The notes beneath the pieces were generated by a model. The model was not told where the DNA came from. It worked only from the letters and a program-made list of their open reading frames with translations, and searched no databases. From contig JAJYUP010000022.1 of assembly GCA_021792455.1 (NCBI GenBank), positions 1 through 33,448 on the forward strand: a DNA stretch of 33,448 bases, given 5' to 3'. Position 1 is the stretch's first letter; every line of letters starts with the position of its first letter. This document shows, one piece after another, positions 1-33,448 of the stretch. Position numbers and translations under genes: made by a program. The DNA is from Actinomycetes bacterium. Its GTDB lineage: Bacteria > Actinomycetota > Thermoleophilia > Solirubrobacterales > Solirubrobacteraceae.

Positions 1-1
1 A

Positions 2-619
2 GTAGCCGTTCGCCTCTCCGAAGGTTGCAAGCCACTGGATCTCGATCCCCTGGCCTGGGTAGTACTCCCACAGCAGGCGGCTGCCGGGGAAGCTCACGTG
101 CTGCCTTGGGGTCAGTTCTGCGCCGCTGCCCGCCCACCAGCTCAGGTTGCGCTGCAGCGTCAGAAACAGCGAGGGGGCGAGCGCTGGGCCAAGCGCCCTG
201 CTCTTCGCCGCCTCGTTCACGTTCGCAACGACGGCTGCAAGTTCCCTGTAGGGGGTGCCGGTCAGGCGGCGCAGAGCGCGCAGGCTGCCGAGGTAGGTGC
301 TCCTCCAGCTTTCGAGCTGCGACTGGGCAATCGCCCCATCTGCGCGCAGCGAGGTGAGGTCGGCGAGCACGGGCAGCCTCCGTCGCCCCACCGCTGCGGG
401 TCCGCCGGGTCCACGTCTGCCCGCCGCGGCCGCCACAGGCGCGCCCAGGCTCAACAGGCACGCCGTCAGCGTCGCTGCGCCTGCCAGCAGCCCTCGGAGC
501 AGCCTCCCACGCGGCCCTCCACGCAGCCTCCCACGCGGCCCTCCACGCAGCCTCCCAAGCAGCCCTCCACGCAGCCTCCCACGCGGCCCTCCACGCGGCC
601 CTCCACGCCGCCTGCGCAT
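2..619 (-). CDS. secreted D-glucuronyl C5-epimerase-like protein, C-terminus beyond window
   Basis: Reading the minus strand from the ATG at 619 gives an open frame of 206 codons that leaves the window without a stop, so the gene is partial. The N-terminus is Arg/Gly/Pro-rich (about 45 residues built from an 8-residue repeat), followed by a signal-like hydrophobic stretch (LLRGLLAGAATLTACLLSLGAPVAAAA). The mature part has segments such as VLADLTSLRADGAIAQSQLE, LTLQRNLSWW and WEYYPGQGIEIQWLATFGEAN. The last block resembles the YYPG-G-Q-LA-FG-AN signature of the C5-epimerase C-terminal domain found in actinobacterial exported proteins (family assignment from memory). An AGAAGG lies 11 nt before ATG 619; an in-frame ATG at 655 has none. 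The gene is divergent from the lipoprotein gene. It probably modifies, or merely resembles modifiers of, uronic-acid polysaccharide outside the cell; activity cannot be judged from this fragment. Confidence 0.6.
   Translation of the reverse strand, partial: MRRRRGGPRGGPRGRLRGGLLGRLRGGPRGRLRGGPRGRLLRGLLAGAATLTACLLSLGAPVAAAAGRRGPGGPAAVGRRRLPVLADLTSLRADGAIAQSQLESWRSTYLGSLRALRRLTGTPYRELAAVVANVNEAAKSRALGPALAPSLFLTLQRNLSWWAGSGAELTPRQHVSFPGSRLLWEYYPGQGIEIQWLATFGEANGY
501..596. repeat. 4 x 24-bp tandem repeat in the epimerase-like gene
   Basis: Four head-to-tail 24-bp units (501-524, 525-548, 549-572, 573-596) plus a partial unit to about 609. Units 1, 2 and 4 are identical and unit 3 differs at two positions. 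On the minus strand each unit encodes eight Gly/Arg/Pro/Leu residues immediately before the signal-like hydrophobic segment. The period is a multiple of three, so copy-number change keeps the frame. Confidence 0.9.
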
Positions 620-666
620 CCGTCGCCCGCCCTTCTCTGCGTGCCTCAGGCGCATCGCATCGGTGC

Positions 667-672
667 TACGCT
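667..672 (+). promoter_or_regulatory. possible -10 (TACGCT) for the lipoprotein gene
   Basis: TACGCT in the divergent intergenic region about 90 nt before the lipoprotein ATG. The same hexamer occurs before ftsH and tilS in this window. No convincing -35 is visible, so this is a weak call. Confidence 0.25.
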
Positions 673-761
673 CGCGATCGGCTTCAGCTGCAGCGGCGGT
701 TGCAGGCTCCTGGAAGCGGGTCCAAGAGCGGCGGTCGCGCCTGCAGGGGTCGGTCTTGCAA

Positions 762-1880
762 ATGAGAGCACCTGTCTTCAACACGGTGATGCGCATGGTC
801 GTTGCGGCGTTTGCCGTCGTGATCTTCGGCGCCGCTCTCTCCGCCTGCGGCGGGGCGCAGCCGACAGCCGCCGTGCTCATGCGCGACACCTTCAAAGGCG
901 GCAGGCAGATCGAAAGCGGCGTGCTCGACGTCACATTCAGCCTCCAGGCGTCTGGGGGTTCAGGCAAGACAGAAGCCCTCCAGGTGCATCTGCATGGGCC
1001 CTTCCAGAGCGATGGCACCGACAGGCTGCCGCAGTTCGCGCTCAGCCTCGAGATGCGCGTCGGCGGTCACCCTCTCGCGCTTGGGGCGACCTCGGCGCAG
1101 GGAGGGTTCTTCCTCGATGTCGAGGGCAGCGAGTTCGCGCTGCCGAAGAAGGACGCTGAAACGCTTCAGAGCGCCTATGCGCAGGCGGCGAAGCAGGCGA
1201 GCAGGAGCGCCTCGAGCTTCGCGACGCTTGGGATAGAACCTGGAGCCTGGATTCAGAAGCCCGTGAACGAGGGCGAAGCGATGATCGACGGCGAAGCGAC
1301 GGAGCACGTGCGCGCGAGCCTCGACGCTGAAAAGCTCCTCTCAGACGTCTCGCGCCTCTCTGAGGCGGCGGGATCGGTCGGTGCGAGCGGGCTCCCTGGG
1401 GCGCTCTCACCGAAGGTGCTGGACGCCCTTGCGCGGTCGATGAACGGTGCGCAGGTCAACATCTACACGGGCAGGGCGGACCACCTGCTCAGGCGCCTCA
1501 CGATCACCGCCGCCCTCTCGATCGCCCCTGAAGCGCGGCAGGCGCTCTCTGGCCTCTCGAAGGCGAAGCTCAGCCTCGATCTCACCCTCTCCGAGGTCAA
1601 CCGCCACCAGAGCATCACCGCCCCAAGCGGCGCAAAGCCGCTCTCGCAGCTGCTCGAAAGCCTCTCGAGCCTTGGACTCGTCGAACCGTCTGGAGCCTCG
1701 ACCTCCAGCACCTCAGGCTCTGGCGCCTCGACCTCCAGCACCTCGCCCGAATCTTCGTCGAGCGCCAGCTCCTCAGGCTCCTCGACGTCCGGCTCCTCCG
1801 CCTACCTCGAATGCGTCCAGGCCGCGGGCGGAAGCGTGCACGAGCTGCAGAGGTGCGCCTCGCTGCTTCACGGCAGCTGA
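762..1880 (+). CDS. lipoprotein, LppX/LprG-like or hypothetical
   Basis: Predicted 372-residue lipoprotein. The start at ATG 762 gives a canonical type II signal peptide: charged MR start, hydrophobic core VVAAFAVVIFGAAL and lipobox LSAC with Cys29 as the lipidation site. The open frame extends upstream to about 297, but that part is Arg/Pro/Ser-rich and lies over the divergent gene, so it is rejected. A GGGG-containing SD-like stretch lies about 14 nt upstream. The body (residues 35-310) alternates predicted strands and helices, in the style of actinobacterial lipoproteins that bind lipids or glycolipids (LppX/LprA/F/G group). That resemblance is only in architecture. The last 60 residues are a Ser/Thr-rich low-complexity segment followed by a short tail with two Cys (YLECVQAA, LQRCASLL). 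It should be anchored on the outer face of the cytoplasmic membrane. Confidence 0.75.
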   Translation: MRAPVFNTVMRMVVAAFAVVIFGAALSACGGAQPTAAVLMRDTFKGGRQIESGVLDVTFSLQASGGSGKTEALQVHLHGPFQSDGTDRLPQFALSLEMRVGGHPLALGATSAQGGFFLDVEGSEFALPKKDAETLQSAYAQAAKQASRSASSFATLGIEPGAWIQKPVNEGEAMIDGEATEHVRASLDAEKLLSDVSRLSEAAGSVGASGLPGALSPKVLDALARSMNGAQVNIYTGRADHLLRRLTITAALSIAPEARQALSGLSKAKLSLDLTLSEVNRHQSITAPSGAKPLSQLLESLSSLGLVEPSGASTSSTSGSGASTSSTSPESSSSASSSGSSTSGSSAYLECVQAAGGSVHELQRCASLLHGS

Positions 1881-1911
1881 GCCGCGCTCGAGGTCTCGCC
1901 GCGCCTGCGCG

Positions 1912-2337
1912 CTACTCCTCTTCGAGGTCCCCCTCGCTCATCTCGTCGTCGAGCGGCCCTGAGAGCTCGTCGTCGAGCGGCCCTGAGAGCTCGTCGTCGA
2001 GCGGCCCTGAGAGCTCGTCGTCGAGCGGCTGCGCGAGCTCGTCGTCGACAGGGTCTGGCTGCAGGTCGAGGTCCTCGCTGCTCGCGCCCGCGCGCCTGCC
2101 GGCAGGGTGATAGGAGACGTCGAAGCGCTCGAGCAGCTCGTCGCGTCGATCCTCGTCGATTGGCGTCTCGTCTGAGATGAGCACCCAGGCGGCTCCATCG
2201 TCGTCGCCGTCATCGAAGATCTCCCTGTCGATCTGCGGCGAGTCGTCGACGATCAGCAGCACCTCAGTGCTCGGATTGAAGTAGGTGCCAGGCCGGATGA
2301 GGATGTCCTCGAGATCGAAGCGGCGAGGGGCTGCCAT
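1912..2337 (-). CDS. hypothetical protein with acidic LDDELSGP-repeat tail
   Basis: 141 residues and last of three same-strand genes (LCP protein, 217-residue membrane protein, this one). Residues 1-85 look folded: RRFDLEDILIRPGTYFNPSTEVLLIVDDS, then DETPIDEDRRDELLERFDVSYHP. The RPGTYFNP-TEVL-VVDDS pattern recurs, to my recollection, in Thermoleophilia proteins of unknown function. Residues from about 100 are repeats of LDDELSGP ending in an EEE tail, very acidic. The start at ATG 2337 is supported by TATAAA 6 nt upstream, which suggests a leaderless transcript in addition to read-through from the operon. No Shine-Dalgarno is seen. No function can be assigned; the link to the envelope rests only on its neighbours. 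Confidence 0.75.
   Translation of the reverse strand: MAAPRRFDLEDILIRPGTYFNPSTEVLLIVDDSPQIDREIFDDGDDDGAAWVLISDETPIDEDRRDELLERFDVSYHPAGRRAGASSEDLDLQPDPVDDELAQPLDDELSGPLDDELSGPLDDELSGPLDDEMSEGDLEEE
1939..2058. repeat. about 5 x 24-bp tandem repeat encoding LDDELSGP
   Basis: Direct repeat with a 24-bp period, core CTCGTCGTCGAGCGGCCCTG on the plus strand. Units at 1963-1986 and 1987-2010 are identical; 1939-1962, 2011-2034 and 2035-2058 are diverged. Read on the minus strand it encodes the acidic C-terminal octapeptides of the 141-residue protein. Confidence 0.9.
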
Positions 2338-2343
2338 CGCATC

Positions 2344-2349
2344 TTTATA
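2344..2349 (-). promoter_or_regulatory. -10 element TATAAA, leaderless arrangement
   Basis: On the minus strand TATAAA is followed by GATGCG and then the ATG at 2337. It lies in the 29-bp gap after the stop of the 217-residue gene. The 6-nt spacing puts the expected transcription start at or next to the start codon. No good -35 hexamer is visible. Confidence 0.5.
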
Positions 2350-2366
2350 CCCGACTGACGAGGCGA

Positions 2367-3020
2367 CTACAGGTCGAGCTCTGAGAGCGTGCGTCGCACC
2401 TCCTGCTCGATGTCGAGCGGCGGCTGACCCCTCTGCACGCGCCTGCGGCTGCGCGCGGTTGCGAGCTGGCGCACTTCCTGCACGAGCTGAGGGTCGTGGG
2501 CGAGCAGCGGGGCAGAGTCGCGATCCTCCTCGGCGGGGCTTCGCTCGCCGAGGACCTCGCCCGCACCTTCGCCGCCACCGGCGCCGCCGGCCTCGCTGTC
2601 ATCGTCGCCCGCACCGCCACCGGCGCCACCGGCCTCGCTGGCCTCGTCGCCCGCACCGGCACCGCCGCCGCCACCGGCATCTTCGCCCTCGACGGCGCGG
2701 CCGTCGTCGCCCCCACCGGCACCCTCACGGACGGCCGGATCGATCAGGCGCCGCATCTCCCGCTCGACGTCGAGGGGCTGCTGCCCTGCGCGCAGCCGCC
2801 TTGCGTTGCGAGCCTGCAGCATCTGCCGCACTTCGAGCTCGCGCAGGCTCGCCGCCGCCTCCGTCCCTGCTCGTGGGTCTGCACCGTCAGGAGGGGCGGC
2901 GCCTGTCCCGCCTGAGCCGATCTGATCGTAGGCGCGCGATTTCGAGAGCAGGCCGATCATCGCGATGGCTGCAAGCAGAGCGATCGCGCCGACGACGATG
3001 TCGATGAAGGGGCTGCCCAC
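2367..3020 (-). CDS. single-pass membrane protein with duplicated RxxRGxxPLDxExExxR motif
   Basis: 217 residues from a GTG start at 3020, 14 bp after the LCP stop (same operon). One N-terminal membrane segment (IDIVVGAIALLAAIAMIGLL, residues about 6-25) is followed by a cytoplasmic, highly charged region. Two copies of one motif are visible: residues about 62-93 (EVRQMLQARNARRLRAGQQP then LDVEREMRRL) and about 180-213 (EVRQLATARSRRRVQRGQPP then LDIEQEVRRTL). Between them lies a Gly/Asp/Glu-rich linker (about residues 98-165) with repeated EAGGAGGG. Similar R-rich/PLD motifs occur, from memory, in small actinobacterial membrane proteins of unknown role. No catalytic residues are apparent. The upstream region GAGCGACAATC has only a weak SD, so translation may be coupled to the LCP gene. 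Confidence 0.75.
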   Translation of the reverse strand: MGSPFIDIVVGAIALLAAIAMIGLLSKSRAYDQIGSGGTGAAPPDGADPRAGTEAAASLRELEVRQMLQARNARRLRAGQQPLDVEREMRRLIDPAVREGAGGGDDGRAVEGEDAGGGGGAGAGDEASEAGGAGGGAGDDDSEAGGAGGGEGAGEVLGERSPAEEDRDSAPLLAHDPQLVQEVRQLATARSRRRVQRGQPPLDIEQEVRRTLSELDL

Positions 3021-3034
3021 TCAACGATTGTCGC

Positions 3035-4846
3035 TCAGCGCGGCGGCCGCTGCGCCTCCAGCTGGAGCACTGAGGCGATCTCGCCACGCAGCTGACGCAG
3101 CTGGGAGCGCCGCCTGAGCAGCAGGCCTGCGAGCAGCAGCAGCCCAAGCAGGCTTGCGATGCCCACGGGAACGGTGATGCGCGAGTCGTTCGAGGCCTGG
3201 GTGACGGAGGCTGCGGGCACCTTCAGCGCCGCTTCAGCTGCTTTCGCCCTGTGCAGCGGAGCGGGGGCGACGGTGCGGTCGACGGGCTGCGTTTCCTCAG
3301 CGATTTCGATCATCTGGCGCGGCGAGAGGCTGTCGCTGAGGGTGTTCTCGATCCAGTAGACGGCGTTGCGTTCCCGCCAGGCGATCGTCGTGATGTTCTG
3401 CCCTGTGTAGTAGAGCGAGTAGATGCGCCCGCCGACCTTCACGTTCTGACTCGGGTTGTTGAGGATCGGCGGGTGCAGCCACGTCGTGCCCTCGATGTCG
3501 TAGTACTGCCCAAGCAGGCCATGGTCGACGACGATGACGTAGCTGGGATGAGGGTGCCCCTTCGGGTCGTGCAGCTTGTAGAGGCGGATCGTGTCCGGTT
3601 CTGATTCGGCGGTGGCGCTGCGTATGCGCGGGTACTCGAGCGGGAAGGGCAGATCTGGCGCGAGGCTGCGGGCGTGGGCGAGCGCTTCAGGGCTCGTAGG
3701 CGTCATCGACAGTTCGAGCCCGCTCTTGGCGGGGTGCCGCTTGACCGTGCTGAGCGCGTGATCGACGCGCGCTTTCGATATCGGGCGCGTGCCCCCGAGG
3801 AACCTGCTGACCGCTTCGTGGATCTGTTCCGGCGTCGCGGTGTCATGCGTCGCTTCGAGCGTGACAGGGAAGTTGATCTGGCGGACGGGCCTGCCCTGCA
3901 CCTGGATCAGCAGCTCGAGCAGGTTGAGCACTTCTTCTTCGCCCTTGAGGTCGGTTTCGACGTTCTTGGCGAAGATGTGCTCGAACTTTTCGCGTTCTTC
4001 GAACAGTTTGCCGCCGAACTCCTTCTTCACTTCGAGCACGAACCGCTGGTCGCGCGCATCACGCACGAGCGAGGTGCTTTCGTGGCGGTTGGCGACATAT
4101 GTGAGCGCCTGACGTCCACAGAGGTTCTGATACCCGGGCTGGAGGTTTATTTCCATGTACTGTTCTTCAGGTTCAGTCTGATTGTTGTGGTAGTAGCGCT
4201 TGTCGACGGGGAAGTAGACGCAGCCCATTTCCTCGATCGCGTGTTCGAATTTTTTGAAGTTGATGATGAACACGTGGTTGACGCTGAGCCCAAGCACTTC
4301 TTTGATCGTGTCGACCATGAGCTTGGTCCCGCCCGCGGTGCCGCCCCCGTTTTCCCAGCCGAACTGGTAGGCGGCGTTTATGCGGTTTTCTTCCACTTCC
4401 CCATCAGGCTTGTGGATGGGGACCCACAGCTCGCGCGGGATGGAGAGCATCGCGATCGTCGGCTGGCTCGGATCGATGCGGACGAGCAGCATCTCGTTGG
4501 AGTGCGGCAGCACCGGTGCCGTCGTCGTGCGCCTGCGTTCGTCGTTGCCCACGAGCAGCAGGGTCTCCGGCCCGCCTTTGTAGGTGGGGGCGAGCACTTT
4601 CGGGGCGACCTGCACGACCGACCCCTTTTTGAGCGCGGAGACGAGCCTTGCGACCTCGTTGTGCACGAGCGCGAACGTCGCGCCTGCGCCGATGAGCACG
4701 AGCAGCACGATGCCTGCCGCCATCCGCAGCAGCAGGCGCCTGCCGCCGCCCGCTGCGATCAGCGGCGCAGGCGGGGTGGGCGGCCCCAGCCGCGGTGCGA
4801 GCGGTGGGCGGCCAGCCCCTGGCGCTCTGGGTTCGATCCTGCTCAT
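3035..4846 (-). CDS. LytR-CpsA-Psr (LCP) family cell-wall glycopolymer ligase with C-terminal anchor
   Basis: 603 residues. LCP enzymes transfer undecaprenyl-phosphate-linked glycopolymers to peptidoglycan on the outer face of the membrane. Pro-rich cytoplasmic N-terminus (1-36), membrane segment at about 40-60 (MAAGIVLLVLIGAGATFALV), then the LCP domain at about 90-350 with SNEMLLVRIDPSQPTIAMLS, the conserved Arg in SIPRELWVPI, NRINAAYQFG, DTIKEVLGL..NHVFIINF, and RHESTSLVRDARDQRF. The usual Asp of the SDTM motif reads SNEM here. A second extracellular domain (about 400-510, with YVIVVDHG, IYSLYYTG, IAWRERNAVYWIENTL) and a second membrane segment (about 555-577, VGIASLLGLLLLAGLLLRRR) extend it well beyond a typical 300-450-residue LCP protein. 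Start ATG 4846 lies in a 40-bp duplicated leader with further out-of-frame ATGs at 4866 and 4886 and no clear SD. First gene of a three-gene operon. Confidence 0.9.
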   Translation of the reverse strand: MSRIEPRAPGAGRPPLAPRLGPPTPPAPLIAAGGGRRLLLRMAAGIVLLVLIGAGATFALVHNEVARLVSALKKGSVVQVAPKVLAPTYKGGPETLLLVGNDERRRTTTAPVLPHSNEMLLVRIDPSQPTIAMLSIPRELWVPIHKPDGEVEENRINAAYQFGWENGGGTAGGTKLMVDTIKEVLGLSVNHVFIINFKKFEHAIEEMGCVYFPVDKRYYHNNQTEPEEQYMEINLQPGYQNLCGRQALTYVANRHESTSLVRDARDQRFVLEVKKEFGGKLFEEREKFEHIFAKNVETDLKGEEEVLNLLELLIQVQGRPVRQINFPVTLEATHDTATPEQIHEAVSRFLGGTRPISKARVDHALSTVKRHPAKSGLELSMTPTSPEALAHARSLAPDLPFPLEYPRIRSATAESEPDTIRLYKLHDPKGHPHPSYVIVVDHGLLGQYYDIEGTTWLHPPILNNPSQNVKVGGRIYSLYYTGQNITTIAWRERNAVYWIENTLSDSLSPRQMIEIAEETQPVDRTVAPAPLHRAKAAEAALKVPAASVTQASNDSRITVPVGIASLLGLLLLAGLLLRRRSQLRQLRGEIASVLQLEAQRPPR

Positions 4847-4920
4847 GTGAGTTTGATGCTGCTCATAGTGTTGGGGTGATGCTCATCTGAGTCTGCTGCT
4901 GCTGATCGTCTTGGGGTCGT
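4841..4920. repeat. 40-bp imperfect direct repeat at the LCP gene start
   Basis: 4841-4880 and 4881-4920 match at about 32 of 40 positions. Each half is itself two 20-bp units beginning GCTCAT or GCTGAT. The minus strand therefore carries ATGAGCA three times, 20 nt apart, at 4846, 4866 and 4886. Only 4846 is in frame with the LCP protein. Confidence 0.75.
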
Positions 4921-5206
4921 GCCGACGGTGCGTGAGGGCGGATCTCTGGGCAACGGATGCGCGCGAAGACCCGATCGTAGGGGCAACGACGAGGCTACGC
5001 GTCAGCGCAGACGGTGCGGGATCGCGCGGGCAGCGAAGGAGCTGTCGCCGCCACTGCCTGCCGTCGATCGCGCTGCTACGATTGACTGACTGGTCAATCA
5101 CCACCGGCGCGTGGCGGCCGGCCGGGGCGCGCCGCTCTCAGGCGCGCCCTCCCCCAAAACCCCCACGAAGGGTCCTTCAAACCGCATACCGAGGAGTCCG
5201 TGAGCG
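4847..5206. other. 360-bp divergent intergenic region (LCP / acyl-CoA dehydrogenase)
   Basis: No coding frame here is convincing. It holds the 40-bp repeat next to the LCP gene, a minus-strand TACGAT at 4974-4979 as a possible LCP promoter, and a plus-strand TACGAT at 5077-5082 overlapping the palindrome at 5080-5099. The last 100 bp is a C-rich 5' leader that ends in the SD GAGGAG at 5191-5196. Confidence 0.5.
5077..5099 (+). promoter_or_regulatory. TetR-type operator overlapping a -10/start region
   Basis: GATTGACTGACTGGTCAATC at 5080-5099 is an inverted repeat with 7-bp arms GATTGAC/GTCAATC. It resembles the TGAC-GTCA operators of TetR-family regulators of lipid catabolism (family knowledge). 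TACGAT at 5077-5082 fits the -10 form used elsewhere in the window, which places the dyad over the expected transcription start. A bound repressor would block the acyl-CoA dehydrogenase gene. No regulator gene is present in the window. Confidence 0.55.
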
Positions 5207-6373
5207 ATGGTCGACTTCACCCTGACCGACGAGCAGAAGAGCCTGCGCGAGCTGGCGCACGACTTCGCTGAGAAAGAGATTCGGCCAGTCGCGTGGGAGT
5301 ACGATCGCGACGGCACCTGGCCGAAGGAGATCATCGAGAAGGCGTGGCAGGTGGGGCTGATGAACACCCACATCCCAGAGGCCTACGGCGGCCCAGGGAT
5401 CGGCGCCTTCGAGGGCGCCCTGGTCGAGGAGGAGCTCTCCTGGGGATGCTCCGGCATCCAGACCTCGATCGGCTGCAACGGGCTTGCGGCCGCGCCGATC
5501 ATCCTCGGCGGCTCCGAGGCGCTGAAGCGCAGGTACCTGACGATGCTGACGGAGGAGTGCAGGCTCGCCTCCTTCTGCCTGACGGAGCCCGATGCGGGCT
5601 CAGACGTCTCAGGGATGCGCACGACCGCGGTGCGGCGCGGCGAGACGTATGTGATCAACGGCTCGAAGTGCTTCATCACCAACGGCGGCTACGCAGACTT
5701 CTACGTCGTCTACGCGAAGACTGACAGGGAGGCGGGGCACCGCGGAATATCCGCGTTCGTCGTCGAGCGCGACTGGGGCGTGGTCGTGGACAAGAAGGAG
5801 GACAAGCTGGGCCAGCGCGCCTCGAACACGGCGACGATCTCCTTCAACGACGTCGAGGTTCCGAGGGAGAACCTGCTGGCGCGCGAGAACGAGGGGTTCA
5901 AGCTGGCGATGATGACGCTCGACCGCACCCGACCCGGGGTGGCGGCGATGGCGACGGGGATAGCCCGCGCAGCACTGGAGTTCGCGAGCGACTACGCGAA
6001 GGAACGCGTCCAGTTCGGCGTGCCGATCGCGATGCACGAGGCGATCCAGTTCATGATCGCCGACATGGCGACGGAGATCGAAGCGGCGCGGCTTCTGACG
6101 TGGAAGTCGGCGGTGATGCTGGACAACGGCGAACGCAACACGCTCGTCTCCTCACACGCGAAGCGCTTCGCCGCCGACGCTGCGATGAAGGCGGCGACCG
6201 AAGCGGTGCAGATCTACGGGGGCTACGGCTTCATGAAGGAGTACCCCGTGGAGAAGCTCTTCAGGGACGCGAAGATAATGCAGCTCTACGAGGGCACCTC
6301 CCAGATCCAGCGCCTGGTGATCGCCCGCGAAACGCTGCTGCCCCGTCGTGTGGCAGAGCCGGCGGCTGCGTAG
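5207..6373 (+). CDS. acyl-CoA dehydrogenase
   Basis: 388 residues, the normal length for the soluble FAD-dependent family that makes 2-enoyl-CoA from acyl-CoA and passes electrons to ETF. Visible are the N-terminal helical domain (FTLTDEQKSLRELAHDFAEK), the FAD/substrate motif FCLTEPDAGSDVSGM with KCFITNGGYADFYVV (about 123-165), the C-terminal domain with ARERVQFG-type sequence YAKERVQFGVPIAMHEAIQF, and IYGGYGFMKEYPVEKLFRDA. Glu in LYEGTSQIQR (about residue 363) is at the catalytic-base position of short/medium-chain enzymes. Start ATG 5207 has GAGGAG 10 nt upstream; the GTG at 5200 is out of frame. It is preceded by a TetR-like operator and followed 66 bp later by the hydratase/dehydrogenase fusion, so the pair covers three of the four beta-oxidation steps. 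Chain-length preference is not readable. Confidence 0.95.
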   Translation: MVDFTLTDEQKSLRELAHDFAEKEIRPVAWEYDRDGTWPKEIIEKAWQVGLMNTHIPEAYGGPGIGAFEGALVEEELSWGCSGIQTSIGCNGLAAAPIILGGSEALKRRYLTMLTEECRLASFCLTEPDAGSDVSGMRTTAVRRGETYVINGSKCFITNGGYADFYVVYAKTDREAGHRGISAFVVERDWGVVVDKKEDKLGQRASNTATISFNDVEVPRENLLARENEGFKLAMMTLDRTRPGVAAMATGIARAALEFASDYAKERVQFGVPIAMHEAIQFMIADMATEIEAARLLTWKSAVMLDNGERNTLVSSHAKRFAADAAMKAATEAVQIYGGYGFMKEYPVEKLFRDAKIMQLYEGTSQIQRLVIARETLLPRRVAEPAAA

Positions 6374-6427
6374 CGGCATGGGGGCCGTCTGCGGGGAAGG
6401 CTGCATGCAGGCGCGGCCCCGAGGACG

Positions 6428-6433
6428 TAGACT
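6428..6433 (+). promoter_or_regulatory. -10 element TAGACT, leaderless arrangement
   Basis: TAGACT followed by CGCGGC and then ATG 6440. There is no Shine-Dalgarno, so the downstream fusion gene probably has its own leaderless transcript in addition to any read-through from the dehydrogenase gene. Confidence 0.55.
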
Positions 6434-6439
6434 CGCGGC

Positions 6440-8446
6440 ATGTTCGTAAAGAAGGCGGCAGTGGTCGGTGCGGGCACGATGGGCGGCCAGATCGCCCAGA
6501 CGATCGCAGGCGCCGGCATCCCCGTGGTGCTGAAGGACATCAGCGAGGATCTCGTGGCGGCGGGCGTGGAGGAGGCCCGGCGCGTGAGCGAGGGTCAGCT
6601 CGCAGGCGATGTGAAGAAGGGCAAGCTGACGGATGAGCAGGCGAGCGCCTCCGTCGAGCAGGTGCTCTCCCTGATCACGCCGACGACCTCCTATGCGCCG
6701 TTCGCCGACGTCGACTTCGTGATCGAGGCGGTGCCAGAGCGGATGGAGGTCAAGCAGGCGGTGTTCGCCGAGCTGGACGCTGCGACGCCAGGGCGCGCGG
6801 TGCTCGCCTCGAACACCTCGTCGCTGTCGATCTCAGAGATCGCCGAAGTGACGCTGCGCCCAGAGAACGTGCTCGGCTTCCACTACTTCTATCCCGCCTC
6901 GCTGATGCCGTTGATCGAGGTGGTGGAGGGCGAGCAGACGAGCGAGGAGGCGATCGCCTGCGCGGTCGCCTTCGCCCAGGCGATCCGCAAGCAGCCGATC
7001 GTCTGCGGCGAGGTGCCAGGGTTCGTGGTGAACCGCATCCTGACCTCCGGCATGTCTGAGATCTGGCGCGAGCAGGAGCAGCGGCAGCTGTCGATAGAGG
7101 CGATCGACGAGGGGATCGGCGCGGCCGGCGTCGTGCCGATAGCCCCCTACCGGCTGCTGAACCTGCTGGGGCTCGACACCGTCCTTCACGTGGCAGAGCA
7201 CCTCGCAGAGTCCTACGGCCCAGAGCGCTTCTACGTTCCAAGCGCGCTGCGGCAGCTGGTCGCCGACGGCAGGCTCGGAGCAAAGACGGGCGGCGAGGGC
7301 GTCTACGACCCGGAGGGGCGGCCGAACGTGCCCGGGCAGGCGCAGCCAGACGTCGGCGAGCTCGTCCAGCTGCTTTCGCTGAAGAGCTTCGTGGAGGCCT
7401 GTCTGCTGCTGGAGGAGGGCGTCGCAAGCCACAGGGACATCGACTTCGGGATGATGGCGGGCGCCGGCATGGACCCGCGCAGGGGCCTGATGCCGCCGTT
7501 CATGAAGGCGGACGCAGAGGGGCTCGATGAGGTCCTGAACCGCCTGAGCGCCGCCGCCGAGCGACACGGAGAGCGCTTTGCGCCGCCGCGGATACTGCGA
7601 CGGCTGGTCGCCCAGGGGCGGCTCGGCACGGCGAGCGGGCAGGGGTTCTACGCCTATCCGAGGCCCGATGAGCAGCAGCCCGCCGAGCGGTTGAAGCTCG
7701 AGTCGCGCGAGGACGGGGTCGCGATCGCCTGGCTTTCGAACCCGCCGATGAACGCGCTCTCCCCAGAGGTGGTGGAGGACTTCGAGAAGGTGTGGCAGGC
7801 GGTGGTGAAAGGTGGGGTGCGGGCGCTGATCGTCGCCTCGGCGAACCCGATGCTGTTCTGCGCCGGTGCGGACATAAGGGCGTTCACGACGATGGACGAG
7901 CAGGCGGGCAGGCAGCTGATCGACCGCGCTCACGATCTGTTCGCCGAGATGCGGGCGAGCTCTGTGACGACGATCGCCGCGGTGAACGGGCTCGCCTACG
8001 GCGGCGGCTGTGAGCTTGCGATGGCCTGCGACTTCAGGATCGCTGCGCGCTCGGCGATCTTCGGGCAGCCGGAGATAAAGCTTGGGATCATCCCAGGGTT
8101 CGGCGGCACCCAGCGCCTGCCGGCGCTGATCGGGGCCGCCGACGCGCTGGAGATGAACCTGACAGGCGAACCGATCCTGGCAGGCGAAGCGCTGGCTCTG
8201 AGGCTGGCGAACAGGGTCGTGGCCGACCACGAGCTGCTCGATGCCTGCCTGTCCTGGGCGGGCAGGCTGGCAAGGCAGGCGCCGAAGGCGATCGCTGAGA
8301 TAAAGCGGGTCTCCGCAGGCGGCGCGACGGCGGCGGGGATTGAGGCGGAGAAGGCGGCGTTTGCGGCGGTCTTTGCAAGCGGCGATGCAAAGGAGGGCAT
8401 CTCCGCGTTCCTTCAGAAGCGGCCCCCGAGGTTCAAGGGCAGCTGA
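6440..8446 (+). CDS. bifunctional 3-hydroxyacyl-CoA dehydrogenase / enoyl-CoA hydratase, dehydrogenase first
   Basis: 668 residues carrying two consecutive beta-oxidation activities. Residues 1-180: NAD-binding Rossmann domain ([20 protein letters not shown]) with the catalytic His region [17 protein letters not shown]. About 185-405: two copies of the C-terminal dehydrogenase domain ([22 protein letters not shown], then [25 protein letters not shown]). About 418-668: crotonase fold with the oxyanion motif [14 protein letters not shown] and both catalytic Glu ([12 protein letters not shown] and [20 protein letters not shown]). Both active sites look intact. The order is reversed relative to E. 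coli FadB/FadJ, where the hydratase is N-terminal; archaeal and some actinobacterial fusions have this order. No thiolase is present nearby. Confidence 0.93.
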
Positions 8447-8487
8447 GCGGCGCGAGGCCAGCGTCGATCCCAGGCACACCCGGTTCA

Positions 8488-8502
8488 GCCGATCGGATCG
8501 GC
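8488..8502. terminator. 15-bp perfect dyad between convergent genes
   Basis: GCCGATC-G-GATCGGC lies 41 bp after the hydratase fusion stop and 6 bp before the stop of the minus-strand ATPase gene. It may be a weak bidirectional terminator or a protein site. There is no U tract. Confidence 0.3.
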
Positions 8503-8507
8503 GACGG

Positions 8508-9731
8508 CTATGAGACAGATCGCCCCGCAGGAGCGTTGCCCTCGAGCAATCGATCCAGATCTGGCAGCGCGGCCCAGCCGATCAGCTCCCCTGCGCTGCG
8601 GCGCTGGGACTCCTGCCCGCCGTAGACAACGGCCGCCTGATCGATCTGCCAGCGCCCGTCGCCGCGTGCAGCGACCAGCTCGGCGAAGTGCGGGAAGGCC
8701 TTGAAGTACTCGCTGGATGGAGTACGGCCGGCCTTCGCCTCGATTGCCGTGATCCGGCCGCCGTGGTCTATGAGCAGGTCGATCTCATGCCGGTCTCGCT
8801 CACGGTAGAAGGACAGCTCGGCGCGTTGCGCGCGATGGCGATGCATCTTCACGATCTCTGAGATCACCCAGTTCTCGAACAGGGCGCCGCGCAGCGGATG
8901 GGTCGCCAGCTGGCGGGGGTCCCCGATTCCGATCAGGTTCGCTGCGAGGCCGGTGTCGTGGAAGTAGAGCTTTGGGTGTCTGCTCAGGCGCTTGCCGAGG
9001 TTGGCATGGAAAGGGGGAAGGCGGAAGACGATGAAGCTGGCCTGAAGCACGGAGATCCAGCTGCGAGCCGTCGGCTGTGTGATGCCGCAGTCGGAGGCCA
9101 GCGACGCGAGGTTGAGCAGCTGCCCGGTGTGTCCGGCGCAGAGGCGCAGGAACGTGTGGAAGGCGTCCAGGTCGCCGACTCGGAGGAGGCTGCGGACGTC
9201 TCGCTCCAGGTAGGTGGCGGTGTAGTCGGAGAGCCACTCGTTCGCCGGAAGCTGCCGATCGTGAATGCGCGGGTAGCCTCCCTGCCAGAGGATGGTGTCG
9301 AGATCGTGAGGAGGACGCGGGAAGCGTTGGATCTCCGCGAGCTCCAGGGGGAGAAGCTCCAGCAGCGCCGTGCGCCCGGCAAGCGACTGACTCACCCCAT
9401 CGAGCAGCGTGAGGCTCTGTGAGCCGGTGAGGATGAAGCGCCCCGGCGTGGGGTCCTCGTCGACGATGACCTGCAGGTGGGAGGTCAGCCCCGGCGCCCG
9501 CTGAATCTCATCGAGTATCGCGCCTGCGCCGGCGAAGCGGTCAAAGAAGGCAAGCGGGTCCTCATGGGCGAGCGCGCGCTCAGAAGGAGCCTCCAGCGAG
9601 ACGTAGGCGTGGTGAGGGAACGCAGCCTTGGCGAGCGTCGTCTTGCCTGATTGCCGTGGACCCGTCACGGTCACGACCGGATGCTGTGTGGCGAGCCGCT
9701 CGAGCTGATCCTGAAGGGTCCGGCGAATCAT
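8508..9731 (-). CDS. AAA-14 / DUF4143 family ATPase
   Basis: 407 residues, the usual length for this widespread bacterial and archaeal family of uncertain role. N-terminal P-loop domain: Walker A VTGPRQSGKTTLAK (about 22-35), Walker B-like AGAILDEIQRAPGL, and sensor FILTGSQSLTLL. Then GGYPRIHDR and YLERDVRSLLRVGD, leading into a helical part and the C-terminal DUF4143 module (about 195-370: FHDTGLAANLIG, RGALFENWVISEI, FYRERDRHEIDLLID, AIEAKAG). The last block, D-x(n)-E-x-K, resembles the PD-(D/E)XK nuclease fold core that has been noted for DUF4143. It stands alone on the minus strand, convergent with the beta-oxidation genes, behind an unusually AT-rich promoter with a dyad. This fits a separately acquired, self-regulated cassette (inference). 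Confidence 0.9.
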   Translation of the reverse strand: MIRRTLQDQLERLATQHPVVTVTGPRQSGKTTLAKAAFPHHAYVSLEAPSERALAHEDPLAFFDRFAGAGAILDEIQRAPGLTSHLQVIVDEDPTPGRFILTGSQSLTLLDGVSQSLAGRTALLELLPLELAEIQRFPRPPHDLDTILWQGGYPRIHDRQLPANEWLSDYTATYLERDVRSLLRVGDLDAFHTFLRLCAGHTGQLLNLASLASDCGITQPTARSWISVLQASFIVFRLPPFHANLGKRLSRHPKLYFHDTGLAANLIGIGDPRQLATHPLRGALFENWVISEIVKMHRHRAQRAELSFYRERDRHEIDLLIDHGGRITAIEAKAGRTPSSEYFKAFPHFAELVAARGDGRWQIDQAAVVYGGQESQRRSAGELIGWAALPDLDRLLEGNAPAGRSVS

Positions 9732-9737
9732 GGTTGG

Positions 9738-9764
9738 ACAATATCAAACTCAGCTTTTGAGATA
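9738..9764 (-). promoter_or_regulatory. AT-rich leaderless promoter with dyad for the DUF4143 ATPase
   Basis: On the minus strand TATTGT at 9743-9738 is followed by CCAACC (6 nt) and then ATG 9731. Immediately upstream are half-sites TATCTCAAA and TTTGATA in inverted orientation (9764-9742), overlapping the -10. The stretch is far more AT-rich than its surroundings. An operator, possibly for autoregulation, is plausible but unproven. Confidence 0.45.
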
Positions 9765-9843
9765 GCCCATATGTGGATCGGCTCGACGAACCACGCCGCC
9801 CATCGTGCCGGGCGAGGCCCTTCCGCCTTCTGCCGGCCAGGTC

Positions 9844-9952
9844 GCCGCCGCGAGACCACCGCTGAGGCGGCGCTCGCTGCGAGATCCCGCTCAGGCCGTC
9901 GCCGCCGCGAGATCCCCGCTCAGGCGGCGCTCGCTGCGAGATCCCGCTCAGG
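9844..9952. repeat. 57-bp tandem duplication at the 3' end of the aldo/keto reductase gene
   Basis: 9844-9895 and 9901-9952 match at 49 of 52 positions. The second copy contains the stop of the reductase-like gene (TGA, 9922-9920 on the minus strand); the first copy lies downstream of that stop and has G instead of C there, so it would not encode a stop. A shorter GCGAGATCCC-GCTCAGG element recurs inside each copy. Confidence 0.85.
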
Positions 9953-11059
9953 GACGATCTTCCAGCGCTGCGCCAGCTCGCGCAGCGGGTCGGTCATCGG
10001 CCAGCGGTCTGGGAGCGGCTCGCCAGCGTATTCGACGCTTGCGCCCTTGAGGGCCATCGATCCCGTGTTGTCGCCGATGCGCCTGATCTCTGCGAGCTCA
10101 TCAGGGCTGAGCGGGCTGACCGCGGGGGTTGCGGCGAGATCGGCGCGCTTGCTCTCGATCGGACGTGGGCGATCCCCCGTCTCCTGGATCAGCGTCGGCG
10201 CGACGCAGCGCACGCCGGGATGGGCGAGGTTCCACGCGCAGGCGAGCTGCAGCGGCGTGAGGCCGTGGCGCTGCGCGTAGGGGAGCATCTGCTGCAGGCG
10301 CTCCGAGCCCCGCTGCACCCAGCCCGCCGGGCGGAAGGCGCGGTGGTCGTGGCTTGGAAAGCTCTGCCCAGGCACCACGTCGCCGTGGAAGAGGCCCCCA
10401 TAGTCGACGACCCTCGTGATGAGCGAGACGCCGTGGCGGGTTGCGGCATCGAGCACGAGCTCGCCAGGCCATGGCTCCATCGGGCTGAGGATGATCATCG
10501 CCCAGTCGATCGTCTGCCCGAAGCGCTCGAGACAGTCGATGAGGTCGAGCGTGAACCCGTTCGCTGGGCCGGGGGCGAGGCCGATCGCGGCGGCGAGTCC
10601 CTGCTCACGCACGGCCGAGAGGCCCTCCCAGACAGCGGCGCTGCGGTAGCCGACGCTGTCAGGGTTGTGCAGCAGCAGCAGGTCGAGATGATCGGTGCGC
10701 AGGCGCGCCAGCATGCGCTCCGTCGCGAGCTGAATGTAGGAGGCGAACTGATCCTCTCCGCGCAGCCTGGCATCGGTGAAGCGCGGGAAGCCCTTCGCGC
10801 CGTCCCGCCTGCCTGAGTAGAAGTCGTGGCCGATCGCGCCTACGAGATTGAAGCTGTCGCGGTCGAGGCCTGCGATCGCCTGACCAAGCAACAGGTCCGC
10901 CTGCCCCTCCCCATAGACGTCGGCGCTGATGAGGGTGTCGATGCCCTCCCCTGGTCGAAGCAGCGCGATCAGCCGCTTCTCTGAGATCGGCTCGCCAAAG
11001 CGCATGAAGCGCCCGCCGCTCCAAGTGCCGATCGCCGTGCTGCTGAGCTCTGCGCTCAT
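9920..11059 (-). CDS. aldo/keto reductase family protein, catalytic Lys not evident
   Basis: 379 residues with the (beta/alpha)8 aldo/keto reductase layout: N-terminal STAIGTWSGGRFMRFG, TLISADVYGEGQADLLLG (Asp and Tyr of the tetrad), LRTDHLDLLLLHNPDS (His of the tetrad), GLSAVREQGLAAAIGLA, and C-terminal PLQLACAWNLAHPGVRCVAPT with DELAEIRRIGDNTGSMALKG. Active family members have a Lys at the end of strand 3 (pattern TK). The equivalent stretch here is FNLVGAIGHDFYSG with no Lys, so reductase activity is uncertain. The protein is also longer than the usual 280-340 residues. TAGACT lies 9 nt before ATG 11059 on the minus strand, with no SD. The C-terminus lies in a tandem duplication. Confidence 0.85.
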   Translation of the reverse strand: MSAELSSTAIGTWSGGRFMRFGEPISEKRLIALLRPGEGIDTLISADVYGEGQADLLLGQAIAGLDRDSFNLVGAIGHDFYSGRRDGAKGFPRFTDARLRGEDQFASYIQLATERMLARLRTDHLDLLLLHNPDSVGYRSAAVWEGLSAVREQGLAAAIGLAPGPANGFTLDLIDCLERFGQTIDWAMIILSPMEPWPGELVLDAATRHGVSLITRVVDYGGLFHGDVVPGQSFPSHDHRAFRPAGWVQRGSERLQQMLPYAQRHGLTPLQLACAWNLAHPGVRCVAPTLIQETGDRPRPIESKRADLAATPAVSPLSPDELAEIRRIGDNTGSMALKGASVEYAGEPLPDRWPMTDPLRELAQRWKIVPERDLAASAA

Positions 11060-11068
11060 CGAGCGCGA

Positions 11069-11074
11069 AGTCTA
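11069..11074 (-). promoter_or_regulatory. -10 element TAGACT
   Basis: Minus-strand TAGACT followed by TCGCGCTCG (9 nt) and ATG 11059; no SD between them. It fits the near-leaderless pattern seen at other genes here. Confidence 0.45.
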
Positions 11075-11160
11075 GCCTCGCGCCACGCGCGCGGGGGGAG
11101 GCACATGCGCGCGGGATTGCGGCATGTCAGGCACTTGCGTCGATCTGCCGATGAGCCATT

Positions 11161-13575
11161 GTGGTGAGGAGAAGCAACGATCAGACGCCACTTCAGAGCG
11201 CGGGTCCACGTTCGAGGTCACGCCGCTTCGCGCTTGCCGCCGCCTGCCTGCTGTGCGCTGCGGGGATCGTCGTCTCTGTGGGCGTCGCGATGCTGTGGCG
11301 CACGAGCGCGGACGAACATGCCCGCCAGGTGCTCAGGAGCACCTCTGGGGAGGTGAGCGCAGCGCTTGCGAGCGATCTGCGCCGTGAAACGGACTTCCTC
11401 AGCACCCTGCGCGCGATCGTCTCGATGCAGCCTCACATCAGTGAGCGCAGCTTCCTGCAGTGGTATGAGGCACTCGAGCCGCGACACGGTGACCTCGGCA
11501 CCGTCGCGACCGCGGTGATCGCGGTCGTGCCGGCGAGGGAACTGGCCTCATTCCAGCGCAGGCGGTTCTCAGAACCGTCGTTTCGCGCGCTCGCGGGCAC
11601 GAGTCGCCAGATCATCCCTGCAGGGCGCCGCAGCCGTTACTGCCTGCTCTCAGCCGGGTTCTCGAAGCTCCAGCGGGCTCCCCTCGTGCAGCTGGTGGGG
11701 CACCTGGACTGGTGCACGAACACCGTTGCCGGGCTGGGTTCAGCGCTTGCCGCCGCCGCCCGCACAGGCGAGGTGGTCGTGACGCCTGAGGCGGTCGGCA
11801 CGACCTTCATCGGGTCGGCCGTGTACCGGCAGGGCGCACCGGTGGCGACAGCTGCGCAGAGGCAGGCGGCGACGATCGGCTGGGTGTGGAGCTCCTTCGA
11901 TGTGCAGGCACTGCTGAACAGCGTGATCGGCTCCGAGCACAAAACGAGCGTCTCGCTCTATCACCGGGACCCAGGCGAAGGGCTCACGAAGATCGGAAGT
12001 GCCGGGAGCGCGCCGAGGGCCGCGCTCGCCGACTCGTTCGCCCTCGACGGCAGCGGCGCGTGGCGCCTCGAAGTGAGAGGCGTGCCAGGACTTGGTGGAG
12101 GTGTGATCGCAGCGGGCCCATGGGTGGTCGTGCTCGTGCTCGGGGTGGTGGCGAGCATGCTCGTCTCGGCACTTGCGCTTGCGCTGCTGAGCTCCCGTCA
12201 GAGGGCCTTCGCGCTCGTCGCGGAGACGACCGGCAAGCTCCGCCACCAGGCTCTCCACGACTCCCTCACCGGGCTTCCGAACAGGGTGCTCGCGCTGGGG
12301 AGGGCTGAGCAGATGCTGGACAGGGCCCGCGAGCTCGGGGGTCAGGTCGCAGCGCTCTATGTCGACCTCGACGGCTTCAAGCACGTCAACGACACGTTCG
12401 GCCACGCGACTGGCGACGAGCTGCTCGTGATCGCAGCAGGCAGGCTCCGAAGCGTCGTGCGCGAAGGCGACACAGCCGCCCGCCTCGGTGGCGACGAGTT
12501 CGTCGTGCTGCTCGACTGCCGGCAGCTGAGGAGCGGACCGGTCCCGATCGCCAAGCGGATGCTCGAGGTGCTTCGTCAACCGTATGCGCTGAGCGGCGAG
12601 GGCGCGCGTCGCCTGTCGCTGACGGCAAGCATAGGGATCGCGGTCGGCACGCGACCAAGCGCGGAGGAGCTGCTGCGCGACGCCGACGTTGCGCTGTATG
12701 AGGCGAAGGCCGCGGGCCGCGACCGCTACGTCCTCTTCGAAGCTGCGATGCAGACGGCGGTGCAGGACCGCCTCACCCTCGAGATGGATCTGAGCGAGGC
12801 GCTCCTCCGGGGAGAGCTCCGACTCGTCTACCAGCCGACAGTGGAGCTCGGCAGCGGGCGGATCGTCGCGGCAGAGGCGCTGCTGCGCTGGGCTCACCCT
12901 GAGCGCGGGCTCGTCGAGCCAGCAGAGTTCGTGCCGATCGCGGAGCAGAGCGGCCTGATCGTGCCGATCGGCCGCTGGGTGCTCGAGCAGGCGTGCGCCC
13001 AGGCCGCCGACTGGCACCGGCGCGGCCATCGGATCGGGATCGCCGTGAACCTGTCAGCGCGCCAGATAGACCGCAGGGCGCTCGTCGACGAAGTGAGGAC
13101 GGCACTCGACGGCAGCGGCCTCGATCCAAGCTCTCTGACGCTGGAGGTGACGGAGACGACGATCATGCGAGAGGCCCGGCTGAGTGCACATCGGCTGCGG
13201 GCCCTGAAGGACCTCGGCGTGCGGCTTGCGATCGACGACTTCGGGACCGGCTACTCCTCGCTTGCCTATCTGCGCCAGTTCCCTGTGAACACGCTGAAGA
13301 TCGACCGCTCCTTCGTCGCCGGCATGACCTCCTCGAAGGAGTCTGCTGCCCTGGTGCGCACCCTCGTGCAGCTCGGGCGCACGCTGGAGCTCGAGACCCT
13401 CGCAGAGGGCATCGAGCAGCCCGCCCAGCTGGAGGCGCTGAGGCGCGAAGGCTGCAGGTACGGCCAGGGGTTCCTGTTCGCGATGCCGCTTCCCGCCGCG
13501 GCGCTGGAGGCGATGCTCCAGAGCGAGGCGGTGCGGCTGAGGGGTGAGGATGCGCAGCGCACGCTCAGGGTTTGA
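11161..13575 (+). CDS. membrane CHASE-GGDEF-EAL cyclic-di-GMP signalling protein
   Basis: 804 residues from GTG 11161 (a GTG at 11164 is equally possible; no SD seen). Membrane segment at about 21-46, a periplasmic CHASE-like sensor at about 75-250 (ISERSFLQWYEALEP, AVIAVVPARELASFQRR), and a second membrane segment at about 318-345. The GGDEF domain (from about 367, DSLTGLPNRVLALGRAEQML) has the intact signature RLGGDEFVVL and, five residues before it, REGD, which matches the RxxD inhibitory site. The EAL domain (about 545-790) keeps AAEALLRWAHP, VTETTIM, IDDFGTGYSSLAYLRQFP, KIDRSFV and AEGIEQ. Both synthesis and hydrolysis of c-di-GMP therefore look possible; which dominates cannot be told. 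The gene is convergent with the next gene and overlaps it by 11 bp. Confidence 0.93.
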   Translation: MVRRSNDQTPLQSAGPRSRSRRFALAAACLLCAAGIVVSVGVAMLWRTSADEHARQVLRSTSGEVSAALASDLRRETDFLSTLRAIVSMQPHISERSFLQWYEALEPRHGDLGTVATAVIAVVPARELASFQRRRFSEPSFRALAGTSRQIIPAGRRSRYCLLSAGFSKLQRAPLVQLVGHLDWCTNTVAGLGSALAAAARTGEVVVTPEAVGTTFIGSAVYRQGAPVATAAQRQAATIGWVWSSFDVQALLNSVIGSEHKTSVSLYHRDPGEGLTKIGSAGSAPRAALADSFALDGSGAWRLEVRGVPGLGGGVIAAGPWVVVLVLGVVASMLVSALALALLSSRQRAFALVAETTGKLRHQALHDSLTGLPNRVLALGRAEQMLDRARELGGQVAALYVDLDGFKHVNDTFGHATGDELLVIAAGRLRSVVREGDTAARLGGDEFVVLLDCRQLRSGPVPIAKRMLEVLRQPYALSGEGARRLSLTASIGIAVGTRPSAEELLRDADVALYEAKAAGRDRYVLFEAAMQTAVQDRLTLEMDLSEALLRGELRLVYQPTVELGSGRIVAAEALLRWAHPERGLVEPAEFVPIAEQSGLIVPIGRWVLEQACAQAADWHRRGHRIGIAVNLSARQIDRRALVDEVRTALDGSGLDPSSLTLEVTETTIMREARLSAHRLRALKDLGVRLAIDDFGTGYSSLAYLRQFPVNTLKIDRSFVAGMTSSKESAALVRTLVQLGRTLELETLAEGIEQPAQLEALRREGCRYGQGFLFAMPLPAAALEAMLQSEAVRLRGEDAQRTLRV

Positions 13576-14527
13576 GCAGGCGCCTCGCTCTCAGCGCTGC
13601 CTGGAGGCTCTGCAGCGCACTGGAGAGCATGCTGCGGTCGACAGGCGAGGGCTCGCCTGCGCCCGCGCCTGCAACGATCCCCGCCGCCTGCGCGGCGAGG
13701 TGCTGATGAAGGCGCTGCAGCTCTGCATACCGGCCCGCGAGCGCAACCCCAGGGTGATCTGCGAGCTCGGAGAGGGCTGCAGCGTAGGCGCGCTCGAGCT
13801 CGATCGCGCAGTGCGCATACCTGCCTGCCTTCAGGTCGCTTGAGGCCCGCAGCACGAGCTCCTCGCAGATGAGCGCAACTTCGCGGCCGCTGAGCAGCGC
13901 CGCAATCCGCTCCTGCGCAGCCGCCCCTGCGAGCAGACCTCGACGGTGGGAGCGCCGCGCGCGCATCGACGGTATCTGCCTCGTCGACTGCGACGGTCCG
14001 AGCGACTGCGACGGTCCGATCGACTGCTCGTCTGCCGGCAGGCGCAGTCGTCTCGCCTCGGTCGAGCGCCCGACGGAAAGCTGCTCGCCCTCGCCATAGC
14101 CCGCCCAGAGAGCGAGCGTCGCTCTGCGGTCGACGGTGCCTGCGCGATCGTCTGCGGCGGCGATCCTGCACGCCTCGCAGAGCCTGTCTATCGCGCCGAA
14201 GGCGATGTCGATCGCCTCCTCGGCCTCGATGCGCGCAAGGACCTCCCCTGCCGTCTCAGGGCTTGGCAGGGGATCGCCGTCTACGACGGTGACGAACGTG
14301 AATCGCTCCCGGTGGGATTCGCAGTCCCGATCGGGCGTCCGCGCAGGCGCAGGAGGCGCAGGCGGCGCGATCGCCGCGGTTGGTGCAGAAGGCACCTCGA
14401 CGGTGTGCACGATCGCCACCTGGTGACCTTCGCCTCCGTCGGCTGCCCGCAGCAGCCATCGCCCGTCCGGCACGCTGAGCATCGCAGGCAGCTTCACCTG
14501 CACGAACGCGAGAAGGCGCGGTGACAC
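13565..14527 (-). CDS. conserved hypothetical protein
   Basis: 320 residues from a GTG start at 14527. N-terminal part (1-150): FVQVKLPAMLSVPDGRWLLR, a Pro/Ala linker, RFTFVTVVDGDPLPSPETA and a helical segment EAIDIAFGAIDRLCEACRIA. A low-complexity stretch with LGPSQS twice (about 170-185), then a helical C-terminal half (AALLSGREVALICEELVLRASSDLKAGRYAHCAIELERAY and onwards). No signal peptide, membrane segment or recognised catalytic motif. TACGGT lies 6 nt before the GTG on the minus strand, suggesting a leaderless message. The gene is divergent from the phasin-like gene and overlaps the 3' end of the c-di-GMP gene. No function assigned. Confidence 0.7.
   Translation of the reverse strand: MSPRLLAFVQVKLPAMLSVPDGRWLLRAADGGEGHQVAIVHTVEVPSAPTAAIAPPAPPAPARTPDRDCESHRERFTFVTVVDGDPLPSPETAGEVLARIEAEEAIDIAFGAIDRLCEACRIAAADDRAGTVDRRATLALWAGYGEGEQLSVGRSTEARRLRLPADEQSIGPSQSLGPSQSTRQIPSMRARRSHRRGLLAGAAAQERIAALLSGREVALICEELVLRASSDLKAGRYAHCAIELERAYAAALSELADHPGVALAGRYAELQRLHQHLAAQAAGIVAGAGAGEPSPVDRSMLSSALQSLQAALRARRLLKP
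13985..14026. repeat. 18-bp tandem repeat inside the 320-residue hypothetical gene
   Basis: CGACTGCGACGGTCCGAG (13985-14002) is repeated at 14003-14020 with one change, plus a 6-bp partial copy. It encodes LGPSQS twice on the minus strand, in frame. Confidence 0.8.
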
Positions 14528-14533
14528 GCTCGC

Positions 14534-14539
14534 ACCGTA
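14534..14539 (-). promoter_or_regulatory. -10 element TACGGT, leaderless arrangement
   Basis: Minus-strand TACGGT, then GCGAGC (6 nt), then GTG 14527. The spacing is the same as at the genes starting at 2337, 6440 and 9731. Confidence 0.4.
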
Positions 14540-14631
14540 TCCTGATTGGCATCTGGAGGCTGTCGGCGCGCGGCTCGGGGTGTGTCCGGCAGCGCGACGA
14601 GGAGAAACTGAGCGAGACGAGGAGAACCGAG

Positions 14632-15093
14632 ATGACGAGCGGCAGCGAGAACGGAAGGGGACTGCGCGATCTGATCGCGAGCCGGACCGAGGATCGGCTC
14701 GGCCGGGCGCTCACCGAGCTGCTGGAGAGCCCGCTTTTGAGCGGCGCGATCGGGAGGGCGTTCGACGCGAAGGAGAAGGCCGCGCAGGCGCAGGAGCTCG
14801 CGATGGGCGCGCTGAACCTGCCGTCAGCCGCCGACATCGAGCGCTTGACACGCAGGCTGCGCTCAGTCTCCCAGCGGCTCGAGGCCGTCGAGGAGGTGGT
14901 CTCACGTCTCGACAGGGGCACGGGCAGCCGTCTCGCCGCAATCGAGCAGCGCCTGGAGTCCCTCGGAGGCACGGTGGAGGCGATCGCCGCGGAGATCGCG
15001 GCAGGCGGCGCGGCGAGCAAGAGCCCGCCCCGCCCGCGCGCGAGCAGCTCCGCGAAGCGGCGCTCCGGCAGCGCGCCGACGACGAAGGAGTGA
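14632..15093 (+). CDS. phasin-like coiled-coil protein
   Basis: 153 residues. ATG 14632 is chosen because AGGAGA lies 6 nt upstream; the frame is open back to 14521, but those codons look like non-coding leader. The N-terminal half (LRDLIASRTEDRLGRALTEL, AIGRAFDAKEKAAQAQELAM, GALNLPSAADIERL) and the following heptad-like helix (TRRLRSVSQRLEAVEEVVSRLDR, LAAIEQRLESLGGTVEAIAAEI) suggest a long coiled coil. The tail is basic and Ser/Pro/Arg-rich (residues 130-153). The pattern LPSAADIERLTRRLRSVSQRLE is like polyhydroxyalkanoate granule-associated proteins and their basic tails, from memory. No PHA synthase gene is in the window, so the role is tentative. Confidence 0.7.
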   Translation: MTSGSENGRGLRDLIASRTEDRLGRALTELLESPLLSGAIGRAFDAKEKAAQAQELAMGALNLPSAADIERLTRRLRSVSQRLEAVEEVVSRLDRGTGSRLAAIEQRLESLGGTVEAIAAEIAAGGAASKSPPRPRASSSAKRRSGSAPTTKE

Positions 15094-15105
15094 GTGGGGA
15101 TGAGG

Positions 15106-15126
15106 CGCGGCGCGAGCAGCGCCGCG
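15106..15126. terminator. bidirectional terminator-like hairpin
   Basis: CGCGGCGC-GAGCA-GCGCCGCG is a perfect 8-bp GC stem with a 5-nt loop in the 53-bp gap between the convergent phasin-like and phosphorylase genes. It lacks a U tract, as is common in very GC-rich bacteria. Confidence 0.5.
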
Positions 15127-15146
15127 ATGGGGCTGCGGTTGCCCGG

Positions 15147-15854
15147 TCACGCGCCACTGGCGCGAACCGCTGCGGCGCCGACGCTTCGCGCACGCGCGAG
15201 CAGCAGCTCATCGTCGATGCGCCGCCGCTCACCGTGAGATCCGAACACGTCTGAGACGATGAGCAGGCAGCCGATCGCGATCTCACGCTTCGCGGCGAGC
15301 GCGAACAGGGCTGCCGCCTCCATCTCGATCGCAAGCGCCCCTGCCGCCCGCCAGCTCGCCTGTCTGCCCGAGGCTGCAGGCTCATAGAACAGATCGGTGC
15401 TGACGATCAGTCCAGCGAGCGTCGGCTGAGCACAACAGGAAAGCGCCTGGCTGAGAGACTCGCTGGCGCTGACGCGATCACCGCTGAGCAGCCGTCCGAC
15501 ACCGTCGGCGGCGAGCGCTTCGGTGGCGAGCACGACGTCGCCGAGCTGAAGGGCAGGATGGAGAGCGCCGCAGGTGCCGACGCGGACGGCGCAGGAGAGG
15601 CCGAGCAGGATCAGCTCCTCGAGCACGATCGCCGCGGACGGACCGCCGATGCCGGTGCTCTGGATGAGCAGCGGCTGCCCATCGGCCTTCGCGGGGCCTG
15701 AGTACCCCCACAGGCCGCGGTGATGGTTGAACATCTTCGGCGAGTCGATGAGCTCCTGCGCAAGCGCAAGCGCTCTGCCAGGGTCGCCGGGCAGCAGCGC
15801 GCGGGGTGCCGCCGCCGCCGCCGGCCTGAGGTGGATCGTGCGCTGCTCCCGCAT
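15147..15854 (-). CDS. purine nucleoside phosphorylase / uridine phosphorylase family protein
   Basis: 235 residues from ATG 15854. The frame continues upstream to 16031 but overlaps the divergent gene with Arg-rich sequence, so it is trimmed. The enzyme family splits nucleosides with phosphate into base and (deoxy)ribose-1-phosphate. Visible motifs: LLPGDPGRA near the N-terminus (phosphate-binding Gly loop), HHRGLWGYSG, QSTGIGGPSAAIVLEEL, the ribose/phosphate-binding Arg in VRVGTCGAL, and the base/ribose site AIEMEAAALFALA with the Ser-Asp of LLIVSDVFG. The Asp after Ser is typical of 6-oxo/6-aminopurine DeoD-type enzymes, so purine specificity is preferred, but uridine phosphorylase is not excluded. 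It shares a compact bidirectional promoter with the MerR-cyclase gene; together with hpt it would serve purine salvage. Confidence 0.85.
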   Translation of the reverse strand: MREQRTIHLRPAAAAAPRALLPGDPGRALALAQELIDSPKMFNHHRGLWGYSGPAKADGQPLLIQSTGIGGPSAAIVLEELILLGLSCAVRVGTCGALHPALQLGDVVLATEALAADGVGRLLSGDRVSASESLSQALSCCAQPTLAGLIVSTDLFYEPAASGRQASWRAAGALAIEMEAAALFALAAKREIAIGCLLIVSDVFGSHGERRRIDDELLLARARSVGAAAVRASGA

Positions 15855-15864
15855 TCCTGTGGCG

Positions 15865-15874
15865 ACTCTAGACT
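15865..15874. promoter_or_regulatory. overlapping divergent -10 elements
   Basis: ACTCTAGACT: the plus strand reads TAGACT at 15869-15874 towards the MerR-cyclase gene, and the minus strand reads TAGAGT at 15870-15865 towards the phosphorylase gene. The two hexamers share the TA pair at 15869-15870. Start codons lie 9 nt (GTG 15884; 7 nt for ATG 15882) and 10 nt (ATG 15854) away, so polymerase should bind in only one direction at a time. Confidence 0.5.
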
Positions 15875-15881
15875 GCGATCG

Positions 15882-15917
15882 ATGTGGGTGTTGATCCGAT
15901 CGCTTCCCCCGCGATGA
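15882..15917 (+). CDS. possible 11-residue leader peptide MWVLIRSLPPR
   Basis: ATG 15882 lies 7 nt after TAGACT, a good leaderless distance, and opens an 11-codon frame whose TGA (15915-15917) overlaps an ATG at 15914 as ATGA. That ATG is in frame with the MerR-cyclase protein (its residue 11). Translation-coupled expression of the cyclase is therefore possible. The alternative is that GTG 15884 in the other frame is the true start and this frame is chance. Confidence 0.3.
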   Translation: MWVLIRSLPPR

Positions 15918-17287
15918 AGCGCGTGCCCTCAGACGGCGCCTTGGCAGCTGCTGCACCCTCGCGCGCGCGTGCGGCCGCGTCGCTGCCTGCGAGGACGGCG
16001 ACCGTACCCCCCCTCGCGTCCGCCGCCGCAACAGCGATCCGTTCGCCTTGGATCGTTTCGGGGCGGACGCGAGGGCAGGCAGAGCCGCCGTCAGGCAAGG
16101 TGGAGCTCACGTTCGCGAGGGTCGCGGCGATGGCAGGCGTCTCAGAAGCGACGGTGAGGCGCTGGGTGAGGGATGGCCTCGTCCCTCAGTTCGACGGCCA
16201 CTGGACGCGAGCGTCCGCGGCGCACGCGAAGCTCGTCGCGAGGCTGCGCGCTCGCGGCTACACCGTCTCTCAGATAAGGGAGGCAAGCCAGTCTGGACGG
16301 CTTGCCTTCGGCTACATCGAGGAACTGCTGCCAAGCACCGACGGCCGGTTCACGCTTGCCGAGGCGGTGCGGATCACGGGGCTGCAGCCTGAGCTGGTGG
16401 AGCGCGTCTGCGCATCGACGGGGCTGAGCGGCGTCTCGACGGAGTCGATCTCCGAGCAGGATCTGCAGATGCTGAGGTACGTGGCCGACATCATCGCCGC
16501 AGGCTTTCCGCTGCCGGCGCTGCTCCAGCTGCTCCGGGTGTATGGGCAGGCGATGGCACAGATCGCCGACGCCGAGGTGCGGCTGTTCCACCTGTACGTG
16601 CACGAGCCGTTGATGCGCGCAGGCGTGCCAGGCGCCGAGATGACGGAGGAGATGGAGTCGCTGACGCGGGACGTGCTGCCGTTCGTCGTTCCCTTCATGA
16701 ACTACTTCCACGGGCGTCAGCTCGCCCACTTCATCGAACAGGACGTGATCGGCCACATCGAGGCGGACCTCGACGGCGAGGCGGACACGGAGGGGCGCAT
16801 GCGGGTGACGATCGCCTTTGCCGATCTCGCCGGCTACACGCGTCTGACCGAGGAGCGCGGCGACGAGGGGGCTGTAGAGGCGGTGGAGAGGTTCTCCCAG
16901 GCGGTCTCGCGAACGCTGCCGATCGACGCCCGCGTGATAAAGACGCTGGGAGACGAGGTGATGATCGTCGCAGCCGACCCCGTCGGGCTGACTGAATGGG
17001 CGGTGGAGTTCGCCCACAGTCGGGGTGCCGGCTCCGAGGCGCCGACCCGGATAGGCATCCATCACGGCGAGGCGCTCTACCGCGACGGCGACTACTACGG
17101 CAGGGAGGTGAACCGGGCGGCACGCGTGGTTGCGCGCGCCTCCGGCGGAGAGGTGCTGGTGACGCGCCCTGTCGTCGAGGCGGCGGCGAGCTCAGGCAGG
17201 GTGGGCTTCGAACGGATCGGGGAGGTGAGCCTGAAGGGCTTCTCCCAGCCGACGGAGCTCTTCCAGGCGCTGATCGTCGAGGACTGA
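15884..17287 (+). CDS. MerR-type HTH / adenylate cyclase regulatory / class III cyclase fusion
   Basis: 467 residues. The first 70 are Ala/Pro-rich. Residues about 73-135 form a MerR-like winged helix (LTFARVAAMAGVSEATVRRW, VRDGLVPQFDGHWTRA, ARGYTVSQIREASQSG). Residues about 140-290 match the helical regulatory domain of Rv1264-type cyclases (FGYIEELLPS, RFTLAEAVRITGLQPELVER, EMESLTRDVLPFVVPFMNYF). Residues about 305-467 are the catalytic domain: metal-binding Asp in TIAFADLAGYTRLTEERGD and KTLGDEVMIVAAD, then RIGIHHGEALYRDGDYYGRE and VNRAARVVARASGGEVLVT with the transition-state Asn and Arg. The active site looks complete for one half of a homodimer, so it should make cAMP. Start is GTG 15884, or ATG 15914 if the leader-peptide reading is right. 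The gene is divergent from the phosphorylase; tilS starts 20 bp after it. Confidence 0.88.
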   Translation: MGVDPIASPAMKRVPSDGALAAAAPSRARAAASLPARTATVPPLASAAATAIRSPWIVSGRTRGQAEPPSGKVELTFARVAAMAGVSEATVRRWVRDGLVPQFDGHWTRASAAHAKLVARLRARGYTVSQIREASQSGRLAFGYIEELLPSTDGRFTLAEAVRITGLQPELVERVCASTGLSGVSTESISEQDLQMLRYVADIIAAGFPLPALLQLLRVYGQAMAQIADAEVRLFHLYVHEPLMRAGVPGAEMTEEMESLTRDVLPFVVPFMNYFHGRQLAHFIEQDVIGHIEADLDGEADTEGRMRVTIAFADLAGYTRLTEERGDEGAVEAVERFSQAVSRTLPIDARVIKTLGDEVMIVAADPVGLTEWAVEFAHSRGAGSEAPTRIGIHHGEALYRDGDYYGREVNRAARVVARASGGEVLVTRPVVEAAASSGRVGFERIGEVSLKGFSQPTELFQALIVED

Positions 17288-17307
17288 GCTGGAGGCGCCT
17301 ACGCTCG

Positions 17308-18429
17308 ATGCCCGAGCCGCGAGCCCCGATGGGACAGCCCGATGCCCCGCTCGACCCAGAGCCCGCCGCCGCCGTGCGTGCGGAGCGTGGTGAGGGCATC
17401 TGTGCGGAGCGTGGTGAGGGCACCGCTGCGGAGCGCCCGAAGGCAGACGACGTCGCGTGCACCGCCGAAGAGATCATCGAGCGCGTCGTGCAGGAGGGCC
17501 TTCTGAGGAGGGGTGGGCCCGTCGTCGTGATGCTGTCCGGCGGCCGCGACTCAGTCTGCCTGATCGATCTCGCCTGCTCGATCTGCTCTGCTGAGAACGT
17601 GCAGGCTCTGCACGTCAACTACGGGCTGCGAGCGCAGGCGGATGAGGATGAGGCTCATTGCGAGCAGCTGTGCGAGCGTGTGGGAGTGAGGCTGACGGCG
17701 CACCGTGTCTCGCGCCCTGCGAAAGCCGGCAACCTGCAGGCCTGGGCCCGCGAGGTGCGCTACGCCGCGGCGAGGCAGATCGCCGAGCAGAAGGGGGCGC
17801 TGATCGCCGTGGGGCACACGGCGACCGACCAGGTCGAGACGATCCTCTACCGCCTCGCGGCCTCGCCTGGGAGGCGCGCTCTGCTCGGCATGAGCGCGAG
17901 GGAGGGCCGTCTGATCCGCCCACTGCTGTCGCTCACGCGCGAGCAGACCGCCGCCTACTGCATCGCGAGAGGGCTGCGCTGGCGCGAGGATGAGAGCAAC
18001 CTGAGCGCGCGCTACGCCCGCAATCGCGTGCGGCATGGCCTGCTGGAGGCGCTGAGGGCGGTGCACCCTGCGGCACAGGGCAACGTGCTTCGCACAGCGG
18101 AGCTGCTGCGGCAGGAGACCGCTCTGCTGGATGGTCTGGTCGACGACGAGCTCGACGGGGGGGCGAGCATCTCGCTCGAGCGACTGCAGCAGCTGCAGCC
18201 CGCGCTGGCGCGCCTGCTGCTGATCCGCCTCGCCGAGGACGCATGTGGACGATACGTCCCACAGGCCGGCGATCGGGTGGCCGAGCTGCTCGAGCTGGGG
18301 CGCAAAGCGCCCCGGGCGCAGCTGCACGTCGGCGGCAACGTCGCCGCGATGATCGAGGACGGGCGTTTGTGGATGGTGAAGCTGCCCCCACGCGATCGCG
18401 GGGAGGCGGGCGGTGCGGGCGGAGGTTAG
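17308..18429 (+). CDS. tilS: tRNA(Ile)-lysidine synthase
   Basis: 373 residues. TilS adds lysine to C34 of the AUA-reading tRNA-Ile, using ATP. The N-type PP-loop signature VVVMLSGGRDSVCLIDLACS is at about residues 70-90, followed by LHVNYGLRAQADEDEAHCEQ, AVGHTATDQVETILYRLA and RLIRPLLSLTREQTAAYC, then WREDESNLSARYARNRVRHGLL typical of the family. The C-terminal substrate-binding part is short. The start ATG 17308 is 20 bp after the cyclase stop with GGAGG 12 nt upstream; TACGCT at 17300-17305 may be a promoter for the later ATG 17329. The N-terminal 55 residues are an extension containing two copies of the octapeptide [RC]AERGEG[IT]. The gene heads the tilS-hpt-ftsH-fol block. Active TilS fits the frequent ATA codons in the window. 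Confidence 0.93.
   Translation: MPEPRAPMGQPDAPLDPEPAAAVRAERGEGICAERGEGTAAERPKADDVACTAEEIIERVVQEGLLRRGGPVVVMLSGGRDSVCLIDLACSICSAENVQALHVNYGLRAQADEDEAHCEQLCERVGVRLTAHRVSRPAKAGNLQAWAREVRYAAARQIAEQKGALIAVGHTATDQVETILYRLAASPGRRALLGMSAREGRLIRPLLSLTREQTAAYCIARGLRWREDESNLSARYARNRVRHGLLEALRAVHPAAQGNVLRTAELLRQETALLDGLVDDELDGGASISLERLQQLQPALARLLLIRLAEDACGRYVPQAGDRVAELLELGRKAPRAQLHVGGNVAAMIEDGRLWMVKLPPRDRGEAGGAGGG
17378..17425. repeat. 2 x 24-bp tandem repeat in the tilS 5' end
   Basis: GTGCGGAGCGTGGTGAGGGC starts both units (17378-17401 and 17402-17425), with a third degenerate start at 17426. It encodes AERGEG-type octapeptides in the non-conserved N-terminal extension. Confidence 0.85.
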
Positions 18430-18432
18430 ACT
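18427..18432 (+). promoter_or_regulatory. -10 element TAGACT overlapping the tilS stop codon
   Basis: TAG of TAGACT is the tilS stop codon. Seven nucleotides (CCAGCAG) separate the hexamer from the GTG at 18440 chosen for hpt. This allows hpt its own near-leaderless transcript inside the operon. Confidence 0.5.
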
Positions 18433-18439
18433 CCAGCAG

Positions 18440-19027
18440 GTGGCTGCGCAGCACACCGTCGCGCCCGCGCACGGCGAAGCGGACAGGCCGAAGGTGCCGG
18501 TGCCGCCAGGCGTGGGCGAGGTGCTCGTCTCCGAGCAGGCGCTCCGCGCGCGCGTGCGCGAGCTCGGTGAGGCGATCTCCGAGGACTACGAGGGCAGGAC
18601 ACCGCTGCTCGTCGGGGTGCTGAAGGGCGCGGTGTTCTTCCTGTCCGATCTGATGCGCGAGATCGAGGTGCCCGTCGAGGTCGACTTCATGGCGGTCGCC
18701 TCCTACGGCTCAGCGACCGACTCCTCCGGCGTCGTCCGCATCTTGAAGGATCTCGAGGAAGCGATCGAAGGCAGGGATGTGCTGATCGTCGAGGACGTGG
18801 TGGACTCCGGGTTGACCCTGCAGTACCTGATGCGAAACCTGGGTTCGAGGGGTCCGGCCTCGCTCGAGGTGTGCACGCTTCTGAACAAGCCCGACCGCCG
18901 CCGGGTGCATCTGCCGATGCGCTACGTGGGATTCGACATACCTGACGAGTTCGTCGTCGGATATGGGCTCGACCATGGGCAGCGCTACAGGAACCTGCCC
19001 TTCGTCGCGGCGCTGGAGCGGCGATGA
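18440..19027 (+). CDS. hpt: hypoxanthine phosphoribosyltransferase
   Basis: 195 residues from GTG 18440. An earlier in-frame GTG at 18413 would overlap tilS and lacks a better signal. The enzyme converts hypoxanthine (and usually guanine) with PRPP to IMP or GMP. Visible are LGEAISEDYEGRTPLLVGVLKGA (first PPi-binding loop, LKGA), VDFMAVASYGS (flexible loop), the PRPP signature DVLIVEDVVDSGLTLQYL, and VGFDIPDEFVVGYGLDHGQRYRNLPFV at the C-terminus, all hallmarks of bacterial HPRT. The N-terminus is about 20 residues longer than most. It follows tilS directly, as in many Gram-positive bacteria and Actinobacteria, and precedes ftsH by 168 bp. Together with the upstream nucleoside phosphorylase it completes inosine/guanosine salvage. 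Confidence 0.95.
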   Translation: MAAQHTVAPAHGEADRPKVPVPPGVGEVLVSEQALRARVRELGEAISEDYEGRTPLLVGVLKGAVFFLSDLMREIEVPVEVDFMAVASYGSATDSSGVVRILKDLEEAIEGRDVLIVEDVVDSGLTLQYLMRNLGSRGPASLEVCTLLNKPDRRRVHLPMRYVGFDIPDEFVVGYGLDHGQRYRNLPFVAALERR

Positions 19028-19135
19028 GCGCATCGGACGGGCGAGTGCGCGGACCCGCACCTCGAGGGCTGCAGCGCGGCAGGTGCGGCGCCCGTGCGGG
19101 GCGAGCGTGCAGGCGGGGCGGGCGAGAGGCCGTGG

Positions 19136-19171
19136 TACGCTGAGGGACTGGCGGCCATCGAGCTGGCCGCC
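19136..19171 (+). promoter_or_regulatory. ftsH promoter and 5'-leader hairpin
   Basis: TACGCT at 19136-19141 is a likely -10; transcription would then start near 19148. The inverted repeat GGCGGCCA-TCGAGC-TGGCCGCC at 19150-19171 forms a perfect 8-bp stem with a 6-nt loop at the very 5' end of the message. No SD is visible between it and the ATG at 19196. Confidence 0.5.
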
Positions 19172-19195
19172 CAAAAAGCACCTGCGGACACTCAC

Positions 19196-21175
<1,980 letters not shown>

Positions 21176-21270
21176 AGCCGTCGGCTGGCAGCCTGCGCCC
21201 CTCCGCTGAGGACGCCGACGAAGCGGCTTGGAGCCTGAGCGGCGCGACTTCGGGGGAGTGCTCCGAGGCG

Positions 21271-22128
21271 GTGGACCGCCTCGACGGATTGCGCTTGATG
21301 GGCATCGTGAACGTGACGCCCGACTCGTTCTCTGACGGCGGGCGCTACCTGGAGCCGCAGGTGGCGATCGAGCATGGCCTGCGCCTCGCCGACGAGGGCG
21401 CCAAGCTGCTCGACATCGGGGGCGAATCGACCCGCCCCGGTGCGCTGCCCGTCGCTCTGGAGGAGGAGCTGCGGCGCGTGCTGCCAGTGGTGGAGGGCCT
21501 TGCCGCGCGGGGCTGTGGCGTCGGGGGCGCCGCGGAGATCTCGATCGACACGGCGAAGGCAGCTGTCGCGAGCGCCGCCTTTGCAGCGGGCGCGAGCTTC
21601 CTGAACGATGTGACAGCACTCGAAGGCGACCCGCGCATGGCCGAGCTCGTCGCCCGCAGCGGCGCAGAGTGCTGCCTGATGCACAAGCGGGGAGATCCGA
21701 GGGACATGCAGATCGCCCCCGAATACGAGGATGTCGTCTCCGAGGTGAAGGCCTTTCTCGAAGCCCGCCTGCGATTTGCAGTCTCAGAGGGCATCGACGA
21801 GCGCAGGATCGTGCTCGATCCCGGCATCGGCTTCGGCAAGACCTGTGCGCACAATCTGGAGCTGCTGCGTCGCCTGGACGAGATCGCAGCGCTCGGCAGG
21901 CCTGTGCTGATCGGCACCTCGCGCAAGTCGTTTCTGGGCAGGATCGCGGCAGAAGCCGCCGGCGCATCGAACTCGGTGCCTCCCGATCAGAGGTTGCCAG
22001 GGACGATCGCCTCGAACGTACTCGCCCTGCAGCGGGGCGCTCGGATCTTCAGGGTGCACGAGGTCGCGCCGGTGCGCGATGCCCTCGCGCTCGCGGCTGC
22101 TACGTTGGGCTGCAGATGGAAAGGCTAG
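21271..22128 (+). CDS. folP: dihydropteroate synthase
   Basis: 285 residues from GTG 21271; GGGGGAG lies about 13 nt upstream. It condenses p-aminobenzoate with dihydropterin pyrophosphate and is the sulfonamide target. The TIM-barrel motifs are all present: MGIVNVTPDSFSDGGRY, LLDIGGESTRPGA, EISIDTAKAAVA, ASFLNDVTAL, CCLMHKRGDPRDMQ, IVLDPGIGFGKT, VLIGTSRKSFLGRI and FRVHEVAPVRDAL. Between ftsH and folP many Actinobacteria carry folE (GTP cyclohydrolase I); here there is only a 95-bp gap with no coding frame, so FolE must be encoded elsewhere. The end overlaps the folB start by 13 bp. Confidence 0.96.
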   Translation: MDRLDGLRLMGIVNVTPDSFSDGGRYLEPQVAIEHGLRLADEGAKLLDIGGESTRPGALPVALEEELRRVLPVVEGLAARGCGVGGAAEISIDTAKAAVASAAFAAGASFLNDVTALEGDPRMAELVARSGAECCLMHKRGDPRDMQIAPEYEDVVSEVKAFLEARLRFAVSEGIDERRIVLDPGIGFGKTCAHNLELLRRLDEIAALGRPVLIGTSRKSFLGRIAAEAAGASNSVPPDQRLPGTIASNVLALQRGARIFRVHEVAPVRDALALAAATLGCRWKG

Positions 22129-22688
22129 GCGGCAAAGGGGACGATGGCGGGCAGGACGAGCGTGAGGCTGCAGGCGGCGGGGAGGCTGCAGGCGGCGGGG
22201 AGGCTGCAGGCGGCGGGGAGGCTGCAGGCGAGGCGGATGCTGCCGGCGCGGGCGAGTATGAAGGCGAGGGGGAGGGCGAAGAGCCTGCAGAAGCTGAGGA
22301 CGAGGACGAGGAGGGGAGCCTCGAGTCGGTCTCGATCGAGATCAGCGGCCTCTCGCTGTACACCCATCACGGGGTGAGCGAGGCGGAGCGGGAGGTCGGC
22401 CAGCGGCTCGTCTTGGACGTGAGGCTGGAGCTCGGCGAGGTCGACGCGACCGCCACAGACAGGATCGAGGACACGGTCGACTACGCAGAGGTCTGCCAGC
22501 TCGTGACCCTGGTCGCCCAACAGCGCTCCCACCGCACCCTGGAGCGGCTGTGCGGCAGGATCGCCGACAGGCTGCTCGACGACTACGAGCTCGAGGGCGT
22601 GTGGGTGAAGATCGCAAAGCCAGAGCCGCCGATCCCACTGCCAGTGGACGAGGTCTCCGTCGAGATCTGGCGAGAACGTGGCGAATAG
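22116..22688 (+). CDS. folB: dihydroneopterin aldolase with acidic N-terminal extension
   Basis: 190 residues from ATG 22116, which overlaps the folP end by 13 bp. TACGTT at 22101-22106 is 9 nt upstream and there is no SD. FolB makes hydroxymethyldihydropterin from dihydroneopterin. The core (about 68-190) has the family pattern VSIEISGLSLYTHHGVSEAEREVGQR, VLDVRLEL, DTVDYAEVCQLV, the conserved Glu of LERLCGRIADRLL, and the catalytic Lys of GVWVKIAKPEPPIP. The first 66 residues are an unusual Gly/Glu/Ala extension (EAAGGG repeated, then a strongly acidic stretch), while most FolB proteins are about 120 residues. The extension may be cleaved or disordered, or the true start may lie nearer the core, but no ATG or GTG is placed better there. 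Confidence 0.9.
   Translation: MERLGGKGDDGGQDEREAAGGGEAAGGGEAAGGGEAAGEADAAGAGEYEGEGEGEEPAEAEDEDEEGSLESVSIEISGLSLYTHHGVSEAEREVGQRLVLDVRLELGEVDATATDRIEDTVDYAEVCQLVTLVAQQRSHRTLERLCGRIADRLLDDYELEGVWVKIAKPEPPIPLPVDEVSVEIWRERGE
22164..22229. repeat. 18-bp tandem repeat in the folB 5' end
   Basis: GAGGCTGCAGGCGGCGGG at 22164-22181, 22182-22199 and 22200-22217, identical, with a fourth partial unit to 22229. It encodes EAAGGG three times, in frame with FolB. Confidence 0.9.
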
Positions 22689-22697
22689 ACAGTGTGA

Positions 22698-22845
22698 AGA
22701 CGTGCGAGGGTCCACGTAGACGTGCGAGGGTCCGAGCCTGCGACGCGTGCCGAGAGTGTCCGGAGCTCCGAGGCTCTCTCGAGTGCCCCGACTGCGACGC
22801 GTGCCGAGAGTCTCCCGAGCTCCGAGGCTCTCTCGAGCGCTGCGG
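22698..22845. repeat. 16-bp direct repeat and 54-bp tandem duplication before the folK core
   Basis: AGACGTGCGAGGGTCC occurs at 22698-22713 and again at 22718-22733, exact. Then 22738-22791 and 22792-22845 are two 54-bp copies with few differences, encoding ATRAES(V/L)xSSEALSS-type 18-residue units in the folK frame. The duplication lies between the folB stop and the conserved FolK start. Confidence 0.85.
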
Positions 22846-23426
22846 GCGTGAGCGGCTCATGCATGCGGGGCAGGAGAGGGCTGATCGGCCTCGGCTCGAA
22901 CGTCGCAGAGCGGCGGGCGAGCCTCCAGGCGGCGGTGGACGCGCTGCCCGGCATCGGCGTGGAGGTGCTTTCGAGCTCGTCTGTCTACGACACCGATCCA
23001 GTCGGGCAGGTGAGAGAGCAGCGCAGCTTTCTGAACGCGTGCCTGGAGATCGCAACGGCCCTTCCGCCCCTGGACCTGCTCGACGCAGTGAAGGATCTGG
23101 AGCGGCGCCTGGGCAGGAGGGGAGGCGGAGTGCGGCATGGGCCGCGCCCGATCGACATCGACATCCTGCTGCTCGGCGACATCGAGCTGAGGCACGAGCG
23201 GATGACGCTTCCCCACCCCGAGCTCTTCAGCCGGCGCTTCGTGCTTATACCTGCGCTCGAGCTGGACTTCGAGCTTGACTTCGGTGAGCGCGGCAGGCTG
23301 TCCGATGCCCTCTCGGGTCTGCCGCCATGGGATGGCGTGCGCTGGGCGGGGCCGCCCCTGCGGGTCGGTGGTGCAGAGAATGGCATGAGCCGCCCTGCCG
23401 CGGCACCTGGTGGCCGACCCAGCTGA
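22722..23426 (+). CDS. folK: 2-amino-4-hydroxy-6-hydroxymethyldihydropteridine pyrophosphokinase
   Basis: The conserved part starts at GLIGLGSNVAERRASLQAAV, then YDTDPVGQVREQRSFLNACLEI, the signature RHGPRPIDIDILLLGDIEL with both Mg-binding Asp, and LTLPHPE-like MTLPHPELFSRRFVLIPALELD. FolK transfers pyrophosphate from ATP to the pterin, the step between FolB and FolP. The start is uncertain. GTG 22722 (234 residues) has a GAGGG about 13 nt upstream and includes a 47-residue Ser/Ala/Glu-rich repeat. ATG 22863 (187 residues) gives the more usual N-terminus MRGRRGLIGLGSNV but has no SD. The C-terminal 25 residues (GGAENGMSRPAAAPGGRPS) are also outside the family core. A strong hairpin at 23459 follows and probably ends the fol operon. 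Confidence 0.93.
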   Translation: MRGSEPATRAESVRSSEALSSAPTATRAESLPSSEALSSAAGVSGSCMRGRRGLIGLGSNVAERRASLQAAVDALPGIGVEVLSSSSVYDTDPVGQVREQRSFLNACLEIATALPPLDLLDAVKDLERRLGRRGGGVRHGPRPIDIDILLLGDIELRHERMTLPHPELFSRRFVLIPALELDFELDFGERGRLSDALSGLPPWDGVRWAGPPLRVGGAENGMSRPAAAPGGRPS

Positions 23427-23458
23427 GCAGCGGGCGATTTCCTCAGCGGGGGTGAGCG

Positions 23459-23479
23459 GCGCCGCTGCGGCAGCGGCGC
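23459..23479 (+). terminator. terminator-like hairpin after folK
   Basis: GCGCCGCTG-CGG-CAGCGGCGC, a perfect 9-bp stem with a 3-nt loop, 32 bp after the folK stop. There is no U tract. It fits the end of the tilS-to-folK block before the large membrane protein gene. Confidence 0.5.
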
Positions 23480-23612
23480 GGCGGCGACGGTGCCCGGCTG
23501 CCCGCTCGGCGTGCGCACCGAGCGACGCCGCGCGGTGGGCGCGCTGTCAGCGCACGCCTCGCAGTCATTGTGATGAGGTTAGGCGCAGCTCGTCGGCTGA
23601 GGGGTCTGTCGC

Positions 23613-26051
23613 ATGCGCGAAGCGACGACCGAAGCCTTGCCTGGCAACCGAATGTTCGTCCTGACCGTCCTTGTCTACCCGCTGCTCCTGGCGCTGCTGT
23701 GCGCAGGCGCCGGCCTGCTCGTCGACCGTGTGGCAGGGGGCGCGACGCCAGGGGCGCTTCTGCCGCTGACAGGGCTCGCGCTTCTGATCGCCCTCTCCCA
23801 GACGACCGTGCAGATCGTGCCGCTCGCGACAGCGACGCCCTACCTGCTGCTCGCCGTCGGTGTGATCGGCCTCGCCCTCGGCCGCCGGCGCGCTGCGCAG
23901 CTCGCTCGCCGCACACGACGGGGCGACGCCGCCGGCGTCGCCCTCACATCCATCCTCGCCTACCTGGCGGCGATTGCACCAGTGCTCGCCTACGGGCGGC
24001 CGTCCTTCTCCTCCTACATGGTCCTGACCGACTCCGCAGCTCACATCGTCGGCTCCGGCTACCTGATCAGCCACGGGGCGAGCTTCGCTCATCTCGACCT
24101 GCACAACTCCTACGGCGAGATCATCAACTCCTACTTCAACAGCGCCTACCCAAGCGGTGCCGACACGCTGTTCGGCGGCAGCGCGGCGCTGCTGAGCCTG
24201 CCGTTGATCTGGGCGTTCCAGCCGTTCAACGCCTTCCTCCTGGCATGCGCGGCCGCTCCAGCCTGGGTGATCGCGAGACGCCTCGGGCTGCGCGGCCTGT
24301 GGACGCCGATGGCGGCGCTGACGGCGACCCTGCCAGCGCTCGTGTACGCCTACGAGCTGATCGCCTCCGTGAAGGAGATCGCGACGCTGCCGCTGCTGCT
24401 CGCCCTCGGCGCGCTGATCTGCACGCACAGGGAGTGGATGACCGACGGGGCGAGGAGGGTGGTGCCGATCTCCGTGATCGCCGCCGCCGCGATCTCTGCG
24501 ATCGGCATCGGGATCGGGCCATGGCTCGTTGCCTCCGCGCTCGTGCTCGCGGTCGCGACGGTGAGCGCGGAGCATGCCCGAAGCGGCGCTGCGATTCGGC
24601 GCACGGCTGCGCGCGCCGGCCTCGCCTGCGTCGTGCTCGCGGCCTGCGCATGGCCGACGTTCGCGAAGCTGCCAGAAGCGCTGAGCATCGCGACCTCGAT
24701 TGCGAAGACGAGTGACCCAGGCAACCTGCTCGTCCCGCTGCTGGCGCGCCAGGCATTCGGGCAGTGGCTCTCCGACAGCTACCTGATCGTGCCAAAGGGC
24801 GCCGAACTGAGCGCAACCGACGCGCTGGTGGGGCTGACAGGGATCGCAGCGATCCTCGGCTTCCTCCATCTGCTGCGAAGCAGGCGCTTCGCGCTGGCGG
24901 GGTGGCTTGCGGCGATGGTGGTCCTGTGGCTGATCCTGCGGCTCTACGCGACGACGTGGGTGAACGCGAAGGGCCTCGTCCTGACCTCGCCGGTGATCAT
25001 CCTGCTGGCCTGGGCGGGCGTGGCAGGGCTGCGAAGGCTCCACCTCACACCGGTCGCGGTCCTGCTCGCACTCGGGCTCGCCGGCGGGATCGCGGTCTCC
25101 GATGCGATGCAGTACCACGGCTCAGAGCTTGCGCCAACCGCGCGCTACGAAGAGCTCGCATCGATCGAGAAGCGCTTCGCCGGCCGGGGGCCTGCGCTGT
25201 TCACGGACTTCGACGAATACGCGATCTACGTGCTGCGCAGGCTGGACATAGGCGGACCCGACTTCCTGTATCCGCCCGCTGCGCTTCTGAGCGGGACGAA
25301 GGGGCACGGAGACGAGGTGTTCACCGACGAGATGCACCCATCCGCGCTTGCCTCCTACCCGCTGATCATCACGCGAGTGGACCCCTCCGAAGCCCGTCCG
25401 CCAGCCGCCTACCACCTGCTGTGGAAGGGCGCCTACTACGAAGTCTGGGGCAGACGAGCGGGGGCGCCCACGGCTCTCGAGGTGGTGCACCTCGGCGGCG
25501 GCCACGCCGTCGGCTGCGGGCGCATCGCCTCCGCCGCAAAGCTGGCGGCGCGCGCAGGGGCGGACCTGGTCGCCGACACATACTCCGATGTGCAGCCGAT
25601 CGGCGTGGGCAATGCGCGCTATCCCTCGAGCTGGCCACGCTCCGGGCCAGAGGTGGTGATGACCGGCGAAGGCACCCTTTCCGCTGCCTTCGAGGTGCGG
25701 AGCGGCGGCGTGCGAAACCTGTGGCTGCGTGGAGAGCTGATGCCAAAGACCTACGTGCGCATCGACGGGCGGCGCATCGCAACGATCGAAGGGCAGGTGA
25801 GCGGCAACGGCGACAGCCCTGACAGCATCGGCCCGATGAAGGTGTCGCTGAGTGCGGGTCGCCACGTCGTCTCGATCGAACCGGCAGGCTTCAGCCTCGC
25901 ACCGGGGAACGGCTCACGCGCCTACATCGACCGCTTCTTCCTGGCCCCTGTGCACGAAGCGCAGCATCTTCTGAGCGTGCCCGCCTCGCGGTGGCGCACT
26001 CTGTGCGGGCGTCCTCTGGAATGGCTGGAAGTGGTGCGAGGGGCGCGATAA
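23613..26051 (+). CDS. GT-C-like polytopic membrane protein with large extracytoplasmic C-terminal domain
   Basis: 812 residues. ATG 23613 follows GAGGGG at about 10 nt; ATG 23652 (MFVLTVLVYPLLL) is an alternative. Residues about 14-500 contain roughly ten or more membrane segments (MFVLTVLVYPLLLALLCAGA, LLPLTGLALLIALS, YLLLAVGVIGLALG and onwards). Between the early segments lies a loop with the acidic motif MVLTDSAAHIVGSGYLISHG and NSYFNSAYPSGADTLFG; this Asp/His-containing first loop is typical of GT-C lipid-phosphosugar-dependent glycosyltransferases. Residues about 500-812 are soluble, with a nucleotide- or sugar-like alternation (GPALFTDFDEYAIYVL) and a beta-rich end (RNLWLRGELMPKTYVRIDGR). 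It likely transfers or processes an envelope glycan, but donor and acceptor are unknown. It lies between folK and coaX; its stop TAA overlaps the coaX -10. Confidence 0.8.
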   Translation: MREATTEALPGNRMFVLTVLVYPLLLALLCAGAGLLVDRVAGGATPGALLPLTGLALLIALSQTTVQIVPLATATPYLLLAVGVIGLALGRRRAAQLARRTRRGDAAGVALTSILAYLAAIAPVLAYGRPSFSSYMVLTDSAAHIVGSGYLISHGASFAHLDLHNSYGEIINSYFNSAYPSGADTLFGGSAALLSLPLIWAFQPFNAFLLACAAAPAWVIARRLGLRGLWTPMAALTATLPALVYAYELIASVKEIATLPLLLALGALICTHREWMTDGARRVVPISVIAAAAISAIGIGIGPWLVASALVLAVATVSAEHARSGAAIRRTAARAGLACVVLAACAWPTFAKLPEALSIATSIAKTSDPGNLLVPLLARQAFGQWLSDSYLIVPKGAELSATDALVGLTGIAAILGFLHLLRSRRFALAGWLAAMVVLWLILRLYATTWVNAKGLVLTSPVIILLAWAGVAGLRRLHLTPVAVLLALGLAGGIAVSDAMQYHGSELAPTARYEELASIEKRFAGRGPALFTDFDEYAIYVLRRLDIGGPDFLYPPAALLSGTKGHGDEVFTDEMHPSALASYPLIITRVDPSEARPPAAYHLLWKGAYYEVWGRRAGAPTALEVVHLGGGHAVGCGRIASAAKLAARAGADLVADTYSDVQPIGVGNARYPSSWPRSGPEVVMTGEGTLSAAFEVRSGGVRNLWLRGELMPKTYVRIDGRRIATIEGQVSGNGDSPDSIGPMKVSLSAGRHVVSIEPAGFSLAPGNGSRAYIDRFFLAPVHEAQHLLSVPASRWRTLCGRPLEWLEVVRGAR

Positions 26052-26052
26052 T
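26047..26052 (+). promoter_or_regulatory. -10 element GATAAT overlapping an upstream stop codon
   Basis: GATAAT, then CAGCTG (6 nt), then ATG 26059 of coaX. The TAA within it (26049-26051) is the stop of the GT-C-like gene. No SD is seen, so a leaderless coaX transcript is likely. Confidence 0.45.
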
Positions 26053-26058
26053 CAGCTG

Positions 26059-26823
26059 ATGCTGCTCGCAGTCGATGTCGGCAACACCCAGACCCACTTC
26101 GGGCTGCTCTGCGGCGAGCGGCTGGTCGAGCACTGGCGGTTTGCGACGGTGCGCTCCTCGACGGCCGACCAGCTGGCCGCGATCGTCGGCAACCTGCTCG
26201 GGCTCCGAGGCCGCAGCTTCGACGATGTGGACGCGTCGATCGTCTCCTCAACGGTGCCCCAGCTCGAACCTGAGTGGAGCGCAATGGGCACGCGCTACCT
26301 CGGCCACGAGGTGATCCTCGTCGGCCCCGGCATCCGCACAGGCCTTGCGATCCGCTACGACAACCCAAGGGAGGTCGGCGCCGACCGGCTCGTGAACGCC
26401 GTCGCTCTGAAGCACCGCTTCGGCGGGCGCGCGATCTGCGTCGACTTTGGAACCGCGACGACATTCGACGTGCTCTCCGAGAACGGCGACTATGTCGGCG
26501 GCTCGCTGCTGCCAGGGATCGAGATCTCGCTCGATGCGCTCTCCGAGCGCGGGGCGAGGCTGCCGAAGATAGAGCTTGCGAAGCCGCGTGCAGCGCTCGC
26601 AAAGAACACGATCGATGCGATCCGCTCCGGGGTCGTCTACGGCTACGCAGGGGCGGTCGACGCGATCCTGCGCAGGCTGTACGACGAGCTGGGCGGCCGC
26701 AGCGCCGTCGTGGCGACAGGCGGCCTGGCGAGCCTGGTGGTGCCCTTCACTGAGGAGATCGAGGAGATCGACGAGCTCCTGACATTGACAGGTCTGCGCC
26801 TGCTCTACGAATTGAACTCATGA
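26059..26823 (+). CDS. coaX: type III pantothenate kinase
   Basis: 254 residues, the normal length. It phosphorylates pantothenate in the first step of CoA synthesis and belongs to the ASKHA fold, unrelated to CoaA. The N-terminal phosphate-binding motif MLLAVDVGNTQTHFGL, the adenosine/pantothenate region TGLAIRYDNPREVGADRLVNAVA, the second motif AICVDFGTATTFDVLSENGDYVGG, and the third VYGYAGAVDAILRR with VVATGGLASLV are all present. The catalytic Asp lies in GADRLVN. Start ATG 26059 follows GATAAT by 6 nt. The stop overlaps the dus start (ATGA), so the two are translationally coupled. Confidence 0.96.
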   Translation: MLLAVDVGNTQTHFGLLCGERLVEHWRFATVRSSTADQLAAIVGNLLGLRGRSFDDVDASIVSSTVPQLEPEWSAMGTRYLGHEVILVGPGIRTGLAIRYDNPREVGADRLVNAVALKHRFGGRAICVDFGTATTFDVLSENGDYVGGSLLPGIEISLDALSERGARLPKIELAKPRAALAKNTIDAIRSGVVYGYAGAVDAILRRLYDELGGRSAVVATGGLASLVVPFTEEIEEIDELLTLTGLRLLYELNS

Positions 26824-27893
26824 GCGTTCAGGCGCGAGCGGGTGAGCGGGTGAGCGGGCGAGCGGGTGAGCGGGTGAGCGCGTCGCCGTCGCAGACGAAG
26901 CGAGCGCTTGCGCAGAGCTGGCAGCTCGGCGGCTTGACGGTGCCAAACAGGGTGATGCTCGCACCCCTCGCGGGAATCGGCAATTGGTTCGTGCGTCTGC
27001 AGGCGAAGCGGTTCGGCGCGGGGATGGCGGTCTCCGAGATGGTCTCCTCCCATGCCCTACACCACCGAAACAGGCGCACCTGCACAGAGATGCTGGTGGT
27101 TGCCGAAGAGGAGCGTGCGGCGGGGCCAGTCGCGATCCAGCTGTTTGGCGCCGACCCTGAGGTGATGCGCTCGGCGGCCGTCGCCGTCGCCGAATCGGGG
27201 GCGGACGCGATCGACCTGAACATGGGCTGCCCAGTGCCGAAGGTCTGCAGGACAGGGGCAGGCGCGGCGCTGCTTTCCGACCATCGTCGTGCCCTCGCGC
27301 TCGTGAACGCCGCCGCTGAGGCCAGCGAGCTGCCGGTGACGGTGAAGATGCGCAGCGGCCTCGTACAGGGAGACGAAAGCGGGGTGGAGCTCGCGAGGCG
27401 GCTCGCGGCGGACTCGCCAGTGGCCGCGATCACGATGCACCCCCGCAGCGCCTCCGTCCAGCACGAGGGGACCCCAGACTACGCCGTGCTCGCGCGGCTG
27501 GCGAGCGAGCTGGAGGTGCCCTTGATCCTCTCCGGCGGGCTGCGGCAGCGGCGGGAGATAGAAGAGGTCTACGAGCAGACAGGTGCGACGGCGGTGATGC
27601 TGGCGAGGGGCGCGCTCGGCAACCCTTGGCTGTTCAGCTCGCTTCTGAGCGGCAGCGAGGTGAAGCCGAGCGCAGAGGAGGTGTGCGCCGAGCTGCGCTG
27701 GCTTTCCGAGCGCGCGATCGAGCATCTCGGAGTGCAGCGCGCCTGCAGGTGGATGCGCAGGGCCTACCCTTGGTACCTGGTGCGGCTGCCGCTTGCGCGA
27801 GCGGAGGCGAGGAGGCTTCAGGCGAGCCTCCAGGCGGCGGAGAGCTTTCAGCAGGTGCAGACGCTGCTCTCAGGGGCGCTTGCACAGCCGTGA
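26820..27893 (+). CDS. dusB: tRNA-dihydrouridine synthase
   Basis: 357 residues from ATG 26820, overlapping coaX by 4 bp. FMN-dependent enzyme that reduces uridines in the tRNA D-loop or nearby. TIM-barrel motifs: MLAPLAGIGNWFVRLQAKRF, GAGMAVSEMVSSHAL, VAIQLFGADPE, the catalytic Cys in DAIDLNMGCPVPKVCRTGAG, VTVKMRSG, AITMHPRSASVQHEG, PLILSGGLRQRREIEE, and AVMLARGALGNPWLFSSLL (FMN phosphate site). The helical C-terminal domain (VCAELRWLSERAIEHLG, RACRWMRRAYPWYL) is present. The first 25 residues form a non-conserved extension with two RAGERVS octapeptides. DusB is the likeliest subgroup for an actinobacterium, but the subgroup is not certain. Confidence 0.93.
   Translation: MSVQARAGERVSGRAGERVSASPSQTKRALAQSWQLGGLTVPNRVMLAPLAGIGNWFVRLQAKRFGAGMAVSEMVSSHALHHRNRRTCTEMLVVAEEERAAGPVAIQLFGADPEVMRSAAVAVAESGADAIDLNMGCPVPKVCRTGAGAALLSDHRRALALVNAAAEASELPVTVKMRSGLVQGDESGVELARRLAADSPVAAITMHPRSASVQHEGTPDYAVLARLASELEVPLILSGGLRQRREIEEVYEQTGATAVMLARGALGNPWLFSSLLSGSEVKPSAEEVCAELRWLSERAIEHLGVQRACRWMRRAYPWYLVRLPLARAEARRLQASLQAAESFQQVQTLLSGALAQP
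26834..26881. repeat. 2 x 24-bp tandem repeat in the dus 5' end
   Basis: GCGAGCGGGTGAGCGGGTGA begins each of two 24-bp units (26834-26857, 26858-26881), which differ only at the last base and have an inner 8-bp rhythm. It encodes RAGERVS-type octapeptides before the conserved Dus barrel. Confidence 0.9.
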
Positions 27894-27958
27894 AGCGCCC
27901 GATCAGACCCGTCCGCGGCCTCGGCAGACGCCCTTGCTCGAATCGCCGCATGGGCCGC

Positions 27959-27964
27959 TATACT
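27959..27964 (+). promoter_or_regulatory. greA promoter -10 (TATACT)
   Basis: TATACT, five of six matches to TATAAT, in the 169-bp gap after dus. TTGCTC at 27934-27939 is a poor -35 at 19 bp. Transcription would start near 27971, giving a structured leader of about 90 nt. Confidence 0.5.
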
Positions 27965-27985
27965 GCTGCGCTCGCTGCAGTGAAC

Positions 27986-28033
27986 CGGTGACGCCTCCCC
28001 GCCCTGGAGCGGGGATTTCAATGTCTGTCACCG
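27986..28033 (+). promoter_or_regulatory. nested stem-loop in the greA 5' leader
   Basis: Outer arms CGGTGAC (27986-27992) and GTCACCG (28027-28033) enclose an inner stem TCCCCGC-CCTGGA-GCGGGGA (27996-28015). Both stems are perfect, seven base pairs each. The in-frame ATG 28021 is buried between the arms, while ATG 28063 and its GAGGG lie just outside. A cis-acting translational or attenuation element is plausible. Confidence 0.45.
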
Positions 28034-28062
28034 CGCCAGATCATCCCGCGACAGAGGGTCAC

Positions 28063-28548
28063 ATGCCGAAGGACGTAATCCTCACCCCAGAAGGCCTCGA
28101 GAAGCTGAAGGACGAGCTGGAGATGCTCTCCACGGAGCGTCGGCGAGAGGTCGCCGAACGCATAAGGGAGGCACGCGAGTTCGGCGACATCGCAGAGAAC
28201 TCCGAGTACGACGACGCAAAGAACGAACAGGCGATGCTGGAGAGCAGGATCGCCCAGCTGCAGGAGAAGCTGCGGCTGGCGACGGTGATCGAGACGAAGG
28301 ATCTCTCGACGGATGTCGTCCAGGTCGGCTCAGTCGTGCACGTGAAGGACGAGCAGACGGGCAAGTCCGTGAAGTACACGATCGTCGGCTCCGCTGAGGC
28401 GAAGCCAGAGGAGAACAAGCTCTCGAACGAGTCACCCGTCGGGCGCGCCCTGCTCGGCCGCAGGCGCAACGATGTCGTCGCGGTGCAGGTGCCGCGAGGC
28501 CCCGCTCGCCATCTGAAGATCACGAAGATCGACGTTGGCCTGAAGTGA
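28063..28548 (+). CDS. greA: transcription elongation factor GreA
   Basis: 161 residues from ATG 28063. This start gives the family-typical MPKDVILTPEGLEKLKDEL and has GAGGG 4 nt upstream; the earlier in-frame ATG 28021 lies inside the leader fold and would add 14 residues. GreA enters the secondary channel of RNA polymerase and stimulates cleavage of backtracked RNA. The N-terminal coiled coil carries the acidic tip REFGDIAENSEYDDAKNEQA (Asp and Glu that hold the catalytic metal), followed by LESRIAQLQEKLRLATVIE. The C-terminal FKBP-like domain runs from about 80 to 161 (VVQVGSVVHVKDEQTGKSVK, NKLSNESPVGRALLGRR, VAVQVPRGPARHLKITKI). Length is normal. A 7-bp hairpin follows the stop directly and lysS starts 30 bp on. 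Confidence 0.96.
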   Translation: MPKDVILTPEGLEKLKDELEMLSTERRREVAERIREAREFGDIAENSEYDDAKNEQAMLESRIAQLQEKLRLATVIETKDLSTDVVQVGSVVHVKDEQTGKSVKYTIVGSAEAKPEENKLSNESPVGRALLGRRRNDVVAVQVPRGPARHLKITKIDVGLK

Positions 28549-28549
28549 G

Positions 28550-28569
28550 GTCTCGCCAGTGAGCGAGAC
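28550..28569 (+). terminator. intercistronic hairpin greA-lysS
   Basis: GTCTCGC-CAGTGA-GCGAGAC, a perfect 7-bp stem with a 6-nt loop, beginning one base after the greA stop and ending 9 bp before the lysS ATG. It may be a partial terminator or a processing/stability hairpin; no U tract. Confidence 0.4.
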
Positions 28570-28578
28570 GAACGCCCG

Positions 28579-30111
28579 ATGAGCGAGCCGCAGGCGGGCG
28601 GCGGGGCGGCGGGCGGCGGCTCAGCGGGCCGGCACGGCCTCGCGGAGCTGATCGGCGAGCGCAGGGCGAAGGCGGCGAGGCTCGCGGAGGCAGGCGTGAC
28701 CGTGCCCTACTCCTACCCTGGCACGCAGCCGATCGCGGAGGTGAGGGCGGCCTGCGAGCAGCTGGCCTCAGGGCAGGAAACGGATGAGATGCGTCGCATC
28801 TCAGGCCGCATCGCCGCCCGCAGAGGGGCAGGGCGCGCCGCGTTCATCGACCTGTTCGATCGTTCAGGCAGCATCCAGCTGCACGCCCGCCTCGACGTGC
28901 TGGGGCAGGCCGTCTTCGATCAGCTCGCCTCGCTCGACCTGGGCGATGTGATCGGCGTCGACGGTGCTTTGATGCGGGCGCGAAACGCGGGCGAGCCGAC
29001 GCTGCGCGTGCATCGCTTCGCGCTGCTGGCAAAGGCGCTGCGGCCGCCGCCAGACAAGCACGCAGGGTTGACCGACGTCGAGACCCGCCACCGCCGCAGA
29101 GAGCTCGACCTCATCGCCAACGGGGAGGTGCGGGCGCTGTTTGCGAGGCGCGCGAAGCTCCTGCGATCACTGCGCGAAAGCCTCGACGAAGACGGGTTCA
29201 TCGAGGTCGAGACGCCCGTGCTGCAGCCGCTCTATGGGGGCGCGCTCGCGCGCCCCTTCGTCACCCACCACAACGCGCTCGAGCAGGACCTGTACCTGAG
29301 GATCGCCCCCGAGCTCTACCTGAAGCGTCTGATCGTCGGTGGGCTCGAGCGTGTCTACGAGCTTGGCAAGGACTTCCGCAACGAGGGCACATCGACGAAG
29401 CACAACCCCGAGTTCACGATGGTCGAGTGGTACGAGGCGAACGCCGACTATCTCGACGAGGCTGCGCGCCTGGAAGCGATGCTGCGCTCCGCCGCGGAGG
29501 CGGTCGGCTGCGACGGCGAGGCGGACTTCAGCGCTCGTTGGCGCCGCGTGAGCTTCACAGAGGCGGTGAGGGAGGCGACGGGCATCGATCTCAGTCAGCT
29601 GCGGCAGCGCGATGAGCTCGCGGAGGCGGTGCTGGGGGCGGGCCTTTTGCAGGAGTCGCAGCTGACGGGGGCGAGCTGGCCGCAGATCGCAGACGAGCTG
29701 CTCTCCAAGCACGTCGAGCCGACGTTGATCCAGCCGACGTTCGTGCTCGACTACCCAATCGAGCTCTCGCCCTTCGCGCGGGCTCACCGCAGCGATGCGC
29801 GACTCGCCGAGCGTTGGGAGGCGTTCGCCGGCGGAATGGAGATCGCAAACGCCTTCAGCGAGCTGACGGACCCCGATGAGCAGCGGAAGCGCTTCGACGC
29901 GCAGCGCGCGCTCGCGATCGCAGGCGCTGCGGAGGCCCAGCCGCACGACGAGCTGTTCCTGCAGGCGCTCGAGCTCGGCATGCCCCCAACCGGCGGAGTC
30001 GGACTCGGAGTCGACCGGCTGATGATGGTGCTGAGCGGTGCGAGCTCGATCCGCGAGGTGGTGCTCTTCCCGGCGCTGCGCACCGGCAGCGGCGATGTTG
30101 GCTGTTGGTAG
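28579..30111 (+). CDS. lysS: lysine--tRNA ligase, class II
   Basis: 510 residues. It charges tRNA-Lys. The N-terminal OB-fold anticodon domain lies at about 65-150 (ISGRIAARRGAGRAAFIDLF, IQLHARLDVLG, LGDVIGVDGALMRAR). Motif 1 region DEDGFIEVETPVLQPLYGGA, motif 2 ERVYELGKDFRNEGTSTKHN then PEFTMVEWYEA, and motif 3 GVGLGVDRLMMVLSGASSIR EVVLFPALR are all recognisable. Start ATG 28579; the first 20 residues are Gly/Ala-rich and not conserved, and no SD is visible, so the exact start is uncertain. It sits between greA and clpC, a common actinobacterial order. The stop TAG is part of the TAGACT -10 of clpC. Confidence 0.95.
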   Translation: MSEPQAGGGAAGGGSAGRHGLAELIGERRAKAARLAEAGVTVPYSYPGTQPIAEVRAACEQLASGQETDEMRRISGRIAARRGAGRAAFIDLFDRSGSIQLHARLDVLGQAVFDQLASLDLGDVIGVDGALMRARNAGEPTLRVHRFALLAKALRPPPDKHAGLTDVETRHRRRELDLIANGEVRALFARRAKLLRSLRESLDEDGFIEVETPVLQPLYGGALARPFVTHHNALEQDLYLRIAPELYLKRLIVGGLERVYELGKDFRNEGTSTKHNPEFTMVEWYEANADYLDEAARLEAMLRSAAEAVGCDGEADFSARWRRVSFTEAVREATGIDLSQLRQRDELAEAVLGAGLLQESQLTGASWPQIADELLSKHVEPTLIQPTFVLDYPIELSPFARAHRSDARLAERWEAFAGGMEIANAFSELTDPDEQRKRFDAQRALAIAGAAEAQPHDELFLQALELGMPPTGGVGLGVDRLMMVLSGASSIREVVLFPALRTGSGDVGCW

Positions 30112-30114
30112 ACT
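30109..30114 (+). promoter_or_regulatory. clpC promoter -10 TAGACT overlapping the lysS stop
   Basis: TAG of TAGACT is the lysS stop codon. Transcription would begin near 30121, leaving a leader of about 80 nt that contains a palindrome and a hairpin. Confidence 0.5.
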
Positions 30115-30132
30115 GGCTGCAGGCGCCGAAGA

Positions 30133-30175
30133 GCCGCAGCTGCGGCATCTGAGGCGTCCCCGTCACACGGGACGC
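30133..30175 (+). promoter_or_regulatory. palindrome and hairpin in the clpC leader
   Basis: GCCGCAGCTGCGGC (30133-30146) is a perfect 14-bp palindrome just downstream of the inferred start. It is followed by GCGTCCC (30154-30160) paired with GGGACGC (30169-30175) around an 8-nt loop. The palindrome could be a repressor operator; the hairpin is in the mRNA leader. Neither matches the HspR (CTTGAGT-ACTCAAG) consensus. Confidence 0.45.
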
Positions 30176-30200
30176 TCTGTCGCAGGAAGGAAGCCGCATC

Positions 30201-32816
30201 ATGTTCGAGCGATTCACAGAACGGGCCAGGCAGGTCGTCGTTCTCGCGCAGGAGGAGGCGCGGACGCTCAAGCACAACTACATCGGCACCGAGCACATCC
30301 TCCTTGGTCTGCTCCGGGAGGAGGAGGGCCTCGCGGCGCGGGTGCTGGAGAGCCTCGACATCACCGTCGAGCGGGTCCGCGCCCAGGTGGTTCGGATCGT
30401 CGGCTCAGGTGAGGAGGTCACCTCCGGACAGATACCGTTCACGCCGCGGGCGAAGAAGGTGCTCGAGCTCGCGCTGCGCGAGGCGCTCTCCCTTGGGCAC
30501 AACTACATCGGCACCGAGCACATCCTGCTCGGGCTCGTGCGCGAGAACGAGGGCGTGGCGGCGCGGATCCTGCTCGACTTCGATGCGGACTCGGAGAAGA
30601 TCCGCAACGAGGTGATCAGGATGCTCTCCGGTCCAGGGGGGCGACGCCAGGGCCCCGCGGCGGCTGCCGCCGGTGCAGGCGCAGCCTCGGCGGAGAGCAA
30701 GAAGTCCTCGAAGCTGCTCGACCAGTTCGGCCGCAACCTGACGAAGCTCGCCTCCGAGGGCAAGCTCGACCCGGTCGTCGGTCGGGAGACGGAGATAGAG
30801 CGGATCATGCAGATCCTCTCCCGCCGCACGAAGAACAACCCTGTGCTGATAGGGGAGCCTGGGGTCGGCAAGACGGCGGTCGTAGAGGGCCTTGCGCAGA
30901 GAATCACGAACTCCGAGGTGCCTGAGCTGCTGAAGAACAAGCAGATCTACACGCTCGACCTCGCTGCGCTCGTCGCAGGCTCGAAGTACCGCGGTGAGTT
31001 CGAGGAGCGCCTGAAGAAGGTGATGAAGGAGATCACCCAGCGCGGCGACATAATCCTCTTCATCGACGAGCTGCACAACCTCGTCGGCGCCGGCGCCGCA
31101 GAGGGCGCGATCGACGCGGCCTCGATCCTGAAGCCCGCCCTCGCCCGTGGGGAACTCCAGACGATCGGCGCGACGACGCTCGACGAGTACCGCAAGTACC
31201 TGGAGCGCGACTCTGCCCTGGAGCGCCGCTTCCAGCAGATCCGCGTCGAAGAGCCGACCGTCGAGCAGAGCGTGGAGATCCTGAAGGGCCTGCGCGACCG
31301 CTACGAGCAGCACCACAAGGTGCGGATAACGGATGAGGCGCTTGAAGCCGCCGGCGAGCTGTCCTACCGCTACATCTCCGACCGTTTCCTGCCTGACAAG
31401 GCGATCGACGTGATCGACGAGGCCGCCTCGCGGATGCGCATAAAGTCGATGACCTCGCCGCCTGCGAACAAGGAGCTGGAGGAGGAGATCGAGAAGACCC
31501 GCCGCGAGAAGGAGGCGGCGATCGAGGCCCAGGAGTTCGAGAAGGCGGCTGCGCTGCGCGACAAGGAGCGCAAGCTCACTCACAAGAAGCGCGAGCTCGA
31601 GGAAGAGTGGGAGTCCGGCGAGAGCACCGAGCGCCCGTCGATCGGCGAGCAGGAGATCGCGGACATCGTCTCGATGTGGACAGGCATACCCGTCTTCAAG
31701 CTGACAGAGGCGGAAACGCAGAAGCTGATGCGGATGGAGGACGAGCTCCACAAGCGCGTGATCGGCCAGCATCCGGCGATCGAGGTGATCAGCAAGGCGA
31801 TCAGGCGGTCACGGGCGGGCTTGAAGGACCCGAAGCGGCCGACCGGCTCCTTCATCTTCCTCGGCCCCTCAGGCGTCGGCAAGACGGAGCTGGCCCGCAC
31901 GCTCGCGGAGTTCCTGTTCGGCGACGAGGATGCGATGGTGCGCATCGACATGTCCGAGTACATGGAGAAGCACGCCGTATCGCGTCTCGTCGGCTCGCCT
32001 CCCGGCTACATCGGCTACGACGAGGGCGGCCAGCTGACCGAGGCGGTTCGGCGCAAGCCCTACTGCGTGCTGCTGCTCGACGAGATCGAGAAGGCCCACC
32101 CAGACGTGTTCAACATCCTGCTGCAGATCCTCGACGACGGCCGGCTGACCGACGCCCAGGGCAGGACGGTCGACTTCCGGCACGCGATCGTGATCATGAC
32201 CTCGAACATAGGTGCCCAGGAGATCGCGCGCAACACGCCGCTCGGGTTCGCCGTCTCAGACGACGAGACGGGCATCACCTACGAGGACATGAAGAACCGG
32301 ATCATGGGCGAGCTGAAGAAGGTCTTCAGACCGGAGTTCCTCAACCGGATCGACGACGTGATCGTCTTCCACAAGCTCGCGCGCGATGAGATCAAGCAGA
32401 TCGTCGAGCTTCTGCTTCTGCGCATAAGGGAGTCGATGGCAGAGCGGGAGCTTCAGCTCGAGCTCTCCGAACCGGCGAAGGACCTGCTCGTCGAGAAGGG
32501 TTGGGATCCGGCGATGGGCGCGCGACCTCTGCGCCGGGCGATCCAGCGCTACATCGAGGACCCGCTCGCAGACTTCGTGCTGCGCGAGAAGCTGACGCCA
32601 GGGGCGACCGTCGTCGTCGACTCCGCGCCCGAGGGCGAGGAGGGCGAGGTTCGCCTGACGATCGTGAACGCGAAGAGGAAGACGCCTGTCGGCGTCGGTG
32701 CGGAGGGCGGCGGTGAGCTCTCCGGCGGCGAGGAGGAGATCCCCCACGCCGATGATGAGGGCGAAAGCCCCGACGGAGAGGGCGCGAGGGACGGCGAGGA
32801 GCAGTCCGCCTCCTGA
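30201..32816 (+). CDS. clpC: ATP-dependent Clp protease ATP-binding subunit ClpC
   Basis: 871 residues. ATG 30201 has AGGAAGGAA about 9 nt upstream, one of the best SD sites in the window. A HSP100 unfoldase that feeds substrates to ClpP and handles stress-damaged proteins. Two N-terminal Clp repeats ([39 protein letters not shown]; second copy from about 83, [19 protein letters not shown]). AAA1 has Walker [14 protein letters not shown] (about 218-230) and Walker [16 protein letters not shown]. The middle UVR region ([20 protein letters not shown]) marks it as ClpC rather than ClpB. AAA2 has Walker [18 protein letters not shown] (about 554) and Walker [16 protein letters not shown]. The C-terminal tail is long and acidic (about 45 residues), longer than usual. 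The promoter lies over the lysS stop, with leader structures that suggest stress control. Confidence 0.97.
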
Positions 32817-32923
32817 GCCCGGCTTCGGAGGCGCTTCTGAAGCGGACAGCGAGCCGGCACGGACCGCACCCACTGGGATCGACACTGAGCTCAGCGCCGA
32901 GCACCAACCTGCTGATCTGCCCG

Positions 32924-33406
32924 ATGTCAGCGGCAGACTGGCCTGCAGTTGCGAGGATCTATGCCGCTGGCATCCGCACAGGAGAGGCGACGTTCGAGCG
33001 GGATGTCCCAACTTGGGAGCGTTGGCTCGCCTCACGCGGCGGCTTTCCGAGCATCGTTGCGAAGGACTCGACGAAGGAGGTGCTCGGATGGGCGGCGCTG
33101 ACCCCCGTCTCGCAGCGCGAGGTCTACAGGGGGGTTGGCGCGGTCTCGATCTACGTCGATCCCGACCACACCGGTGAAGGCGTGGGCAGGGCGCTGCTCT
33201 CAGCCCTTCTGCAGGCCGCCGAGCAGGCGGGCATCTGGACGGTCGAGGCGGGGATCTTCCCTGAGAACCGCCAAAGCGTCCGTCTGCACGAGGCGCTCGG
33301 CTTCAGGCTGGTTGGTGTGCGCGAGCGCTTGGGCCAGATGCCAGACGGCCGCTGGCAGGACGTGCTGCTGTATGAGCGGCGCAGCGAGACGATCGGGCTC
33401 GACTGA
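32924..33406 (+). CDS. GNAT acetyltransferase, phosphinothricin/methionine-sulfone acetyltransferase-like
   Basis: 160 residues from ATG 32924. The GNAT fold is clear: ADWPAVARIYAAGIRTGEATFE at the N-terminus, VLGWAALTPVS, VSIYVDPDHTGEGVGRALLS with the acetyl-CoA-binding V-x(n)-GxGxG/A pattern, EAGIFPENRQSVRLHEALGF, and WQDVLLYERR. The order matches the PAT/MnaT group that acetylates amino-acid-like amines. The start is odd. In this family the protein begins with a strand of the form xIRPMT just before ADWP; the codons directly upstream of the ATG read LLICP in the same frame, yet no ATG, GTG or TTG precedes them. Either a CTG (32885 or 32909) is used, or the first strand has been lost. It lies 107 bp after clpC and is probably unrelated to it. 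Confidence 0.88.
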   Translation: MSAADWPAVARIYAAGIRTGEATFERDVPTWERWLASRGGFPSIVAKDSTKEVLGWAALTPVSQREVYRGVGAVSIYVDPDHTGEGVGRALLSALLQAAEQAGIWTVEAGIFPENRQSVRLHEALGFRLVGVRERLGQMPDGRWQDVLLYERRSETIGLD

Positions 33407-33408
33407 GA

Positions 33409-33422
33409 GGGGATCCGTCCCC
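33409..33422 (+). terminator. short terminator-like hairpin
   Basis: GGGGA-TCCG-TCCCC, a 5-bp stem with a tetraloop 2 bp after the acetyltransferase stop. Weak, no U tract. Confidence 0.3.
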
Positions 33423-33431
33423 GGTGAGACA

Positions 33432-33437
33432 TATCGT
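33432..33437 (+). promoter_or_regulatory. -10-like TATCGT before a gene start at the window edge
   Basis: TATCGT, then GTGCCG (6 nt), then ATG at 33444. This is the same spacing as at the other inferred leaderless starts. Confidence 0.35.
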
Positions 33438-33443
33438 GTGCCG

Positions 33444-33448
33444 ATGGC
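33444..33448 (+). CDS. possible start of a further gene, cut by the window end
   Basis: ATGGC at the extreme right edge, exactly 6 nt after TATCGT. Only the first codon is inside the window, so the call rests on the promoter spacing alone. Confidence 0.3.

What the first reader, a model, noticed from the sequence alone, without database searches (positions are those of the whole stretch)
15884..17287. MerR-type DNA-binding domain fused to a class III adenylate cyclase
The order HTH - Rv1264-like regulatory domain - catalytic domain puts promoter recognition and cAMP synthesis in one protein. The catalytic Asp, Asn and Arg residues are present. It could link DNA occupancy to cAMP production, or sense a signal (pH or lipid, as in Rv1264) and act on transcription. 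The HTH may instead have been recruited as a protein-interaction domain.
Basis: partly seen in the sequence, partly recalled or inferred. Interest (0 to 1): 0.6.

Follow-up and report, generated by a model that had tools for sequence, protein, structure and literature searches.

The report
DNA-binding-domain adenylate cyclase in Solirubrobacterales
This is a real and conserved bacterial enzyme that joins a DNA-binding-type domain to a complete cAMP-making domain; it is found throughout one order of soil actinobacteria, nearly always beside the same housekeeping genes, but whether it binds DNA, and whether DNA controls its cAMP output, is untested.

Summary
The ORF encodes a MerR-type HTH, an Rv1264-type regulatory domain (Pfam Ad_Cy_reg) and a class III cyclase domain, all above Pfam cut-offs. 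The fusion is not chance. Of 76 aligned Solirubrobacterales orthologs, all carry the complete catalytic set, and the recognition helix keeps T-x-x-R-W (75/76, 75/76, 76/76). The gene lies just upstream of tilS in 73 of 80 loci, usually followed by hpt and ftsH. No equivalent appeared outside the order in 199 class genomes.

New points: (1) the HTH is closest to RacA/BldC-type MerR domains; the arginine that reads bases in BldC is kept, but the wing is shortened and lacks BldC's basic residues. (2) The regulatory domain contains a second, non-basic MerR-like fold, so the sensor half of Rv1264-type cyclases looks MerR-derived. (3) The likely start is ATG 15914, behind a leaderless mini-ORF on a divergent promoter shared with a purine phosphorylase.

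Most likely a soluble cyclase that can sit on DNA, its cAMP read by the genome's Crp. DNA binding is about 55% likely; coupling to catalysis is unproven. New variant of a known kind.

The parts
15914..17287 (+). Cyclase gene, likely start ATG 15914 (457 aa). The 15884 GTG of the finding is an upstream in-frame codon; conserved homology starts near 16103. The first ~62 residues are not conserved
16100..16309 (+). Domain 1: MerR-type HTH (aa 1-70 counted from GTG 16100). Recognition helix about aa 16-24 (16145-16171), with T18 at 16151, R21 at 16160 and W22 at 16163; short wing with invariant W35
16337..16594 (+). Domain 2: second, acidic MerR-like winged-helix fold (aa 80-165) inside Pfam Ad_Cy_reg
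16511..16768 (+). Two long helices (aa 138-173 and 178-223) leading into the catalytic domain
16796..17275 (+). Class III cyclase homology domain (aa 233-392). D242 at 16823, K281 at 16940, D285 at 16952, D331 at 17090, N338 at 17111, R342 at 17123
15864..15874 (.). GACTCTAGACT: symmetric element holding a -10 for each direction (TAGACT 15869-15874 on +; TAGAGT on -)
15882..15917 (+). Leaderless mini-ORF MWVLIRSLPPR*, ATG exactly 7 nt after the -10; its stop overlaps the cyclase ATG
15147..15854 (-). Divergent purine/uridine phosphorylase-superfamily gene (PNP_UDP_1) sharing the promoter
17308..18429 (+). tilS, starting 20 nt after the cyclase stop; cyclase-tilS order conserved in 73 of 80 loci
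18413..19027 (+). hpt (phosphoribosyltransferase); exact start uncertain
19196..21175 (+). ftsH; exact start uncertain

Best explanation
A soluble, probably dimeric class III adenylate cyclase of the Rv1264 type. Its regulatory half is built from two MerR-like domains. Domain 1 keeps a RacA/BldC-like recognition helix and most likely binds DNA. Domain 2 and the following helices form the Rv1264-type sensor and transmission unit that sets the alignment of the catalytic dimer. The protein would therefore be a DNA-associated cyclase whose cAMP is read by the genome's Crp. SHOWN: the domain order, complete catalytic set, conservation of both halves, fixed genomic position, and the MerR relationship of both N-terminal domains. 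INFERRED: enzyme activity, DNA binding, dimerisation, the Crp link, and any coupling between DNA binding and catalysis. The most plausible DNA target is its own divergent promoter and operon, but no binding site was demonstrated.
For: Pfam hits in order, above cut-off, in all 49 orthologs scanned. All six catalytic residues 76/76; T18 75/76, R21 75/76, W22 76/76; domain 1 mean net charge +4.1 against -5.1 for domain 2 and mostly negative values for the homologous region of distant relatives. The domain 1 profile finds DNA-binding RacA (7.5e-5), MerR and NmlR, and BldC more weakly (0.037). In BldC the residue equivalent to R21 makes the base contact, and R30A abolishes binding (PMC5859096). The AF2 model is good (pLDDT 86.7) with Rv1264 the best PDB match; the listed matches of the N-terminal fragment are Rv1264 and MerR-family proteins. 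Syntenic across the order and absent outside it in the class. The genome has one Crp with the FGELA...RSA motif, and the only other class III cyclase found appears to lack the catalytic Asn.
Against: The wing is about five residues short and lacks the His46/Arg47/Arg48 equivalents that dock BldC in the minor groove. R21 is also kept in many distant relatives with acidic HTHs, so its conservation may be partly structural. No binding motif was found beyond a promoter-like element, which in other genera shrinks to the -10. No biochemical data exist for this family in the papers searched.
Confidence: 0.5

Rival explanations
1. An Rv1264-like cyclase whose HTH is only a structural, dimerisation or protein-docking module. 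It responds to pH, lipid or another ligand and does not bind DNA.
For: Short wing without basic residues; related PF16701 cyclases keep the fold with an acidic, degenerate helix; Rv1264 itself lacks the HTH yet is a regulated enzyme (its alignment begins after the HTH).
Against: T18, R21 and W22 together are almost invariant in this clade and its domain 1 is basic. A pure packing module need not keep a RacA/BldC-type recognition helix.
Confidence: 0.4
2. Primarily a transcription regulator in which the cyclase domain serves as an ATP or cAMP sensor and makes little or no cAMP, as has been suggested for the mycobacterial Mclx2/3 proteins.
For: Cyclase-HTH fusions have been read that way for Mclx proteins that lack catalytic residues (PMC4452763).
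Against: All six catalytic residues are invariant in 76 orthologs, unlike Mclx2/3.
Confidence: 0.07
3. Artefact: two neighbouring genes joined by a sequencing or assembly error, or a chance HTH match.
For: None found; the window comes from an incomplete assembly (83% complete).
Against: The same full-length ORF occurs in dozens of independent genomes, including complete ones such as Paraconexibacter antarcticus. Shuffled profiles score far below the real match.
Confidence: 0.01

Closest known systems
Rv1264 of Mycobacterium tuberculosis (class III adenylyl cyclase; PDB 1y10/1y11, 2ev1-2ev4)
   Same: Ad_Cy_reg plus cyclase domain; aligns over aa 38-371 (2.9e-22); best PDB fold match; catalytic residues shared.
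   Different: Rv1264 lacks the N-terminal HTH: alignment starts at its residue 24, on the helices that follow the HTH. Sequence identity about 25%.
RacA / BldC type MerR-like DNA-binding domains
   Same: T-x-x-R-W recognition helix; RacA is the best solved match to domain 1 (7.5e-5), BldC weaker (0.037).
   Different: Shortened wing without the basic residues; fused to a cyclase; BldC acts as small cooperative head-to-tail multimers on direct repeats (PMC5859096).
Mycobacterial Mclx proteins (Rv0386, Rv1358, Rv2488c)
   Same: Class III cyclase domain and a DNA-binding HTH in one polypeptide (PMC4452763).
   Different: LuxR-type HTH at the C-terminus, sometimes with an AAA/NB-ARC domain between; no Ad_Cy_reg mentioned there. 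Here the HTH is MerR-type and N-terminal.
Other actinobacterial PF16701 cyclases with an N-terminal HTH-like segment (e.g. loci L120-L131)
   Same: Same overall order; MerR_1 still detected in 3 of 12.
   Different: Recognition helix mostly lacks Thr and Trp and is mostly acidic; a separate clade from the Solirubrobacterales proteins.

Membership tests
Rv1264-type class III adenylate cyclase | Class III cyclase homology domain (PF00211) | tested here: met
   2.2e-10, above cut-off, and in 49/49 orthologs
Rv1264-type class III adenylate cyclase | Ad_Cy_reg regulatory domain (PF16701) | tested here: met
   1.7e-9, above cut-off; Rv1264 the top fold match
Rv1264-type class III adenylate cyclase | All six catalytic residues, including the Lys/Asp pair for ATP | tested here: met
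   76/76
Rv1264-type class III adenylate cyclase | pH- or lipid-responsive catalysis | not testable with these tools
   needs enzyme assays
MerR family regulator | MerR-type winged HTH | tested here: met
   PF13411 6.1e-8; hhalign score 66.2 against a shuffle maximum of 15.2
MerR family regulator | Basic wing making DNA contacts | tested here: not met
   wing ~5 residues short, no conserved Arg/His; the claim made is 'MerR-type HTH', not 'MerR regulator'
MerR family regulator | Dimerisation by a long coiled coil right after the HTH | tested here: inconclusive
   a long helix follows domain 2, not domain 1; no dimer was modelled
MerR family regulator | Binds and activates promoters with long -35/-10 spacers | not testable with these tools
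   no binding data
RacA/BldC-like DNA-binding domain | Recognition helix T-x-x-R-W with base-reading Arg | tested here: met
   T18 75/76, R21 75/76, W22 76/76
RacA/BldC-like DNA-binding domain | Wing His46/Arg47/Arg48 (BldC) | tested here: not met
   absent in the alignments
Mclx cyclase-LuxR fusion | C-terminal LuxR HTH | tested here: not met
   HTH is N-terminal and MerR-type; no LuxR hit

The most novel reading that the evidence does not exclude
A cyclase gated by DNA: docking of the RacA/BldC-like HTH on a specific site switches the MerR-derived sensor and thereby cAMP synthesis, so that occupancy of a chromosomal site is reported as a second messenger. By descent, the sensor half of Rv1264-type cyclases would be a tandem of MerR domains, with Rv1264 having lost the first HTH.
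Probability: 0.2. Interest if true: 0.85.

Novelty: new variant of a known kind. Interest (0 to 1): 0.52.

Why it matters
Cyclases normally report signals from membranes, small molecules or pH. A conserved cyclase with an apparently intact DNA-recognition helix would be a one-protein link from chromosome state to cAMP, and it occurs order-wide in a fixed housekeeping locus, so it is not an oddity. The second finding, a MerR-like fold inside the regulatory domain, suggests an origin for the sensor of Rv1264, a long-studied pH-responsive enzyme, and predicts how signals could travel through it (as in MerR proteins, by moving the helices that follow the winged helix).

Tried and rejected
Footprinting 250 nt upstream of 74 orthologs for shared palindromes or direct repeats gave mainly words from conserved coding sequence of neighbouring genes, not a binding site. 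The symmetric GACTYTARACT element first looked like an operator: the pattern with a downstream ATG occurs once in each of 15 of 24 genus genomes, and the 11-mer once in the own genome. Outside the genus only the -10 part persists and both genes start 7-10 nt from it, so a bidirectional leaderless promoter explains it better; about one chance copy of the 11-mer per genome is what base composition would give (my estimate, not computed by a tool). The Rv1264 regulatory fragment alone gives no Pfam MerR hit even at E 10, so its MerR descent rests on domain 2 of the orthologs, profile matches and fold. Literature searches for a MerR-cyclase fusion found none in the open-access library; that is not proof of absence. 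A chance HTH was rejected with shuffled and reversed profile controls.

Full report
What is there. The ORF at 15884-17287 (+) encodes, in order, MerR_1 (6.1e-8), Ad_Cy_reg (1.7e-9) and Guanylate_cyc (2.2e-10), each above its Pfam cut-off. The best solved relative is Rv1264 (2.9e-22). Conserved homology begins near 16103. Residue numbers below count from GTG 16100, but the likely start is ATG 15914 (see promoter).

It is a conserved protein, not an accident. In the first 61 relatives it aligns full length at 41-74% identity in about 43 genomes (my count). A genome-collection scan gave 80 loci, including Paraconexibacter, Svornostia, Solirubrobacter and Patulibacter. In 199 genomes of the class, 35 carry a full-length match at E below 1e-126, all in the same order; outside the order only weaker, mostly catalytic-domain matches appear. 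The neighbourhood is fixed: tilS follows in 73 of 80 loci, hpt in 59 and ftsH in 56, many of the rest being cut by contig ends. In B. subtilis tilS and hprT also lie before ftsH, and their products have been reported to activate ftsH (PMC8152036); a functional link here is only a lead.

Catalysis. All six class III catalytic residues are invariant in 76 sequences, including the Lys/Asp pair expected for ATP. The genome holds one other class III cyclase, whose sequence reads TVGLAQR where the catalytic Asn is expected, and one cNMP-binding protein: a Crp with an FGELA...RSA motif and a Crp HTH. The assembly is 83% complete, so others may be missing.

The HTH. The domain 1 profile finds RacA (7.5e-5), MerR and NmlR, and BldC (0.037). 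Against local MerR proteins hhalign scores 66.2, with a maximum of 15.2 in 60 column shuffles. In BldC, Thr27 and Trp31 contact phosphates, Arg30 reads a base and R30A abolishes binding, while His46/Arg47/Arg48 of the wing dock in the minor groove (PMC5859096). The equivalents T18, R21 and W22 are kept in 75, 75 and 76 of 76 orthologs, and the domain is basic. The wing is about five residues short with no conserved basic residue, although W35 is invariant. In related cyclases elsewhere in the phylum the same segment is mostly acidic and usually lacks the Thr and Trp, though the Arg is often kept.

A second MerR-like fold. Residues 80-165, inside Ad_Cy_reg, also match MerR: hhalign 7e-7, score 38.6 against a shuffle maximum of 17.9; MerR_1 hits in 14 of 33 orthologs, best 1.6e-6; RacA at 0.014 and CarH at 0.13 among solved structures, beside Rv1264 itself. 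Windows from the rest of the same protein score near background. The AF2 model of the full protein has pLDDT 86.7. The listed Foldseek matches of residues 1-185 are Rv1264 and MerR-family proteins, although none passes E 0.001. Domain 2 is acidic (mean -5.1) and is unlikely to bind DNA. Rv1264 aligns from the post-HTH helices of domain 1 onward, as if it were the same layout without the first HTH. Which state is ancestral is not resolved: the tree is rooted at the midpoint only, and the Rv1264 fragment alone gives no Pfam MerR hit.

Promoter and start. The phosphorylase-superfamily gene (15147-15854, -) and the cyclase diverge from a gap of about 27 nt. In it lies GACTCTAGACT, with TAGACT exactly 7 nt before ATG 15882 and, on the other strand, TAGAGT 10 nt before the phosphorylase ATG. 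The layout recurs in 12 of 12 same-genus loci in which the element was found by the pattern. ATG 15882 opens an 11-codon ORF whose stop overlaps ATG 15914 of the cyclase frame; relatives mostly show 9-13-codon mini-ORFs with the cyclase start overlapping or close to the stop, and in L004 the leaderless ATG is itself the cyclase start. The element is unique to this locus where found, but shrinks to the -10 in other genera, so I read it as a bidirectional leaderless promoter, not as a proven operator.

Mechanism and verdict. The best-supported reading is a soluble Rv1264-type cyclase with a probably functional DNA-binding HTH. Its sensor would work through MerR-like domains and the long helices that join them to the catalytic domain, and Crp would read the product. 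DNA gating of catalysis is attractive but unsupported by any direct result (about 20%). The main rival, an HTH used only for packing or docking, is nearly as likely.

Noticed in passing
window 15854-15917: A symmetric promoter element gives two leaderless genes about 27 nt apart (phosphorylase and a mini-ORF coupled to the cyclase). Mini-ORF length and ATG spacing are conserved in the genus, but the peptide sequence is not.
   Followed up: yes
L171 1162-3540 (own genome, contig C231): The other class III cyclase of the genome (zinc-ribbon-like N-terminus, cyclase domain, ATPase-like region) appears to lack the catalytic Asn (TVGLAQR), so it may be inactive.
   Followed up: partly
L073, L096, L103: Public records titled Bifidobacterium breve carry clearly Solirubrobacterales sequence in the same gene order; the organism names look wrong.
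   Followed up: no
window 14521-15093 (+): A conserved small protein without a convincing Pfam family lies beyond the phosphorylase gene; it was matched in 51 of 80 loci.
   Followed up: no
window 11161-13575 (+): CHASE-GGDEF-EAL protein (c-di-GMP turnover) about 2.3 kb from the cyclase; matched in only 2 of 80 loci.
   Followed up: no
L049, L051 and others, upstream of the cyclase: In some relatives an extra gene lies between the shared promoter and the cyclase, so the promoter stays with the operon and not with the cyclase itself.
   Followed up: partly
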